Assembly: GCA_000990565.1 (NCBI GenBank) | Contig: LBQC01000001.1 | Location: forward strand, 1 to 56,383 | Reading direction: 5' to 3' | From: Candidatus Roizmanbacteria bacterium GW2011_GWA2_35_19 | GTDB lineage: Bacteria; Patescibacteriota; Microgenomatia; UBA1406; GWC2-37-13 | DNA: 56,383 nt | In this document: positions 1-56,383 of the stretch, one piece after another | How positions within the stretch are numbered: position 1 is the first letter of the stretch | Layout of the letters: each line of letters begins with the position of its first letter | The notes under the pieces: generated by a model | Databases searched by the model: none | What the model was told of the DNA's origin: nothing | What the model saw: only the letters and a program-made list of their open reading frames with translations | Made by a program: the position numbers and the translations under genes

Positions 1-1
1 A

Positions 2-574
2 GTCAGTTATCAAATAAAAAAAACAAAAGAAAACAAATCATTATCTAAGAAATTTGACTCTTTTTTTATTTATGTTGGCAATTTTTATCCCCATAAAAAT
101 GTTGAAAACTTGATTAAGGCGTTTAAAAATATCAACAAAAAATACAATCTGATTCTTCTTGGCCCCGACGACTATTTCACAAAGAGAATACTTCGATGTA
201 TCGATACATCGAAGTCTAATGATCAAACATTTTTGCTTAAGAACCCAAGCTTACGAGATCTCGTATTTTTTTATAAAAATGCTATAGCCATAATTCATCC
301 GTCACTATCCGAAGGTTTTGGACTACCTTTAATTGAGGCGACCTATTTTAACTGTCCAATCATTGCCTCGGACATTAATGTTTTTAAGGAATTATTAGGG
401 AATAATTATCTGTCTTTTAACCCAAGCGATGTGAATGATATTGGTAACAAAATAAAAAAATTTCTAGAAAGAAAGCCAAGTTTTGACTACAGAAATATTA
501 TTAGTCAGTATTCATTTGAAAAGATGACCAATGAAACTGTTAAAATATACAAAGAAGTATTATATGGAAATTGA
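2..574 (+). CDS. Glycosyltransferase family 4, 5'-truncated by the window edge
   Basis: The reading frame is open from base 2, so the start lies outside the window. The visible part is the C-terminal nucleotide-sugar-binding half of a GT-B glycosyltransferase. It opens with FIYVGNFYPHKNVENLIKAF, the usual start of that domain in GT4 enzymes. It then carries the donor-binding signature SEGFGLPLIEA (E-x7-E) followed by FNCPIIASD. The family moves sugars from nucleotide donors onto lipid-linked or polysaccharide acceptors at the inner membrane face. A perfect 26-bp palindrome (190-215) is translated within the gene as part of LRCIDTSKS, in a variable loop upstream of the signature. The substrate cannot be told. 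The next gene starts inside its last codons. Confidence 0.85.
   Translation, partial: VSYQIKKTKENKSLSKKFDSFFIYVGNFYPHKNVENLIKAFKNINKKYNLILLGPDDYFTKRILRCIDTSKSNDQTFLLKNPSLRDLVFFYKNAIAIIHPSLSEGFGLPLIEATYFNCPIIASDINVFKELLGNNYLSFNPSDVNDIGNKIKKFLERKPSFDYRNIISQYSFEKMTNETVKIYKEVLYGN
190..215. repeat. Perfect 26-bp palindrome inside a glycosyltransferase gene
   Basis: The half-site ACTTCGATGTATC is followed directly by its exact reverse complement, with no spacer. It lies wholly within coding sequence and keeps the frame open. It could extrude as a cruciform or fold in the mRNA. It may be an inserted palindromic element; its role is unknown. Confidence 0.8.
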
Positions 575-722
575 CAAGCAAACAATTTTTAAATATCTGG
601 CCCTTTTCGGATTAATTGCTACTATTTTTTTGTTGGTCAGCTTTCAATTTCTTTTTGCCATTATTGTTTTAATCGTTGCGATTGCTTCATGGTTGTTATC
701 CAAAAAAGAAAATCTTTCTTAA
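564..722 (+). CDS. Small two-helix membrane protein, unknown
   Basis: A 52-residue protein starting at ATG 564, which overlaps the end of the glycosyltransferase by 11 bp. An in-frame start at 531 is possible but would sit deep in the upstream gene, and a purine-rich AAAGAAG lies about 7-13 bases before 564. Two hydrophobic stretches (about residues 10-27 and 29-45) are separated by almost nothing, followed by the basic tail SKKENLS. This suggests a hairpin in the membrane with both ends in the cytoplasm. No family is recognised. Coupling to the glycosyltransferase suggests an accessory envelope role, which is inference only. Confidence 0.6.
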   Translation: MEIDKQTIFKYLALFGLIATIFLLVSFQFLFAIIVLIVAIASWLLSKKENLS

Positions 723-769
723 ATAAAATTAATAAACTCTTTTTACTGGCAATAAGTTAAAATATACCT

Positions 770-3700
770 ATGCTTCAAGAATATTTGAAAAATATTTTTA
801 ATACCCACAAGAGAGGCGATGCCCGAGAAGAAAGTTATTATTCTTCATTAGAGAAACTAATAAATAATTTCATTAGTAAAAAAAACAAAAAGTTTGAAGT
901 CACGGTTTTACCCAAGAAAACCGAAGGAGGAAATCCCGATTTTCGTATTTGGGACGGCCGTCAAAAAATAGTTGGTTATATTGAGGCGAAATCTCTAGAT
1001 ACGGAAAATCTAGATGAAATTGAAAATTCAGAGCAGCTAAAAAGATATTATGAAGCGTTCCCGAATTTAATCCTGACTAATTTTTTTGAGTTCCGGCTCT
1101 ATAGAAACGGAGAGCTAATCAAGAAAACGACCATCGGCAGGTATTTTCTGATAGATAAATTAGAAACGGTTCCGCCCTTAGAAAATGAAAGCGATTTTAT
1201 CGCCTTATTGGAGCAGTTTTTTTCGTTTTCCATTCCGAAGATTAATACAGCGAAACAATTAGCAATAGAATTGGCAAAAAGAACCGGTTTTTTAAGAGAC
1301 CAACTGATAACGGAATTAAACAGGGAAGAAAAAGAAACAGGCACCCAAACGCTTGAAGGGTTTTATAAATCTTTTAAGGATTATCTGTTGTCTTCTTTAG
1401 AAATAAGTCAGTTTGCCGATCTTTTTGCTCAGACGATTACTTATGGAATGTTTGTGGCCAGGTCAAGATCGGAAGGCGTATTTACAAGAGAAATGGCAGA
1501 AAAATATATTCCTCATACCATTGGTATTTTAAGGAAAGTGTTTCAATTCGTTTCCTCGACCGATCTTCCGATTTCAATGAAGATTATTGATGATATTACT
1601 GAAGTTTTAGCGGCAACCGATGTAAAAAATATCATTCACCGTTTCTATCATGAAAATAAGGGCAGTGATCCGATTATCCATTTTTACGAAACTTTTTTGT
1701 CTAAATATGATCCGAAAGAAAGAGAGAAACGTGGGGTTTATTACACTCCGGAAGCGGTGGTTTCTTATATTGTCCGCTCTATAGATAAACTTCTAAAAGA
1801 AAAATTAGCCAAGAAAGACGGATTGGCTGATAGTTCTGTAACCATTCTTGATCCGGCATCTGGTACTTTGACGTTTCCAGCTAGGGCAATTTTCCAAGCG
1901 GTTGAAAACTATAAAAATGGTTATGGTCATGGTGGGATTTCTTCATTCATAAAAGATCATATCTTAAAAAATTTTTATGCCTTTGAGCTTATGATGGCGC
2001 CATATGCTGTTGGCCATCTTAAAATATCATTTCTATTAGATGAATTGGGGTACAAAATGGACGATGATGAACGATTTAAATTATATCTTACCAATACTCT
2101 AGAGATGAAGGATTTCCCCCACAGCGACTTACCTTTATACATAGATATAGCCGATGAATCTAATAGGGCTAGTATTATCAAAAAAAAAGAAAAAATAATG
2201 GTTGTCTTTGGTAACCCGCCATATTCTGTTTCTTCTTCAAACAAGATCGAGAAAGATAATGAACTTTACCCGCTTTACGAGTCTTATAAAGAAACAGTTC
2301 GTAAGGAGGAAAGAAACATTCAACCTCTGTCCGACGACTATATCAAATTTATTGCCTTTGCACATTTTAAAATTAAACAGGCAGGGTTAGGCATAGTCGG
2401 CATGATTACTAATAATTCTTATCTTGATGGAATCATTCATCGTGATATGAGGCGTAAATTGATGGAAGATTTTGACCAACTATATATTCTTAATCTGCAT
2501 GGTTCAAGTAAGCGAAAAGAAACGACTCCGGAAGGTGGCAAGGATGAAAACGTTTTTGATATACAACAAGGAGTTTCAATAATCCTAATGGTCAAAGGTG
2601 AAAGATTAATGAAGTGTGTTAAATACTCTGATCTATATGGATTAAGAGAGGAAAAGTATAAATTTCTCGACACTCACGATGTAAAAAATACTTCTTTTGA
2701 ATTCCTGACTCCCAAAGAAAAATACTATTTCTTTGTCAAAAAAGATCTAAAAACTGGAAATGAATATGAAAAATTTATTTCTGTAAAAGATATTTTTAAA
2801 AACTACAACAGAGGAGTTGTGACGAGTAGAGATAATTTTGTTATAGATGATAAAAAAGAGGCATTAATAAGAAAAATGAAAATATTTATTGATGAGAATC
2901 TAGACGATCAAATGATAAAGATATCTCTGAATCTAAAAGATGGAAAAAAATGGTTAGTTTCCGATGCAAGAAAAAAATTAATAAAAAAGACTTTAAATGA
3001 AGATTTATTTATTGAATATTTATATAGGCCTTTTGATGAAAAATATATCTTTTATGAGGATATCTTACTTGAAAGATCAAGAAAATCTTTGATGAAAAAT
3101 TTGATCAATAAAAATAATATTGCTTTATTGTTTATGCGTCAGGTTTATTGGCACGGACAATATTCTCATTTTTTTGTAACTAATAAGGCAACTGACAGTA
3201 GAGTTTTTATAAGTAATCGTGGTTCAGGTGATGTTTTTCCTCTTTATATATATCACAGCAAAACAGATAGCTCCGAATTATTCGAAAATAAATCTAATAA
3301 TATTAATTGGACTAATTTACCTACTGATATTCAAACCATTCAAGGATTCACTTCTAAGTTAACGAATAACTTTATACAACCAACAGAAGCAATTTTTTAT
3401 TATATCTACGCTGTTTCATATTCTAATATTTACCGTCAAAAATATCAGGAATTCTTAAAGATTGATTTTCCGAGGATTCCATTTACAAAAGATTATGAGG
3501 TTTTTAACGGTTTAAGTAGTTTGGGAGAAGAGTTGGCTAATCTTCATCTATTAAAATCAAAATCTTTAGATTATCCTTCGGCTAAATTTTACGGACAGGG
3601 TGAAGGGAAAGTAGAGAAAGTAGAATACAAAGATAAAAAAGTTTTTGTAAACAGCTCTCAATATTTTTCCCCTATTGGAGAAAATATCTATAATTATTTC

Positions 3701-3880
3701 ATTGGAGGGTATCAAGTACTAAATAAGTGGCTTAAAGATAGGAGAGGAAAGTCACTATCTTTGGAAGATATAAAGCATTACTGTAAAGTTGCTACTTCTT
3801 TAAAATTTACTATTGAAACTCAAGAGAGGATTGATAAATTTTATCTCGAGGTTGAAAAAAACATGAGTTTAATTATATGA
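770..3880 (+). CDS. Single-chain restriction-modification enzyme (type IIG / type ISP-like)
   Basis: This 1036-residue protein combines nuclease, methyltransferase and target-recognition parts. Near the N terminus a PD-(D/E)xK nuclease motif is visible: NPDFRIW with D57, then IEAK with E72 and K74. The N6-adenine methyltransferase core has the SAM-binding motif DPASG at 361-365 and the catalytic NPPYS at 482-486, preceded by YYTPEAVVSYIV, typical of this group. The remaining C-terminal ~450 residues resemble the target-recognition region of type ISP enzymes. No helicase motifs lie between nuclease and methyltransferase, so it is nearer to type IIG than to the full ~1600-residue type ISP proteins. 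It would methylate host DNA and cut unmodified phage DNA. It overlaps the next gene by 4 bp (ATGA). Confidence 0.88.
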   Translation: MLQEYLKNIFNTHKRGDAREESYYSSLEKLINNFISKKNKKFEVTVLPKKTEGGNPDFRIWDGRQKIVGYIEAKSLDTENLDEIENSEQLKRYYEAFPNLILTNFFEFRLYRNGELIKKTTIGRYFLIDKLETVPPLENESDFIALLEQFFSFSIPKINTAKQLAIELAKRTGFLRDQLITELNREEKETGTQTLEGFYKSFKDYLLSSLEISQFADLFAQTITYGMFVARSRSEGVFTREMAEKYIPHTIGILRKVFQFVSSTDLPISMKIIDDITEVLAATDVKNIIHRFYHENKGSDPIIHFYETFLSKYDPKEREKRGVYYTPEAVVSYIVRSIDKLLKEKLAKKDGLADSSVTILDPASGTLTFPARAIFQAVENYKNGYGHGGISSFIKDHILKNFYAFELMMAPYAVGHLKISFLLDELGYKMDDDERFKLYLTNTLEMKDFPHSDLPLYIDIADESNRASIIKKKEKIMVVFGNPPYSVSSSNKIEKDNELYPLYESYKETVRKEERNIQPLSDDYIKFIAFAHFKIKQAGLGIVGMITNNSYLDGIIHRDMRRKLMEDFDQLYILNLHGSSKRKETTPEGGKDENVFDIQQGVSIILMVKGERLMKCVKYSDLYGLREEKYKFLDTHDVKNTSFEFLTPKEKYYFFVKKDLKTGNEYEKFISVKDIFKNYNRGVVTSRDNFVIDDKKEALIRKMKIFIDENLDDQMIKISLNLKDGKKWLVSDARKKLIKKTLNEDLFIEYLYRPFDEKYIFYEDILLERSRKSLMKNLINKNNIALLFMRQVYWHGQYSHFFVTNKATDSRVFISNRGSGDVFPLYIYHSKTDSSELFENKSNNINWTNLPTDIQTIQGFTSKLTNNFIQPTEAIFYYIYAVSYSNIYRQKYQEFLKIDFPRIPFTKDYEVFNGLSSLGEELANLHLLKSKSLDYPSAKFYGQGEGKVEKVEYKDKKVFVNSSQYFSPIGENIYNYFIGGYQVLNKWLKDRRGKSLSLEDIKHYCKVATSLKFTIETQERIDKFYLEVEKNMSLII

Positions 3881-4710
3881 GTAATAATTATTTTGCTTTT
3901 ATTGATGAAAGCGGCGTGCTTGATGAATCAAAAAATGTCCAACCTTTTTTCGCCGTCGGTTTTTTAAGAATGTTAGATACAAGCATGATTAATGATAAAT
4001 TAATAAAAAAACATTATGATTATTTTTCTATTCAAAAGGAAAAAAGACGAAATCTTCTTAAAGATCTAAAAAAAAATCCAAAAATTTTAAACATAGAAGA
4101 ATTAAATCTTTTATTTATTTCAACCCGTCATTCTGAATATAAGTTTACAAATATTAATTTTACAAACCTAGAAAAATACAAAAGTATTATTGATACCTCT
4201 TTAAAATTTTCTTTATATTTCTCTGCTCTAGTAATAGACAAAACTGATCCTTTATTCAATCCTGCTATTTATAAGAACTACTGGCACGCCTATATAAAAT
4301 ACACGAAATTACTCTGTGGACATAATTGTAATAAAGACGATAAACTTTGTGTTATTGCCGATTATATGAACAAGCCAAATAACTCTAATGATATATTTGA
4401 AAAAGAAATTAATTCTTTGCCCAATGTTTTTAATACTTTAAGAGCGCATTCAGAGACTTTTATATTGCTTCAAATTTGCGATTTATTACTAGGTTCAGTT
4501 TTATTTGAATGGCGTGCAAAAAAAGGCTTGATGAAAAATTCAAACAGAGCTAAAGCAAAAAAAGAATTTGTAGATTATTTACTTAATAAGTTAGACATTC
4601 CAAAATACAAAAAAGATGAATTCCCCCTCGCTCAATCTTTAACTTGCCACTCTCCTATTTATTTCAGTGTCTGGCCATTAAAATTAACCAAAAAAAATGG
4701 GGGTGTCTAG
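3877..4710 (+). CDS. DUF3800 family protein coupled to the restriction enzyme
   Basis: A 277-residue protein with the DUF3800 hallmarks: an N-terminal FAFIDESG motif and a late ILLQICDLLLGSVLFEW segment carrying the conserved Asp. The family is predicted to have an RNase H-like fold with acidic metal-binding residues, and its members often sit in defence loci or near mobile DNA. The ATG overlaps the stop of the restriction-modification gene (ATGA), so the two are probably translated together. A terminator-like hairpin overlaps its stop codon. Whether it is a nuclease, a regulator or a separate defence effector is not shown by sequence. Confidence 0.75.
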   Translation: MSNNYFAFIDESGVLDESKNVQPFFAVGFLRMLDTSMINDKLIKKHYDYFSIQKEKRRNLLKDLKKNPKILNIEELNLLFISTRHSEYKFTNINFTNLEKYKSIIDTSLKFSLYFSALVIDKTDPLFNPAIYKNYWHAYIKYTKLLCGHNCNKDDKLCVIADYMNKPNNSNDIFEKEINSLPNVFNTLRAHSETFILLQICDLLLGSVLFEWRAKKGLMKNSNRAKAKKEFVDYLLNKLDIPKYKKDEFPLAQSLTCHSPIYFSVWPLKLTKKNGGV

Positions 4711-4733
4711 AAAACTAGACTCCCCATGTTCTT
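4700..4733 (+). terminator. Terminator-like hairpin closing the restriction-modification operon
   Basis: GGGG-T-GTCTAG (4700-4710) pairs with CTAGAC-T-CCCC (4715-4725) around an AAAA loop, with one T-T mismatch. ATGTTCTTATT follows, a modest U-rich tail. The stop codon of the DUF3800 gene lies in the left arm. Confidence 0.55.
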
Positions 4734-4753
4734 ATTATAGCAAAATAGAAACC

Positions 4754-5923
4754 ATGTCAAGTCAAAAAAAAATCGCTATAATCTATGATTGGATTGATAA
4801 ATGGGGAGGAGTCGAAAGAGTCTTATTAAATCTTCATGAAATTTTTCCCAATGCGGTTTTTTTTACTTCGTATTATGACGAAAAGAAAGCTGATTGGGCA
4901 AAAAACCTAAAAATAAAAGCCTCGTTCTTACAAAAATTTCCAAATTTCATTAAGAAAAACCGAATCTTATCGTTTATTTTTTATCCTTTCGCATTTGAAT
5001 CTTTTAATTTTACTGAATACGACTTGGTTATATCAGTTACTTCATCATTTGCCAAATCAATTATAACTAAGCCAAGTACAGTGCACATATGTTATTTACT
5101 TACTCCAACGAGATATCTTTGGAGTCATGAAAGAATATATCTTAATAATAAGTTAGTTAGAAGTTTAGTTATGGGTTACTTAGAAAAGATAAAGAGATGG
5201 GACTATATTGCCGCCCAAAGACCGGACAAAATTATTTCTATATCAAAAACTGTTAAAGAAAGATGCTTGAAATATTACAAAAGAAATTCGACGGTTGTGT
5301 ATCCGGGATTTGATGCTAAATATTGGAAGAAAATCTCAAATCTCAAAGCTCAAATTTCAAATCCACAACTTAAATCTCAAAACTATTTTTTAGTTGTTTC
5401 AAGATTAGAAAAATATAAAAAAGTCGATTTAGCGATAGGCGTCTTTAATAAATTAAATAAACTATTGGTTGTTGTTGGGGAGGGGAGCGAAGAAAAAAAG
5501 CTAAAAGAGCTTGCTAAAAGCAATATTGTTTTTTTGTCAAAAATAACCGATGCTGAGTTGGGAGGTCTTTATGAAAATGCGCAAGCTTTAATAATGCCCC
5601 AAGAAGAAGACTTTGGTTACGTAGCGCTTGAAGCACAGTTTTTTAATTGTCCAATTATTTCTTATAAAAAAGGAGGAGCGCTTGAGACTATTGTGAATAA
5701 TAAAACAGGGATATTTTTTGACAAACAGACTGTAGCATCGCTCAGTCGTGCGATTGAAAGATTTAAGAAAATAAAGTACAATCTAGGGAGGAAAGTAGCA
5801 GAAAACGCTGTGCAAAATTTGAAACGTTTTGACAAAAAAATATTTATTAACAGTTTTAAAAATGTCATTTCGACCCTGAGCGAGCGAAAGCGAGACGAAG
5901 GGGAGAAATCTAGCGAAGCGTGA
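4754..5923 (+). CDS. Glycosyltransferase family 4 (GT-B)
   Basis: The start is placed at ATG 4754 (MSSQKKIAIIYDW), because the frame from 4697 would run through the hairpin that ends the upstream operon. The N-terminal domain has WGGVERVLLNLHEIFP, typical of GT4 acceptor domains. The C-terminal domain has YFLVVSRLEKYKKVDLAI and the donor-binding EEDFGYVALEAQFFNCPII. It is expected to add a sugar to a lipid-linked surface glycan, in line with ManC and a phosphoglycosyl transferase downstream. Two parts look acquired: the SNLKAQISNPQLKSQ segment comes from a run of CTCAAAT-like words, and the last ~19 residues are read from an inverted-repeat element at 5864-5976. Confidence 0.88.
   Translation: MSSQKKIAIIYDWIDKWGGVERVLLNLHEIFPNAVFFTSYYDEKKADWAKNLKIKASFLQKFPNFIKKNRILSFIFYPFAFESFNFTEYDLVISVTSSFAKSIITKPSTVHICYLLTPTRYLWSHERIYLNNKLVRSLVMGYLEKIKRWDYIAAQRPDKIISISKTVKERCLKYYKRNSTVVYPGFDAKYWKKISNLKAQISNPQLKSQNYFLVVSRLEKYKKVDLAIGVFNKLNKLLVVVGEGSEEKKLKELAKSNIVFLSKITDAELGGLYENAQALIMPQEEDFGYVALEAQFFNCPIISYKKGGALETIVNNKTGIFFDKQTVASLSRAIERFKKIKYNLGRKVAENAVQNLKRFDKKIFINSFKNVISTLSERKRDEGEKSSEA
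5333..5385 (+). repeat. CTCAAAT-type word repeat inside a glycosyltransferase gene
   Basis: Successive variants of CTCAAAT, CTCAAAG and TTCAAAT fill about 50 bases at the junction between the two GT-B domains. They stay in frame as SNLKAQISNPQLKSQ. Other short-word repeats occur in serS, vanW, secA and between genes in this window. Confidence 0.6.
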
Positions 5924-5976
5924 TTTGCGCTCGTTTCACTCGCTAGATCTCTCGTCGCTTAGCTCCTCGAGATGAC
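5864..5976. repeat. Imperfect inverted-repeat element overlapping a gene end
   Basis: The left arm (from GTCATTTCGACC to about 5921) and the right arm (5930-5976, ending CGAGATGAC) are diverged reverse complements. They share GTCAT-TCGA ends and an inner AGATCTAGCGA / AAATCTAGCGA core, plus many GCGA words. The stop codon of the upstream glycosyltransferase lies in the left arm. The element fills the space up to 11 bases before manC. It may end transcription or be a small mobile repeat; only one copy is seen here. Confidence 0.65.
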
Positions 5977-5987
5977 TCTATGTTATT

Positions 5988-7073
5988 ATGAAAGCAATAA
6001 TTTTTGCAGGCGGTACAGGCACTAGACTTTGGCCACTATCGAGAAAAAAATCCCCTAAGCAGTTTGAAAGGATAGTTGGAAATAGGTCTACTCTACAATT
6101 GGCCGTCGATAGGCTGCTTCCAGATTTTAGTTACTCAGACATTTATATTTCTACAAACGAGACGTACAAAAATATTATTCAAGAGCAACTTCCTGAAATT
6201 CCAAGTGATAACTATTTATTAGAACCATTGAAAAGAGATACGGCCGCAGCGATTGCCCTATCACTTTCAATTCTAAATTTAAAAAGTCCAGATGAACCGG
6301 TCGCGATACTTTGGAGTGATCATTTGGTCAAAAGAGTTGAAAAATTCAAAAAAATTATCAAAATAACATCAGAATTAATAAAAAAACATAATGACAAAAT
6401 TGTATTTATATCACATAGCCCAAGATTTCCAAGCGTCAACCTTGGATACATCCACTATGGAAAAAAAATAATAAATCTAACAGGAATGAATTTTTACGAA
6501 TTTATGGATATAAAATATCGACCTGATGAAAAAACCGCTAATAAATTTTTTAAAAGTAAAGAATATGCCTGGAATTTGGGATATTTTGTAACAACGCCCA
6601 AATTTATTATCTCCTTGTATAGGAGATTTGCACCAAAAATGTCTAAGAAAATAGAAGAAATTTTAAGTTTCTATGGAAAGCCTAATTTTAATGCAGTTTT
6701 AGCAAAAAAATATGAGGAGCTAGAAAGTATAAGTTTTGACAATCTGATTCTCGAAAAATTAGATAAAAATGATGGGTATGTAGTTGTAGAGGACATTGAA
6801 TGGAGCGACGTTGGAAGCTGGGAAGCGCTTAAGGAAGCTCTACAATCAAAGCCCGATGATAATGTAACACTGGGCGATTTACATTTAGACAATGTTAAAG
6901 ACTCGCTGGTTTATAACTATGATGATAAAAAATTGATTGTGGGCATAGATCTAAAAGAGCATATAATAGTTAATACCCAAGACGCAATACTCATCGCCAA
7001 AAAAAACTCCATGTCGAAGGTTAAAAGATTAGTCGAAAATCTTGCAAGCTCTAAGCATAATAAACTAGCATAA
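5988..7073 (+). CDS. manC: Mannose-1-phosphate guanylyltransferase
   Basis: This enzyme makes GDP-mannose from mannose-1-phosphate and GTP in the cytoplasm, feeding mannose or mannose-derived sugars into surface glycans. The N terminus carries the full pyrophosphorylase signature FAGGTGTRLWPLSRKKSPKQF. LEPLKRDTAAAIALS, AWNLGYFVTTP and IEWSDVGSWEAL follow in the family order. At 361 residues it is the short form, with no phosphomannose isomerase domain. It is followed after 5 bp by a phosphoglycosyl transferase and lies in a polysaccharide run. Confidence 0.93.
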   Translation: MKAIIFAGGTGTRLWPLSRKKSPKQFERIVGNRSTLQLAVDRLLPDFSYSDIYISTNETYKNIIQEQLPEIPSDNYLLEPLKRDTAAAIALSLSILNLKSPDEPVAILWSDHLVKRVEKFKKIIKITSELIKKHNDKIVFISHSPRFPSVNLGYIHYGKKIINLTGMNFYEFMDIKYRPDEKTANKFFKSKEYAWNLGYFVTTPKFIISLYRRFAPKMSKKIEEILSFYGKPNFNAVLAKKYEELESISFDNLILEKLDKNDGYVVVEDIEWSDVGSWEALKEALQSKPDDNVTLGDLHLDNVKDSLVYNYDDKKLIVGIDLKEHIIVNTQDAILIAKKNSMSKVKRLVENLASSKHNKLA

Positions 7074-7078
7074 TTAAT

Positions 7079-7720
7079 ATGATTTACAAAAAATACTTTA
7101 AGAGAATCATTGATTTAATTGGAGCAATTATATTGTTTGTCATTTTCTTTCCAATTTCGGTAGTGACTGCGATATTAATTAAACTAGATTCAAAAGGTCC
7201 AATCTTCGCCGATGTTCCAGAAAGGATAGGAGAAAAGGGGCGGAAATTTAAGATGTATAAATTTCGGTCAATGATCATTAATGCCCATTTTCTTTTGCGG
7301 ACAGATCCAAAATTAAAGAAATTGTTTAAAGAATACAAAAAAAGTAGCTATAAATTAAAAAAAGACCCAAGAGTGACAAGGGTAGGTAAATTTATAAGAA
7401 AACACTCACTTGATGAAATACCTCAACTTTTGAATATAATTAAAGGTGAGATGAGCCTGGTTGGGCCACGTGCCTACTATCCTGATGAACTAGATAATCA
7501 ATTAATAAAATATCCTTATGCTAAAAAACTGGTAAAAAAGGTACTTTCAGTTAAGCCTGGGATTACTGGTCTTTGGCAAGTTTCAGGCCGGTCAGAAATT
7601 AACTTTGATAAAAGAATTGCCATCGACGCTAAATATATCGATAACATTTCTTTATGGGAGGATGTTAAAATTATCATTAAAACTCCTTTAGTAATGTTAA
7701 ATGGTAAAGGAGCAATTTAA
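7079..7720 (+). CDS. Monotopic phosphoglycosyl transferase (bacterial sugar transferase)
   Basis: A 213-residue enzyme that starts glycan assembly by moving a phospho-sugar from a nucleotide sugar to undecaprenyl phosphate. An N-terminal re-entrant hydrophobic segment (about 11-33) is followed by the family block GPIFADVPERIGEKGRKFKMYKFRSM. The catalytic Asp-Glu pair is in HSLDEIPQLLN (D112, E113), then KGEMSLVGPRAYYPDE and KPGITGLWQVSGRSE. The length matches the small PglC-like catalytic unit with no extra membrane domain. The exact sugar cannot be read from sequence. It sits between manC and a DUF4012 gene with 5-bp gaps on both sides. Confidence 0.92.
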   Translation: MIYKKYFKRIIDLIGAIILFVIFFPISVVTAILIKLDSKGPIFADVPERIGEKGRKFKMYKFRSMIINAHFLLRTDPKLKKLFKEYKKSSYKLKKDPRVTRVGKFIRKHSLDEIPQLLNIIKGEMSLVGPRAYYPDELDNQLIKYPYAKKLVKKVLSVKPGITGLWQVSGRSEINFDKRIAIDAKYIDNISLWEDVKIIIKTPLVMLNGKGAI

Positions 7721-7725
7721 ATCTT

Positions 7726-9558
7726 ATGAAAAAGGTAAAAATAAAGAAACTTTTCGTCCCAATTTTATTAATGGGTTTGCTGCTATATTTTTTTGTGATT
7801 CAACCAATAATAAAGATTAAGAAAGATTCTTCGCTATTAATTGCCTCTGCCAAGCAACTCAAAGCAACTTTTTCAAAGAATAATATAGATCTATTGAACT
7901 CACAATATTTAGATTTTGCTAAGAAGTATTCGAATTTTGAGAAATCATCAAAACGAATTTATTGGGCTTCATTCATTCCATATGTTGCTGATTACAAAAA
8001 CTTTGTAGAGGCAGGCTCATATCTTGTCAAAGCAGGAGGCGAAACAATAGTAGCCATTGAGCCTTATGCTGACCTCATTGGTTTTAAAAAGGGAGAAAAG
8101 TCATTTGTTGAAAAATCTGCCGAAGATAGATTGCAGACTGCTGTGCTTACACTAGACAAAGTTCTTTCAAAGATAGACAACGTTTCAAATTATATTAATG
8201 AAGCCGAAAAAAGGATCGAATTGGTAAATCCGGACCGGTATCCAAAAAAAATTGGCAAGCTAGCACTTCGTGATAATGTAATAAATATTAAAGAACAATT
8301 TAAAGGAGCATCATCCCTGTTTGTTGACGCAAAGCCTTTAATAAAAAAACTACCAGAGATCCTTGGAAGCAAAAGGGAAATGACCTATTTATTCTTATTT
8401 CAAAATGACAAAGAGAGGCGGGCAACTGGCGGTTTTTTAACTTTTTATACGATTTTTAAAGTCAATAAAGGCAAGTTATCGATTTACCGGTCAGATGATA
8501 TATATTCACTTGACGCGACGATTGGTAGCCATCCTGTGGCACCTCGTGAAATCTTGACTTATCATAAAGGAGTTACAGAGCTAAATATACGAGATAGCAA
8601 TCTTTCACCCGACTTTGTTGAATCGGTCAAAATATTTGAGAGTTTATATCAAAAAAGTGGAGCAAAAGTGCCTTATGATGGGATAATTGCCGTCGACTCT
8701 AAGATATTGGTAGATATGTTAAAGATTTTTGGTGATACTCAAGCTGCCGGTTTAACTTTCTCCGCCGAAAATGACAGTCGCTGCGATTGTGCGCAAGTAA
8801 TATATCAATTGTTTGACATAGTAGACAGGCCCGTTGGTTATCTTAAAGAAAACAGGAAAGGAATACTTGGCGATTTGATGTATGCATTATTCTATAAGGC
8901 GATTGGCTTTTCTCCTTCTAAGTATTGGGGAACTTTAGCTCAGACGATGTATAAGAATATGCAGGAGAAGCACATACTATTAAATTTTAAAGACAAGGAT
9001 CTACAGAAGTCAGTTGAGAAGTTAAAATTTGCGGGAAAAATAAATAACTATTCTGGAGACTATTTACACATAAACAGCGTCAACTTCGCCGGAGCTAAAT
9101 CGAATTTATTTGTAAATGAAACGATTACTTCAAAAACAACAGTCAGCAGTAAAAATGTTACTCGTGAAGTAACGGTTGAATATCGCAATCCTTACCCTCA
9201 TTCTGACTGTAATTTAGAAAGAGGGGGATTATGTCTAAATGCTACTTTGCGTAACTGGGTAAGAGTTTATGTGCCTAAGGGCTCAAAATTGATTGAGTTT
9301 CAGGGATCACTAAAAAAAGTTCAGACTTATGATGATTTGGGTAAGACTGTGTTTGAGGGATATCTTGAAGTTCCCACTCAAGGCAAGGCGACCATAGTTG
9401 TAAAATATACCGTACCATCAGAAGTAATAAGTGGCAAATATTCGCTATTGTTTGAAAAACAGGCGGGAGTTGAAAGTCAGAAACTGGAAGTTATATTTAA
9501 CAAAAAAACTTTATTTAAGGATGTAACCACTTCAGACCAAGAGATTAAATCCTTATGA
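7726..9558 (+). CDS. DUF4012 membrane-anchored extracytoplasmic protein
   Basis: A 610-residue protein with one N-terminal membrane helix (about residues 10-27) and a long outside part. The DUF4012 signature NDKERRATGGFLTFY begins near residue 227, with CDCAQVIYQLF and paired cysteines (SDCNLERGGLC) further on. The family is frequent in polysaccharide loci of CPR bacteria and Gram-positives. Its biochemical role is unknown; a role in exporting or attaching surface glycans is suggested by context. It overlaps recO by 4 bp. Confidence 0.82.
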   Translation: MKKVKIKKLFVPILLMGLLLYFFVIQPIIKIKKDSSLLIASAKQLKATFSKNNIDLLNSQYLDFAKKYSNFEKSSKRIYWASFIPYVADYKNFVEAGSYLVKAGGETIVAIEPYADLIGFKKGEKSFVEKSAEDRLQTAVLTLDKVLSKIDNVSNYINEAEKRIELVNPDRYPKKIGKLALRDNVINIKEQFKGASSLFVDAKPLIKKLPEILGSKREMTYLFLFQNDKERRATGGFLTFYTIFKVNKGKLSIYRSDDIYSLDATIGSHPVAPREILTYHKGVTELNIRDSNLSPDFVESVKIFESLYQKSGAKVPYDGIIAVDSKILVDMLKIFGDTQAAGLTFSAENDSRCDCAQVIYQLFDIVDRPVGYLKENRKGILGDLMYALFYKAIGFSPSKYWGTLAQTMYKNMQEKHILLNFKDKDLQKSVEKLKFAGKINNYSGDYLHINSVNFAGAKSNLFVNETITSKTTVSSKNVTREVTVEYRNPYPHSDCNLERGGLCLNATLRNWVRVYVPKGSKLIEFQGSLKKVQTYDDLGKTVFEGYLEVPTQGKATIVVKYTVPSEVISGKYSLLFEKQAGVESQKLEVIFNKKTLFKDVTTSDQEIKSL

Positions 9559-10073
9559 GGCAAAGCCTTAAAACTAGGGGATTTGTGCTAAAAAAGAAAC
9601 CCTTACTCAATCGAGATATAATACTTTCATTATTTAGCGAAGCGTTTGGAAAAATTAACGTTTTTGCTCATGGTGCAAGAACCATTACCAGTCGCAGATT
9701 GTCTCATATAGATACAGGAAACTTCATAACAGCCGAGATAGATAAACGGGAAGGCCGGTACTATTTGAAAGAGACAAAGTTAATATCAGGCTTTTCCCAA
9801 ATTAAAAGTAATAAAAGTAAAGTTAATTATCTATCGGTATTTTTATTTATTTTAAATAAAATATTACCAGAAGGTCAAAGAGAAGAGCGGGCCTATATTA
9901 TTCTTAAAAATTTTTTGATTGAAATTTCCAAAAAAAGTGAAAATTTAAACGTTATAAATAAGTATTTAAACAAACTTATAATTGCCTTAGGATACTCAAA
10001 TGAAGAAATGGGCGATGAAAGAATTACTTCATTTATTGAAGACGTAATCGGAGAAAAATTACCCTACATTTAA
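9555..10073 (+). CDS. recO: DNA repair protein RecO, short form
   Basis: RecO loads RecA onto SSB-coated single-stranded DNA during recombinational repair. The N-terminal OB-fold is clear: TRGFVLKKKPLLNRDIILSLFSE, GKINVFAHGART and a strand ending in TAEIDKREGRYYLKE. At 172 residues it lacks about 70 residues of a usual RecO, including the Cys-rich zinc-binding part. The frame ends cleanly 15 bp before glyS with no sign of a frameshift. The start ATG overlaps the DUF4012 stop. Confidence 0.8.
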   Translation: MRQSLKTRGFVLKKKPLLNRDIILSLFSEAFGKINVFAHGARTITSRRLSHIDTGNFITAEIDKREGRYYLKETKLISGFSQIKSNKSKVNYLSVFLFILNKILPEGQREERAYIILKNFLIEISKKSENLNVINKYLNKLIIALGYSNEEMGDERITSFIEDVIGEKLPYI

Positions 10074-10088
10074 TATATAATAAATATC

Positions 10089-11444
10089 ATGGAACCAATC
10101 ATTGCACTGTGCAAAAGAAGAGGTTTTTTGTATCCATCTTCAGAAATTTATGGAGGGTTAGCTAATACGTGGGATTTTGGTCATTATGGTACTTTACTTA
10201 AAAATAACCTTCGAGATATGTGGTGGAAAAAATTTGTACTTCAAAGGAGCGATATGGTAGGAGTGGACGCCTCAACTATTTTGCCCCCGCGAGTTTGGGA
10301 GGCTTCAGGCCATCTGACTGGATTTAATGATGCTCTAATTGATTGTAAAAACTGCCATTTTCGGACTCGTGCCGATCACTTGATTGAGGATAAGATAGAT
10401 CAAAAGGTTGAAGGTCTCACGGCCCAGGAGCTAACTAATATAATAAAAAAAAATAAATTAGGTTGTCCAAAATGCGGTTCAAAGGAGTTAACCGATGTTC
10501 GTAAGTTTAATTTACTTTTTGAGACAAAGATTGGAATTATTGACTCTGATAAATCAAAAGCTTATTTAAGGGGAGAGCTGGCCCAGGGAATTTTTATGAA
10601 CTATAAAAACGCCCTTGATACACTCCGAGTAAAAATTCCATTTGGCATTGCCCAACAAGGAAAAGTCTTTCGAAATGAAATCACGATGGGACAAGGGGCT
10701 TTCCGGACCTTGGAATTTGACCTAATGGAATTTGAATATTTTATCAATCCAAAAAATTGGGAAAAAATATTTGCATATTGGCAAAAAGAAATGTGGCAAT
10801 ATGCCCTCGATATTGGACTCACGACCGAGAGGATCAGATGGAGAGAGCATGCGGAATTTGAAAGATCTTTCTATTCAAAAAAAACGGTTGATGTCGAATA
10901 CAGGTTTCCGTTTGGATTTAAAGAGCTGTGGGGAATCGCTTACAGAACAGATCATGATTTGAAAAATCATTCATTAAAAAGCGGGGTAAGCTTGTCATAT
11001 AAAGATATAAAAACAGGGGAGGAATATATTCCTCATGTGATTGAGCCGACATTTGGTCTTTCTCGGCTGACGATGGCGATAATTGTTGACAGCTATCAGG
11101 AAGAAGTCGTTAACGGTAAAACAAGGGTGTTCTTGAAATTAAACTCTAAAATTGCGCCAATAAAAGTAGCCGTCTTCCCTTTACAAAAAGATGACAATTT
11201 AAACATTTATGCAAGAAAGATTTATGAAGAAGTAAAACTCCGCTTTACTTGTGAATTTGACGATGCTGGAAATATCGGGAAAATGTATCGCCGGCAAGAT
11301 GAAATAGGTACACCCTACTGTGTTACAATTGATTATGAAACTCTAAAAGATGATGCCGTGACAGTACGTGTGCGAGATTCTATGAAGCAAGAAAGAGTTC
11401 ATGCCTCCAAGTTGTTAGAATTTTTCGGGACAAATTTGGATTAA
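10089..11444 (+). CDS. glyS: Glycyl-tRNA synthetase (dimeric, eukaryote/archaeal-type)
   Basis: A class II synthetase that charges tRNA-Gly. The opening KRRGFLYPSSEIYGGLANTWDFGHYGTLLKNNL and the segment WWKKFVLQRSDMVGVDAS are diagnostic of the alpha2 GlyRS, not the alpha2-beta2 enzyme. A zinc-type insert is present (CKNC and CPKC). Motif 2 is in GKVFRNEITMGQGAFRTLEFDLMEFEYF and motif 3 in HVIEPTFGLSRLTMAI. The C-terminal anticodon-binding domain begins near APIKVAVFPL. The length of 451 is normal. TATAAT stands seven bases before the ATG and there is no Shine-Dalgarno. Confidence 0.95.
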   Translation: MEPIIALCKRRGFLYPSSEIYGGLANTWDFGHYGTLLKNNLRDMWWKKFVLQRSDMVGVDASTILPPRVWEASGHLTGFNDALIDCKNCHFRTRADHLIEDKIDQKVEGLTAQELTNIIKKNKLGCPKCGSKELTDVRKFNLLFETKIGIIDSDKSKAYLRGELAQGIFMNYKNALDTLRVKIPFGIAQQGKVFRNEITMGQGAFRTLEFDLMEFEYFINPKNWEKIFAYWQKEMWQYALDIGLTTERIRWREHAEFERSFYSKKTVDVEYRFPFGFKELWGIAYRTDHDLKNHSLKSGVSLSYKDIKTGEEYIPHVIEPTFGLSRLTMAIIVDSYQEEVVNGKTRVFLKLNSKIAPIKVAVFPLQKDDNLNIYARKIYEEVKLRFTCEFDDAGNIGKMYRRQDEIGTPYCVTIDYETLKDDAVTVRVRDSMKQERVHASKLLEFFGTNLD

Positions 11445-11463
11445 AAGTTTTTATAAAAATAAT

Positions 11464-11919
11464 ATGAAAATTGATAAAAGAATTTTGGTTATAGGAGCCG
11501 TTTTATTAGTTATATTAGTCATTACTGGTTTTATGTTTTTGAGAAAGCAACCGCCAACTGATCAGGCCGAAATTTTGCCGGATAATGTTGCTATCCCGAC
11601 GGTCGATAGCTCAGTCACAGTTGACTTAAAATCTCTAACAAGCAATAAAGAAATTAGTCTTGAAGTGTCGAGTATCCCGGCGGGGACAGAATCAGTTGAT
11701 TACGAGCTTTCTTATCAGACAGTCTTGCAGGGTTTGCAAGGAGTAATTGGTACCGTTACCCTTGATGAAGGCCAGTCAATTATAGAAAAAAAATTAACAC
11801 TTGGTACTTGCTCATCAGGAACTTGTGTATATCATCAAGTGGTTGGGAAAATAAAACTAACGCTTAAATTTACTGGTAATTACGGAGAAAAGTTGTACGA
11901 AAAGGAATTTACAATATAG
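11464..11919 (+). CDS. Membrane-anchored small extracytoplasmic protein, unknown
   Basis: 151 residues: a basic start, one hydrophobic segment (about 8-27) and a beta-rich outside domain. The domain ends with a closely spaced cysteine pair in GTCSSGTCVYH, which could form a disulfide. There is no family match I can name. It lies 19 bp after glyS and 43 bp before rpsT on the same strand. Confidence 0.65.
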   Translation: MKIDKRILVIGAVLLVILVITGFMFLRKQPPTDQAEILPDNVAIPTVDSSVTVDLKSLTSNKEISLEVSSIPAGTESVDYELSYQTVLQGLQGVIGTVTLDEGQSIIEKKLTLGTCSSGTCVYHQVVGKIKLTLKFTGNYGEKLYEKEFTI

Positions 11920-11962
11920 ATTTTTAATATTTAATATTTTTGTGTGAGGGGGTGTTTGATTA

Positions 11963-12208
11963 ATGCCAATTATAAAATCAGCAAAGAAAAAAGTTAGAAA
12001 GGATAAGAAAAGAACAGTACGTAATACTAAGGTCCTTTCATTTTTTAAGGAAACGCTCAAAAAAATAAAAAAGGGAGGTCGTGGAGTGCCGGAATTAGTA
12101 AAAAAATATTACTCTCAAATTGATAAGGCAGTAAAAAAGAACGTAATTCATAAAAACAAAGCAAATAGATTGAAAAGCACAGCTGGAAAATTACTAGCCA
12201 AAAAATGA
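11963..12208 (+). CDS. rpsT: 30S ribosomal protein S20
   Basis: 81 residues, very Lys-rich, with the S20 pattern: MPIIKSAKKKVRKDKKRTVRN, a long helix, then KNVIHKNKANRLKSTAGKLLAKK. S20 binds the 5' domain and h44 of 16S rRNA in the small subunit. A strong Shine-Dalgarno (GAGGGGGTG) lies ahead of the ATG, in contrast to many other genes here. Its stop overlaps the ATG of pilN (ATGA), tying a ribosomal gene to pilus genes. Confidence 0.92.
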   Translation: MPIIKSAKKKVRKDKKRTVRNTKVLSFFKETLKKIKKGGRGVPELVKKYYSQIDKAVKKNVIHKNKANRLKSTAGKLLAKK

Positions 12209-12729
12209 AGTACAAGATAAATCTGTTGCCCCAAAAAGAAACTTCCTTAATTGAGAAGCTGATGTATTTTGCCTTAAATTATTTGAGGTATATCATTGTA
12301 ATCACTCAACTAGTAGTCATTGGAGTATTCTTTTATAGATTTCAAATAGATCAAAGAATAATTGACTTAAAAGAAGCAGTAGATCAAAAAAAAGAAATAG
12401 TTGAAATTGTATTACCATTATTGCAAGAAGCGAGTCGGATTGATAAAAAAACAAAAGAAATAGAAGTTATTATTAAACAACAAAATAATTTTCAATCAAT
12501 GATTAAGTATTTTTTATCAACCTTTCCAGAAACAGCAACTTTAAATGCAATGGAGGTAATAGGAGATTCAATTAGAATCGCCGGTACCGCATCAAACCCG
12601 GCCCACTTACAGGCATTTTACCTTGTATTAGAAAAAGATAATAAATTTTCTAAGGTTGAATTTAAAAATATAAAAAAAATAGATAATGGCTATAGTTTCA
12701 GCTTGAATTTAAATACATTTAAGAATTGA
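12205..12729 (+). CDS. pilN: PilN-like type IV pilus inner-membrane protein
   Basis: 174 residues: an N-terminal INLLPQKE motif, the PilN peptide that docks onto PilM, one membrane helix (about 28-48), a coiled coil (about 52-95), then a small ferredoxin-like domain. PilN and PilO form the alignment complex of type IV pili under PilM. No pilM gene is adjacent. The start overlaps the rpsT stop by 4 bp, and pilO follows after 7 bp. Confidence 0.8.
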   Translation: MKYKINLLPQKETSLIEKLMYFALNYLRYIIVITQLVVIGVFFYRFQIDQRIIDLKEAVDQKKEIVEIVLPLLQEASRIDKKTKEIEVIIKQQNNFQSMIKYFLSTFPETATLNAMEVIGDSIRIAGTASNPAHLQAFYLVLEKDNKFSKVEFKNIKKIDNGYSFSLNLNTFKN

Positions 12730-12736
12730 ACATGTT

Positions 12737-13306
12737 ATGGAAAAAAGTAATCTAACAAAAATTATTTTCTCAAAAAAAACAAGCGACTACACTTTTGCTG
12801 TTTTATTTCTATTGATTTTTTCTATCTTTATTGTATTTGCAATCAGACCTTCGCTCACAACGGCCGCCTCACTAAAGAAAGAAGAAAAAGATTTATTAAA
12901 AATAGATGCACTTTATGAGAATAAAATAATGGACATTGCATTAGTACAATCTCAAATTGAGGAGAATCGAGACAGCCTATTTTTATTGAATGATGCAGTG
13001 TCCGAATATCCACAAGTAAACAAAATGATAGAAGACGTTAAAAAAATTGCTGATGAAAACGATTTATTTATAAAAAAAGCCAGTATCGCTGATGTAAATT
13101 TGCTTAAAAACCAAAAAAGCATCGATAAAATAAGTATGATTGTAGAAGGAAGTATAAATTTTGATAATTTAGTCAAATTTACCGACGCCTTAAAAAGTCA
13201 AAGAAGATTAAAAACTGTCGATAAAATGATAATAAATCGCGACATTGAAAGTACTGAGTCATCGCAACTTAAAGTAGTTATGACAATTAATGGATATTAC
13301 CTATGA
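12737..13306 (+). CDS. pilO: PilO-like type IV pilus inner-membrane protein
   Basis: 189 residues with the PilO layout: cytoplasmic tail, membrane helix (about 18-38), coiled coil (about 42-90) and a C-terminal alpha/beta domain (IDKISMIVEGSINFDNLVKFTDAL). It partners PilN in the pilus alignment complex. The ATGA overlap with the next small gene and the tight spacing to pilN argue for one operon. Confidence 0.78.
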   Translation: MEKSNLTKIIFSKKTSDYTFAVLFLLIFSIFIVFAIRPSLTTAASLKKEEKDLLKIDALYENKIMDIALVQSQIEENRDSLFLLNDAVSEYPQVNKMIEDVKKIADENDLFIKKASIADVNLLKNQKSIDKISMIVEGSINFDNLVKFTDALKSQRRLKTVDKMIINRDIESTESSQLKVVMTINGYYL

Positions 13307-13485
13307 AAAAAAAGGAATTATTATTATTATCTATCGGAGTTTTTTTAACGGTCCTTGCCTGGTTAATTGCAGATATTTTTCACGCAGCTACACAGGAAAA
13401 AGTAAGAGCAAAAACGCAAATTCCAACTTTAGATAAATATCAGATAAAAAGAGAGATTTTAAATGTTTTAAAAGAAAGAAACTAA
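13303..13485 (+). CDS. Small single-helix membrane protein in the pilNO operon
   Basis: 60 residues: KKKE at the N terminus, one hydrophobic segment (about 5-24), then a polar tail. Its ATG overlaps the pilO stop and it ends four bases before the next gene. The position suggests a pilus-associated role, but the sequence itself shows no known motif. Confidence 0.6.
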   Translation: MKKKELLLLSIGVFLTVLAWLIADIFHAATQEKVRAKTQIPTLDKYQIKREILNVLKERN

Positions 13486-13489
13486 TAAT

Positions 13490-14779
13490 ATGCCATATTC
13501 ACAATTTTACTTAAAAGGTAAACAAAAAATTCCAACAATTTTTGGTTTATTAATAGCCCTAGTAGTAGTTATATTTTTAAGCGGTATTTTTGGGAAAAAT
13601 CAGCCAGTATCGAGAGCTTCTAAAAAAATAGTCAGCAGAATCGAAGTCGCCAATTTGAACCCTGTTCAAGCGACGATTTTTTGGCAAAGTGAGGTGCCAG
13701 AAATAGGCTTCGTCACTTATAGCAAAGATAAAAATGTTTTTAAAGAGGTCGCACTTGATGATCGCGATGTTGCAGGCTTAAAAAAGCCATTTTTAAATCA
13801 TTATGTAACATTGCGTAATTTAGAAGCAGACGCTAATTATTTTTTCAAACTGGTCACAGGAAATCAAGTAGTTGTAAAACCTGATGGTAGTTTATTTAAT
13901 TTTAAAACACCAATATCATCTTCTGCGAATCAAAATTTAAGCCCGGCCAATGGAAAGATTGTACGAAGTAACCTGTTACCGCTGGAAAACGCAATAGCAC
14001 TTCTTTACATAGATGGATATTATCCACTTTCGACATTGAGTAAAAGCACTGGAGAGTGGTTAATACCACTCAACTCTTTTTACAGAAAAGATGGTCTGGA
14101 GCAGAAAGTATTAAACAGTGATATAGAAGCTAAAATGGAAGTCTTAGATGAGCAAAAACAAATCTCAACGGTAACAGGTAGTTTACTAAAATTTTCGCCT
14201 GTTTCCCAAACAATTATTATCGGTAATAACTATCAGCTCAATGAGGAATCTCAAGTTCTATCGGCAATGGACGCAATGGGTGAAAAAGCGCGCGCTGAAA
14301 TCGATATTACATACCCAGTTGAAGGAGGATTAATTCCGGGAAGAATTCCATTAATAAAAGGAGTGGCAAAACCTGAAGAAAAGATATTTATTACAATAAA
14401 TTCTAAAAAATCATATTCGTCAATCGTGACCTCAGACTCTAAAGGGAATTGGAGTTATTTATTACCCGAACGGCTTGAGCTTGGGGAACATAAGATAATA
14501 ATTAAAACTAACAATAAGAATGGAAAAGAAGTAACGATTGAAAGAAATTTTGTAATCGTAGCCAATGAAGGAATGGACGCAAAGGTGCTTGGTGATGCGA
14601 CAGCGACCGCCGAAATAACATCCACTCCTATGCCTCCGAGCGCCTTTTATCCGACGGCAATTCCACAAACGTTCCCAACTTCTCCAACCCAACCAGTTAC
14701 TGGCTTATTTGATAATAAACCGGTATTAGGCGGTATTACGCTTATAATTTTAGGTTTAGGATTCTTTTTAGTATTTTGA
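13490..14779 (+). CDS. Surface protein with fibronectin-III-like and Ig-like domains and a C-terminal anchor
   Basis: 429 residues. An N-terminal hydrophobic segment (about 16-33) is followed by a fibronectin-III-like domain (NLNPVQATIFWQSEVPEIGFVTYS, then HYVTLRNLEADANYFFKL). Later comes a bacterial Ig-like domain (PVEGGLIPGRIPLIKGVAKPE and SKGNWSYLLPERLELGEH). A Pro/Thr-rich stretch (PTAIPQTFPTSPTQPVTG) leads to a final hydrophobic helix. PVTG plus the terminal helix resembles a degenerate sortase sorting signal, although a basic tail is missing. It is probably a stalk or adhesin on the cell surface. Confidence 0.75.
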   Translation: MPYSQFYLKGKQKIPTIFGLLIALVVVIFLSGIFGKNQPVSRASKKIVSRIEVANLNPVQATIFWQSEVPEIGFVTYSKDKNVFKEVALDDRDVAGLKKPFLNHYVTLRNLEADANYFFKLVTGNQVVVKPDGSLFNFKTPISSSANQNLSPANGKIVRSNLLPLENAIALLYIDGYYPLSTLSKSTGEWLIPLNSFYRKDGLEQKVLNSDIEAKMEVLDEQKQISTVTGSLLKFSPVSQTIIIGNNYQLNEESQVLSAMDAMGEKARAEIDITYPVEGGLIPGRIPLIKGVAKPEEKIFITINSKKSYSSIVTSDSKGNWSYLLPERLELGEHKIIIKTNNKNGKEVTIERNFVIVANEGMDAKVLGDATATAEITSTPMPPSAFYPTAIPQTFPTSPTQPVTGLFDNKPVLGGITLIILGLGFFLVF

Positions 14780-14799
14780 AAATTTTGTAAAATAATAGC

Positions 14800-15438
14800 A
14801 TGGATATTTTTAGCATCTTGGGTTACTTAAATAAGTTTAGCCTGATCGCTTTTTTTATAACTTTTTTGGTTTTAGGCTATCAGATTTACTTACTTAAAAA
14901 AGACTCGAGTTTAAATAACAGTAATCCAATAATTCCTGATTTCAAGGAAGGCTTAAAAGTGCCGAGTCTAAATTACACAGAAATAAAACCCGAAAAACCT
15001 ATTGTTAGTAAAAAGATTAATAATAAATTAGTAATATTATTACTAATCACAATCGGAGTGATGCTGTTAATATTTATGACAATTATTTTTAAAAATTCAA
15101 AAACTAACGATAAAACAGGAACGGGTACAGTAATTAAATTTATTTCATCAAGTGGTATTAAAATTTATTCCCCTGATTGGTTAGAACTAAAAACCAATGA
15201 GATTAAAAAACTTGAAGGAGGAGACGATGTTATTATCGCAATAGAGTCAGTACCAGATGAAAATGTTGACAATGCCCGATTCAAGATTAATCAAGATAAT
15301 TGGGACGAAAAACAAAAGGTGTTATATGATAAGGAAAAAAAAGCTTTCTTTATCTTACACACGGTTGCAACGAGTGGGAGTATTCTAAAAATTGAAGCCC
15401 AGCTACACTCTAAAATTGATGGTTGGCTTGGCAATTAA
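14800..15438 (+). CDS. Two-helix membrane protein with small extracytoplasmic domain, unknown
   Basis: 212 residues with hydrophobic segments at about 11-31 and 77-98 and a Pro/Lys linker between them. The outside C-terminal domain ends in HTVATSGSILKIEAQLHSKIDGWLGN and looks beta-rich. No family is recognised. It sits between two sortase-substrate-like genes, three bases ahead of the second. Confidence 0.6.
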   Translation: MDIFSILGYLNKFSLIAFFITFLVLGYQIYLLKKDSSLNNSNPIIPDFKEGLKVPSLNYTEIKPEKPIVSKKINNKLVILLLITIGVMLLIFMTIIFKNSKTNDKTGTGTVIKFISSSGIKIYSPDWLELKTNEIKKLEGGDDVIIAIESVPDENVDNARFKINQDNWDEKQKVLYDKEKKAFFILHTVATSGSILKIEAQLHSKIDGWLGN

Positions 15439-15441
15439 TAA

Positions 15442-15873
15442 ATGAAATTAGATTTGAAAAAAATAACGATAGGCTTTGTCTTAGTAATTATTTTTGCAAT
15501 AATATTTATTTTAATGCTTAATTTAAGAAACAAAAAAATAGAGACCACACTCAATAGTCAAAAGATAAAAGCACAGAGCAAAACATACATTAAGACAATA
15601 GATTTATCAGAAGACGCAGATAATCCAATATCACTGGCTCCAGAAGCCGTGCCGACCCAAATACCGAGTCAGATTCCAACATTAACTATATCTCCTACTT
15701 CGATGGTAAAATTGCCAACGCCAACAGAAACAATATTGGCAAAGAATGTCAGTCCTACAGGTAATGCTACAGTTACATCTATTTCTGAACTTCCAGACTC
15801 TGGTTTTATTGAAGGAACGATCGCAATATTTGCTGTTTCCTTATCACTTATTCTCTTTGCCTTTGTCTTTTAG
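15442..15873 (+). CDS. Small surface protein with LPDSG sorting-signal-like tail
   Basis: 143 residues: a signal-like N-terminal helix (about 9-27), a Thr/Pro/Ser-rich stem and a C-terminal ELPDSGF followed by a hydrophobic helix to the end. LPDSG fits the LPxTG/LPxSG pattern recognised by sortases, and a sortase gene lies at 24811. No positive tail follows the helix, as is also true of the neighbour at 13490. The last 30 bp overlap the convergent LCP gene. Confidence 0.65.
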   Translation: MKLDLKKITIGFVLVIIFAIIFILMLNLRNKKIETTLNSQKIKAQSKTYIKTIDLSEDADNPISLAPEAVPTQIPSQIPTLTISPTSMVKLPTPTETILAKNVSPTGNATVTSISELPDSGFIEGTIAIFAVSLSLILFAFVF

Positions 15874-16902
15874 GCAGTCTAAAGAAGGATTATTACTAGT
15901 GAGGGAACATTCAATGTATTTGTGTATGATGGAAAAATCTTCATTTTCAGGGACTAAAACCCAAAGTCCGTCATATTTATTATTATCAAGCGGTGGGTTA
16001 ATAAAAAGGCTTTCATCGAGCGATATTTTTTTAAGTTCAGGATTTCGTTTTATGACTATATTTTTAACAATAGTTGCAACCTGTTGATTGTTAACTTCTC
16101 TTTTAACCAACCCGTCAAGGAGTGAATACAATTTGTCAAATGATTTAATATTTGGCTTAGCTATAATTATTAATATTGAATTTTTTACTGCCTCAATAAC
16201 TTTCTGTTGTCTTTTTTCTCTGGCAAAATCCGTACCTTCTTTACCCTCAGCGTTTCTTGACCTGACGAATTTCAATGCAGTCTCACCGGTCATTAAAGTT
16301 TTTCCTTTTGAAAAAGAAACTGTTTCGAAACGGCATTTAAATTCAGGATCATTATTACAATCATTATTTTCTTCTCCAGCGATAGGGAATTGCTTATCAA
16401 CAAATGAATTTTCAACTTCAACTTCGATGCCCCCAACGAAATCAATCAACTCCTTGAATTTGTCAAAATCAATAACAGCCGCATATTGAACAGGTAGCCC
16501 GATAATTGAAGAAATCTCCGCTCTTGCTAGTATAAAGCCTCCGCTCCCAGGCTTTTTTGCCTCGCCATATGCAAAGGCCGAATTTATTTTATCTTTAAGT
16601 GTACTACTCCAAATATCCCGTGGGATTGATATCGTGGTAATTTTATTATTTTTAAAATTATAGTTTAGGACAACTATAGAGTCCGAAAGATTTGGCCCAT
16701 CATGGTTTTTGCCAGCAATTCCAAGAAAAAGAATATTTACCTGGTTATCATAAATATTTAGAGAACCCTTAGTAAAGATAAGCTTTAAGGGAGAGATCCT
16801 AAGAGTGCGAATCATAAAAATGTAATATGGCCTCAAAAGCACAATTGAGACGACAAAAATTAGGCCAATAAAAAAAAAGGACCACTTATAAGCTTTGTTC
16901 AT
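15844..16902 (-). CDS. LytR-CpsA-Psr (LCP) family glycan ligase
   Basis: 352 residues. After a membrane helix (about 7-25) comes the LCP catalytic domain: NILFLGIAGKNHDGPNLSDSIVVL, then TTISIPRDIW, and later ALKFVRSRNAEGKEGTDFAREKRQQ with the Arg residues that bind lipid pyrophosphate. LCP enzymes transfer undecaprenyl-linked glycans onto peptidoglycan or proteins outside the membrane. That suits the polysaccharide genes at 4754-9558. It is divergent from uvrD with only 26 bp between the start codons. Confidence 0.88.
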   Translation of the reverse strand: MNKAYKWSFFFIGLIFVVSIVLLRPYYIFMIRTLRISPLKLIFTKGSLNIYDNQVNILFLGIAGKNHDGPNLSDSIVVLNYNFKNNKITTISIPRDIWSSTLKDKINSAFAYGEAKKPGSGGFILARAEISSIIGLPVQYAAVIDFDKFKELIDFVGGIEVEVENSFVDKQFPIAGEENNDCNNDPEFKCRFETVSFSKGKTLMTGETALKFVRSRNAEGKEGTDFAREKRQQKVIEAVKNSILIIIAKPNIKSFDKLYSLLDGLVKREVNNQQVATIVKNIVIKRNPELKKISLDESLFINPPLDNNKYDGLWVLVPENEDFSIIHKYIECSLTSNNPSLDCLKDKGKENK

Positions 16903-16928
16903 ATTAAAATCTGATAATATTATAATTC

Positions 16929-18671
16929 ATGTATTCGCAATTATTCAATCAGTTAAACAACACTCAACGACAAGCTGTGTCCTATGCCGACGGGCCTTCA
17001 ATAATTCTAGCTGGTGCCGGGTCTGGTAAAACTCGAGTCCTTGTTAGTAAAGTTCTGTACCTCATAAGTCAAAAAAAGGTCGATCCAAAATCAATTGTAA
17101 TGATTACTTTTACAAATAAGGCTGCAGGAGAGATGAAAAATCGAATGTTAGATCATCATCTTGGTTTTGTCGGAACTTTTCATTCATTTTGCGTTAGGAT
17201 CTTAAGAATCGAAGCGGAAAAAATGAATATAAGTAATGATTTTTTAATTTATGACGATGAGGATCAGTCGTCAATAATAAAATCGATAATCAAAGAAATG
17301 CAAATTGGGAGGTATACTGCCGGTTACTTTCAGAATAGAATATCTGCTGCTAAAAATATGCTTTTAACACCAATTCGTTATGCGGAAATATTTAAAGAAT
17401 ACTCATCAGAAGATGTCTTTAAAGTATATAATCGTTACCAGGTTGAACTTAAAAAAAACCAAGCTTTGGATTTTGATGATTTGATAATGAAAACGGTTGA
17501 GCTATTCCAAAAACATAAAGACATTTTAAATAAGTACCAGAATAAATATAAGTATTTTTTAGTTGATGAATTTCAAGATACAAATACTGCCCAATATATG
17601 CTGACTAAACTTCTCGCTGATAGTGACAAAAATATCACAATTGTAGGGGATTTTTCACAGAGTATTTATTCTTGGCGGGGAGCAGAAATTAAAAACTTAG
17701 AAAAGTTTAAAGACGATTTTAAAAACTCAAAAACTTTTTTTCTTGAAGAAAATTATAGATCAACCCAGTCGATTCTAAATTATGCATACGACGTCATATC
17801 AAAAAATTCTACACACCCAATACTAAAACTATATACAAAAAAAAATATCGGCGATGAAGTTGCTATTGTTGAATGTGAAAATGAAGAAGAGGAGGCATTG
17901 ATGGTGGTCGCAAAAATTCAATCGCTCGTTGGCGAGTATGATAACCAAGAGATAGCGATACTTTATCGGACTAATGCCCAGTCAAGAGCCCTTGAAGAAG
18001 TACTATTACATTCATCAGTCCCTTACGTATTAATTGGAGGGACTCGATTTTATGAACGTAAAGAAATAAAAGATATATTAAGCTATCTACGATTACTTGT
18101 GAATCCAGTTGAAAAAGTATCAACAGAAAGAATAATTAAATTAGGTAAAAGACGATGGGAAAAATTTAAAGGCTATTACGAAAAAAACAAAGAAGCAACT
18201 TCAAATAAGCAAACGATTCAACTTATAGAAGGGATTCTGGCCGACACAGAGTACCTAAAGCAGTTTGACGAAAAAGATGAAGAAGATTACTCTCGGCTTG
18301 AAAATATAAAAGAGCTAAAATCAGTTGCAATCGCTTTTCCAAAATTAAATGATTTTTTGGAACAGGTAGCCCTTGTTGAATCAGAATACTCCTCAGAGGA
18401 AAAAAATAATAAAAATAAAAATGGCATTAAATTAATGACCCTCCACCAAGCTAAGGGACTTGAATTTAAGGTAGTATTCGTGGTTGGACTCGAAGAAGGA
18501 CTACTTCCGCACTCGAGGTCGCTTGATAATATTTATTCACTTGAAGAGGAAAGAAGATTATTTTATGTTGGAATCACACGAGCAAAAGAAAGACTGATTA
18601 TAACTCACGCAAAGCGAAGATTTATTTTCGGAAGAAGAGGGGAGACGATGAAATCAAGGTTTTTGGAATAA
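16929..18671 (+). CDS. uvrD: UvrD/PcrA-type superfamily 1 DNA helicase, short form
   Basis: A 3'-5' helicase for repair and replication restart. Motif I is AGAGSGKT (28-35), then Ia TFTNKAAGEMKNRM, II LVDEFQDTN, III VGDFSQSIYSWRGA, IV EENYRSTQSILN, V LMTLHQAKGLEFKVVFVVGL and VI EEERRLFYVGITRAKERL. At 580 residues it is about 140 shorter than E. coli UvrD, with a reduced 2B domain and no C-terminal Tudor-like tail. GATAAT lies ten bases before the ATG, and no Shine-Dalgarno is seen. Confidence 0.9.
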   Translation: MYSQLFNQLNNTQRQAVSYADGPSIILAGAGSGKTRVLVSKVLYLISQKKVDPKSIVMITFTNKAAGEMKNRMLDHHLGFVGTFHSFCVRILRIEAEKMNISNDFLIYDDEDQSSIIKSIIKEMQIGRYTAGYFQNRISAAKNMLLTPIRYAEIFKEYSSEDVFKVYNRYQVELKKNQALDFDDLIMKTVELFQKHKDILNKYQNKYKYFLVDEFQDTNTAQYMLTKLLADSDKNITIVGDFSQSIYSWRGAEIKNLEKFKDDFKNSKTFFLEENYRSTQSILNYAYDVISKNSTHPILKLYTKKNIGDEVAIVECENEEEEALMVVAKIQSLVGEYDNQEIAILYRTNAQSRALEEVLLHSSVPYVLIGGTRFYERKEIKDILSYLRLLVNPVEKVSTERIIKLGKRRWEKFKGYYEKNKEATSNKQTIQLIEGILADTEYLKQFDEKDEEDYSRLENIKELKSVAIAFPKLNDFLEQVALVESEYSSEEKNNKNKNGIKLMTLHQAKGLEFKVVFVVGLEEGLLPHSRSLDNIYSLEEERRLFYVGITRAKERLIITHAKRRFIFGRRGETMKSRFLE

Positions 18672-18680
18672 AAAACTTTC

Positions 18681-18823
18681 GAGTATAACAAAAATATTTT
18701 ATAAGTGAACTCGCTTACCTCAGAAAATCCTCACAACCTTATAAATAATTTAAAGCACGACCTCTCTTTTAATTACTTGAGGTGCGCTCGGACATCCACT
18801 TAAAAAATATTTTTGTTATACTC
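18681..18823. repeat. 143-bp element with 27-bp terminal inverted repeats (26/27 match)
   Basis: GAGTATAACAAAAATATTTT plus seven more bases (18681-18707) recurs inverted at 18797-18823 with one mismatch. The 89-bp interior (18708-18796) has no ORF of note and carries a weaker inner pairing (ACCTCA / TGAGGT). The outer end of the right arm contains TTGTTATACTC, a possible -10 region for the next gene. It fills nearly all of the 177-bp space between uvrD and the acyltransferase. It is MITE-like in shape, or the hairpin of a structured RNA. Confidence 0.8.
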
Positions 18824-18848
18824 TTCTATATAGGTAAAGACAAACGAT

Positions 18849-19445
18849 ATGTTTAGAGATAAATTTGGTAAAAAATTAACTTTGAGAGAATTATATATTA
18901 AGATAATCAATAGATTAAAAAATATATTGTTAGAATTAGTTGTTTTCAAGCTGCATTTAATTGGATGCATTCCATCTCACTCTTTTAGAAAATTCTTTTA
19001 TCGACTTTTTGGAATTAAAATTGGTAAAGGATCAGTTATTCATACAAAAGCACGGTTTTATGATCCAAGGAACATAGAAATAGGAGATGATACTATAATT
19101 GGTGAAGGCGCTGTCCTTGACGGCCGGGAAAAGCTTATAATCGGTAGTCATGTTGACATTGCATCCGAGGTTATGATTTATAACTCTCAGCATAATATTG
19201 AAAGCGAGACTTTTGAGGCAACGCACGGCAAAGTTATCATTGAAGACTACGTATTTATCGGCCCCCGGGTAATAGTCTTACCAGGGGTTAAAATTGGCCG
19301 CGGAGCTGTTGTTGCAGCCGGAGCGGTCGTCACAAAAGAAGTCCCTCCTTATGCAATAGTTGGCGGAGTCCCAGCTAAGATAATCGGTGAGCGCCGTAAT
19401 AAGGATCTTCATTATAAACTTGGTAGAGCGAGACTCTTCAGGTAA
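18849..19445 (+). CDS. Hexapeptide-repeat acyltransferase (LbH family)
   Basis: 198 residues. From about residue 60 the left-handed beta-helix hexapeptide pattern runs through IGKGSVIHTKARF, IEIGDDTIIGEGAVLDG, LIIGSHVDIASEVMIYNSQHN, VIIEDYVFIGPRVIVLPGVKIGRGAVVAAGAVVTKEVPPYAIVGGVPAKII, written here in its successive rungs. His in NSQHN is the likely catalytic base. Such WbbJ/maltose-acetyltransferase-like enzymes O-acetylate sugars of surface glycans. The N-terminal part is basic and amphipathic, perhaps membrane-associated. Confidence 0.85.
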   Translation: MFRDKFGKKLTLRELYIKIINRLKNILLELVVFKLHLIGCIPSHSFRKFFYRLFGIKIGKGSVIHTKARFYDPRNIEIGDDTIIGEGAVLDGREKLIIGSHVDIASEVMIYNSQHNIESETFEATHGKVIIEDYVFIGPRVIVLPGVKIGRGAVVAAGAVVTKEVPPYAIVGGVPAKIIGERRNKDLHYKLGRARLFR

Positions 19446-19559
19446 TAGGAATATTTCAAATAATCAAATAAAGAAATAACAAAAAACTATTTGAACGATG
19501 TTAATTTTTCATGAGTCGGGGGAGAGAAGTTGTTTTTGATGGTAATGTTATTAAAATAG

Positions 19560-19808
19560 TTATTTTATTTTTCCAACAATTGCTATTGTTTTTGGCTTTA
19601 TAAGGATTGGTTTACAGGGTCGTTGACCTTTACCTTCATATTCTGGGTGATAGGCACTCATGTGATTTAGTATTTCTGATTGGACTTGCCCGTTAAAGCC
19701 AATAGTATCCTCGGCAATTATATCTACGGGCCCTTTATTACAAGAAAACCTAACACCGTCACTTAAAGCAGTGCTTTCCAAAGCTCTTACAAATAAACCT
19801 TCATCCAT
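19560..19808 (-). CDS. Small protein, unknown
   Basis: 82 residues, start MDEGLFVRALES, soluble, with two cysteines. TATAAT stands about 16 bases before the ATG on the minus strand and no competing gene covers the region, which supports it being real. No domain is recognised. The space 19446-19559 before its 3' end holds only AT-rich sequence and a short run of purines. Confidence 0.5.
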   Translation of the reverse strand: MDEGLFVRALESTALSDGVRFSCNKGPVDIIAEDTIGFNGQVQSEILNHMSAYHPEYEGKGQRPCKPILIKPKTIAIVGKIK

Positions 19809-19894
19809 AAAATAATAATTTAATTATATACTTATTTTTAAAATATAAATTCTTATGATTACAATTCCAAACAATATCAATTCTTAGGGGTTGC

Positions 19895-21307
19895 CTAGTC
19901 GGCTGTGCCGACCAAGAATACTGCCTGCCAGGGTTTATAGAAAGAATAGTACTTCTCATTAATTGCTAATTGCTCATTTTTGTAAACTTTGTATACAAAA
20001 GACGCCTTGCTGCCCCAAGCTGGGAAATCCACTTGTTTTGTAATTCCTTTTTTTAAGGTAGGGTCGTCTTGGTATCTGGCGGCCGGAGGAGATGATACAT
20101 CCCATAAAGCCGTGTCAGTAATTTCAATCTTACGATTATCTTTTTTTCCATAAAAATGAAAGGACAGAAGATTATTTTCTTCATCAATTTCAGTTTGAAT
20201 CAAGATATAGCCAGGAGTGTCGTTTTTGATTTTTAAATCAACCGAAGGAGCAAAAATTGTTGCGTCAAATCCGGGTTTCGAATCATTCTCATAGTAACTA
20301 ACTCGGTATGCATGAGGGTGGCGTTCAACGATCGGGAGACCTGCAGCGAGCGCGGCTCGAAATAGCGTCGTTGATACCTGACAGACTCCGCCTCCGTCCC
20401 CCAAGACCGTCTTCCCGTCTTTTATGATGTAGGCAGGTTTATAGCCAGTTAGTGACGAAATATCACCGATTGCGTCCACGAAAGAAAAGACTTTGTCTTT
20501 TGGAATGAGTACCCCATTAAACTTTGATGCAGCCAAAATGACATTATGGACTCTTTCGGGGATGGAGTGAGTGTAGTCTGATTTTCCAACGGCAATTTCT
20601 TCCTCAATGCCGAAAGAATTAGATTGTGCAAGTGTTATCTCTGGTTGAATAACTTCATACTCTAATTTAATTGATTTACTATATTTTTCGTTTTTTAAAT
20701 TCTTAATGTTTTCATCAAAATCCATTAAGAATTGATCTGATAGGATTTTTAATCCTTTCTCTTCATTTCGAAAACTTGTAACCTTACCGTTTTCGAACTT
20801 AAATAAAGCGTTTCTTGCCGGTTTATTATATGACTCTTCTGACTTTGAGACAAATTCTTTGATTGGCTCATGGTTATAATTAAGGTTGCTTAGGAGCTGG
20901 TACTTTTGAATTTTTATCAGGCTTGAAAATACTTGGTAAAATCTTGAAAGAGCATGACTTGATCTACCTATCAGGTAGGCCTGCTCGGCAGCTGTTTCCC
21001 CGTCGTATTTTAAATTTATTCCGCTCGCCGAAAAAGTTGAAATTGGTTGATCCTTGTAGATTGCTGTAAATCTTTTGTCTTGTAATTTATTTGATGCTTT
21101 GGAAAAATATTCAATAATTTGCATTTTCGTAAATCCAGAAAAATCTTGGTTATCAATAAAAACATTTGGATAAACTTTATTTTTAAATGTTAAGTTATAC
21201 CTATATAATTTATAGAAATAATTTAGAATTATAACGGTTATTGCAATAACCGTACCTACCAAAAAATAATTAATCTTTATCCATTTATTATTCATTTTTG
21301 TTATCAT
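19895..21307 (-). CDS. VanW family protein with peptidoglycan-binding-like N-terminal domain
   Basis: 470 residues: one membrane helix (about 11-28), a substrate-binding-like region (FPSGFTKMQIIEYF-type helix and NARLATYKD-like strands, weakly seen), then the VanW domain. The latter is clear in PKDKVFSFVDAIGDISSLTGYKPAYII, GDGGGVCQVSTTLFRAAL, IVERHPHAYRVSYYE and GFDATIF. VanW domains occur in glycopeptide-resistance loci and cell-wall proteins; their activity is not known. A word repeat (TTAATTGCTAATTGCTCAT, 19958-19976) is translated as NEQLAINE near the C terminus. Its start is seven bases from the divergent gene at 21315. Confidence 0.85.
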   Translation of the reverse strand: MITKMNNKWIKINYFLVGTVIAITVIILNYFYKLYRYNLTFKNKVYPNVFIDNQDFSGFTKMQIIEYFSKASNKLQDKRFTAIYKDQPISTFSASGINLKYDGETAAEQAYLIGRSSHALSRFYQVFSSLIKIQKYQLLSNLNYNHEPIKEFVSKSEESYNKPARNALFKFENGKVTSFRNEEKGLKILSDQFLMDFDENIKNLKNEKYSKSIKLEYEVIQPEITLAQSNSFGIEEEIAVGKSDYTHSIPERVHNVILAASKFNGVLIPKDKVFSFVDAIGDISSLTGYKPAYIIKDGKTVLGDGGGVCQVSTTLFRAALAAGLPIVERHPHAYRVSYYENDSKPGFDATIFAPSVDLKIKNDTPGYILIQTEIDEENNLLSFHFYGKKDNRKIEITDTALWDVSSPPAARYQDDPTLKKGITKQVDFPAWGSKASFVYKVYKNEQLAINEKYYSFYKPWQAVFLVGTAD

Positions 21308-21314
21308 TGATACT

Positions 21315-22775
21315 ATGGATGATAATAATGAAAAACCCGTTGAAAATCAAACAGAACCAGAAACTGTGTACCAAAATACCCCCGATGAAGGCCCTGTTCA
21401 GATTGAAGAAGTAGCTCCAGAAGTAGATGCACCTGACGAAGTCCTCGAGCCAGTCGATACCTCTCCGCCAGTCTATCATGAGAGTAAAAATCAATATTTA
21501 ATAATCATTTTAGGGGCCGTCTTTTTTGTAGTTATTCTTTTTTTTATAATTAGAGGGATCTTTGGAGGGGCGGCTAAGAAAGAAGTAACACTTCAGTATT
21601 GGGGGTTATGGGAGGATGAGCAAGTGATAAAACCTCTGATAGATTTATACGTTCAAAAAAATCCAAATATCAAAATTCAGTATCAAAAAATGTCTCCTAT
21701 TAGCTATCGGGAAAAACTACTCGCAAGAAGTCAAGCAAAAGCAGGCCCCGACATTTTTAGATTTCACAATACTTGGCTTCCATCAATTAAAGAAATCGTT
21801 TCCCCACTACCTTCATCAATTATGAGCGGGAACGAGTTTGACAAGACGTTCTATCCAGTTGCAAAAAGTGACCTTAAGGTCGGTAATTTTTACTATGGCA
21901 TACCTCTCATGATAGATAGTCTTGTGCTTGTATACAACGAAAATCTATTTAAAAAAGCGGGTGTTGAAATCGCCCCGTCTACTTGGGACGATATCACGGA
22001 AATAGTACCGAGGTTGACAGTTAAGGATAGAGGTGGGCAATTAATAACTTCAGGTATTGCGATTGGTACGACTTCCAATATTGAGCATTTTTCAGATATT
22101 TTTGGCCTATTATTAGTTCAGAATGGTGGATCAATTTCAAAATTAGATTCTCCTGAAGCGGCAGGAGCCTTAGAAATATATAGAAAATTTTCCGAAATGC
22201 CTCAAGGCTATTGGTCCGATGAAATGCCAAATTCATTAACTGCTTTTATACAAGAAAAAGTGGCAATGATAATAGTTCCTTCATGGCAAATTCTAAGCAT
22301 TAAAGCAGCTAACCCTGATATTGAGTTAAAAGTTGTACCAGTCCCATCGGTCCCGGGATCAGAGCAAGTTTCTCTTGCCACTTATTGGGTTGAAGGTGTG
22401 TCAAAATATAGCCTAAACCAAATTGAAGCATGGAAATTTTTACGATTTTTATCAGAAAAAGATAACTTAACAAAACTATATGAAATTGAAAGTAGGGTAA
22501 GACCATTTGGTGAGCCGTATTCGCGAGTTGATTTAGCCCCACTTTTATCGCAAAATGAATATATAGGACCTGTTATTAAACAGGCAAATAATTTAGTTTC
22601 AGAGCCTTTAATGTCGAGGACTTATGACAATGGATTGAATGATGAAATTGTTAAGTATATTGAAAACGCAATTAATTCAACCATTCAAGGGGTGTCTTAT
22701 AGTGAGGCGCTAAAAACTGCAATGTCAGGAGTTTCTCAAGTATTTCAGAAATACGGAATAGAAATATCAAATTAA
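21315..22775 (+). CDS. Membrane-anchored extracellular solute-binding protein, family 1
   Basis: 486 residues. A Glu/Pro-rich cytoplasmic tail of about 55 residues precedes one membrane helix (about 58-77). Then comes a periplasmic-binding-protein fold of the maltose/sugar type: VTLQYWGLWEDEQVIKPLIDLYVQKNPNIKIQYQ (in two blocks), GPDIFRFHNTWLP, YYGIPLMIDSLVLVYNENLFKKAG and STWDDITEIV. No ABC permease or ATPase gene is next to it, and the helix is not a cleavable lipoprotein signal. It may serve as a sensor or scavenger, or work with a transporter elsewhere. Next gene after 4 bp. Confidence 0.85.
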   Translation: MDDNNEKPVENQTEPETVYQNTPDEGPVQIEEVAPEVDAPDEVLEPVDTSPPVYHESKNQYLIIILGAVFFVVILFFIIRGIFGGAAKKEVTLQYWGLWEDEQVIKPLIDLYVQKNPNIKIQYQKMSPISYREKLLARSQAKAGPDIFRFHNTWLPSIKEIVSPLPSSIMSGNEFDKTFYPVAKSDLKVGNFYYGIPLMIDSLVLVYNENLFKKAGVEIAPSTWDDITEIVPRLTVKDRGGQLITSGIAIGTTSNIEHFSDIFGLLLVQNGGSISKLDSPEAAGALEIYRKFSEMPQGYWSDEMPNSLTAFIQEKVAMIIVPSWQILSIKAANPDIELKVVPVPSVPGSEQVSLATYWVEGVSKYSLNQIEAWKFLRFLSEKDNLTKLYEIESRVRPFGEPYSRVDLAPLLSQNEYIGPVIKQANNLVSEPLMSRTYDNGLNDEIVKYIENAINSTIQGVSYSEALKTAMSGVSQVFQKYGIEISN

Positions 22776-22779
22776 TAAT

Positions 22780-24807
22780 ATGAATTTTTCTTTTTTTAAA
22801 AAAAAATCTTCTACAGCTCATACATATTTAGGCCTTTTTTTAAAGGAGTCAAGAGGTGAAGTCATGATTATTGAATCAGTCGACAAAGATATATCTATTT
22901 CACATAGTGAATCTTTTGATTATTCAAATAGTTGGGAAAACTTAACAAATGACATAGAAGAAATTTTATTCCGGCTGGAAAAAAAGATTGGCCAACAATT
23001 TACAAAAACGATATTTTTTATGTACTCGCATTTTATTGATGATAAAGCGGGCGATATAAAAAAACCATATTTACAAAAAATCAAGGACTTAGTAAAAAAT
23101 CTCGAATTAACGGCTTTAGGATATATAGAGTGCCATGAGGCAGTCTCGTCATTTCTTCAAAAAAAGGAAGAAATTTCACTTACGGCTATTCTTATAGAAA
23201 TTGACGCTAACAATTTAGGGATATTTATTTATAAAGGCGGAAAAATAAACTACAAAATTATTGTGTCCCGTACTGACAATATCGTTGAAGATATTATGAA
23301 GGGCCTGAGCGACCTTAAAGGTAAATATCTCTTGCCATCAAGGATAATTTTATATGACTCTCAAAATCTAGATTCCACTTCGGACAAAATATTAACCCAT
23401 AAATGGGGAAGTGAGTACTTTGTCCAATTACCAAGAGTTGACATTTTGACCTATTTAGAAGTTTCTCAAGGATTAATAGAAGTTTTTGGCCAACAAATAG
23501 GGCTACATAGCACGCACGAAAAAACTTCAAATGTAGAAGACAAGAAGAATGAAGTGATGGGATTTTTAATTAATGATGATGTAAAACAACTCGAATCCAA
23601 AAGTGAAAATAACATAGTCCTATTAGAAAAAAAAGATTTTCTTGGGTCGACAAAACAATTTGCAAATAATCTATTATCAAAATTCGAATTGTTATTCAGT
23701 TTAAGAAAAAAAATATATATAAATTTATCCGGTAAATACACAGTATATGTGGGATTTTTTATAATTATAATTTCTTTATTTTTAAATGAATATTTCTTTC
23801 ATAAAGCTGAGGTTAGATTATATATGCCCTCAAAAACTATAAGTAAAAAAGCAGATTTTGACATTTTGTACGAAATATCTTCAGTGTCGGCCACATTATC
23901 TGATGAGATAGCAACTACTGGAGTAAAGGAAATCGGTGACCCGGCAACAGGCAAAGTCACAGTCCATAATTTTGACGATAAAGAGAAGATTTTTAGCAAA
24001 GGAAGTATCCTTGATTATAACGGACTCAAATTTCTACTTGATACTGAAGTGAAAGTTGCCTCATCAACTTTGGCGCCTGACGGGTCTGTAAAACTTCCAG
24101 GAAAGACTGAATCAGCGGTCAAAGCTTCAAATATAGGAAAGGAAGGCAATTTAGAAAAAGGTAAAAGATTCAAAATTGATGATTTAACTCAAAGCTTATA
24201 TTTTGCTGTCAATGAAAGCGCTTTTGCAAACGGGACCCGTAAGGCTATTAAAACCGTATCAAAGACAGATCAAGCAAATTTAACTGCCAAAGTTATTAAT
24301 CAATCAAAAAAACAACCGGATTTTTCAAAAATTAAAGGGGAGGTAATCATATCACTTACGGAAGCCAACCTTGTCAAGACAAATTTTTCAAAAGAGGTCG
24401 GTGAAGAGGGTGATCGATTATCTCTTAAAGCTACCGTGCAAACCAGTTATTTTTTTTATAAAAAAGAAGATCTTTTGAATCAGATAAAGAAACTTATTAA
24501 GAAAGAAATTGAATCTGGCTATTCACTTGAGGATGGTCAAATAAATTATAAAATTATCAAAGCGGAAAAAAAAGACAAGAACGTTAAACTAAATCTTGAT
24601 ATAAAAGCAAATGCAATTATGGATATAAATACAGATGAAGTAAAAAATAGTTTAGTCGGAAAAAACAAGGACTTGCTTGATAAAATTCTGAAAGAACAAT
24701 TTGAAGCTGAAGGATATGACCTGAAAGCTGATCAATCGCTTCCTTTTATCAATAATTATCTACCGTTTTTAAACAAAAATATTAGTTTGATTATGACAAC
24801 TCTTTAA
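22780..24807 (+). CDS. PilM/FtsA-like domain fused to a baseplate-J-like extracytoplasmic domain
   Basis: 675 residues. Residues about 15-250 look like a degenerate actin-type fold (TYLGLFLKESRGEVMII, then TAILIEIDANNLGIFIYKGG, then PSRIILYDSQ), in the manner of PilM or FtsA. A membrane helix lies at about 322-340. The outside part (about 350-480) has ATTGVKEIGDPATGKVTVHNF and GKTESAVKASNIGKEGNLEKG, the pattern annotated as baseplate J-like in CPR genomes. It could link cytoplasmic ring assembly to an envelope structure. The first domain call is tentative. Confidence 0.6.
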   Translation: MNFSFFKKKSSTAHTYLGLFLKESRGEVMIIESVDKDISISHSESFDYSNSWENLTNDIEEILFRLEKKIGQQFTKTIFFMYSHFIDDKAGDIKKPYLQKIKDLVKNLELTALGYIECHEAVSSFLQKKEEISLTAILIEIDANNLGIFIYKGGKINYKIIVSRTDNIVEDIMKGLSDLKGKYLLPSRIILYDSQNLDSTSDKILTHKWGSEYFVQLPRVDILTYLEVSQGLIEVFGQQIGLHSTHEKTSNVEDKKNEVMGFLINDDVKQLESKSENNIVLLEKKDFLGSTKQFANNLLSKFELLFSLRKKIYINLSGKYTVYVGFFIIIISLFLNEYFFHKAEVRLYMPSKTISKKADFDILYEISSVSATLSDEIATTGVKEIGDPATGKVTVHNFDDKEKIFSKGSILDYNGLKFLLDTEVKVASSTLAPDGSVKLPGKTESAVKASNIGKEGNLEKGKRFKIDDLTQSLYFAVNESAFANGTRKAIKTVSKTDQANLTAKVINQSKKQPDFSKIKGEVIISLTEANLVKTNFSKEVGEEGDRLSLKATVQTSYFFYKKEDLLNQIKKLIKKEIESGYSLEDGQINYKIIKAEKKDKNVKLNLDIKANAIMDINTDEVKNSLVGKNKDLLDKILKEQFEAEGYDLKADQSLPFINNYLPFLNKNISLIMTTL

Positions 24808-24810
24808 TTT

Positions 24811-25545
24811 ATGCCGGTTCACGTTTACATAAAAAAACAAAATACTCCAGAAAAGAAAGCTATAACCGCATTTTCATACGCCTCGCTTATTATTGGCTCA
24901 CTCTTGCTTTTTTGGTCATTTTACCCGATATTATCATTTGAAGTTTATTCAAGATTTTTTATTAAAAAATATGTTAAAACTCCAGTTTCAAATGAAGGAG
25001 TACCTTCGCTTAATGAAGCAAATTCGGTTCTTGGTAGTCTTAATCCATTGTCAAACAATCTCCGTGACTATACTCAAGCAAGTCTGTGGTTTCCTGATCG
25101 TCCTCAAGCTACAATTTTTAGCAATCTTAATGTAAAAGAATATGCCTTGTCAATACCTAAGCTTAATATCAAAGATGCGAAAGTAGTCGTTGGGGGAGAG
25201 GATTTGACAAAAAGCCTAATTCATTATTTGCCCCAATCATTACCTGGTGAATTCGGGAACGTTGCAATCTTTGGTCATTCAACTTTGCCACAGCTTTACA
25301 ATACAAAAGATTACAAAACTATTTTTACCTACCTACCTTCACTTGACAATGGTGATAATATTTTTGTGAAAGTAGGCGACTTAGAATACCAATATGAAGT
25401 ATTTTCAATAACTACGGTAAAACCCGATCAAGTTTCGGTCCTTGAACAAAATAAAGAAGCCTCTTTTATTACCTTAATTACCTGTGTCCCGCCAGGTACG
25501 TTCTGGGAACGTTTGGTTGTCAAGGCTAAATTAAAATTGCTTTAA
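24811..25545 (+). CDS. Sortase
   Basis: 244 residues: an N-terminal membrane helix (about 20-40), then a sortase beta-barrel. The catalytic residues are visible in order: His156 in FGHST, Cys225 in TLITCVP and Arg234 in WERLVV. Sortases cleave LPxTG-like tails and join the protein to cell-wall peptides or pilins. Candidate substrates with LPDSG or PVTG tails lie at 15442 and 13490. The gene sits 19 bp ahead of a class A penicillin-binding protein. Confidence 0.92.
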   Translation: MPVHVYIKKQNTPEKKAITAFSYASLIIGSLLLFWSFYPILSFEVYSRFFIKKYVKTPVSNEGVPSLNEANSVLGSLNPLSNNLRDYTQASLWFPDRPQATIFSNLNVKEYALSIPKLNIKDAKVVVGGEDLTKSLIHYLPQSLPGEFGNVAIFGHSTLPQLYNTKDYKTIFTYLPSLDNGDNIFVKVGDLEYQYEVFSITTVKPDQVSVLEQNKEASFITLITCVPPGTFWERLVVKAKLKLL

Positions 25546-25563
25546 CCTATAATATTTGGTAAA

Positions 25564-27777
25564 ATGTACCCCATGAATAGGCTAATGCAGCTCCTTTACT
25601 ATTTAGCTAATTTTTTCATTTCAATAGGAGAGCTTACAAGAAGGGTAGTATATAGGATTATATATTATTTGGGACGTGCTATCTTTATAGTGGTTAAGGA
25701 GATTGGTAATTTTCTTCGAGTTGTTCTGGCGTCAATTTTTAATAAAGCTTCTTCAATAAAACTACCAAGGTTGCCAAAGTTTCCGAAAATATCTCTACCC
25801 AGAATCTCACTATCTTTTATAACAACAAGAATTAGGTATTTTTTATTAGGAGTGATATTTACGGCGACGCTTGTCTTGCTTAGAGAAGGATATATATTCG
25901 TAAAACAATTACCATCACCCTATAATATAGGTAAGGTTAATTTTCCAGTTTCTTCGCATATTTATGATCGAAATGGAAAATTACTCTACGAAATTTATCG
26001 AAGTGAAAATAGAACTCCGGTATCACTTAATTCTTTACCTTCGTATATAGCTGAGGCTACTATTTCAATTGAAGATAAGGATTTTTACCGTCATTCAGGT
26101 GTTGCTTTAATATCAGGAGTTTTTCGTGCTTTAAAGGAAACTATAATTACAAAAAACTTACAAGGAGGATCGACTATCACACAACAGCTAGTTAAAAGCG
26201 CCTTGCTTTCACCGGAAAGAACGGTTGAAAGAAAAATTAAAGAAATAATATTGGCTTTATGGACTGAAAAAATTTATTCAAAGGATCAAATACTGGAAAT
26301 GTATTTAAACCAAGTACCATACGGAGGATCGTCATATGGGATTGAAGAGGCATCTAAGGTCTATTTTGGAAAAAATGCTAAGGAATTAACTTTGGATGAA
26401 GCCGCTCTTTTAGCTGGTCTACCGCAGGCGCCATCAATATATTCTCCATATAGCAATCCAAGCGCTGCAAAATCACGTCGTGATGAAGTTCTTGAAGCTA
26501 TGGAAAGCTTGGGATATATAACTAAGGAGTCTAAAATTAAAAATCAAGCAATAGATATTGAAATTTTACCGCCAAAGACATCCATCCGCGCTCCACATTT
26601 TGTATTTTATACCAAATCGAACCTTGAAGATACGTTTGGGATCTCAACAGTTGAAGAGGGAGGGTTAAATGTAACGACAACTTTAGACTTAGATATCCAA
26701 GAAACCGCCGAGAAAATATTAAAAGAAGAATTAGAAAAAATAAATAACTTAAACGTAACTAATGGTGCAATTTTGATCACAAGGCCACAAACAGGAGAAA
26801 TCATTGCTATGGTGGGGTCGGTAGATTATTTCATCTCAGATACTGGCGCATATAATGTAACAACAGCGTTAAGGCAGCCAGGATCATCGATTAAGCCACT
26901 CCTATACGCTTTAGCCATCGAAAAAGGCTATACAGCTGCAACGATAATTGAAGATAGTCCGGTGATTTTCAACATACCCGGGTCGACGTCCTATAAACCA
27001 GTTAACTATGATGGTAAATTTCATGGAAAGGTGCCTCTTAGGATGGCGCTTGCCAATTCTTACAATATACCAGCGGTTAGAACTCTTGAGAAAGCTGGCT
27101 TAGAAGACTTCATTGACTTTTCGGAAAAAATGGGAATTCGAACGTGGAAAGATAAGTCTAGATATGGTTTATCGCTTGCCTTAGGTGGTGGGGAAGTCAC
27201 CATGATTGATATGGCAACTGCCTTCGGGGTCCTTGCCAATTCAGGCTACAAACTACCGCTAACTTATTACTTAAAAATAGAAGGGCCAAATAATAAAGTC
27301 AATCGTGAATATCACCCCTTTAAGATCAGAGAGATAGACTCAGGCATTGCATATATAATTTCAGATATTCTTTCTGATAATTTTGCCCGTCAATATGCAT
27401 TTGGATCAAATTCACAACTTGAAATTCCAGGATACAAGGTTGCTGTCAAAACCGGAACAACTGATAGTAAAAAGGACAACTGGACAATAGGGTATACTCC
27501 GGAATTTCTAGTAGCGGTCTGGGTTGGTAATAACGATAATACTCCTATGAACCCGTATCTTTCCTCAGGCGTAACCGGAGCCGCCCCAATTTGGAATAGA
27601 GTCATGAGTTATTTGCTCAAAAATTACGGTAATGGGACAAAGTGGTATAGCCAGCCGGAAAATGTAGTTTCTAAAAATTGTTTTTACGGAAGAAAAGAAT
27701 ATTTCATTAAAGGTACAGAAAGCACCGTTAACTGCGGTCAAAGTCAACTTGGCACTACTCCAACACCAACTCGATAA
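25564..27777 (+). CDS. mrcA: Class A penicillin-binding protein (PBP1A type)
   Basis: A bifunctional peptidoglycan synthase, 737 residues. A cytoplasmic/basic region and a membrane helix (about 95-113) precede the GT51 glycosyltransferase domain, with catalytic Glu170 in EDKDFYRHSG and GGSTITQQLVK. The transpeptidase domain has SxxK at Ser441-Lys444 (PGSSIKP), SYN in NSYNIPAV and KTGT at 629-632. It polymerises lipid II and cross-links stem peptides outside the membrane. TATAAT is 10 bases before the ATG, with no good Shine-Dalgarno. Confidence 0.94.
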   Translation: MYPMNRLMQLLYYLANFFISIGELTRRVVYRIIYYLGRAIFIVVKEIGNFLRVVLASIFNKASSIKLPRLPKFPKISLPRISLSFITTRIRYFLLGVIFTATLVLLREGYIFVKQLPSPYNIGKVNFPVSSHIYDRNGKLLYEIYRSENRTPVSLNSLPSYIAEATISIEDKDFYRHSGVALISGVFRALKETIITKNLQGGSTITQQLVKSALLSPERTVERKIKEIILALWTEKIYSKDQILEMYLNQVPYGGSSYGIEEASKVYFGKNAKELTLDEAALLAGLPQAPSIYSPYSNPSAAKSRRDEVLEAMESLGYITKESKIKNQAIDIEILPPKTSIRAPHFVFYTKSNLEDTFGISTVEEGGLNVTTTLDLDIQETAEKILKEELEKINNLNVTNGAILITRPQTGEIIAMVGSVDYFISDTGAYNVTTALRQPGSSIKPLLYALAIEKGYTAATIIEDSPVIFNIPGSTSYKPVNYDGKFHGKVPLRMALANSYNIPAVRTLEKAGLEDFIDFSEKMGIRTWKDKSRYGLSLALGGGEVTMIDMATAFGVLANSGYKLPLTYYLKIEGPNNKVNREYHPFKIREIDSGIAYIISDILSDNFARQYAFGSNSQLEIPGYKVAVKTGTTDSKKDNWTIGYTPEFLVAVWVGNNDNTPMNPYLSSGVTGAAPIWNRVMSYLLKNYGNGTKWYSQPENVVSKNCFYGRKEYFIKGTESTVNCGQSQLGTTPTPTR

Positions 27778-27815
27778 AAATATTAAATAACAAATAATAA
27801 ATAACAATTGAACAT

Positions 27816-27908
27816 CAAATAACAAATTTTAAATGTTTTAAACACCTGCCTGCCGGCAGGCAGGTTTGTATTTAATTATTTGTAATTCAATTGTGGATTT
27901 GTTATTTG
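27816..27908. terminator. Palindromic region between convergent genes, probable bidirectional terminator
   Basis: A perfect 22-bp GC-rich palindrome (27844-27865, half-site ACCTGCCTGCC) is nested within an outer pair, CAAATAACAAAT (27816-27827) and its inverse (27897-27908). The surroundings are AT-rich TAACAAAT-like words. It lies between the ends of mrcA (+) and serS (-), where both operons need termination. Confidence 0.55.
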
Positions 27909-27915
27909 AAATTTA

Positions 27916-29169
27916 TCATTTTCTTGGAGGTATCTTTTCAAATCCGACCATAGATTGAAGGACTTTAGGTACGAGGATACTTCCGTCTTTCTGTTGATAA
28001 TTTTCAAGTATAGCTATAAGGACTCTAGGTGAGGGGATAGCCGTGTCATTAAGGGAAAAACAATAATCGGTTGAGCCATCCTTTTTTCGGCATTTTATTT
28101 TTAATCTTCTTGTCTGAAAGTCGCCCATGATAGAATTTGAAGCGATTTCCCCGTATCCTTTTCGATATGGCATCCAAATCTCTGTATCATACTTATAAAT
28201 CTGCGGTTCACCCATATCACCAGTACACATGAGCATTCTTCGATACGGGATATTCAGTTCTTCCAAAATTTCCTCAGTATTTGTTTGTAATTCTTCATGT
28301 AATATTTTTGCTTCTTCTATATTATTTTTAGCAATTATCACCTGCTCAACTTTCCAAAATTCGTGTAATCGGTAAAGTCCTTTCAGGTCTTTACCATATG
28401 ATCCGGCCTCGCTTCTAAAGCACGGAGAGAAGGCAACGAACTTCTTAGGGAGATCTTTTTCATTTAATATTTCATTAGCATAATATGCCGTAACTGGGAT
28501 TTCTGCCGTTGCGGATAAATACGAATCTTCATCATTAAGCTTATATACTTCATCTTTTCCCCATGGAAAATGACCTGAACCAAAAAGAGTAAATCCTTTA
28601 ACAATAGCTGGGGCAATGATTGGAGTGTAGCCTTTTTTTACTAGTTTTTGAAGCGCGTAAAACAATATTGCGATATGAAGTTGAGCGGCTTGATTTTTAA
28701 GAAAATACCCTCTGAAACCTGAAGTTTTTACTCCACGCTCCAAATCAAATAGATCTAGACTTAGCCCAAGTTCAATATGCGATTTTGGTTCGAAATCCAT
28801 TTTGGAAATTTTTCCCCACTTTTTTACTTCAACATTTCCAGCTGCATCAGCTCCAACTGGGACTTCATCTAAGGGGACGCTTGGAACGTATGAGAGTAGA
28901 TTTGTTAATTGCTGATTGCTGATTGCTAATTGCGCTTCTAATTTTTTAAGTTCTTCTTTAATTGTCTTACCACGTCTAACGATCTCCGGGGTTGGCTTAT
29001 TTTTCCCGGCCTTATTTCTTTCTTCACGTAAAATCTGGATTTTGGAAATAAGATCACGACATATATCATCGAGTTTTAAAATCGAATCAATATCAACTTT
29101 GCGGTTTTTATTTTTAGCCGCCTCAATGACCTTATTTTTATTGGCGCGAATGAAATCTATTGATAGCAT
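27916..29169 (-). CDS. serS: Seryl-tRNA synthetase
   Basis: Charges tRNA-Ser. 417 residues: an N-terminal coiled-coil arm (about 28-95), then the class II core with TAEIPVTAYYANEIL, the motif 2 region FRSEAGSYGKDLKGLYRLHEFWKVEQV, and motif 3 SLNDTAIPSPRVLIAILENYQ. The arm contains a GCTGATTGC word repeat (about 28904-28933) read as QLAISNQQL. It starts 22 bp after serBA with no terminator between, so it should share the serine-responsive promoter and attenuator. Confidence 0.95.
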   Translation of the reverse strand: MLSIDFIRANKNKVIEAAKNKNRKVDIDSILKLDDICRDLISKIQILREERNKAGKNKPTPEIVRRGKTIKEELKKLEAQLAISNQQLTNLLSYVPSVPLDEVPVGADAAGNVEVKKWGKISKMDFEPKSHIELGLSLDLFDLERGVKTSGFRGYFLKNQAAQLHIAILFYALQKLVKKGYTPIIAPAIVKGFTLFGSGHFPWGKDEVYKLNDEDSYLSATAEIPVTAYYANEILNEKDLPKKFVAFSPCFRSEAGSYGKDLKGLYRLHEFWKVEQVIIAKNNIEEAKILHEELQTNTEEILEELNIPYRRMLMCTGDMGEPQIYKYDTEIWMPYRKGYGEIASNSIMGDFQTRRLKIKCRKKDGSTDYCFSLNDTAIPSPRVLIAILENYQQKDGSILVPKVLQSMVGFEKIPPRK

Positions 29170-29191
29170 ATATTTAATTATAAACTAAATT

Positions 29192-31087
29192 TTAATACAA
29201 TATTCTGAACTTAATAGTTTCAGGAATTTTTTTTAATCTATCGATAGCTTTCTGTGGATATTGTTTGTTAACATCTGTTATCACATAACCAATATCCTCG
29301 TTAGTTTTTAAATATTGCCCCTCGATATTAATATTGTTTTCACCCAAAACACTATTGATTTTGGCTAAAATTCCAGGGACATTTTGGTGAATGTGAATTA
29401 AACGATGAAAATCTTTTTGCTGAATCAATTGAATGTTTGGAAAATTAACACTAAGCATCGTGTTCCCAGTATTGACATTTTCAATAATTTTTTTAGTAAC
29501 AAATTCTCCAATGTTTTTTTGAGCCTCTACAGTATTTCCACCGATATGAGGAGTAAGAACAACGTTAGAAAAATTCTGAAGCTGGCAGTTAAATATTTCT
29601 TTATTTGTTTTTGGTTCATTGGGGAAAACGTCTATAGCGGCTCCAGTAATTTTTTTATTTCTTATATTGTTAGTTAGAGCTTTTATATCAGTAATAAATC
29701 CACGGCTCGAATTCAAAAACAATACGCCATCTCTCATTAATTTAAACTCCGCTTTGCCTATCAAGTTTTTATTAGCTGCTCTTCCATCAACATGAAGGGT
29801 GATAATATCAGCTTTCTTTAACAGCTCCTGAAGCGTTTCACATTTTTTAGCATTACCGAGAGCTAGTTTATCGATGATATCATAAAAATAAACTTCCGTT
29901 CCTAAATTCTCTGCTAAAACTGAAAGCTGAGATCCAACATTACCATAACCAATAATTCCTAATTTTTTCCCTCTTATTTCATAACAATTTTTTACTGACT
30001 TATCCCAAATATTTTTATGCATTTTTGTATTTTTTTCAAATATTTTTCGACTAAGCATAATTATTTCACCGATTATTAATTCAACAACGCTTCTTGTGTT
30101 GCTATATGGTGCATTAAAAGTGATAATTCCGTTTTGTGAAGCTGTTCTTAAATCGATTTGATTAGTACCAATACAAAAAGCGCCGATTACCAATAATTTT
30201 TTTGCTTTAGCTAAAACTTCATATGTAACTTTAGTACGAGATCTTATTCCCAATATAGAAATATCGGCAATTTTTTTTATCAATTCATCTTCATTTAAAG
30301 CGTTTGGTAGAGTTTCGACCTGATAACCCTCGTTAATAAATAAATCGACTGCTGCTTGATCAATATTTTCCAATAATAAAACCTTTATTCGATTTTTTGG
30401 ATAAGAATAGGATCGGGGGAGATGAAGTAAGTACAAAAATTCATCAAAATTTGGCAGTACATAATCGGCCTTTTTAATCACAGAATCTCTTTTCACATTT
30501 TCACAGAAAACAAAGAACTTATCTGATAACCCGACTTTTTTTATTTGGTAATCTGTATAACTATCACCAATGACATAGATTTTTCCAGGTAAATTTAGAG
30601 CTTTTATTTGCTTAATTTTTCCTTCGTCTTGTGACAATAGATTTTTTTTATCAAAACCAATAATTTTACCTCGGTAATCAAAAATAAATTCGTTCGCGAA
30701 AATATTATTTTCGCTAATTCCTAAAGGTATAAATAAAGGCATAATGTATTCTCTAAATCCGCCTGAAACGATATAAATGTTATTAGAGTATTTTTTAAAA
30801 AATTCTTTATTTCGGGCAATTGAAACAGTGATTTTTCGTTTAAGTAGCCTTACTAATTTGCTTAAATCATTTTTATTTGCACTAATCAATTTAATTCTTT
30901 TTTTGAGAGATTGATTGAAAGGAATCTTACCCTCCATTCCAGCCTTCGTTATTTTTTTTATTTTTTCTAAGATTTCTTTTTTTCTTAGATTTTTTTGCAA
31001 AGCAATATTGGCCAATTCATCCAATGCCTCAACCTGTACAAAAGTACTATCAAAATCTATTATAAAAAATATTCTATTTTTATACAT
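29192..31087 (-). CDS. serBA: Fused phosphoserine phosphatase-phosphoglycerate dehydrogenase (SerB-SerA)
   Basis: 631 residues holding two serine-pathway enzymes. Residues 1-225 are a HAD phosphatase: DFDST (nucleophile D11, acid D13), IVSGGFREYI and GDSYTDY. Residues about 233-631 are D-3-phosphoglycerate dehydrogenase: GIRSRTKV, the NAD motif GYGNVG (380-385), FLNSSRG, AAIDVFPNEP and TPHIGGNT, then a C-terminal ACT domain (HIHQNVPGILAKINSVLGENNINIEG in two blocks) that probably senses serine. The protein covers the first and last steps from 3-phosphoglycerate to serine; serC is not in the window. Its Shine-Dalgarno GGGAGG is the 3' arm of the leader terminator. Confidence 0.92.
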   Translation of the reverse strand: MYKNRIFFIIDFDSTFVQVEALDELANIALQKNLRKKEILEKIKKITKAGMEGKIPFNQSLKKRIKLISANKNDLSKLVRLLKRKITVSIARNKEFFKKYSNNIYIVSGGFREYIMPLFIPLGISENNIFANEFIFDYRGKIIGFDKKNLLSQDEGKIKQIKALNLPGKIYVIGDSYTDYQIKKVGLSDKFFVFCENVKRDSVIKKADYVLPNFDEFLYLLHLPRSYSYPKNRIKVLLLENIDQAAVDLFINEGYQVETLPNALNEDELIKKIADISILGIRSRTKVTYEVLAKAKKLLVIGAFCIGTNQIDLRTASQNGIITFNAPYSNTRSVVELIIGEIIMLSRKIFEKNTKMHKNIWDKSVKNCYEIRGKKLGIIGYGNVGSQLSVLAENLGTEVYFYDIIDKLALGNAKKCETLQELLKKADIITLHVDGRAANKNLIGKAEFKLMRDGVLFLNSSRGFITDIKALTNNIRNKKITGAAIDVFPNEPKTNKEIFNCQLQNFSNVVLTPHIGGNTVEAQKNIGEFVTKKIIENVNTGNTMLSVNFPNIQLIQQKDFHRLIHIHQNVPGILAKINSVLGENNINIEGQYLKTNEDIGYVITDVNKQYPQKAIDRLKKIPETIKFRILY

Positions 31088-31187
31088 AATAAAAAACCTC
31101 CCTTCCGGGAGGTTGAATTTCTTAAATTAAAAACTAATCGTTATACTTCAACCTCCCGTTAAGCGGGCTAGAGGATGAAGAAGGTGA
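31088..31187 (-). promoter_or_regulatory. Serine-responsive transcription attenuator of serBA-serS
   Basis: Four segments, read on the minus strand. Segment 1 (31180-31164) lies across the Ser codons and pairs with segment 2 (31158-31146): CTTCA/TGAAG, CCT/AGG and CCCG/CGGG around a CTTAA loop. Segment 2 CGGGAGGTTGAA (31158-31147) is a perfect 12-bp match to segment 3 TTCAACCTCCCG (31117-31106), the antiterminator. Segment 3 overlaps AACCTCCC (31114-31107), which pairs with GGGAGGTT (31102-31095) around a GGAA tetraloop and is followed by a T-run, an ideal intrinsic terminator four bases before the serBA ATG. A ribosome stalled on Ser codons would cover segment 1 and favour 2:3. Confidence 0.9.
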
Positions 31188-31220
31188 ATAATTATTAGTA
31201 AAATCTACTCGATCGTTCAT
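31134..31220 (-). CDS. Serine-rich leader peptide of the serBA attenuator
   Basis: 28 codons starting at ATG 31220 and ending TAG. Codons 12-18 read S-P-S-S-S-S-S, using TCA, TCT, TCA, TCC, TCT and AGC, so both serine codon families are sampled. The ATG lies nine bases after a TATAAT -10 box with no room for a Shine-Dalgarno, so the mRNA is probably leaderless or nearly so. The stop codon is ten bases past segment 2. A ribosome finishing the ORF would therefore cover part of segment 2 and let the terminator form. It is too short to be listed by routine gene callers. Confidence 0.85.
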   Translation of the reverse strand: MNDRVDFTNNYSPSSSSSPLNGRLKYND

Positions 31221-31229
31221 ATTGTGATA

Positions 31230-31260
31230 ATTATAACATAGATAACAATTTTTTTGTCAA
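31230..31260 (-). promoter_or_regulatory. Promoter of the serBA leader
   Basis: On the minus strand, TTGACA (31260-31255) and TATAAT (31235-31230) match the sigma-70 consensus exactly, with a 19-bp spacer, slightly long. The -10 box overlaps the TAA stop of the upstream rdgB gene, so the promoter is hidden in the end of that gene. Confidence 0.75.
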
Positions 31261-31887
31261 TCTTTTTAAAGCTTTTAATCTATGATTAACTTCCAGGTGT
31301 TCTTGTTCAGTTAATTCGTCATAATATTTATTAAATTCATCAACTATAAAAAGAGCGCGGAATGGATAACCATTAGTCGGTCTTCCGGTTGGCTTTTCAG
31401 CAATATATCCCTTTATTTTCTCCTGTTCGAATACAACTACACCCCTGGGGTGGAGTTGGAGCTTATTGGAACGACCTAGACTCACCCCTGGGGTGGGGGC
31501 GTAAAAACAAATACATGTTTCCAAATAAGCGGTTCTTTGGGGTTGTTTAACATTTTTAAGATTTAGGAGAGTGTAGGCAATAAGCTCTTCGTCTGACGCT
31601 TCATAACCCGGCCAGCGCTTTGATTTGACTCCAGGCCCATTATTTAGATAGGGGATAACTAAACCGCCATCGTCAGCAATGGTTGGCAAACCTGTCAAAT
31701 TGCTGTAAAACTTAGCTTTAAGCAATGAATTTTCTTCAAAAGTTTTTCCAGTTTCCTCAGGCTCCTTCTCTACCCCGACGTCGTTTAAGCTAAGAAGAGT
31801 GATCCCTAATTCTTCTAATTTTTTTAAACCAAATCTTAATTCTTCAAGCTTTGCTGGATTATGAGTGGCAACTAGTATATTTTTCAT
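31231..31887 (-). CDS. rdgB: Non-canonical purine NTP pyrophosphatase (RdgB/HAM1)
   Basis: Hydrolyses dITP, ITP and XTP to monophosphates, keeping deaminated purines out of nucleic acids. 218 residues: ATHNPAKLEELRFGLK, FEENSLLKAKFYSNLTGLPTIADDGGLVIPYLNNGPGVKSKRW (in parts) and the late GRPTNGYPFRALFIV. The usual GFGYDPxF is changed to NGYPFRALF, and before it an insert of about 19 residues (PTPGVSLGRS... to LHPRG) is encoded by a repeat at 31440-31496. Activity is likely but the altered loop is a caution. The serBA promoter overlaps its stop codon. Confidence 0.85.
   Translation of the reverse strand: MKNILVATHNPAKLEELRFGLKKLEELGITLLSLNDVGVEKEPEETGKTFEENSLLKAKFYSNLTGLPTIADDGGLVIPYLNNGPGVKSKRWPGYEASDEELIAYTLLNLKNVKQPQRTAYLETCICFYAPTPGVSLGRSNKLQLHPRGVVVFEQEKIKGYIAEKPTGRPTNGYPFRALFIVDEFNKYYDELTEQEHLEVNHRLKALKRLTKKLLSML
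31440..31496. repeat. Two copies of CACCCCTGGGGTGG inside rdgB
   Basis: Identical 14-base near-palindromes at 31440-31453 and 31483-31496 bracket an insert in rdgB. A related sequence, CACTCCAGGAGTGG, lies in glmS at 53497-53510. Both genes gain the peptide TPGVSL there, in a loop absent from usual family members. Confidence 0.7.
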
Positions 31888-31937
31888 ACTGCGCTTTACG
31901 TTGATTTTACAATATAAAGAGTTAAAATATAGTTCAA

Positions 31938-32747
31938 ATGACTATCTACGAAAGAACGCGTCAATTTGCGCTATCCACCTCGCACAGAAAACTTTTTTTC
32001 TATAGAAATTTTGGAATAGGATCTCTTCATAGAGATGGAATTGTTAGGCCGGAAATTGCTAGTCTTGCTTTAAAAGAATCGAGCTTAGCAGAGGATGAAA
32101 TTAAAAAAAGACTTGGGAGCGAATATCTTCATAATGGAATTCCTGTTCCAACTTTATTATCTCTAGGAAAAGCCGTTGCAGCTGTTAAAACATTAACAAA
32201 CGATGACCCTCAATTAAGTTTTGCAAAAGAAAGAAGATTTGTATTTACGGCAGATGATTGGGTTTGGGCGGAAGGGTCGACAGAAGACTCTATAAGTAAT
32301 ATTTTTGGTAAACCTCAGTCCAATGAAACAATTTTGGATATTGTATCGCCTGATAGATATCTATACTCTGCCTTTGGAGTGACCGACGTATTATTTGATT
32401 ATCCAACGGGCAAAGTAGTTTTTGGATCATGGATAATTACCTGTTGTCTAGGCCAAAAAACTGAAAAACCTCCCAATTTTTTAGTTTCGCCAAATATCGC
32501 AGGCGGTCTAGATATTATAGAAGCAATTAAATTAGGATTAATACCTCCTAAGAAAAAATATACAAAACGCGCGGAATTATTTAAGCAAATTTCATTAAAT
32601 GAGGCGGAAAATATTGTAAATGATGTAAAATTATTAGAATCAGATAAAAAGTATTCAAAAGTACTAGATCTATCAGACATACCTCCATCTCATCCGGTTT
32701 TTGATAATTACCTAAGAGGAGCTTTAATGGACATTAGTTATAATTAA
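31938..32747 (+). CDS. Conserved-looking protein of unknown function
   Basis: 269 residues, soluble, no signal peptide or membrane helix. Notable stretches are RKLFFYRNFGIGSLHRDGIV, FTADDWVWAEGSTEDS, DVLFDYPTGKVVFGSWIITCCLG and PPSHPVFDNYLRGALMD. I recognise no domain. TTAAAATAT lies about 8 bases before the ATG as a possible -10. It is divergent from rdgB and followed by a 208-bp region with two terminator-like hairpins. Confidence 0.65.
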   Translation: MTIYERTRQFALSTSHRKLFFYRNFGIGSLHRDGIVRPEIASLALKESSLAEDEIKKRLGSEYLHNGIPVPTLLSLGKAVAAVKTLTNDDPQLSFAKERRFVFTADDWVWAEGSTEDSISNIFGKPQSNETILDIVSPDRYLYSAFGVTDVLFDYPTGKVVFGSWIITCCLGQKTEKPPNFLVSPNIAGGLDIIEAIKLGLIPPKKKYTKRAELFKQISLNEAENIVNDVKLLESDKKYSKVLDLSDIPPSHPVFDNYLRGALMDISYN

Positions 32748-32837
32748 TAGTTATTTGATATAGATATATATATTGATTTTTAACTGATACTAGTTTAGTA
32801 TTATTTATGGAACTGACAAAGTTTCAGGAAGTTCACC

Positions 32838-32860
32838 GTCCCAACCAGGCGGGTTTTTTT
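32838..32860 (+). terminator. Weak terminator candidate after the unknown gene
   Basis: CCGTC pairs with GGCGG (five pairs, one G-U) around CCAACCA-type loop bases, directly followed by seven T. The stem is weak but the T-run is good. It is the first of two such signals in this gap. Confidence 0.4.
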
Positions 32861-32926
32861 GTTCTCATATGAAACATAAATATAAGTTTAAATTAAAATT
32901 ACCGGCAGAAATGCCGTAGAGCGCAG

Positions 32927-32949
32927 TCCCCGCGAAAGCGGGGATTTTT
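32927..32949 (+). terminator. Strong intrinsic terminator 7 bases before the MazG-like gene
   Basis: TCCCCGC pairs perfectly with GCGGGGA around a GAAA tetraloop (32927-32944), then TTTTT. A second small hairpin, CGGCA-GAAA-TGCCG, lies at about 32903-32916. Because the signal sits so close to the next ATG it may act as an attenuator for that gene and not only as the end of the upstream one. Confidence 0.75.
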
Positions 32950-32955
32950 AATTTT

Positions 32956-33741
32956 ATGGGTAAACTTGAAATCAAACAAATAAAAACTTTAGACGGAGCA
33001 CAGTTACATTATCGTGACTGGAGGAAAACAATTCATCTTTATGAAACAGAAGATAGAAGTAGTATCTTTCAAGGATTTAGGAATGAACTAATGGAGTTAA
33101 GGGAAGAATTGGAAAATCCTAAAAAGAACAGAATTAATATCGCGGGCGAGGCGGCTGACATTTTGATTTATTCGATGGCGCTACTTGATCATGAAAACCA
33201 GTTATTTTCATCGCTTTACTCCAATGGTAAAACTGTAGAACTTTTTTCCGAATTACAAGAACTATCTAAAAGCCGAATTAAAGAGAAAAAGTGGACTTCG
33301 CCAGATGAAGTGTTTGAGAAAATACAAAAAGATACAGATACTATTGAGATAGTAATAAGTAATCATAGTTCATCGTTAAATCCGAGTTTAAGAGAGATAG
33401 TCTTAGATTCTTCCAGTTTAATCGTGATGCTTGGTTTACCTGTGGGGAGAATTGTAAGCGGAAAACTTTCCCGTAATGAAAATAAGTACCCCAGGGATCA
33501 ATTTACTTTTGAATCACTTTCTCAAGATTACAATGTTCCATTGGGGCTAGTTGGGCAATCTCTTCAAGAGCTGGTTAAAAGAAGGCAGGTCGACTTAAAA
33601 GACCTGTGGAATAAAGAATTAGATGTAAAGTATCTTACATCAGCGCTTGGTCCAGCCTTTGGTCTACATTCAATCGCTACAGCATTTTTACCGTTTATGC
33701 AGAAAATTTTGCCAAATCCTCAAAGAAGTGAATCTAATTGA
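32956..33741 (+). CDS. MazG-like protein (all-alpha NTP pyrophosphohydrolase type)
   Basis: 261 residues. The N-terminal 80 residues carry the MazG metal-binding pattern ExxE...ExxD: NELMELREELEN (E44, E47, with E50/E51) and GEAADILIYSMALLDH (E65, D68). MazG-type enzymes remove aberrant or alarmone-type NTPs. The remaining 180 residues are mostly helical and unrecognised; LREIVLDSSSLIVMLGLPVGRI could be a second, degenerate helical unit. It ends one base before the convergent lysine-tRNA synthetase gene. Confidence 0.6.
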   Translation: MGKLEIKQIKTLDGAQLHYRDWRKTIHLYETEDRSSIFQGFRNELMELREELENPKKNRINIAGEAADILIYSMALLDHENQLFSSLYSNGKTVELFSELQELSKSRIKEKKWTSPDEVFEKIQKDTDTIEIVISNHSSSLNPSLREIVLDSSSLIVMLGLPVGRIVSGKLSRNENKYPRDQFTFESLSQDYNVPLGLVGQSLQELVKRRQVDLKDLWNKELDVKYLTSALGPAFGLHSIATAFLPFMQKILPNPQRSESN

Positions 33742-36063
33742 TTATTTTGAAACGCTTACTATTCCGGCGAGCTCAACTTTACCACCACAGTACTTTGTAA
33801 TAATTTCAATACTTTCTTTCAATGATCTTTCAACTTGTGATCGGGAGATGTCATAGATGCCATCAATATTCAAAATTATATCTTTTGTGTCTTCGGTTAC
33901 CGCAGTTCTCTGGGCGTCACGGTAATTGAAATAAATGTTATATCCCCCGACTTGATCGAAATAAGCAACATCGGTTGGTTTATATTTTGTTGGCTCATTA
34001 TCACCTAAAAGTAAAATTTCTTCCCCATCTTTTGGAAATCTTAAAACAGTAGGGAATTTTAGTTTGTCATAATCAAAAGCACCAATTGATACTCGATTTT
34101 TCATGACAATCAAGTTATAAGCATCAACACAAGTATTTATCTCATATAGCCCTTTTCCAAGAGCGATTCTACGCAACAATGCTTCAGGTGAGGGGCGTTT
34201 TGAGTGCCAGTCAAGACCCATTTCTTTATAAAGCTTTCTATATGCTAGTAATTCTGGGTAAGAACTGATAATTTCGTTAGTTAAATCTTTTTGAGACAAA
34301 ATAAAATTATCGATCTCTTCTTTGAGTTTAGGATCGCTTTTTTTGATTTTAATATTCTTTATTACAGCAATTCCGATATTGACGGAGGGATATTTTTCAA
34401 CAAAAGATTTATTGATTGAAAAAATTTCAGGATTATTTAGGGTCGGGAACAGATGGGTGACTTTTTCTTCATTTTCTTTTTCATCGATACTTAATAATTC
34501 GACTACTTTAGTGATTCCCAAAGTATTAATTAAGTCTCCGGCTTTAGGTCCATATTGTTTACCTGTTAAAGAAAAGTAAAAAGCTGAAAAGGCGAGTCTA
34601 GGCTGAATTTTTGCCTCTTTTATGCTTTCAAAAATAGCCACTTGGGGGTCGACATTTTTAATTTTAAGTTTTGTTAAAAGGATTTTTAAAAAGTTTTTTT
34701 GTTCAGGGCTTAGAGTAAAGGTGCTTTCAGCTTGCGGGATTGTTTTTTCGACCGAATACTTTTCAATAAATAATTTTGCATATTTAATTCTTTCTTCAAG
34801 TAAACTCTTTTCAACAATTGTTAATTCACTTCCCTTTTGATTTACAAAAAAAGATTCAATATCTCTCTTGGTTTTTATAAGATTCACGATTGTCCTAAAT
34901 CTTGGCAAAAAAATTCTTTTTAGCGGGAGCGGGCTCACTGCTGATAGCTCAATAATTCTTGCAAAGTCGGAAGCGACCTCACCAGCCTTACCAATTGGCA
35001 AATTATTTTCAATTTTCAAAAAATACGATTCCATTAATTTATCGTAATCGTCAAAAAGATTAGGAATAGTATCGCCATAAGGATCAAAATCTAAGTGAGT
35101 TTTGATTGGGGTTCTCACTTGCATAAAACGGAAAACATCAGGTGGCAAAATCTCCGATACTTCTTTTGCAGATGACCCTATACCTTTTGAAGAAGACATT
35201 TTACGTCCGCCAATTGTAAACCACTCGTACCCACCCATGGCGTCAGGCGCTTGAGTCCCCAAAATCTCACGGCAAAAATGATCGGCCATATCGTATGAGC
35301 CTCCTGAAGACATGTGATCTTTACCAGAAGATTCGACTGTTATTCCAATTACTTTCCAGTGAGCCGGCCAATCTAATCTCCAAACAAGTTTACCATTTTC
35401 ATTAATGGGTTCAATTTTACCATCATAACCGCAACCAGCTGCCCATTCGACCATTTTTTTTTCGCAACGATAATATACATATTTCCCGTCCCATTTGTAA
35501 ACATTTGTCGTGCCAATTTTTCCACATTTTTTACAGATTGGATTATAAGGATACCAATTAGCTGGTTTTTCTTTTTTAATAACTCTTTTAAAAATATCTC
35601 GAACAATATCGGTTTTATCAAGAATTAGTTTAATGACTTCATTCATTTTTCCAGATTGATGCAATTTAGAAGACCAAATAATCTGCGGATGACAATTAAT
35701 GGAATTAAATACATCAATAAATTCCTTTGCATAGTATTCTGCGAAAGACTTAAAACCAGGGGCGGGTGACGGAATTTTATATAATGGGAAACCCATGTAT
35801 TTTTCCCATTTGTTTTTATCCAAGTATGAAGGCATCCCATCCATCTGATCCATGTCGTTAAATACATATGAGATCTTTGCATTCACTCCGATATCCTTCA
35901 AAGCTTTATAAACAAGGTCATGGACAATGACTCCACGAAGAGAGCCAACGTGGATCCGACCCGATGGGGTTTTCATATCATCGACCCATTCAAGGGGTAA
36001 GTTACGTTGTTTTAATCGTTTTGCTTCTCTATCTACCCAAATCATAATTTTTTTGTCCCGCAT
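33742..36063 (-). CDS. lysK: Class I lysyl-tRNA synthetase with fused C-terminal B3/4 editing-type domain
   Basis: Charges tRNA-Lys with the archaeal-type class I fold. Start taken at ATG 36063, which overlaps an upstream short ORF (TGATG); ATG 36045 (MIWVDREA) is the alternative. HIGH is RIHVGS (H38-S41), KMSKS is KMSSSK (from 288), and zinc-type CKKC (177-180) plus C200 and C211 lie between. After about residue 545 a second domain of ~225 residues follows. EALLRRIALGKGLYEINTCVDAYNLIV (in two blocks) and RDAQRTAVTEDTKDIILNI match B3/4 domains, known from PheRS beta where they hydrolyse mischarged tRNA. I know of no standard class I LysRS with this appendage. Confidence 0.9.
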   Translation of the reverse strand: MRDKKIMIWVDREAKRLKQRNLPLEWVDDMKTPSGRIHVGSLRGVIVHDLVYKALKDIGVNAKISYVFNDMDQMDGMPSYLDKNKWEKYMGFPLYKIPSPAPGFKSFAEYYAKEFIDVFNSINCHPQIIWSSKLHQSGKMNEVIKLILDKTDIVRDIFKRVIKKEKPANWYPYNPICKKCGKIGTTNVYKWDGKYVYYRCEKKMVEWAAGCGYDGKIEPINENGKLVWRLDWPAHWKVIGITVESSGKDHMSSGGSYDMADHFCREILGTQAPDAMGGYEWFTIGGRKMSSSKGIGSSAKEVSEILPPDVFRFMQVRTPIKTHLDFDPYGDTIPNLFDDYDKLMESYFLKIENNLPIGKAGEVASDFARIIELSAVSPLPLKRIFLPRFRTIVNLIKTKRDIESFFVNQKGSELTIVEKSLLEERIKYAKLFIEKYSVEKTIPQAESTFTLSPEQKNFLKILLTKLKIKNVDPQVAIFESIKEAKIQPRLAFSAFYFSLTGKQYGPKAGDLINTLGITKVVELLSIDEKENEEKVTHLFPTLNNPEIFSINKSFVEKYPSVNIGIAVIKNIKIKKSDPKLKEEIDNFILSQKDLTNEIISSYPELLAYRKLYKEMGLDWHSKRPSPEALLRRIALGKGLYEINTCVDAYNLIVMKNRVSIGAFDYDKLKFPTVLRFPKDGEEILLLGDNEPTKYKPTDVAYFDQVGGYNIYFNYRDAQRTAVTEDTKDIILNIDGIYDISRSQVERSLKESIEIITKYCGGKVELAGIVSVSK

Positions 36064-36119
36064 CAAACAACGCGGGATTTCGCCCTAACGGGCTCAACTT
36101 CACGGTCTGGCCAGATCAT
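36063..36119 (-). CDS. Short upstream ORF coupled to lysK
   Basis: 18 codons from ATG 36119, ending TGA overlapping the lysK ATG as TGATG. It begins MIWPDREV, echoing MIWVDREA near the LysRS N terminus, at the DNA level too (ATGATcTGG versus ATGATtTGG). A GCCC-GTTA-GGGC hairpin lies inside. It may be a translational coupler or the remnant of a duplicated gene start. Confidence 0.4.
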   Translation of the reverse strand: MIWPDREVEPVRAKSRVV

Positions 36120-36123
36120 ATGT

Positions 36124-37269
36124 TTAGTGACTAGTGACTAGTTGTGAGTCTACTGCCTCTAGAAATTTAATTAGTATATTATACAGTTTTTCAAGAGACT
36201 TAAGAGAAACCCATTCGTTTGGTGCATGGGCGTTAGCACCGATCGGACCAATGCTTAAAACCGTATTGCCATGAGAACCAAAGATGTTCTCATCGGCAAC
36301 CGATGATCTAAAATAAGGAATGGCGGATTCGTTTGTAACTGTCTTTACGGATTTTGCCAGAAATCTTAAATACTTGTTTCCTTTTTCTATTTCGTATCCG
36401 TTTAGAAAAGGAGTCTCTCTTTTGACGAAACCAACCTCAACTTTATAATAATTATTATATTTTTTTAATTTTGCATTGATCATTCTTTTCAATTTACTCA
36501 ACATCTGATCGTGAGTTACTGGTGGTATAATGCTTGATTCCAATATAATCAGAGTTTTTTCCGGTAAAGACATTCCAACCGCGGACGATTCAATTCTATT
36601 GGCAAAAAAATATTGTTTTTTGTCTCCTCGTATTTTATTAAGAGACTTGTTAATAGACAACAGTAATTCCGCGGCAAAAAAGTTCGTATCGTATCTTGTT
36701 TCATAAAAAGCCGTATGTTTTGATTCTCCCTTTACCTCTACCCGGTAAACTGCTCTTCCAATTCTTCCCGTAGCAATTCCTTGAAGTCCATGTTTAAATG
36801 CCGGCTCGGTCGATATGACACAATCAATATTTTTTCCATGCGATGACCTGATAAATTTTGAAGCACCTTTTGATATATTTTCTTCATCGACGCAGAAAAT
36901 TATTTTTAATTTAAAGTTTTTCGGTTCATAGTTGATGAAGTTCAGTATGTTTATAGTCGCGCCGCTTTTCATGTCCCAGGCGCCCAAGCCAGAAGCCCGG
37001 TCGCCCTCAATTTTCAGCTCAAAAGGATTACTCTTCCAGCCCCCGGTAACGTCAACGGTATCGAGGTGAGAATATAATATGACGGTTCTTTTTCCGGCTC
37101 CTTTTTCAACGATAATGTTATCCCTATTTTTTTCTATTTTCTGCCTGACGGGCTTATAACCCCGTTTATTAAAATAGTCAAGTACGAAATCTGCAGTTTT
37201 TTTCTCATTTGGATACACGGAATTAATTTTTACGAGTTGTGAAATAAGATTAATTATGTCTTTTTTCAT
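36124..37269 (-). CDS. M20 family deacylase/peptidase (ArgE/DapE type)
   Basis: 381 residues with the M20 zinc-hydrolase layout: LYSHLDTVDV (His68, Asp70), GAWDMKSG with the bridging Asp, FCVDEENISKGA with the catalytic Glu pair, and a dimerisation domain around RIGRAVYRVEVKGESKHTAF. A late SIGPIGANAHAPNEW supplies the last His. Relatives remove acyl groups from amino acids or their acetyl derivatives. In this operon an acetyl-lysine or acetyl-beta-lysine substrate is plausible but unproved. The extreme C terminus is read from a GTGACTAGT word repeat (36125-36145). Confidence 0.87.
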   Translation of the reverse strand: MKKDIINLISQLVKINSVYPNEKKTADFVLDYFNKRGYKPVRQKIEKNRDNIIVEKGAGKRTVILYSHLDTVDVTGGWKSNPFELKIEGDRASGLGAWDMKSGATINILNFINYEPKNFKLKIIFCVDEENISKGASKFIRSSHGKNIDCVISTEPAFKHGLQGIATGRIGRAVYRVEVKGESKHTAFYETRYDTNFFAAELLLSINKSLNKIRGDKKQYFFANRIESSAVGMSLPEKTLIILESSIIPPVTHDQMLSKLKRMINAKLKKYNNYYKVEVGFVKRETPFLNGYEIEKGNKYLRFLAKSVKTVTNESAIPYFRSSVADENIFGSHGNTVLSIGPIGANAHAPNEWVSLKSLEKLYNILIKFLEAVDSQLVTSH

Positions 37270-37281
37270 AATATCTTAAAA

Positions 37282-39300
37282 TTATAACGGAATTCCTCCA
37301 TATTGTTGTAATGTCTGGGTAACTTTTTCTCCCGTAATGTAAGTCATTGTCATGTGTTCAGTTTGAAAGATCGTACCGTCAGAGCCAATAAGTCTAGTCG
37401 TAAGGCCTGGGTCTCTATCAGAGGAAATTTCAGTATGATTGGGCAATAGTATCTCTGGATTCAGTTGGAAACCTGCTCTTCTATTGGCTTTAAGGACGGC
37501 CGCATCGTTAGCAATCCTGCTATCGGTAAAACTCAGCAAAGGAACGTTGTTAGTCTGGTGCATCACTTGCAATAAATATCTTTTTATCAGTGGCCCAAGA
37601 CCCATTCCCTGCGCTTCTTTCAAGGAGGCGGAGTCTCCAATTTCTGCTAGTTGCATCCCGGCTAGGTTCATCATTTCGGCTCCGGTTATAGCCAATATCC
37701 TGTCATTTGTTCCGTCGACGACCGCAACATAAATATTTGTACCGCAACTGTTTTTAATAGCTTCGACTACGTTATAAGGATAGCTTTTAAAAGCCTCGCC
37801 ATAAACTTCCTTGAGGGAACGTTTATAAAAGGAAAAATTATACGGCGAAATTGTGATGAATCGCAGTTCTCTGGAGAATTTATTTTGAGCAAAATTGAGC
37901 AGATCCTCTCCTCTTTGAGTTTCGAATTTCTGGTCAACGGCTACTTGGTGTACTCTTTCCCTTAAGTTTGTCATTTGAGATTCGTCTGCTACCCTTGTCC
38001 CCGTATTTTCTCCGGCAACGATCCAATACAGCGATTGGTCGGAAACAGAGGGGTTTGGAAAAGCGATGGATGCTTCTACTTTTAAAGGAGAGCCGTCGAG
38101 TCGTTCTCCGATTCTCATCGGTTCTTTAGAAATAGCTTTCAATATCTGCCTGTTTATACCTGGCGGAAGATTACTTAGGGAAACAGCGGCTTGATTAAGT
38201 ACGCCCTTGTCTACAATAGTATCCAATACTAAAACGGCCCTGGTGTCATGGTTACTAATAACTATTTTTCCTGCCTCGCCTATTCCAGGCGCCATTGTGA
38301 TCATTGGATCCTCTTCATCCTTATTATTAATTAGATACATAACGACTAAATCGCCATATTCTCCTCTATTTAAACTGGATGACGTAATATTTGATTTCAT
38401 TCTGCATGAATTTGGTAATAATCCGGCAAATTCAAAACCCTGCCAAAAATTATTTCTTAAAACTGGAATTAAATCGGCTCGAGCTTCAGAATATAATACG
38501 GTTATCCCCGAACTATTTTCTCGCAAATAATCGATTAATACTTGCCTTGCCCAAAAATTGATATTTTTTGCCTCCGGGTCCTCTTCTTTTAATTTAGGAT
38601 CAGTGGCTGAATCAGTCAATTCAACAAGATTCATATTGTCAATAATTGAGGGAATAATCTCTGCAACTGTAAGAGAGACGATTTTACCAGTTTTATCTCT
38701 TACTAACCCAACGACATTATTAATAAACATTTCTTTAATGGTATCTTTATCTAGCCGTACAACATAATCTTGGAAAACTGATTGATATATTTTAAGCACT
38801 TGTTCAAGGTCATTCTCATCAATATTTTGACCATTAATTGATATATGCTGAGTGTAGTCTTTTGGCAACGGATGAGGTTCTTCTTTTTGAGACAGTCGTT
38901 GAGCCTCATGAATAAATCTTAAATCTTCTTCGATGACTTGTTGTGACTGGATTCTATCATCACGATTACCTCCTAAATACACAATCGAGTTTACGGGAGC
39001 TTTTAGTGGTAACGGGATAACTGCATCGACTTGAAGGCGTATTGGAGAAGAAACCCGGCCATCTAATGAAGTCATAACATCATTTGGTGTTAAATCTCCC
39101 GCAGTAAGTACACGTGCGGTTATTCTTGTTATGTCATCATAATTTGGTGAAAGGGGTAATAATTGTGCATTTATAGCATAAGTTAATGAATCCATATCAT
39201 CAACTGGACTAGTAAGAAATCCTTTAGCTCTACGATTGGGTTTATCAAAAGAAATTTTACCCATAGCACCTGAACTGGTTCCTAAGTTTTCAAAAGTCAT
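37282..39300 (-). CDS. Large protein with two GNAT domains, AblB-like
   Basis: 672 residues. After an unrecognised ~155-residue N-terminal part, a first GNAT-like domain (about 165-320) has VFQDYVVRLDKDTIKEMF, LVELTDSATDPK, ITVLYSEARADLIPVLRNNFWQGFEFAGLLPN. A second (about 475-610) has VYGEAFKSYPYNVVEAI, IYVAVVDGTNDRILAITGAE, EIGDSASLKEAQGMGLGPLIKRYLL and DSRIANDAAVLKANRRAGFQ. The order E-x-(T/G)DSAx in both resembles beta-lysine N-acetyltransferase AblB. The gene overlaps kamA by 11 bp, so translation is coupled. Substrate assignment rests on this context. Confidence 0.7.
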   Translation of the reverse strand: MTFENLGTSSGAMGKISFDKPNRRAKGFLTSPVDDMDSLTYAINAQLLPLSPNYDDITRITARVLTAGDLTPNDVMTSLDGRVSSPIRLQVDAVIPLPLKAPVNSIVYLGGNRDDRIQSQQVIEEDLRFIHEAQRLSQKEEPHPLPKDYTQHISINGQNIDENDLEQVLKIYQSVFQDYVVRLDKDTIKEMFINNVVGLVRDKTGKIVSLTVAEIIPSIIDNMNLVELTDSATDPKLKEEDPEAKNINFWARQVLIDYLRENSSGITVLYSEARADLIPVLRNNFWQGFEFAGLLPNSCRMKSNITSSSLNRGEYGDLVVMYLINNKDEEDPMITMAPGIGEAGKIVISNHDTRAVLVLDTIVDKGVLNQAAVSLSNLPPGINRQILKAISKEPMRIGERLDGSPLKVEASIAFPNPSVSDQSLYWIVAGENTGTRVADESQMTNLRERVHQVAVDQKFETQRGEDLLNFAQNKFSRELRFITISPYNFSFYKRSLKEVYGEAFKSYPYNVVEAIKNSCGTNIYVAVVDGTNDRILAITGAEMMNLAGMQLAEIGDSASLKEAQGMGLGPLIKRYLLQVMHQTNNVPLLSFTDSRIANDAAVLKANRRAGFQLNPEILLPNHTEISSDRDPGLTTRLIGSDGTIFQTEHMTMTYITGEKVTQTLQQYGGIPL

Positions 39301-40594
39301 TTCTTTTATGCCTCCTGTTATGCCTTTTTAAATTTTGGGGGATGATGTTAGTTTTATCATTATCTGAAAGTAATTCAGCCACTCCGGTTAAATTTTTTTT
39401 ATCACTTTCATCCATATATTTTTCAATACTCAATGGAGGTTCATAAGTATAATTTGACGGTTCGGTGTAATTACAAATTAACCCCTCATAATTCCGTAAA
39501 ACATATTTGTTGTGTCCTTGGGACAGGATATAATTTGGCATCACGGGAATTTTTCCACCGCCACCGATTCCGTCAACGACAAAAGTTGGTACAGCAAAAC
39601 CACTAGTATGACCGCGGAGATGCTCGATGATTTCTATGCCCTCGGAGACTTTAGTTCTAAAATGTTCTATTCCCTGACTTAAGTCACATTGATAGATATA
39701 GTATGGTCGGACACGATTGGCAACCAATAACTTTACCAGTTTTTTCATTACTAGCGGATGATTATTTATTCGTCGTAAAAGTACCGATTGGTTTCCAAGC
39801 GGAATTCCGGCGTCAGCTAAACGATTGCAGGCGGAGGCGGCAAGATCAGTCATTTCTTTAGGATGATTAAAATGAGTATTAATCCATAAAGGATGATATT
39901 TTTTTAACATTGAACAAAGTTTTTTATTAATTCTCATAGGCATTGTCACGGGGATTCTTGTGCCGATTCTGACGATCTCCACATGGTCAATGCTCCGGAT
40001 AAGTTTTAGTATTTTTTCAAGATAATATTCAGGCAAGGTTAAAGGATCACCTCCCGAAATTAAAACGTCACGTATTGTTTTAGTTCTTTTTATATACTCG
40101 GCCGCTTTTAAGATCTTCTGCCAGGAAGTCGGTAGATCAGTTTCTCCGGCGTGACGCCTGCGGGTGCAGTGGCGGCAGTACATCGCGCATTGGTAAGTAA
40201 CATAAATTATCAGACGATCGGGATATCGATGGGTCAAAACCCCTTCAAGACCGGGGACCGGACAGTCTTCCTCTTCGTGAAGGGGATCGGAAAAATCGCT
40301 TGAACAAATTTTAGTTTCTTCGGTGGTTGGAACAGCTTGTAATCTAATCGGATCAAGCTTATCGTTTTTATCTATCTGAGATAAATAATATGGCGTAATT
40401 GTCATCCTTAATGTTTTTAGCGAGTTTTTTATTTCTGCCGTTTCTTCATCGGTAAGTACTAGGATTTTTTGCAATACAGTAGGATCCGAGATGCGATTTT
40501 GCAGTTGCCAACGGTAATCTAGCCAATCGCGATCTGATACGGCTTTCCAATACTCATTTTTTTTAGATTTTTGAAAATATCTAAGTTTAATCAT
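39290..40594 (-). CDS. kamA: Lysine 2,3-aminomutase (radical SAM, PLP)
   Basis: Converts L-lysine to beta-lysine. 434 residues with the radical-SAM cluster motif CAMYCRHC (C136, C140, C143) in YVTYQCAMYCRHCTRRRHAG. The PLP-binding Lys348 lies in DGIGGGGKIPVMPNY. The two Asp residues that select lysine over glutamate in this family are present: D304 in CDLSQGIEHFR and D341 in VVDGIGGGGK. This favours lysine aminomutase over glutamate aminomutase and over EpmB. It is first in a four-gene operon and has a near-consensus promoter 30 bases upstream. Confidence 0.92.
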   Translation of the reverse strand: MIKLRYFQKSKKNEYWKAVSDRDWLDYRWQLQNRISDPTVLQKILVLTDEETAEIKNSLKTLRMTITPYYLSQIDKNDKLDPIRLQAVPTTEETKICSSDFSDPLHEEEDCPVPGLEGVLTHRYPDRLIIYVTYQCAMYCRHCTRRRHAGETDLPTSWQKILKAAEYIKRTKTIRDVLISGGDPLTLPEYYLEKILKLIRSIDHVEIVRIGTRIPVTMPMRINKKLCSMLKKYHPLWINTHFNHPKEMTDLAASACNRLADAGIPLGNQSVLLRRINNHPLVMKKLVKLLVANRVRPYYIYQCDLSQGIEHFRTKVSEGIEIIEHLRGHTSGFAVPTFVVDGIGGGGKIPVMPNYILSQGHNKYVLRNYEGLICNYTEPSNYTYEPPLSIEKYMDESDKKNLTGVAELLSDNDKTNIIPQNLKRHNRRHKRNDF

Positions 40595-40624
40595 AATTAG
40601 ATAATCAGAACAATTAATTCTGCT

Positions 40625-40671
40625 ATTATATAGTTTTGAATTATACTGTCAAATTTTTGGATAAATTTGAC
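40625..40671 (-). promoter_or_regulatory. kamA promoter overlapped by a 9-bp dyad
   Basis: On the minus strand TTGACA (40652-40647), a 16-bp spacer and TATAAT (40630-40625) form a consensus promoter. A perfect inverted repeat, GTCAAATTT (40648-40656) and AAATTTGAC (40663-40671) with a 6-base spacer, covers the -35 box. On the plus strand a weaker TTGGAT/TATAAA pair (40658-40663 and 40681-40685 region) could drive the ACT gene, so the dyad may control both directions. Confidence 0.7.
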
Positions 40672-40700
40672 ATATTTAGTATAAAATGTTAAAATTTTAA

Positions 40701-40734
40701 CACTCCTACGCATGATTAAACTTGCTTCGGAGTG
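40701..40734 (+). promoter_or_regulatory. Hairpin covering the ribosome-binding site of the ACT gene
   Basis: CACTCC (40701-40706) is complementary to GGAGTG (40729-40734). The latter contains the Shine-Dalgarno GGAG about ten bases before ATG 40743. Pairing would hide the ribosome site. Loop of 22 bases. Confidence 0.45.
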
Positions 40735-40742
40735 CAGGCAAA

Positions 40743-41396
40743 ATGATAACAATCTCTCAAATAGTCGAGGAAATCATCAGTAAATCGCCTTTTTTGGAAG
40801 AAGGTATCTATCAGAATATAATAAACTATTCTTCTTTAGCAAGACTAATTAAGCCTAAAGTAGAAGAAAAGCTTTTTAAAAAAATAAAAGAAGGAGCAAT
40901 TGTTATGTCCCTGAGGAGGATTGTTAAAAAAAGCGCTTCATATTTATCTTTAAAGAAGATATTTAATAAATCGCCGGATATGATTGTCAGATCGAACCTG
41001 ATTGAGTTTACGATCATAAATTCCGGTACGTTATTGGCTAAGCATCGTAATCTGCTTGAAAAAATCAGCAAAGAAAATAAGTATTTTTTTACCATCACCC
41101 AGGGAGTATTTGAAACAGGGATAATTGTCAGTCAGGAATTAGGTCCCAAAATAGAAATCATTTTTGAAGAAGAAAAAATTATAGAGAAATTATTGAATTT
41201 ATCCTCAATTACCGTTAAACTTCCTGAAGAAAATGTTACAACCCCCGGGGTTTACTATTTCATTCTTAAAGCGCTTGCATGGAATGGTATTAATATTGTT
41301 GAAGTTGTCTCAACTTATCACGAAATTACATTGATTTTAGAGACAAAAGAAATTGATAGAGCCTTTTCTGTTTTAAAAAGTTCTATGACTATTTAA
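40743..41396 (+). CDS. ACT-domain protein with helical N-terminal part, possible amino-acid-sensing regulator
   Basis: 217 residues from ATG 40743, chosen for the GGAG ribosome site; an in-frame TTG at 40722 is less likely. The N-terminal 60 residues (ISQIVEEIISKSPFLEEGIYQNIINYSSLARLIKPKVEEKL, in two helices, ending MSLRRIV) resemble archaeal ACT proteins related to aspartate-kinase regulatory parts. The C-terminal part has PGVYYFILKALAWNGINIVEVVSTYHEITLILE, a clear ACT repeat. Divergent placement from kamA suggests it senses lysine or a relative and controls that operon. DNA binding is inferred, not seen. Confidence 0.65.
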   Translation: MITISQIVEEIISKSPFLEEGIYQNIINYSSLARLIKPKVEEKLFKKIKEGAIVMSLRRIVKKSASYLSLKKIFNKSPDMIVRSNLIEFTIINSGTLLAKHRNLLEKISKENKYFFTITQGVFETGIIVSQELGPKIEIIFEEEKIIEKLLNLSSITVKLPEENVTTPGVYYFILKALAWNGINIVEVVSTYHEITLILETKEIDRAFSVLKSSMTI

Positions 41397-41847
41397 TCTC
41401 AACAATTTTGTATTTTATTTTCCCGGCAGGGACTTTTACCTCAACCCAGTCTCCCGGTTTTTTTCCGACCAGTGCTTGACCGATTGGAGAAGTCTGAGAT
41501 AATTTTTTATTCATCGGATCAGCCTCAAATTCACCAACTATTTGAAATAATTCCTTCTTTCCATCAATCTCAACAGTGACTGAAGTTCCCACTTCAATTT
41601 TATTGCCACTAGCATGGTTCTCAACTACCTCAACGGTTTTTAAAATTGCTTCAATTTCTTGGACTCTACCTTCAACAAATGCGAGATCTTCCTTGGCTGC
41701 GGAGTACTCACTATTTTCAGATAAGTCACCCATCGATCTTGCTTTGTGAAGTCTTTCAACCGCGTAGGGTCTTTTTTTAGTAACAAGTTCATCGAGTTCC
41801 TTTTTTAAATTCTCAAAACCTGACTTTGTTAACTGTGTTTTTTTCAT
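41389..41847 (-). CDS. greA: Transcription elongation factor GreA
   Basis: 152 residues: an N-terminal coiled-coil with the acidic tip (ARSMGDLSENSEYSAAKEDLAFVEGRV, read in parts) and a C-terminal FKBP-like domain (SPIGQALVGKKPGDWVEVKVPAG). GreA enters the RNA polymerase secondary channel and triggers cleavage of backtracked RNA. Length is normal. Its 3' end overlaps the convergent ACT gene by 8 bp. Confidence 0.95.
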   Translation of the reverse strand: MKKTQLTKSGFENLKKELDELVTKKRPYAVERLHKARSMGDLSENSEYSAAKEDLAFVEGRVQEIEAILKTVEVVENHASGNKIEVGTSVTVEIDGKKELFQIVGEFEADPMNKKLSQTSPIGQALVGKKPGDWVEVKVPAGKIKYKIVEIK

Positions 41848-41921
41848 AAAAAAAATAAAAACCCCGTTCGAACCCCGGGATTTAATGATAAAATAGTACT
41901 ACAAAGTAGGAGTAAAGTCAA
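41848..41921 (-). promoter_or_regulatory. greA promoter and terminator-like leader hairpin
   Basis: On the minus strand TTGACT (41921-41916), a 17-bp spacer and TACTAT (41898-41893) form a good promoter. The short leader then has CCCG (41879-41876) pairing with CGGG (41866-41863), followed by GTTTTTATTTTTTTT and the ATG. The stem is only four pairs, but the long T-run directly before the start codon suggests early termination in the greA leader. Confidence 0.5.
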
Positions 41922-41927
41922 ATTTTT

Positions 41928-41999
41928 GGTCCCATCGTCTAGTGGTTAGGACGGCAGGTTCTCATCCTGTAAACACCGGTTCGACTCCGGTTGGGATCA
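41928..41999 (+). tRNA. tRNA-Glu (anticodon CTC)
   Basis: 72 bases fold as a cloverleaf. The acceptor GGTCCCA pairs with TGGGATC (one G-T), discriminator A at 41999. The anticodon stem GCAGG/CCTGT holds loop TTCTCAT with CTC at 41961-41963. The T-arm is ACCGG-TTCGACT-CCGGT. CCA is not encoded. It reads GAG; a UUC-anticodon tRNA-Glu would have to be elsewhere. Confidence 0.95.
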
Positions 42000-42003
42000 C
42001 AAA

Positions 42004-42031
42004 AAAAATCCCGCCTTGCGGCGGGATTTTT
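42004..42031. terminator. Bidirectional intrinsic terminator between tRNA-Glu and the DsbA-like gene
   Basis: ATCCCGCC (42008-42015) pairs with GGCGGGAT (42020-42027) around TTGC. A T-run follows on the plus strand and an A-run precedes, so it can end the tRNA and the convergent minus-strand gene. Confidence 0.9.
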
Positions 42032-42048
42032 AATATAGGTTACTTATT

Positions 42049-42843
42049 TTATTGGGCAGTTTCCAGAGTAAATAATTTATCATGGAATTCCCAGAATTTG
42101 CCTTGATCAGCAGCACAAAGCGAGGCTTCGGCGGCCTTTTGGGCATTTGGATGAATTTGGGTAAGTGGGAAATGCATGTAATAAAATAGGACATCATTTT
42201 TATAAGTCTTAAGTATCTGATCTACAGTTGGAAACGCTCTTATACAGAATGGACATTCAAAATCAGAGAACTCAACTACTGTTACTTTCGCTGATTTGGG
42301 CCCTTTTACTTGCGCTCCTTTTGTATCGATTTCCTTAGGAACAGGGTTGAAAGCCTGATTTTGTGGATCTGAGCAATATTTCTGAAGCTCAGTGGAGTAA
42401 GAGGTACAGTCAGTTGATCCAGTACCAGCTAACTCTTTATCAATAATCTCTTTGAAAAACTCAAAAGGAAAAGCTCCCGCTAAGAATCTCCCATTTATGA
42501 AAAATCCAGGCGTTCCTTGGACTCCGACTGAGGAGCCATAAGCTGTCTGTGCTTCAACATCGCCTTTTTTAGTATTGTCATCAAGACATTTATTAAATTT
42601 TCCTGTATTTAATTTTAATTCCTTGGCATATTTTTTTAAATTTTCTACTTTAAGAGGCGACTCTTGTTGAACTCCAGCGCCTCCCCCTCCTCCCGACGCA
42701 ACTTTCTTTTCAAGTGCCATCACTTTAACAAATAAATAAATCGAAAAGACCGTGATTACGGCCATCATGACATAAAGAACATTATTCGACTTTGAAGAAA
42801 CCGATGTGGCTTCTGACATGGTCGTATTTTTTGCTTTTGGCAT
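42049..42843 (-). CDS. Circularly permuted DsbA-like thiol-disulfide oxidoreductase
   Basis: 264 residues, with a membrane helix (about 22-43) and a Gly-rich linker. The usual second half of a DsbA/BdbD domain then comes first: SPLKVENLKKYAKEL, GTPGFFINGRFLAGAFPFE (cis-Pro 112). A linker (about 140-185) leads to the usual first half at the end: VTVVEFSDFECPFC (CPFC 197-200), HFPLTQIHPNAQKAAEASLCA, KFWEFHDKLFTLETAQ-stop. In ordinary family members ETAQ-type residues run straight into SPLKVENLKK. No leftover half lies downstream; a terminator follows. It should work outside the membrane in disulfide formation if the permuted fold closes. Confidence 0.8.
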   Translation of the reverse strand: MPKAKNTTMSEATSVSSKSNNVLYVMMAVITVFSIYLFVKVMALEKKVASGGGGGAGVQQESPLKVENLKKYAKELKLNTGKFNKCLDDNTKKGDVEAQTAYGSSVGVQGTPGFFINGRFLAGAFPFEFFKEIIDKELAGTGSTDCTSYSTELQKYCSDPQNQAFNPVPKEIDTKGAQVKGPKSAKVTVVEFSDFECPFCIRAFPTVDQILKTYKNDVLFYYMHFPLTQIHPNAQKAAEASLCAADQGKFWEFHDKLFTLETAQ

Positions 42844-42891
42844 ATTTAAATTTTAAATAATAACTATTAATTATTACCTATTAAGTATTAA

Positions 42892-43230
42892 TTACCTAAT
42901 AACTGTACCGTTTTTTATTTTTTTGTCAAGGGGGACAAGCACAAACTCTATATCATCTTCTGCAACAAGCACCATTCCATTCGAGCTCATGCCCATCATT
43001 TGCTTTGCCTCTAAATTTGACAGAAAAATATATTTATTTCCAATGAGATCTTCCGGAGAATATTTAGGAGCAAGACCTGATAAAATATCAACTTCTCCAT
43101 AATCGGCTCCTAAATCGACCTTCAACTTAATTAAATACTTTGATTTCTCAACAAGTGACGCTTCTTTAACTTCACCGACCCTAAAATCTAACTTGCTAAA
43201 ATCCGGAAAAGCAATCGTATCTTTTTTCAT
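42892..43230 (-). CDS. tRNA-binding OB-fold protein (MetG C-terminal/Trbp111-like)
   Basis: 112 residues from ATG 43230 (MKKDTIAF); the longer frame from 43269 would enter a palindromic operator region. The EMAP-II-like OB fold is visible: FPDFSKLDFRVGEVKEASLVEKSKYLIKLKVDLG (in parts), SGLAPKYSPEDLIGNKYIFLSNLEAKQMMGMSSNGMVLVAED. Such domains occur at the end of methionyl-tRNA synthetase or free-standing, and bind tRNA or act as chaperones (CsaA). Here it is free-standing. Confidence 0.85.
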   Translation of the reverse strand: MKKDTIAFPDFSKLDFRVGEVKEASLVEKSKYLIKLKVDLGADYGEVDILSGLAPKYSPEDLIGNKYIFLSNLEAKQMMGMSSNGMVLVAEDDIEFVLVPLDKKIKNGTVIR

Positions 43231-43273
43231 TGTGCTAAAAATGATAATCCATCGTTTACAAATTATCAACCTT

Positions 43274-43305
43274 TTCTTATCAGTGTAATGTTACACTGAT
43301 AAGAA
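43274..43305. promoter_or_regulatory. 32-bp near-perfect palindrome, likely operator
   Basis: TTCTTATCAGTGTAA, a two-base TG centre, then the exact reverse complement. The core TGTAATGTTACA looks like a dimer-binding operator. It ends one base before the NUDIX ATG and lies 43 bases from the divergent tRNA-binding gene. It could equally fold as a hairpin in the 5' end of the transcript. Confidence 0.65.
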
Positions 43306-43306
43306 T

Positions 43307-43816
43307 ATGGAGATGGTTGATGTGGTTGATGAAAATTTGAAAGTTTTAAATTCGGTTGAAAAGCAAAAAGCTCATGACCAGGGACTACTTCACGCGACGG
43401 TTATTGCTGAAATTATTAACTCAAAGGGTGAATGGCTTTTGGTAAAGCAGGCCGGACATAAGCAAGATCCTGGCCAATTCGTTTCCCCAGTTGGAGGGCA
43501 CGTCGGGTCAGGTGAAAAATATGAAGTTGCTTTAAAGAGGGAGGCAATGGAAGAGGTGGGCTTAAAAAATTTTATATTTAAATCAGTTGGTAAAAAAATA
43601 TACAAGAGACAGTGGCCTAAAGGAATAGAAAATCATTATTTTATTGTTTATGAAATCAATTCTGATGAAGAGCCTACTCTTAACGATGAGTCAGTTGAGT
43701 TTAAGCGATTTAAAGTTTCAGAAATTAAAAATCTTCTTAAATCAAATCCCGATTACTTTGGTTTAGCCTTTCATTTTGTTGTCAAAAGTTTCTATTCTTC
43801 TTTATTTTTAGATTAA
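43307..43816 (+). CDS. NUDIX hydrolase
   Basis: 169 residues with an exact NUDIX box, GHVGSGEKYEVALKREAMEEVGL written here with its key residues G-x5-E-x7-RE-x-x-EE-x-G. The lead-in ENLKVLNSVEKQKAHDQGLLHATV resembles the IPP-isomerase/YfcD-like NUDIX subfamily. These enzymes cleave nucleoside diphosphates linked to another group, using Mg ions. Substrate unknown. A 32-bp palindrome ends one base before the ATG. Confidence 0.88.
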   Translation: MEMVDVVDENLKVLNSVEKQKAHDQGLLHATVIAEIINSKGEWLLVKQAGHKQDPGQFVSPVGGHVGSGEKYEVALKREAMEEVGLKNFIFKSVGKKIYKRQWPKGIENHYFIVYEINSDEEPTLNDESVEFKRFKVSEIKNLLKSNPDYFGLAFHFVVKSFYSSLFLD

Positions 43817-43821
43817 GATTT

Positions 43822-45539
43822 TTACTTAGCGTATATTCTGTAGAGATTGCTCCCAATTTTTTCAAATTTGTAGATCTTTAGACTACCAATTTCTGAAGTA
43901 TTTTTAACATGCGGGCCACCGCAGAACTCTTTTGAGTAGCTGCCAACGAAATATACCTTAACCATTTCCGGATATTTTTCACGGAAAAAAGATCGTGCTC
44001 CAATTTTTAATGCCTCATCTTTCGGAACAATCTTAAACTCAACTGGTAATGATTCTTTAATTTTTTGATTGATTATTTCTTCAATTTTTCTCAAATCGTT
44101 TTCTTCAAGTTTTTTAATTGAATAAAAATCGAATCTCAATCTCTCAACCGTAATATTTGATCCCTCTTGGCGGACATCACTTCCCAAAACGTCAAACAAT
44201 GCCTGATGAAGTAGGTGAGTCGCGGTATGATATTTAATGGTTTGCACTGCATGATCGGCGAGGCCACCTTTAAACATACCGACTGAGTAAGCTCGCGATT
44301 TTGTTTTATGCTCGTTTAATAATTTTTCTACTTTCTTAAAATCTCCTGTCCAGTTTAAGTCATTTACGATAATATCTAAAGGTAGGCCATAAGTTGTGAT
44401 AAATTCAAAAACTTCTTCAGGAGTTATTGGGCCATAAGATGGTCCTACGCCAACTAACTCTGTTCCTACAGGACCTGGTACTGAAGATTTTGAAGAAAGT
44501 AATTTATGCCATTTATCTAAAGCTTTTTTAAGAGTAATCATGAATCCATCTGTTTCGTTATCAATTATTTCTTTCATGTCAATTAGTTTTTCAATTTCCG
44601 GGTAACTATTCTTATAAATATCTATCACGGGATTTATTAATGTAGATATTTTACTTTTTTGATCCCCCCATTTATACACTTGCATGACTGATTTTCTCAA
44701 TAAACGTCTTAAAACATATCCTTGAGCTTTATTGGAGGGCGTTATACCTGAAAATAATAGAAATGATGCAGCCTTGATGTGATCAGCTAGAATTCTAAAC
44801 GAATATTGAACGTTCTTATCTGTATATTTAAATTTAGAAAAAATATTAATTTCAATTTCTTCAATAATTTTTTTAAAAACACTGGTAAGAAAAACATCCG
44901 GGTCATCATTCAAGGCCGCTAAAATTCTTTCCAATCCTCCACCAAAGTCGACATTCATTGCGGGGAGTTCTTGGAAGTCACCAGACGGCGCCTTCTTATA
45001 TTGCATAAAGACACAATTTCCAATTTCCATAAAGCGGCCACAGTCACAATTTGGGTGGCATTTTTCTCCGAATTTTTTATCATGTGTGACTTGAGTAAAC
45101 TCATAAAAAACTTCGGAGTCCGGTCCGCCTGGCTCGCCAGCCGGCATGTTATCAGGGACGCCTGCCCTTGACCACCAGTTCTTTTCCGGTCCGTATTTGA
45201 AGATTCTATTTTCCGGAAGCCCAAGTTTTTTCCAGATCTCGATTGAATCCACATCGGGTGGTAAATTATTTTTCTTATCTCCCGCAAAGATGGTGACATA
45301 TAATTTATCTTTTGGTAAACCAAGTTCTGAGGTCAGGAATTCCCAAAACCAGGAGATCTGCTCTTTTTTGAAATAATCACCCAGTGACCAATTACCCATC
45401 ATTTCAAAGAAAGTTGTGTGGCGGTTATCACCGACTTCTTCAATGTCCTGGGACGGGGAATAGGGGGAATTTCCTTATGACTATTCTTTTCCCAAAACTT
45501 GGCAAATTTTTCTCTAAGTTGGACATGGGTTAAAGACAT
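43822..45539 (-). pseudogene. alaS: Alanyl-tRNA synthetase gene with internal deletion and frameshift near the start
   Basis: The N-terminal start is present (ATG 45539, MSLTHVQLREKFAKFWEKN, then HKEIP) but stops at 45399. The rest continues in another frame from DIEEVGDNRHTTFFEMMGNW (ORF from 45402). About 45-50 residues containing class II motif 1 are missing at the junction. The remainder has the catalytic core (GFMITLKKALDKW, GYVLRRLLRK) and ends with the editing domain zinc motif FCGGPHV, with no C-Ala domain. A CHPNCDCGRFMEIGN insert and a repeat-derived VPGPVGTELVGVGPSYG loop are present. It is either a broken gene or a local assembly error, since AlaRS is essential. Confidence 0.8.
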
Positions 45540-45560
45540 ATAGTAGAATTATAACACTAG

Positions 45561-45588
45561 AATTTCTAATTTCTAATTCCTAATTTCT
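45561..45588. repeat. AATTTCT/AATTCCT word repeat between alaS and nnrD
   Basis: Four tandem heptamer-like words (AATTTCT, AATTTCT, AATTCCT, AATTTCT) lie in the divergent space between alaS and nnrD. Similar words fill 42844-42891 and 27783-27835. Confidence 0.6.
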
Positions 45589-45618
45589 GGTTAATTGAAT
45601 AAAAATTTAATATTATTC

Positions 45619-46479
45619 ATGCTAATACAAACATCTGACCTAAATTCAATCAAAACCTTATTCAAGAAATTCGTCTTACCGAAATCTAATAGTCATAAAG
45701 GTCAAAACGGAAAGGTTTTGATTATTGGAGGATCGTCACTTTTTCACGCCGCCTCTCTTTGGTCGGCCGAGGTTGCATCGCATTTTGTCGACATGGTTCA
45801 CTATTCGTCAACCATTGAAAATGAAAAAATATTTCATGAATTAAAAAAAGTTTTTCGAAACGGAATGATTGTACCTCAAAGCCAACTAGAGCATTATGCC
45901 GCAGAGGATGATGTTATTTTATTAGGGCCCGGAATGATGCGTGACGGAAACGAAGGCAAATATACATTTGAAATAACAAAAAAACTCATCGAAAAATTTT
46001 CTGAAAAAAAATTTGTTTTTGATGCGGGCGCATTGCAGATGATGAGTCCGGATTTGCTACTTAGATTAAAAAATAAAGCGATTATTACTCCTCATCAAAA
46101 AGAATTTGAGAGACTTTTTGGGATTCCAGTATTAGATAAACCACAAAATGAGAAAGAAATAATAGTTAAAGAAACTGCAAAAAAATACGGGGTTGTCATA
46201 TTACTTAAAGCAATTATCGATATTGTCTCAGATGGAGTGACGACTTATATAATTGAAGGTGGAAATGCAGGAATGACTAAAGGAGGGACAGGGGATGTGA
46301 TGTCAAGCCTATGTACTTCTTTCTATATACAAAATAATCCGCTTGAGGCGGCTTTATTTTCATCATTATTACTTAAAATAACGGCGGAGGAGCTTTTTAA
46401 GGATTCAGGATATTGGTATAATGTAAGTGATATAATAGACGGGTTACCAAAAACTTTGAATAACTTAATTTTGAAATAA
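45619..46479 (+). CDS. nnrD: ADP/ATP-dependent NAD(P)H-hydrate dehydratase
   Basis: Repairs hydrated NADH and NADPH. 286 residues from ATG 45619 (a TTG at 45595 also keeps frame). It is a ribokinase-like fold with KGQNGKVLIIGGS near the start, ILLGPGMMRD, FDAGAL, IITPHQKEFERLFG and GGNAGMTKGGTGDVMSSL with the catalytic Asp. The usual GNPGM reads GNAGM. The epimerase half (NnrE) found in fused forms is absent. Confidence 0.88.
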   Translation: MLIQTSDLNSIKTLFKKFVLPKSNSHKGQNGKVLIIGGSSLFHAASLWSAEVASHFVDMVHYSSTIENEKIFHELKKVFRNGMIVPQSQLEHYAAEDDVILLGPGMMRDGNEGKYTFEITKKLIEKFSEKKFVFDAGALQMMSPDLLLRLKNKAIITPHQKEFERLFGIPVLDKPQNEKEIIVKETAKKYGVVILLKAIIDIVSDGVTTYIIEGGNAGMTKGGTGDVMSSLCTSFYIQNNPLEAALFSSLLLKITAEELFKDSGYWYNVSDIIDGLPKTLNNLILK

Positions 46480-46481
46480 AT

Positions 46482-46919
46482 ATGAAAAAAGAGACACTGA
46501 CAGCAATAATTTTTGGAATATTTTTAGGTGGAGTAGTCGCTTTTTTTATTATCAATAAAACAAAGGAAATTGAACTCAATAAAAATAAAGTAATTGCGCC
46601 GAAAAATAATCTCAATAATAATAAAAATATACCCGATAATACTCAAGCGCAGCCACTTGAAATCACTTCCCCCCAAGATGGGCTCATCGTCAGTCAAAAT
46701 AGCACTTCAATAGCCGGAAAAGTCGAAAAGGACACGCTTTTAGTAATCCAGTCACCAATAAAAGATATGACCTTCTTGACAATTAAAAGTGATTTCAAAA
46801 TAAGCTTTCCTTTAGCACTGGGAGAAAACGTCATAAAAATTGTTGCTTATCCAAAAAATAAGACATTTCGACCACAAGAAAAAGATTTAAAAATCTATTA
46901 TATTGACTCAGAACTATGA
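46482..46919 (+). CDS. Membrane-anchored protein with Ig-like domain
   Basis: 145 residues: one membrane helix (about 6-25), an Asn/Lys-rich linker (about 30-55), then a small beta domain (LEITSPQDGLIVSQNSTSIAGKVEKDTLLVI in parts, ending KIVAYPKNKTFRPQEKDLKIYYI). The pattern is that of Ig-like domains in bacterial surface proteins. It overlaps the next gene by 4 bp (ATGA) and starts two bases after nnrD. Confidence 0.65.
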   Translation: MKKETLTAIIFGIFLGGVVAFFIINKTKEIELNKNKVIAPKNNLNNNKNIPDNTQAQPLEITSPQDGLIVSQNSTSIAGKVEKDTLLVIQSPIKDMTFLTIKSDFKISFPLALGENVIKIVAYPKNKTFRPQEKDLKIYYIDSEL

Positions 46920-47626
46920 AAAAAACATTACTTATTAGCTTATTAGTTACTTTATTACTAAGTTACTTGGCAATATCAACTTATGGTCAGACCGAGATAG
47001 CGTCAGAGTCAGCTACTCCTACCACAGCTTCATCAGTTGAGGATTCTGATATAAAAACGTTGAAAGAAAAAGTTGCTAACAAGGTATCAGAGATTAGACA
47101 AAAAAATAATAAGGCCATATCAGGCTTCGTCTTGTCAAACAAATCTTCCATTATTAAATTGAAAACATATGAAAATGAAGAATTCGAAGTTGAATTAGAT
47201 GACACGCTTACCAAGTATTTCAAAATAACCGGTATCCAAAAAAAAGAAATTAAAGCTGACGATATTGAAAAAGATGATTATATTATCGTCACCGGGGTAT
47301 TAGTAGACAAAAGAATCACAGCGAACTCTGTATTTGTCGACGAAGGATTTTTGGTTGAAGTTGGCAAGGTAGCAGAAATAGATAAAGAAAATTACTCAAT
47401 AAAAATTGTGACAACTGCTAAGGATAACTTTACTTTGGATATTGAAGATTCAACAAAACAGAGTATGCTAAACATAAAAACAAATGAAGCTGAGGCAGCC
47501 GGTTTTTCAAAAATAAAAGAAGGCGACACAATTCACTTTGTAGTAAAGCAATTGGCAATTAATAAAAATAATAGCTATTCCGCCGTCAAAATTCTTATTA
47601 TCCCGCAGGAATACTTTTTAAAATAA
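46916..47626 (+). CDS. Exported beta-rich protein, unknown
   Basis: 236 residues with a likely cleavable signal peptide (about 1-25, ending near STYGQ). A Lys/Glu helix (about 48-68) leads into two related OB-like units (ISGFVLSNKSSIIKLKTYENEEFEV and VGKVAEIDKENYSIKIVTTAKDNFTL). These resemble DUF5666-type repeats. Its ATG overlaps the stop of the Ig-like gene, so the two probably act together outside the membrane. Confidence 0.62.
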   Translation: MKKTLLISLLVTLLLSYLAISTYGQTEIASESATPTTASSVEDSDIKTLKEKVANKVSEIRQKNNKAISGFVLSNKSSIIKLKTYENEEFEVELDDTLTKYFKITGIQKKEIKADDIEKDDYIIVTGVLVDKRITANSVFVDEGFLVEVGKVAEIDKENYSIKIVTTAKDNFTLDIEDSTKQSMLNIKTNEAEAAGFSKIKEGDTIHFVVKQLAINKNNSYSAVKILIIPQEYFLK

Positions 47627-47653
47627 CTGTAAATTTAAAATCTTTCAATAACT

Positions 47654-50356
47654 ATGTTTAACATTTTTAAAAAATTATTTAATTTTAATCTTAAAGAAAT
47701 AGAGAGGATTAAAAAAATCGTTGAGGAAATAAATCGACTTGAAGATAAGGCGAGAGTCCTTAAAGATGAAGATTTTACTAAAGAGACAAAAAAACTAAAA
47801 GAAAAAATCGGTGGAGATTCGTCAGTTTTGACGAGTTATTTACCTTGGGCGTATGCTTTGGTCAGAGAAGCGGCTAGACGGACTCTTGGGCAAAGGCACT
47901 TTGATGTTCAGATGATCGCGGCAGTCGCCTTGCATGAGGGAAAAATTGCGGAGCAAAAAACTGGAGAAGGTAAGACGCTATCGGCAACACCGGCCCTTTA
48001 TTTAAATGCATTAACGGGGAGGGGAGTCCACTTAGTTACCGTCAATGACTATTTAGCCCGACGTGACGCCGGGTGGATGGGTAAGATATTTGATTTCTTA
48101 GGACTAACAACAAGCGCCATTATATCTGATAAATCATTTCTTTACGTCAAAGATTTTAATGATTCAAATTCTTCAGACTGGAGACTCTCACATTTGAAAA
48201 ATACTACGCGTCAAGAAGCGTATAAGGCCGATGTGACTTACGGGATTAATTCTGAGTTTGGATTCGACTACTTACGAGACAATATGGCCCAAAATAACAA
48301 TGATTTGGTTCAAAGAGAATTTAATTTTGCGATCATTGATGAGGCGGACTCGGTACTCATTGATGAGGCACGAACCCCTCATATTATTTCGGCACCATAT
48401 GACGAGGATACTTCAAAATACTATCGATATGCGCAAATAGTTGAACAATTAAGTGAAAAAGGCGATTACATAATTGATGAAAAATTAAAAACTGCTAATT
48501 TAACCGATGCAGGAATTCTAAAAATTGAATCTCTTCTTGGAGTAACAAATATTTATGAAAAAGACTTTGATACTTTATTTCATATTGAAGCATCGCTTAA
48601 AGCAAGGGCTCTATTTAAAATTGACAAAGATTATATTGTCAAAGATGGGGAAGTAATTATAGTTGATGAATTTACAGGAAGACTACTAAACGGAAGAAGA
48701 TTTTCTGAAGGCCTTCATCAGGCAATCGAAGCGAAAGAAAAAGTCTCTATTCAACGTGAATCAAAAACATTAGCGACGGTATCCCTGCAGAATTATTTCA
48801 GGATGTACAAAAAGTTGGCCGGAATGACCGGGACAGCATCAACTGAATCTGAGGAGTTTCACAAAATTTATAATGCAGACGTTTTGACGATTCCGACCCA
48901 TTTACCAATGGTGAGACGGGATGAGCCAGACATGATATATAAAACAGAAAAAGCAAAGTTTAATGCTGTCGTTGAAGACATTGCCGAAAATTATCGAGTC
49001 GGAAGACCAGTTCTGGTTGGGACAACTTCAATTGACAAGAATGAATATTTATCATCTTTATTAAATAAAAAGGGTGTTCCCCATGAATTACTTAACGCAA
49101 AAAATCATGAAATGGAAGCATCAATAATCGCTAAAGCCGGAAAAAAAGGAGCAGTCACAATTGCAACTAATATGGCCGGTCGAGGAGTTGATATCATCCT
49201 CGGTGGAGAGAAAACTTCAGAAACAAGAAACAAGAAACAAGAAACAAACAACTGGCAGGAGGGGCATGATGAAGTAGTCAAGCTCGGCGGGCTTTACATA
49301 ATCGGTACTGAAAGACACGAATCAAGAAGAATTGATAATCAGTTAAGAGGTCGGTCAGGTAGACAAGGTGATCCCGGGAAGACTACTTTTTTCGTATCAC
49401 TTGAGGATGATTTAATGAGAATTTTTGGAGGGGAGCAAATTTCTAATTTAATGTCGTTTTTAAAATTTCCAGAAGACCAGCCTCTTACTCATGCGATGGT
49501 CTCAAAGGCAATTGAGCAGGCACAGGTAAAAGTGGAAGGATTTAATTTTGATATAAGAAAACACTTAGTTGACTACGATGATGTATTAAACAAGCAGAGA
49601 GAAATTATTTATACTTTGAGAAAAAAAATAGTCTTTGGCAACGAAAACAAAAGCCACGAACTTTATCTAGCGGTGAAGGAAGTGTACCTTGAAGAGGTAA
49701 GTCAAATTGTGAATGCATTTTTTATGTCAGACCTTCCATTAAATGATGTGGATACAGTAAAACTAATCCAGGAGCTAAATATGGTAATGCCAGTAAAAAA
49801 TAATGAAATTAGTGAGTATATAAAAAGTAAAAATACCGAAGGAATAATTGAATTTTTAGAAAAAAAAGTTGATAAAGAATTTAGCGAGCGAGAGAAAAAA
49901 TTCGGAAAGCACCTTTGGATTGATATAAATAAAATGATTTTCTTGGGAGCTATTGATAAGTACTGGATGGAGCATTTGACAGCTATTGAGGATTTACGGG
50001 AAGGGATTAATTTACGTGGTTATGCCCAGATTGATCCTTTGATTGCTTACAAAAATGAAGCCTTTACAATGTTTGAAAAATTAGTCGGAGAAATTAATTA
50101 TGAAGTAACGAGAAGATTATTTAAAGTTGAAGTAGAGGTAAAGCAACAAGAAAAATCCGAAGAACCTCTAGTCTATAAATCGGCTTCGGCCGTTGACCCA
50201 TTCAACCAACAAAAGAATTCCTCCACTAAAGCTTCCTTGAACGAACCAACCACTAGCCACCAATCACTAGCCACCAATCAACATAAACTAGGTCGTAATG
50301 ACCCATGCTGGTGCGGGAGTGGTAAAAAATATAAAAAATGTCATTATCCGAATTAA
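47654..50356 (+). CDS. secA: Preprotein translocase ATPase SecA
   Basis: Drives protein export through SecYEG. 900 residues: Walker A GEGKT (104-108) in QKTGEGKTLSATPALYL, DEAD-type IIDEADSVLIDEARTPHIIS, the second motor domain with ATNMAGRGVDIILGG and RGRSGRQGDPG, and the scaffold/wing region. A C-terminal zinc motif, GRNDPCWCGSGKKYKKCHYPN, binds SecB or ribosomes in other bacteria. Two repeat-derived inserts are translated: ETRNKKQETNN (from ACAAGAA words, 49218-49250) and HQSLATNQ (from CACTAGCCACCAAT words, about 50246-50280). Confidence 0.96.
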   Translation: MFNIFKKLFNFNLKEIERIKKIVEEINRLEDKARVLKDEDFTKETKKLKEKIGGDSSVLTSYLPWAYALVREAARRTLGQRHFDVQMIAAVALHEGKIAEQKTGEGKTLSATPALYLNALTGRGVHLVTVNDYLARRDAGWMGKIFDFLGLTTSAIISDKSFLYVKDFNDSNSSDWRLSHLKNTTRQEAYKADVTYGINSEFGFDYLRDNMAQNNNDLVQREFNFAIIDEADSVLIDEARTPHIISAPYDEDTSKYYRYAQIVEQLSEKGDYIIDEKLKTANLTDAGILKIESLLGVTNIYEKDFDTLFHIEASLKARALFKIDKDYIVKDGEVIIVDEFTGRLLNGRRFSEGLHQAIEAKEKVSIQRESKTLATVSLQNYFRMYKKLAGMTGTASTESEEFHKIYNADVLTIPTHLPMVRRDEPDMIYKTEKAKFNAVVEDIAENYRVGRPVLVGTTSIDKNEYLSSLLNKKGVPHELLNAKNHEMEASIIAKAGKKGAVTIATNMAGRGVDIILGGEKTSETRNKKQETNNWQEGHDEVVKLGGLYIIGTERHESRRIDNQLRGRSGRQGDPGKTTFFVSLEDDLMRIFGGEQISNLMSFLKFPEDQPLTHAMVSKAIEQAQVKVEGFNFDIRKHLVDYDDVLNKQREIIYTLRKKIVFGNENKSHELYLAVKEVYLEEVSQIVNAFFMSDLPLNDVDTVKLIQELNMVMPVKNNEISEYIKSKNTEGIIEFLEKKVDKEFSEREKKFGKHLWIDINKMIFLGAIDKYWMEHLTAIEDLREGINLRGYAQIDPLIAYKNEAFTMFEKLVGEINYEVTRRLFKVEVEVKQQEKSEEPLVYKSASAVDPFNQQKNSSTKASLNEPTTSHQSLATNQHKLGRNDPCWCGSGKKYKKCHYPN

Positions 50357-50359
50357 GCA

Positions 50360-51703
50360 ATGATAAAAACTTTTGAAGGGGCGGGGAAATTCATTTACAA
50401 GCACATAGATGCTGACCCTAAGAAAAGATTTTCTGGTGAATTTGGACTACATCGAGCCGCCTATCTTCTTAAGCTAGTAGGTGATCCACAAAATAATCTG
50501 AAAGTTATTCACGTTGCCGGCACATCGGGTAAAGGATCAACGTCCTTTTATATAAGTCAGCTACTACGGTCGCAAGGGTTTAAAGTTGCCCTCACTATAT
50601 CCCCACATTTGGTCGATTTAAGAGAAAGATGCCAGGTAAATAACGAATTAATTTCAAAGGTTGAATTCATAAAGATCTTAAACGAAATCCTTCCACAAAT
50701 ATCAGAAATGGAAAAAACAAAATTTGGAGCTCCATCATATTTTGAAATATTAATGACAATATTTTTTTTGACAGCTTATAAAAATAAAGTTGATTACGCA
50801 GTTGTTGAAACGGGATTAGGGGGAACTTATGATGGGACAAATGTCGTAAGTAGGAAAGACAAAGTATGCGTCATTACTAAAATAGGCTATGATCACACAG
50901 AAATTTTAGGAGACAAACTTAACCAAATAGCCATACATAAAGCAGGAATTATTCAAAAAGAGAATCAGCTTTTAACACTTAATCAAAAGATAGTAGTAAA
51001 TAAAATATTAAAAGAAAGAGTAAAAGGAAAAAAAGGCACAATATTTTTTGTTGAAAAAAAAATAAACTACAAAAATGTACGATTAAGTGATAATAAGATA
51101 ACATTTGACTTCGCTTATAGAAATATTGAGGTCAAAGACGTTTTATTAAACACCTCAGCTTTTTATCAAATAGAAAATTCTAGCCTAGCTTTGACAGCTC
51201 TTTTTTACTTAAGCCAGAGGGATAAATTCGCTTTGAATATTCAGAAAGTTAAAAAGATATTAAGTGAAGTTTATTTTAAGGGTAGAATGGAAAAATTCTT
51301 AATCAATGGCAAGACGGTTATAATAGATGGTGCTCATAACCCTCAAAAGATGAAAAGTTTTATAGAAAGCCTTAAAAATATTTTTAATGGGAAATTCACT
51401 TTTTTGATCGCCTTTAGAGCGGAGAAAAATTTTGCGGGAATGATCGATCTCATCATACCGGTAGCCGGTAGAATCATTTTAACTGGATTTAAAACAACAA
51501 ATATGGACTTGCAACATCACTCGGAGGATGTGAATTTAGTTGCGAAATATTTGAAGAAAAATAATTTCAAGAATTATGAGATCGAAAATGATTCCAAAAA
51601 AGCGCTGAATATACTTTTAAAAAATAAATCTAAACACTTGGTTATTACGGGGAGCCTTTATTTATTAAGTGCAATATACCTGGATTTGCTATACTACAGT
51701 TAG
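50360..51703 (+). CDS. folC: Folylpolyglutamate synthase/dihydrofolate synthase family (FolC)
   Basis: 447 residues of the Mur-ligase-like fold. The ATP loop GTSGKGST begins near residue 54, then ISPHLVDLRERCQVN, VVETGLGGTYDGTNVV with the metal ligands, ITKIGYDHTEILGDKLNQIAIHKAGI (in parts) and IDGAHNPQKMKSF in the C-terminal domain. It adds glutamates to folate. The gene starts three bases after secA. Confidence 0.9.
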   Translation: MIKTFEGAGKFIYKHIDADPKKRFSGEFGLHRAAYLLKLVGDPQNNLKVIHVAGTSGKGSTSFYISQLLRSQGFKVALTISPHLVDLRERCQVNNELISKVEFIKILNEILPQISEMEKTKFGAPSYFEILMTIFFLTAYKNKVDYAVVETGLGGTYDGTNVVSRKDKVCVITKIGYDHTEILGDKLNQIAIHKAGIIQKENQLLTLNQKIVVNKILKERVKGKKGTIFFVEKKINYKNVRLSDNKITFDFAYRNIEVKDVLLNTSAFYQIENSSLALTALFYLSQRDKFALNIQKVKKILSEVYFKGRMEKFLINGKTVIIDGAHNPQKMKSFIESLKNIFNGKFTFLIAFRAEKNFAGMIDLIIPVAGRIILTGFKTTNMDLQHHSEDVNLVAKYLKKNNFKNYEIENDSKKALNILLKNKSKHLVITGSLYLLSAIYLDLLYYS

Positions 51704-51728
51704 GTAGTTATTAATTTATCTACCGCTT

Positions 51729-51833
51729 ATGTCAATCGAGGCTTTAAGCGGAATCGAAAGTAACTGGATTGTCACTTCTATTTTCATGCTCATTCTACTT
51801 CCTATGTTTGCTTTTTTTAATGATGATAAATAA
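51729..51833 (+). CDS. Possible 34-residue single-helix membrane protein
   Basis: The ATG at 51729 opens 34 codons with a central hydrophobic helix (WIVTSIFMLILLPMFAFF) and a polar end NDDK. The start codon lies in the loop of a hairpin (CCGCTT / AAGCGG, 51723-51755 region). The gap between the convergent folC and glmS genes has no other content. No family recognised; could be chance. Confidence 0.4.
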   Translation: MSIEALSGIESNWIVTSIFMLILLPMFAFFNDDK

Positions 51834-51843
51834 GTAGTAAATC

Positions 51844-53637
51844 TCACTTAACAGTTACGCTTTTGGCGAGATTACGTGGTTTATCAGGGTCAGCGCCCCG
51901 TCCCACTCCAAGATAATAACCAAGTAGTTGACCAACAATAATATTTACAAATATTGTTAACTCACCTAGATCTGGCGTTTTGATATTTAAATCGAATTCT
52001 TGGCTTTCAAAAGGTGCAACTCCTATAATTTTACCTCCACGGGCAGAAAGCTCGGCCGCGCTTGACAGAATTTCACCTTTAATATCGTCATTTGATGCAA
52101 GTACAAAACAAGGCGTTCCTTTTTGAATAAGAGTAATAACCCCATGTTTTAATTCGCCAGCAGCAAATGGCTCAGCATGAAGATAAGATGACTCTTTCAA
52201 TTTAAGAGCAAACTCAAGAGCAGCTGGATAGTTTAGATGCTTTCCGATTAGGTAGATGTGTTCTTCATTCATTAATTCTTTAGCTAATGTAATAATCTGA
52301 TCAGTCAATTTTCCATTCATCCAATTAGTTAATGAATCACTTAAATTTTTAATTTCATTCTTGCCTTTTTCATATTCATTTGAAATAGCTTTTGAAAGTA
52401 AATAAATCGTTGAAAGCTGTGCAGTAAATGCTTTTGTTGAGACGACAGCAATCTCAGGTCCTGCTCCAACCGATAAGACAATGTCTGCTAACCTTTCCAA
52501 AGTTGACCCTCGAGAATTAACGATGGCGACTATTTTTGCTCCTTTTTTCTTTGCCACTTTCACAGCAATTAACGTATCGGCTGTTTCACCAGATTGAGAA
52601 ATAGCTACAACCATAGATTTTTCATTTACAAATTTTGAAAAGGGAAGATATTCATACGCTCCATATATCTGAGATTCAACCCCCACATTAGCAAAAAAAT
52701 ACTTACCAGCAAGAGCGCAATATGAAGCCGTCCCGCAGCCGATAAATGTCGTTTTATAACCTTTGCCAATTAAATTAGAAATTTCTTTAATTTCTTTCTC
52801 ATTGATAGAGATTGTTTTTGCAATTGTATTTTTTTGCTCCATTATTTCTTTAAGAAGGAAGTGGGGGTATCCGTCTTTTTCTGCATCTTCGTGTTTCCAG
52901 TCGAGGATTTGCCATCTAATTTTCTTTGGCAAATAGATATGAGACGATCGCATCATAACTAATTTAATCTCCTTTTTAGAAACGATAACCCCTTCCCCAT
53001 CTTCGAGGAAATGAACTTTATTTGTAAACTTTAAAAACGCAGGAACATCGCTTCCAAGAAAAAACTGATTATTTTTTTCATCAATTCCAACTACAAGCGG
53101 AGAGCCGTCACGACAGGCAATAATTGTCTCAGTCGTGAGATCAAGGACAACAATTGCATTTGATCCAACAAGCTGATTAAACGTCTCAAAAACGGCGTCT
53201 GCCAGTGATATTGTTTTTGATTTTTCTTCAATTAAATGGGCAATAATTTCGGTGTCAGTTTCTGAAATAAATTTATGATTTTTCTGGATAAGCTCTTCTT
53301 TAATGTCGAGATAGTTTTCAACAATTCCATTATGAATAACGGCGATTTTTCCGGAGCAATCAAGATGAGGATGGGCATTATCATCGGTTACTCCGCCGTG
53401 AGTGGCCCAGCGAGTATGACCAATTGCGATATCTCCTTTAGGTAGATTAGTTGTAGCTGCCCCAATCTTCCCAACATGTTTTTCAATTTGAAGAGACACT
53501 CCAGGAGTGGACTTTCCTGGCTTGATCGCAATACCCCATGAATCATAACCCCGATACTCTAATTTTTTTAAACCTGTTAGGACGGTTTGCGAAGCATCAC
53601 CGGACATATCATTTACAACAGCAAATATTCCACACAT
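51844..53637 (-). CDS. glmS: Glutamine-fructose-6-phosphate aminotransferase (isomerizing)
   Basis: First step to UDP-GlcNAc and so to peptidoglycan. 597 residues: N-terminal glutaminase with Cys2 (MCGIFAVV), KLEYRGYDSWGIAI, HTRWATHGG and CSGKIAVIHNGIVEN; two SIS sugar domains with SQSGETADTLIAV and the C-terminal NLAKSVTVK. A loop insert with STPGVSLQIEKH comes from a repeat shared with rdgB. TATTAT stands six bases before the ATG and there is no glmS-ribozyme-like leader. Confidence 0.95.
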   Translation of the reverse strand: MCGIFAVVNDMSGDASQTVLTGLKKLEYRGYDSWGIAIKPGKSTPGVSLQIEKHVGKIGAATTNLPKGDIAIGHTRWATHGGVTDDNAHPHLDCSGKIAVIHNGIVENYLDIKEELIQKNHKFISETDTEIIAHLIEEKSKTISLADAVFETFNQLVGSNAIVVLDLTTETIIACRDGSPLVVGIDEKNNQFFLGSDVPAFLKFTNKVHFLEDGEGVIVSKKEIKLVMMRSSHIYLPKKIRWQILDWKHEDAEKDGYPHFLLKEIMEQKNTIAKTISINEKEIKEISNLIGKGYKTTFIGCGTASYCALAGKYFFANVGVESQIYGAYEYLPFSKFVNEKSMVVAISQSGETADTLIAVKVAKKKGAKIVAIVNSRGSTLERLADIVLSVGAGPEIAVVSTKAFTAQLSTIYLLSKAISNEYEKGKNEIKNLSDSLTNWMNGKLTDQIITLAKELMNEEHIYLIGKHLNYPAALEFALKLKESSYLHAEPFAAGELKHGVITLIQKGTPCFVLASNDDIKGEILSSAAELSARGGKIIGVAPFESQEFDLNIKTPDLGELTIFVNIIVGQLLGYYLGVGRGADPDKPRNLAKSVTVK

Positions 53638-53671
53638 ACTGTAATAATAGCAAAATATTAAATCCTAATCA

Positions 53672-54467
53672 TCAAAAAAGTCCGATTTGATCTGAAGTTT
53701 TCTTAGATTCTTCAGGTTTTTTAATATCGGCGGATTTATTAAAGATTCTTTTTATTAATGAGGTCATTTGATATTCTCCTAAAAAGTCCATGAGATTCTT
53801 GCTGAATCCCTTAAATTCAAGTTTTTTTAAATCTAAACTTATTTCTACATCTGTTAAAATTGTTGCGAGTCTTTTTGATAGATAGACATTTTCTTTTTCC
53901 CTTAAAAGGATTTCCTTAACTTTATCAGACTCGACCTCCGAAATGTTTTTATATATATTTTCAATATATTTAAATTGATGAATAAGTTTTGCGGCTGTCT
54001 TAGGTCCTATTCCGGCGGCGCCTGGGTAATTATCAGATGGGTCACCAGCTAGCGCTTTATACTCAATAATTTCGCTTGGAGAAATATCTAATTTTTTTTC
54101 TACCTCACTTTTATCGTAGATTTTTACATTCGAAAGACCAAGTTGAGGGGATGCGACAAAAACTTTTTCAGTAATCAATTGAAATATATCTTTATCACCG
54201 GTTAAAATCAGAATCCGAAAATCATTTTTTTCAAAAATCTTCGTTATCGTGCCAATAAGATCATCGGCCTCGAATCCATCTCTTTCGATTCTCTCAATTC
54301 CGGATTTATCAAGTGCTTCTTTAACAAGTGGAATTTGAATAATGAAATCGTCGTCTATTTTAGGTCGCTGGATTTGGTAATCCTTAAAAATCTCATTTCT
54401 AAAAGTTTTTTTTGGGGTATCAAAACAGGTGATAAGATGGACCGTCGATAATAAGAAGAGTCTGCAT
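53672..54467 (-). pseudogene. Stand-alone 5'-3' exonuclease (Pol I N-terminal type), deletion and frameshift
   Basis: From ATG 54467, one base past the ftsH stop, the frame reads MQTLLIIDGPSYHLF and then TGA. The family continues in another frame from CFDTPKKTFRNEIFKDYQIQRPK, with GFEADDLIGTI, ILTGDKDIFQLI and the H3TH part GDPSDNYPGAAGIGPKTAAKLI. About 50-55 residues (the RAFHAL-type helix and the following strand) are missing at the junction. These enzymes remove RNA primers and flaps with two metal ions. Either the gene is dead or the assembly skipped a segment. Confidence 0.78.
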
Positions 54468-54468
54468 C

Positions 54469-56331
54469 TTAGTATTTAGAATTTAGTTTTTTTACTCCTA
54501 CTATCTTTTCAAATTCATCTTGATCGAGGCTCTCAGTTTTTAATAATTCTGATGCAACTTTATCAAGAGTTTTTTTATTTTCTTTAATGATTTTAACTGA
54601 AAGGTTATAACCATCCATAATAATTTTTTTAATTTCATTATCGATTTTTGACATCATCTCTTGGGACACAGGGTTTTGCTCCATGTATGATTTACCCCAC
54701 TCGGTGACATCCATCGTTGGACCAAAATTTATAGGGCCAAGTGCACTCATGCCAAACTCAACAACCATAGCCCGGGCGACATTAGTTGCCTGGTCGAAAT
54801 CATTTGCGGCCCCGGTAGTAATCTCATTAAAAATTACTTCTTCGGCCGCTCTACCTCCCATCATGACAGAGATTTGCTCAATGAGATGAGTCTTTGTTTC
54901 ATGTAGTTTGTCTTTGGCCGGTGGAATTAATGTATATCCAAGGGCCCGGCCACGCGAGACGATTGAAATTCGGTGGACCGGATCGGTATTTGGTAGGATG
55001 TGGGAGACTAGGGCGTGACCGGCTTCGTGATATGCCGTTAATTTTCGGTCAGTTTCAGTCTGGAGTCTTTTCTTTTCCGGTCCTAGCTTGACTTTTGTAG
55101 CGGCTTCCTCCAAATCGCTCATATCAATTGCTGTTTTTCCCTGACGAGCAGCATAGATCGCGGCTTCATTTAGCATATTTTCAAGATCCGCTCCCGAAAA
55201 ACCAACCGTTCTTTTGGCAGTATTGTCCCAATTTACATTTTTACTGAAAGGTTTACCGCGACTATGAATTTTAATAATTTCTTTTCTACCGTCAACATCG
55301 GGATAGTCAACCATTATTCGTCGATCAAATCTTCCCGGTCGAAGTAGGGCAGTGTCAAGTAGATCACCTCGGTTAGTGGCCGCAACTACTACAACCTGTA
55401 GATTAGGAGAGAATCCATCCATTTCAACTAAAATTTGGTTTAATGTCTGCTCTCTTTCATCATGAGATGGCATCATCCCAACAGATCGAGCTCTCCCTAT
55501 TGCATCAATTTCATCGATAAATATGATTGCCGGTGAACTTTTTTTAGCATTATCAAAAAGATCCCGAACTCGAGCGGCCCCAATACCGACAAGCATTTCC
55601 ATAAATTCCGATCCAGCAATTGAGAAGAAAGGAACGTTGGCCTCGCCTGCAACGGCCTTTGCTAAAAGTGTTTTACCACAGCCTGAAGGACCGACTAATA
55701 AAACACCTTTCGGAGTGCGTGCTCCAAGTTTTTTGTATTTTTCCGGATTTTTCAAAAAATCGACAACTTCTTCAAGCTCGTGTTTTGCCTCATTAACTCC
55801 TGCGACATCCTTAAAGGTAATTTTGGAAAGATCTTTAGAAAACCTCTTTGCTTTAGATTGACCAAAAGAAAAGACTGAATCTTGAGCACCTTTGGCTTGT
55901 CGAAATAGAAAAATAAAAAATCCAACCATTAGTATAGTTGGGAGAATATTTCCTAATATATTTGCCCAGCCGAAAGAAGATTGAGTATCTTTAACATTTA
56001 TTTGAATAGTGTCTGGATTAATTCCCGAGTCTTTTAGAGTTTTCAAAAAGCTGTCACTTGGCTCCTTATAGGAAGTACTTAATTTATCATCTTTGTAATA
56101 TGCAATTATTTTACTATCGATTATATCGACCTTCTTGATTTTTCCTTCTCTGATTTCTTTTACAATAGTTGTAATTGATTTTTCTGGAAGGGCCTGCTTA
56201 ATTCCCGAGCTAATTGATTGAAAAATAAATGAAAGAAAAAGAAACGTAAAGACAATGATGAAGATTGTCCTCACATTGAAGTTAATTTTGTATTTTTTTA
56301 TTTTAATGTCCTTTCCGTTTTTATTTGCCAT
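54469..56331 (-). CDS. ftsH: ATP-dependent zinc metalloprotease FtsH
   Basis: Membrane-bound AAA+ protease degrading membrane and short-lived proteins. 620 residues: membrane helices at about 22-38 and 126-144 around a small outside domain, Walker A GPSGCGKT (214-221), Walker B IIFIDEID, the SRH region [15 protein letters not shown], and the zinc site [11 protein letters not shown] with the later Asp in [16 protein letters not shown]. Length is normal. The exonuclease gene follows one base after its stop. Confidence 0.96.
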
Positions 56332-56383
56332 ATGGCTAATTCTAGCAGAAAGTTTGATAAAATAGCTTATAAATTTTCAATTA

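Follow-up and report, generated by a model that had tools for sequence, protein, structure and literature searches.

The window analysed here, a stretch of 56,383 nucleotides from Candidatus Roizmanbacteria bacterium GW2011_GWA2_35_19, carries on its minus strand two genes of serine metabolism behind a short leader. The first of them, serBA (29192-31087), encodes a phosphoserine-phosphatase-like HAD domain fused to phosphoglycerate dehydrogenase and an ACT domain as identified by Pfam, and in NCBIfam it matches PRK11790.1 (3e-186) and serB (2e-19). It is followed after a gap of 22 nt by serS (27916-29169), a seryl-tRNA synthetase with the Pfam domains tRNA-synt_2b and Seryl_tRNA_N. These matches back the functions, serine synthesis and charging of tRNA-Ser, that a first-pass annotation of this DNA had given to the downstream genes; the other elements that it had listed for a serine attenuator are likewise all present on the minus strand, where it had placed them. 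The closest named homologue of serBA is found in a Candidatus Roizmanbacteria genome (L033; 81% identity). The SerB-SerA fusion is also ~55% identical to proteins of Bacteroidota (L034-L037 and L040), which suggests that it has moved between Bacteroidota and this CPR lineage.

Transcription of the leader can be assigned to a promoter at 31230-31260 on the minus strand, in which TTGACA (31260-31255) is separated by a 19-nt spacer from an extended -10 element, TGTTATAAT, with TATAAT at 31235-31230; a promoter scan with spacers of 16-18 nt skipped it. The leader ORF (31134-31220, minus strand, start at 31220) has homologues in relatives and comprises 28 codons and a TAG stop, MNDRVDFTNNYSPSSSSSPLNGRLKYND*. 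Serine occupies six of its seven codons 12-18 (codons 12 and 14-18), as the first-pass annotation had noted. Such six-in-seven runs are rare, not unique, with two in the six frames of the whole window versus 0-1 in shuffled sequences. Because the ATG lies only 9 nt past the -10 box and no Shine-Dalgarno sequence precedes it, the window leader ORF is probably translated as a leaderless mRNA. The same arrangement recurs in most relatives, where a -10-like hexamer begins 12-16 nt 5′ of the leader ATG, often with TTGAC farther upstream; most leaders have no Shine-Dalgarno sequence, so these ORFs too are probably leaderless, and a clear Shine-Dalgarno sequence stands ahead of the ATG in L093, L096 and L097. 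Farther upstream, inside a Ham1/rdgB-like gene, a palindromic 14-mer, CCACCCCAGGGGTG, occurs in two exact copies 43 bp apart (31440-31453 and 31483-31496, minus strand; chance expectation 0); the pair looks like a small inserted repeat.

Between the leader codons and serBA, the RNA can form alternative hairpins. Segment 2 (CGGGAGGTTGAA, 31147-31158, minus strand) pairs with segment 3 (TTCAACCTCCCG, 31106-31117, minus strand) over 12 perfect base pairs with a predicted energy of -19.4 kcal/mol, and none of 200 dinucleotide shuffles does as well (shuffle mean -6.6). Segment 3 in turn overlaps the 5′ arm of an intrinsic terminator, AACCTCCC-GGAA-GGGAGGTT, whose 8-bp hairpin lies at 31114-31095 and which spans 31091-31114 with its T run (minus strand; -13.7 kcal/mol). 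The leader region contains two terminator-like sites versus 0.4 in shuffles, and the GGGAGG in the terminator's 3′ arm could double as the Shine-Dalgarno sequence of serBA. The leader stop codon is 10 nt past segment 2. On the 2:3 pairing, the terminator and the stop codon the first-pass annotation was accurate; its 1:2 hairpin, with one arm on the serine codons, is less clear-cut. Segment 1 (31163-31181, minus strand) does overlap those codons and can pair with segment 2, but the duplex (-13.4 kcal/mol) is equalled or beaten by 26 of 200 dinucleotide shuffles and is thus plausible, not significant by itself. At equilibrium, the window leader RNA is predicted to adopt the 2:3 antiterminator when untranslated (-34.6 kcal/mol); for termination to be the default in the absence of a ribosome, 1:2 would have to form while transcription is under way.

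To relate these structures to translation, we calculated from equilibrium energies how likely the terminator hairpin is to form at every position of the ribosome, whose leading edge was set 15 nt from the first P-site base. In the window leader, the predicted probability stays between 0.00 and 0.02 while the P site is at codons 7-17 and is at least 0.94 from codon 18. Serine codons 14-18 are decoded with the P site at 13-17, and so the run ends where the predicted switch closes. In the mean of 25 leaders with a terminator, predicted termination bottoms out at 0.33-0.35 for P-site codons 13-15 and has climbed to 0.96 by codon 18; a dip at the same codons is seen in front of non-serine genes (L062, L064, L093 and L102), and three leaders (L026, L073 and L098) show no clear dip. 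Segment 2 begins 62.2 ± 2.0 nt past the ATG in 20 leaders, versus a standard deviation of 11.2 nt for the position of the stop codon. Since the spacing of segment 2 holds steady while the stop codon shifts, it is the core of the peptide, and not the stop codon, that serves as the fixed reference.

The homologous leaders come from a profile search of the genomes of the window's family (72 genomes in our collection), order and class, which added copies to those first seen ahead of serBA or serB in relatives (for example, MNDRVDFTNNYSPSSSSCPFFGRLK, MNPRVDFYNNYSPCSSSSPISGRLMNSG, MNQRVDVLNNYSPHSSSAAGIYGETLFLEIRN and MNPRVKILNNYSPQSSSGLYLAGRLTRW). The resulting set comprises 38 distinct leaders and one degenerate copy, from families f1, f2, f18, f25 and f31 of the class; they are related by descent, so that P values overstate their independence. 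Three genomes (G004, G390 and G789) carry two leaders ahead of different genes. In a phylum-wide sample of 380 genomes, the leader was found solely in the window's own genome, and searching the orders to which G390 (82 genomes) and G236 (15 genomes) belong gave no leader beyond those already found. Not every related gene has one: serBA-like genes at L007, L009 and L010 are without the leader, as are the Bacteroidetes serBA homologues (L034-L040). The first-pass annotation had made its reading depend on the serine run and the alternative pairing being conserved in homologous leaders, and both are kept in other Microgenomatia. It is on this conservation that confirmation of the elements chiefly depends. 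The degenerate copy (L067 in G045, position 1501; MNPRVDILNNYLLQ*) is without Ser12-Pro13 and lies 210 nt 5′ of a NUDIX gene; it is perhaps a decaying leader.

Alignment of the 38 leaders reveals a conserved peptide. Its core is codons 1-13 (31182-31220, minus strand), MNxRVxxxNN[YF]SP, in which N2, R4, N10, S12 and P13 are invariant, N9 is present in 37 of 38, residue 11 is Tyr or Phe, and not one indel falls between the start codon and P13. The underlying codons are free to vary: entropy at third positions is 1.32 bits versus 0.64 and 0.46 at first and second positions, and Arg4 is encoded by AGA as well as by CGN, with Ser12 always TCN. The ratio pN/pS is 0.25 over codons 2-13 (bootstrap 0.22-0.27) and 0.04 over codons 9-13; outside the core it is 0.70 (codons 14-18) and 0.93 (codons 19-22). 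Low pN/pS together with variable third positions indicates that selection is acting on the leader peptide itself, and not merely on its codons or on the RNA. To our knowledge, such conservation is not expected of residues outside the control codons of classical attenuators. We therefore propose a second function for the core, which in the simplest case would be to slow or arrest translation near S12-P13, since the geometry is fixed at that place. Conservation at the peptide level, at a fixed distance from a putative stall site, is what arrest peptides display.

Downstream of the core, serine codons are concentrated where the predicted switch is decided. In the window these are codons 14-18, TCT TCA TCC TCT AGC (31167-31181, minus strand). 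In long leaders ahead of serB or serS, serine fills 61 of 95 positions at codons 14-18 (64%) and 10 of 178 from codon 19 onwards (6%), the latter close to the 6.3% of four proteins encoded in the window. The fraction at codons 14-18 is 12 of 35 (34%) in long leaders of other genes; in short leaders it is 4 of 13 for serB and 2 of 20 (10%) for other genes. The 73 serine codons at these positions in long leaders are divided among TCY (36), TCR (20) and AGY (17), and Leu, Phe and Pro codons rich in C and U are rare; the use of AGY and the rarity of these other codons argue for selection for serine, as opposed to a side effect of a CU-rich hairpin arm.

The leaders differ in how they would pass on the ribosome's position. 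An intrinsic terminator follows 25 of them, and 12 are short, with a stop 2-5 codons past P13, few serine codons and no intrinsic terminator; the core thus persists where both serine cluster and terminator are gone. Spacers of the short leaders are rich in C and poor in G (C 0.22 and G 0.09 versus C 0.15 and G 0.18 in long leaders). At tnaC, the stalled ribosome shields a Rho site (PMC8429421), and by analogy the short leaders may use Rho. One leader, L092, lacks an intrinsic terminator and also shows no switch: a translational version that sequesters the Shine-Dalgarno sequence was considered and rejected, as that sequence is predicted to be paired at every ribosome position. Two further features of the region between leader and gene were observed. 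A T-rich motif, approximately TTTTAT(C/T)A(A/G)TT, lies between the leader stop and the gene in L022, L027, L056, L063 and L067, of the short class. At L025 (1381-1500), terminator-like hairpins occur in tandem, with the leader's own 1:2 hairpin and T run preceding a second terminator before serB.

The genes behind the leaders extend beyond serine synthesis. In addition to serB and serBA, they include a serS-like gene (named from its sequence) behind that for a Methyltransf_28 protein (L104). Folate genes are represented by folC at L061, L062 and L073, and at L106 by folC followed by an amidotransferase-like gene and a glyA-like gene (serine hydroxymethyltransferase, again named from sequence). 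A methanogen-type thymidylate synthase resembling TIGR03283 lies behind the leader at L057, L064, L066 and L089; two of these four proteins have an MtrA-like N-terminus, weakly similar to subunit A of tetrahydromethanopterin methyltransferase. Transporters of the Vut_1 family follow the leader at L056, L060, L063, L093 and L105, and have as operon partners folC (L109), a DHFR/RibD_C protein with a CofE-like gene (L111), or a CofE-like ligase (L108). CofE-type ligases stand in for FolC in some bacteria. The company of folC, DHFR-like and CofE-like genes suggests that this family, annotated for a queuosine precursor, may here transport a precursor of folate or pterin. Three leaders are outliers, with a nusA-infB operon (L107), a gene for a weakly FGase-like protein (L112) or one for an NlpC/P60-like protein (L102) behind them. 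As judged from these annotations, the common theme of the targets is serine, folate and one-carbon units.

We consider it reasonably probable that the window contains a serine-responsive attenuator of serBA-serS built around a conserved core that resembles an arrest peptide. According to this model, a ribosome would begin the leader ORF, which is probably leaderless, behind the RNA polymerase. If Ser-tRNA were short, it would stall with one of the serine codons 14-18 in the A site and cover segment 1, so that segment 2 could pair with segment 3; terminator formation would be blocked and serBA-serS transcribed. If Ser-tRNA were plentiful, the ribosome would move beyond codon 18 and disrupt 2:3, and the terminator would form. 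The core would act as a module of the nascent peptide by which the ribosome is slowed or arrested near Ser12-Pro13, at the same decision point; in relatives, this module occurs, with or without added serine codons, ahead of serine, folate and thymidylate genes. Charging of Ser-tRNA is the most likely signal at serBA-serS, given the serine cluster at the decision point, the operon that follows it and the conserved alternative hairpins. For the core module, given its presence ahead of all three kinds of gene, the signal is probably serine or a linked one-carbon or folate state; it may sense a metabolite, or it may just hold the ribosome until the polymerase arrives.

This locus shares its logic with the trp-, his-, thr-, leu- and phe-type attenuators: a run of control codons in a leader ORF, competing 2:3 and 3:4 hairpins, and an intrinsic terminator just ahead of genes for the same amino acid and its tRNA synthetase. 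The codons are clustered for the amino acid that the operon makes, in an ORF whose translation is predicted and whose frame is conserved; the antiterminator and terminator hairpins are mutually exclusive and are predicted to switch as the ribosome reaches codon 18; and the genes downstream make or charge serine, joined in relatives by folate genes. What differs here is the amino acid, the CPR host, the probably leaderless ORF and the 13-residue core outside the control codons. Rfam scores for the known leaders are far under their gathering cut-offs (Trp_leader, 19.1 bits against 41; Phe_leader, 21.2 against 55). With TnaC and SpeFL the leaders have in common a short peptide conserved in amino-acid sequence and position, control by the ribosome's place on the leader and, in the short versions, possible Rho-like termination; they differ in having no evident sequence similarity to either, in the serine cluster after the core and in a ligand and an arrest that are putative. 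Elsewhere, serine T-boxes and THF riboswitches regulate some serS or ser genes and folate genes; here, unlike those, the conserved part is a translated ORF, and neither appears among the matches to the leader region with E values of up to 1. Across the whole window, Rfam at gathering score returned one tRNA and no riboswitch, T-box or leader, and the leader peptide has no match at curated thresholds in Pfam or NCBIfam. The serC RNA motif (RF00517), a predicted cis-regulatory element that is named for a serine biosynthesis gene and whose ligand is unknown (PMC3766115), is a separate family and was not detected in the window.

Attenuator leaders have been described for Trp, His, Leu, Thr, Ile/Val and Phe (PMC3766115), and reports of leader peptides come from Proteobacteria, Actinobacteria and some Firmicutes (PMC2965389). 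In line with the first-pass statement that no serine leader peptide is known from CPR bacteria, we found in the open-licence literature no serine attenuator, no NNYSP leader and no CPR leader peptide, a search that could miss a subscription-only report. A version with serine codons in CPR bacteria would take attenuation to a new amino acid and to a deep, uncultured lineage. Judging by its homologues, the window attenuator is part of a larger family of leader peptides, and a leader that is conserved as a protein and common to folate and thymidylate operons suggests that one such family coordinates serine and one-carbon metabolism. The leader and its target are short and self-contained, and so the idea lends itself to tests in vitro that need no culture of the organism.

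How much of this requires the core can be judged by weighing the alternatives. The first-pass annotation described a classical trp-type serine attenuator, and the anatomy, the serine codons at 14-18 and the conserved alternative pairing agree with that description, but it does not capture the 13-residue core, the folate, thymidylate and Vut_1 relatives, or the short leaders with few serine codons and no terminator. If the serine codons alone mattered, the folate and thymidylate genes would share the leader because serine is a one-carbon donor, which would fit the enrichment at codons 14-18 in long leaders of serine and non-serine genes alike, the invariant TCN-coded Ser12 and a window run that spans exactly the antiterminating positions. 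Counting codons, however, needs neither the near-absence of amino-acid change at codons 9-13 nor an invariant N2, R4 and N10, and short leaders that end in NNYSPHL*, NNFSPQV* or NNYSPQR* keep the core with one serine codon; we regard this simpler reading as unlikely. It is somewhat easier to entertain, although still doubtful, that the leader is a ligand-responsive arrest peptide of the TnaC or SpeFL kind for a folate or one-carbon metabolite, with the serine codons secondary. A fixed 13-residue core under peptide-level constraint, the folC, glyA, thymidylate synthase, DHFR-like and CofE-like targets, and C-rich, G-poor spacers suited to Rho-dependent control like that of tnaC (PMC8429421) would all be expected of such a peptide; the strong serine enrichment at the decision point of long leaders would not. 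As a tentative extension, the core could be a new metabolite-sensing arrest peptide for one-carbon status, possibly via folate or via the formyl group on the initiator Met, and could tie together the synthesis of serine, folate and thymidylate across Microgenomatia in a dispersed regulon of leader peptides, to which serine clusters were added where serine is made.

The serine-responsive attenuator with its arrest-like core can also be set against further readings. An intrinsic terminator is unremarkable alone, and some serBA-like genes of relatives do without the leader, as might be expected of an ordinary constitutive terminator after a spurious, unregulated ORF; peptide-level selection, conserved alternative pairing and a recurrent set of metabolic genes contradict this, and we give it almost no credence. 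Formylation sensing was also considered, and fmt is present in most genomes of the family, so that its presence does not discriminate. NAY codons (Asn, Asp, Tyr and His) are abundant in the core, some targets are annotated as queuosine precursor transporters and those at L056 and L063 match TIGR00697, all of which would suit a sensor of queuosine modification. Yet Phe takes the place of Tyr11 in 11 of 38 leaders, queuosine genes are a minority among the targets, and no tRNA-guanine transglycosylase (TGT) gene was detected in the leader-bearing genomes G022 (91% complete) and G033 (93%) or in the less complete G054, G040, G042 and G017; the Tyr-to-Phe changes and these genomes disfavour queuosine sensing, which we hold to be very unlikely. 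The profile match of the tRNA-guanine transglycosylase is split in two in many Microgenomatia, as in genome G000 (contig C25, 14412-15665), and the split looks like an insertion near profile position 92.

What the first reader, a model, noticed from the sequence alone, without database searches (positions are those of the whole stretch)
33742..36063. Class I LysRS fused to a B3/4 editing-type domain
After a full archaeal-type LysK with RIHVGS and KMSSSK, about 225 residues match B3/4 domains (RRIALGKGLYEIN, YNLIV, RTAVTEDT). In PheRS this domain hydrolyses mischarged tRNA. The same operon makes beta-lysine through KamA. A built-in proofreader against beta-lysine or another lysine analogue would make sense. 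The fusion is seen; its editing target is inference.
Basis: partly seen in the sequence, partly recalled or inferred. Interest (0 to 1): 0.82.

Follow-up and report, generated by a model that had tools for sequence, protein, structure and literature searches.

The report
LysRS carrying a CtdA-type editing domain
In some tiny candidate-phylum bacteria, the enzyme that loads lysine onto its tRNA carries a built-in relative of a known proofreading enzyme, and close relatives have swapped the loading half for an unrelated enzyme class while keeping the proofreader, which suggests that wrongly loaded lysine tRNAs are erased in a way not described before.

Summary
ORF 33742-36066 (-) is a complete class I LysRS (residues 8-526) followed by a full B3/4 domain (residues 535-774). 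The extension belongs to the CtdA branch (canavanyl-tRNA(Arg) deacylase, COG3382-like), not the PheRS branch: AlphaFold pLDDT 95; best fold matches 9mkl and 9f7e, TM 0.77-0.81. The fusion is widespread in Microgenomates and other candidate-phylum bacteria (about 60 class I cases).

The unexpected finding is that the same domain clade (99/96 support) is also fused to the unrelated class II LysRS, on several separate branches (one-clade hypothesis rejected, AU p = 5e-7). The catalytic half was therefore swapped repeatedly while the editing half stayed. This points to a job on tRNA(Lys), most likely hydrolysis of mischarged tRNA(Lys). Related B3/4 domains in the same phylum are fused to ArgRS, TyrRS and MetRS.

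Beta-lysine is not supported as the general target: nearly all fusion genomes lack kamA. Where kamA was found with the fusion it lies beside or near it (3 of 3 independent genomes), so a local role is not excluded. Activity and substrate are inferred. Verdict: real, a new variant of a known kind.

The parts
34489..36045 (-). class I LysRS catalytic and anticodon-binding region (residues 8-526), probable true start ATG 36043-36045
   Evidence: TIGR00467 and PF01921; HVGS motif 35941-35952, KMSSSK 35185-35202; start inferred from relatives and hairpin
34462..34489 (-). linker between the two modules (about residues 527-535), low confidence in the full-length model
   Evidence: AF2 full-length model: pLDDT < 50 around this stretch, pTM 0.58 while both modules are well folded
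33745..34464 (-). CtdA-type B3/4 domain (residues 535-774), whole standalone-protein length; Pfam core at 33826-34242
   Evidence: PF03483; profile match to CtdA 9mkl/9f7e; AF2 pLDDT 95.1 and Foldseek TM 0.77/0.81 to CtdA
36124..37269 (-). M20 metallo-hydrolase of ArgE/DapE/LysK type, next gene upstream in the putative operon
   Evidence: Pfam/NCBIfam
37282..39300 (-). AblB-like (beta-lysine acetyltransferase-like) 672-aa protein, sub-threshold match
   Evidence: TIGR03827 61.5 bits against cut-off 205
39290..40594 (-). lysine 2,3-aminomutase KamA/AblA
   Evidence: TIGR03820 564 bits, over cut-off
36046..36130 (-). leader with hairpin directly upstream of the LysRS start
   Evidence: fold z -2.1; the 25-nt core was found only here and upstream of LysRS in one other of 15 genomes searched

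Best explanation
The protein is the cell's housekeeping LysRS with a tethered post-transfer editing module of the CtdA/COG3382 branch of B3/4 domains. After the class I (or, in relatives, class II) core charges tRNA(Lys), the flexibly linked module samples the CCA end and hydrolyses the ester when the amino acid is a noncognate one that both kinds of LysRS let through, sparing Lys-tRNA(Lys). Shown: the fusion, its spread, the CtdA fold, conservation of the domain's core, and retention through repeated class I/class II swaps. Inferred: hydrolytic activity, tRNA(Lys) as substrate, and the identity of the amino acid (a lysine analogue taken up from hosts or the environment, or a natural error such as Arg-, Thr- or Met-tRNA(Lys), is more likely than beta-lysine).
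For: (1) Best sequence and fold relative over the whole extension is CtdA, a proven deacylase (PMC10018355). (2) Domains fused to class I and class II LysRS form one clade (99/96) apart from ArgRS-fused and free forms, with class II cases scattered inside it; one clade of class II cases rejected, AU p 4.7e-7. One independent extra class II fusion, L084. (3) Positions D648, N651, D665, D704, N714, T721 are near-invariant across LysRS-, ArgRS-fused and free CtdA-type domains, while positions 649, 654, 660, 664, 713, 717 change together in the LysRS group. (4) The B3/4 core is more conserved than the catalytic core (mean identity 0.72 against 0.68; dN 0.13-0.17 against 0.19-0.22). (5) Related B3/4 domains sit on ArgRS, TyrRS (once beside a tRNA_edit domain) and MetRS in the same phylum. 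(6) E. coli LysRS is reported to mischarge tRNA(Lys) with Arg, Thr, Met and others and not to deacylate Arg-, Thr- or Met-tRNA(Lys) (PMC5370406), so there is an unmet need.
Against: No activity was measured. The domain has been lost several times in close relatives (at least 7 fused/unfused changes) with no remnant, so it is dispensable in some settings. The pocket differs from CtdA (Glu to Phe at 664), so CtdA's substrate cannot be transferred. The full-length model does not dock the domains (pTM 0.58). The function of key residues is not known from structure here.
Confidence: 0.74

Rival explanations
1. Beta-lysine proofreading: the domain was added because KamA-made beta-lysine is mischarged onto tRNA(Lys).
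For: KamA lies in the same operon; in the three independent genomes found with both, kamA is beside or near the fused LysRS (window, L070, L178). In a 379-genome phylum sample kamA occurs in 3 genomes and 2 of them carry the LysRS fusion.
Against: Of 19 fused class I genomes only 2 have kamA; of 50 further fusion genomes only 1 has AblA-type kamA. Leaving out the window's genome, the phylum-sample overlap is 1 of 2 (hypergeometric p 0.057).
Confidence: 0.06
2. Non-catalytic appendix: the B3/4 domain has lost hydrolysis and only adds tRNA binding or stability.
For: The side-chain pocket differs from both CtdA and PheRS; the PheRS editing His is absent (also absent in CtdA); the domain has been lost repeatedly.
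Against: The CtdA core residues are retained and the domain is more conserved than the catalytic core; a mere anchor would not be expected to follow tRNA(Lys) across unrelated synthetase classes with conserved pocket positions.
Confidence: 0.13
3. A CtdA activity (canavanyl-tRNA(Arg)) that merely rides on LysRS.
For: Fold and family are those of CtdA; one class II fusion, L084, keeps the CtdA-like pocket.
Against: The Glu at 664 typical of CtdA and most ArgRS-fused or free forms is Phe/Tyr in all 64 class I and in all but one of the class II LysRS fusions; ArgRS in the same phylum has its own B3/4 fusions.
Confidence: 0.05

Closest known systems
CtdA, canavanyl-tRNA(Arg) deacylase (Pseudomonas canavaninivorans; PDB 9f7e, 9mkl; PMC10018355)
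   Same: Same B3/4 branch and same domain length; whole extension superposes (TM 0.77/0.81); shared conserved core D648, N651, D665, D704, N714, T721.
   Different: CtdA is free-standing and acts on tRNA(Arg); here the domain is fused to LysRS, is 16-17% identical in the structural alignment, and has a different pocket (E to F at 664, L to A at 649, S to V at 654, W to F at 713).
B3/4 editing domain of PheRS beta subunit (PheT)
   Same: Same fold; Foldseek 1e-10 to 1e-11; Phe-Asp at 664-665 as in PheT.
   Different: Sequence is nearer CtdA (6e-18 against 2.5e-6); the PheRS catalytic His position is Gly; the genome's PheT has its own B3/4.
Class I LysRS (TIGR00467; PDB 1irx)
   Same: Full catalytic and anticodon-binding regions, HVGS and KMSSSK motifs.
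   Different: The solved enzyme (1irx, 523 aa) has no editing domain.

Membership tests
Class I LysRS | TIGR00467 over its cut-off with HIGH-like and KMSKS-like motifs | tested here: met
   334 bits against 147.55; RIHVGS, KMSSSK
Class I LysRS | is the cell's lysine-charging enzyme | tested here: inconclusive
   only LysRS found in an 87%-complete genome; other class II-like hits are an EpmA/GenX-like paralogue and an Asx-type synthetase; charging not measured
B3/4 domain superfamily | PF03483 over gathering cut-off and the B3/4 fold | tested here: met
   80 bits against 29.3; fold match
CtdA branch (COG3382-like) | best sequence and structure match is CtdA over the whole domain | tested here: met
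CtdA (canavanyl-tRNA(Arg) deacylase proper) | CtdA-type pocket (VGGE[DN], NWR[QE]) | tested here: not met
   IGAFD and NYRDA here and in the other LysRS fusions
CtdA (canavanyl-tRNA(Arg) deacylase proper) | hydrolysis of canavanyl-tRNA(Arg) | not testable with these tools
   needs biochemistry
PheRS B3/4 editing domain | part of a PheT chain, with the editing His | tested here: not met
   Gly662 at the PheT His position; no PheT domains in the chain

The most novel reading that the evidence does not exclude
Candidate-phylum bacteria use CtdA-type B3/4 as a plug-in proofreading cassette on several synthetases not described with one (class I LysRS, class II LysRS, ArgRS, TyrRS, MetRS). The LysRS version is a distinct lysine-specific editor that has outlived repeated replacement of the catalytic half by a non-homologous enzyme.
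Probability: 0.6. Interest if true: 0.86.

Novelty: new variant of a known kind. Interest (0 to 1): 0.78.

Why it matters
In the papers read here neither LysRS class is described with a dedicated post-transfer editing domain; class II LysRS edits homocysteine, homoserine and ornithine in its active site but is reported not to clear Arg-, Thr- or Met-tRNA(Lys). A domain that follows tRNA(Lys) across two unrelated synthetase folds is a natural experiment: the function of the domain, not the history of the enzyme, explains its presence. It suggests selection against a specific lysine-tRNA error in scavenging, genome-reduced bacteria, and gives a directly testable protein together with close relatives that lack the domain.

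Tried and rejected
Beta-lysine as the general target: rejected on co-occurrence. Chance or assembly chimera: rejected. Plain PheRS-type B3/4: rejected. Position 664 aromatic as a LysRS-only signature: weakened, because two divergent ArgRS fusions, two TyrRS fusions and PheT also have an aromatic there. A B3/4 remnant downstream of unfused LysRS genes: none found. A known riboswitch upstream (guanidine, lysine, T-box): none in Rfam. Loss of the domain with small genome size: only a trend (Mann-Whitney p 0.085). Literature on LysRS-B3/4 fusions: none found in the held library; the slash in B3/4 cannot be searched, so absence is weak evidence.

Full report
Observation. The minus-strand ORF at 33742-36066 encodes one unbroken chain. 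Residues 8-526 are a class I LysRS (TIGR00467 334 bits) and residues 609-747 hit Pfam B3_4 (E 2e-22). The probable start is ATG 36043-36045, giving 767 aa; relatives start at the same MIW-D motif. The genome (1.12 Mb, 87% complete; nearest named relatives are Candidatus Roizmanbacteria) has one other B3/4, in PheT, and no second LysRS was found.

What the domain is. A profile of the extension finds CtdA in the PDB first (9mkl 6e-18; 9f7e 6e-17), well ahead of PheRS (2.5e-6). An AlphaFold model (pLDDT 95.1, pTM 0.91) matches CtdA over about 230 columns at TM 0.77/0.81, then PheRS beta. CtdA is a free-standing deacylase of canavanyl-tRNA(Arg) (PMC10018355). The whole CtdA-length protein, not only the Pfam core, is therefore fused. 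The full-length model has two well-folded modules and a disordered linker with undefined mutual orientation (pLDDT 88.8, pTM 0.58), as expected of a tethered module.

Spread. In 57 related genomes, 19 including the window's have the fused class I LysRS and 11 have a class I LysRS of about 525-585 aa without it. A scan of 84,980 species gave 66 loci, nearly all candidate-phylum bacteria: 60 class I fusions, 5 class II fusions and one fragment. The scan used peptide patterns typical of this subgroup, so it undercounts other forms.

Class II partners. In G027 the same domain (57% identical to the window's over residues 538-773) ends a class II LysRS with OB fold and class II core. Further cases came from the phylum sample. 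On a tree of 60 domains, all LysRS-fused domains except L084 fall in one clade (99/96), with class II partners scattered among class I partners. Holding the class II cases together costs 132 log-likelihood units (AU p 4.7e-7). None of the class II fusion genomes examined had a class I LysRS. The simplest reading is that the synthetase core was replaced several times while the B3/4 domain stayed.

Other partners. Related B3/4 domains sit at the N-terminus of ArgRS (L093-095, L099, L100, L103, L104, L221; L223 by the profile only), at the N-terminus of TyrRS (L219, L220, L224; L218 also carries a tRNA_edit domain) and at the C-terminus of MetRS (L222).

Function. Positions D648, N651, D665, D704, N714 and T721 are kept throughout the LysRS, ArgRS and free groups, with few exceptions. 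Positions 649, 654, 660, 664, 713 and 717 differ between the LysRS group and CtdA, most ArgRS-fused and free forms. The aromatic at 664 is not exclusive to LysRS fusions. The B3/4 core is more conserved than the catalytic core. This fits an active hydrolase with a re-tuned pocket; it does not prove it. E. coli LysRS mischarges tRNA(Lys) with Arg, Thr, Met and others and does not deacylate the Arg, Thr and Met products, while ornithine and homocysteine are removed before transfer (PMC5370406). Ornithine is therefore an unlikely target for a post-transfer domain.

Beta-lysine. KamA (AblA) occurs in 2 of the 19 fused class I genomes, in 1 of 50 others with the fusion, and in 3 of 379 sampled genomes of the phylum. 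The G035 hit sits on a 6.5-kb contig whose proteins are identical to those of G006, so it is probably misbinned. Where both occur, kamA is next to or near the fused LysRS: in the window KamA - AblB-like - M20 - LysRS; in G006 KamA - LysRS with LysX/Y/Z/J-like genes upstream (my reading of the ORFs); in a CPR3 genome KamA - M20 - gap - LysRS. The CPR3 block and the window share the order GreA - KamA - M20 - LysRS - SerB - SerRS. A shared inherited or transferred block explains this as well as function does. Beta-lysine is not the general explanation; a role in those few genomes remains open.

Losses. Unfused class I LysRS are nested among fused ones (at least 7 changes forced by supported branches, quick tree), and no domain remnant follows them. 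The domain is therefore conditionally useful. Smaller genomes tend to lack it, but not significantly.

Limits. Substrate and activity are inferred. Most genomes are metagenome-assembled, and single cases such as L161 (a 4.2-Mb 'Deltaproteobacteria' bin) are probably misbinned. The paper library is partial, so 'not described before' means not found in it.

Noticed in passing
36046-36130 (-); L229: A 25-nt leader core with a hairpin directly before the LysRS start is identical, single-copy and in the same place in only one other (G015) of 15 genomes searched; not in Rfam.
   Followed up: partly
L218, L219, L220, L224, L222, L221, L223: B3/4 domains fused to TyrRS (L218 with an extra tRNA_edit domain), MetRS and ArgRS in other candidate-phylum genomes.
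   Followed up: partly
L209-L213, L081, L087: Class II LysRS in this phylum also carry C-terminal HD domains (L209-L212) or a DUF2000-like tail (L213); L081 is LysRS-B3/4-HD and L087 combines HD, B3/4 and DUF2000 on one LysRS.
   Followed up: partly
G000:C3:44915-45898 (L214): An EpmA/GenX-like LysRS paralogue (355-aa frame) is present in most of these genomes, including many where no kamA was found.
   Followed up: no
29192-31087 (-): Phosphoserine phosphatase-like HAD domain fused to phosphoglycerate dehydrogenase (SerB-SerA) in one 631-aa chain.
   Followed up: no
37282-39300 (-): AblB-like acetyltransferase of 672 aa against 266 positions in the AblB model; the rest of the chain has no Pfam match.
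   Followed up: no
43822-45402 (-): A 526-aa AlaRS-like protein whose catalytic-domain match starts only at profile position 88.
   Followed up: no
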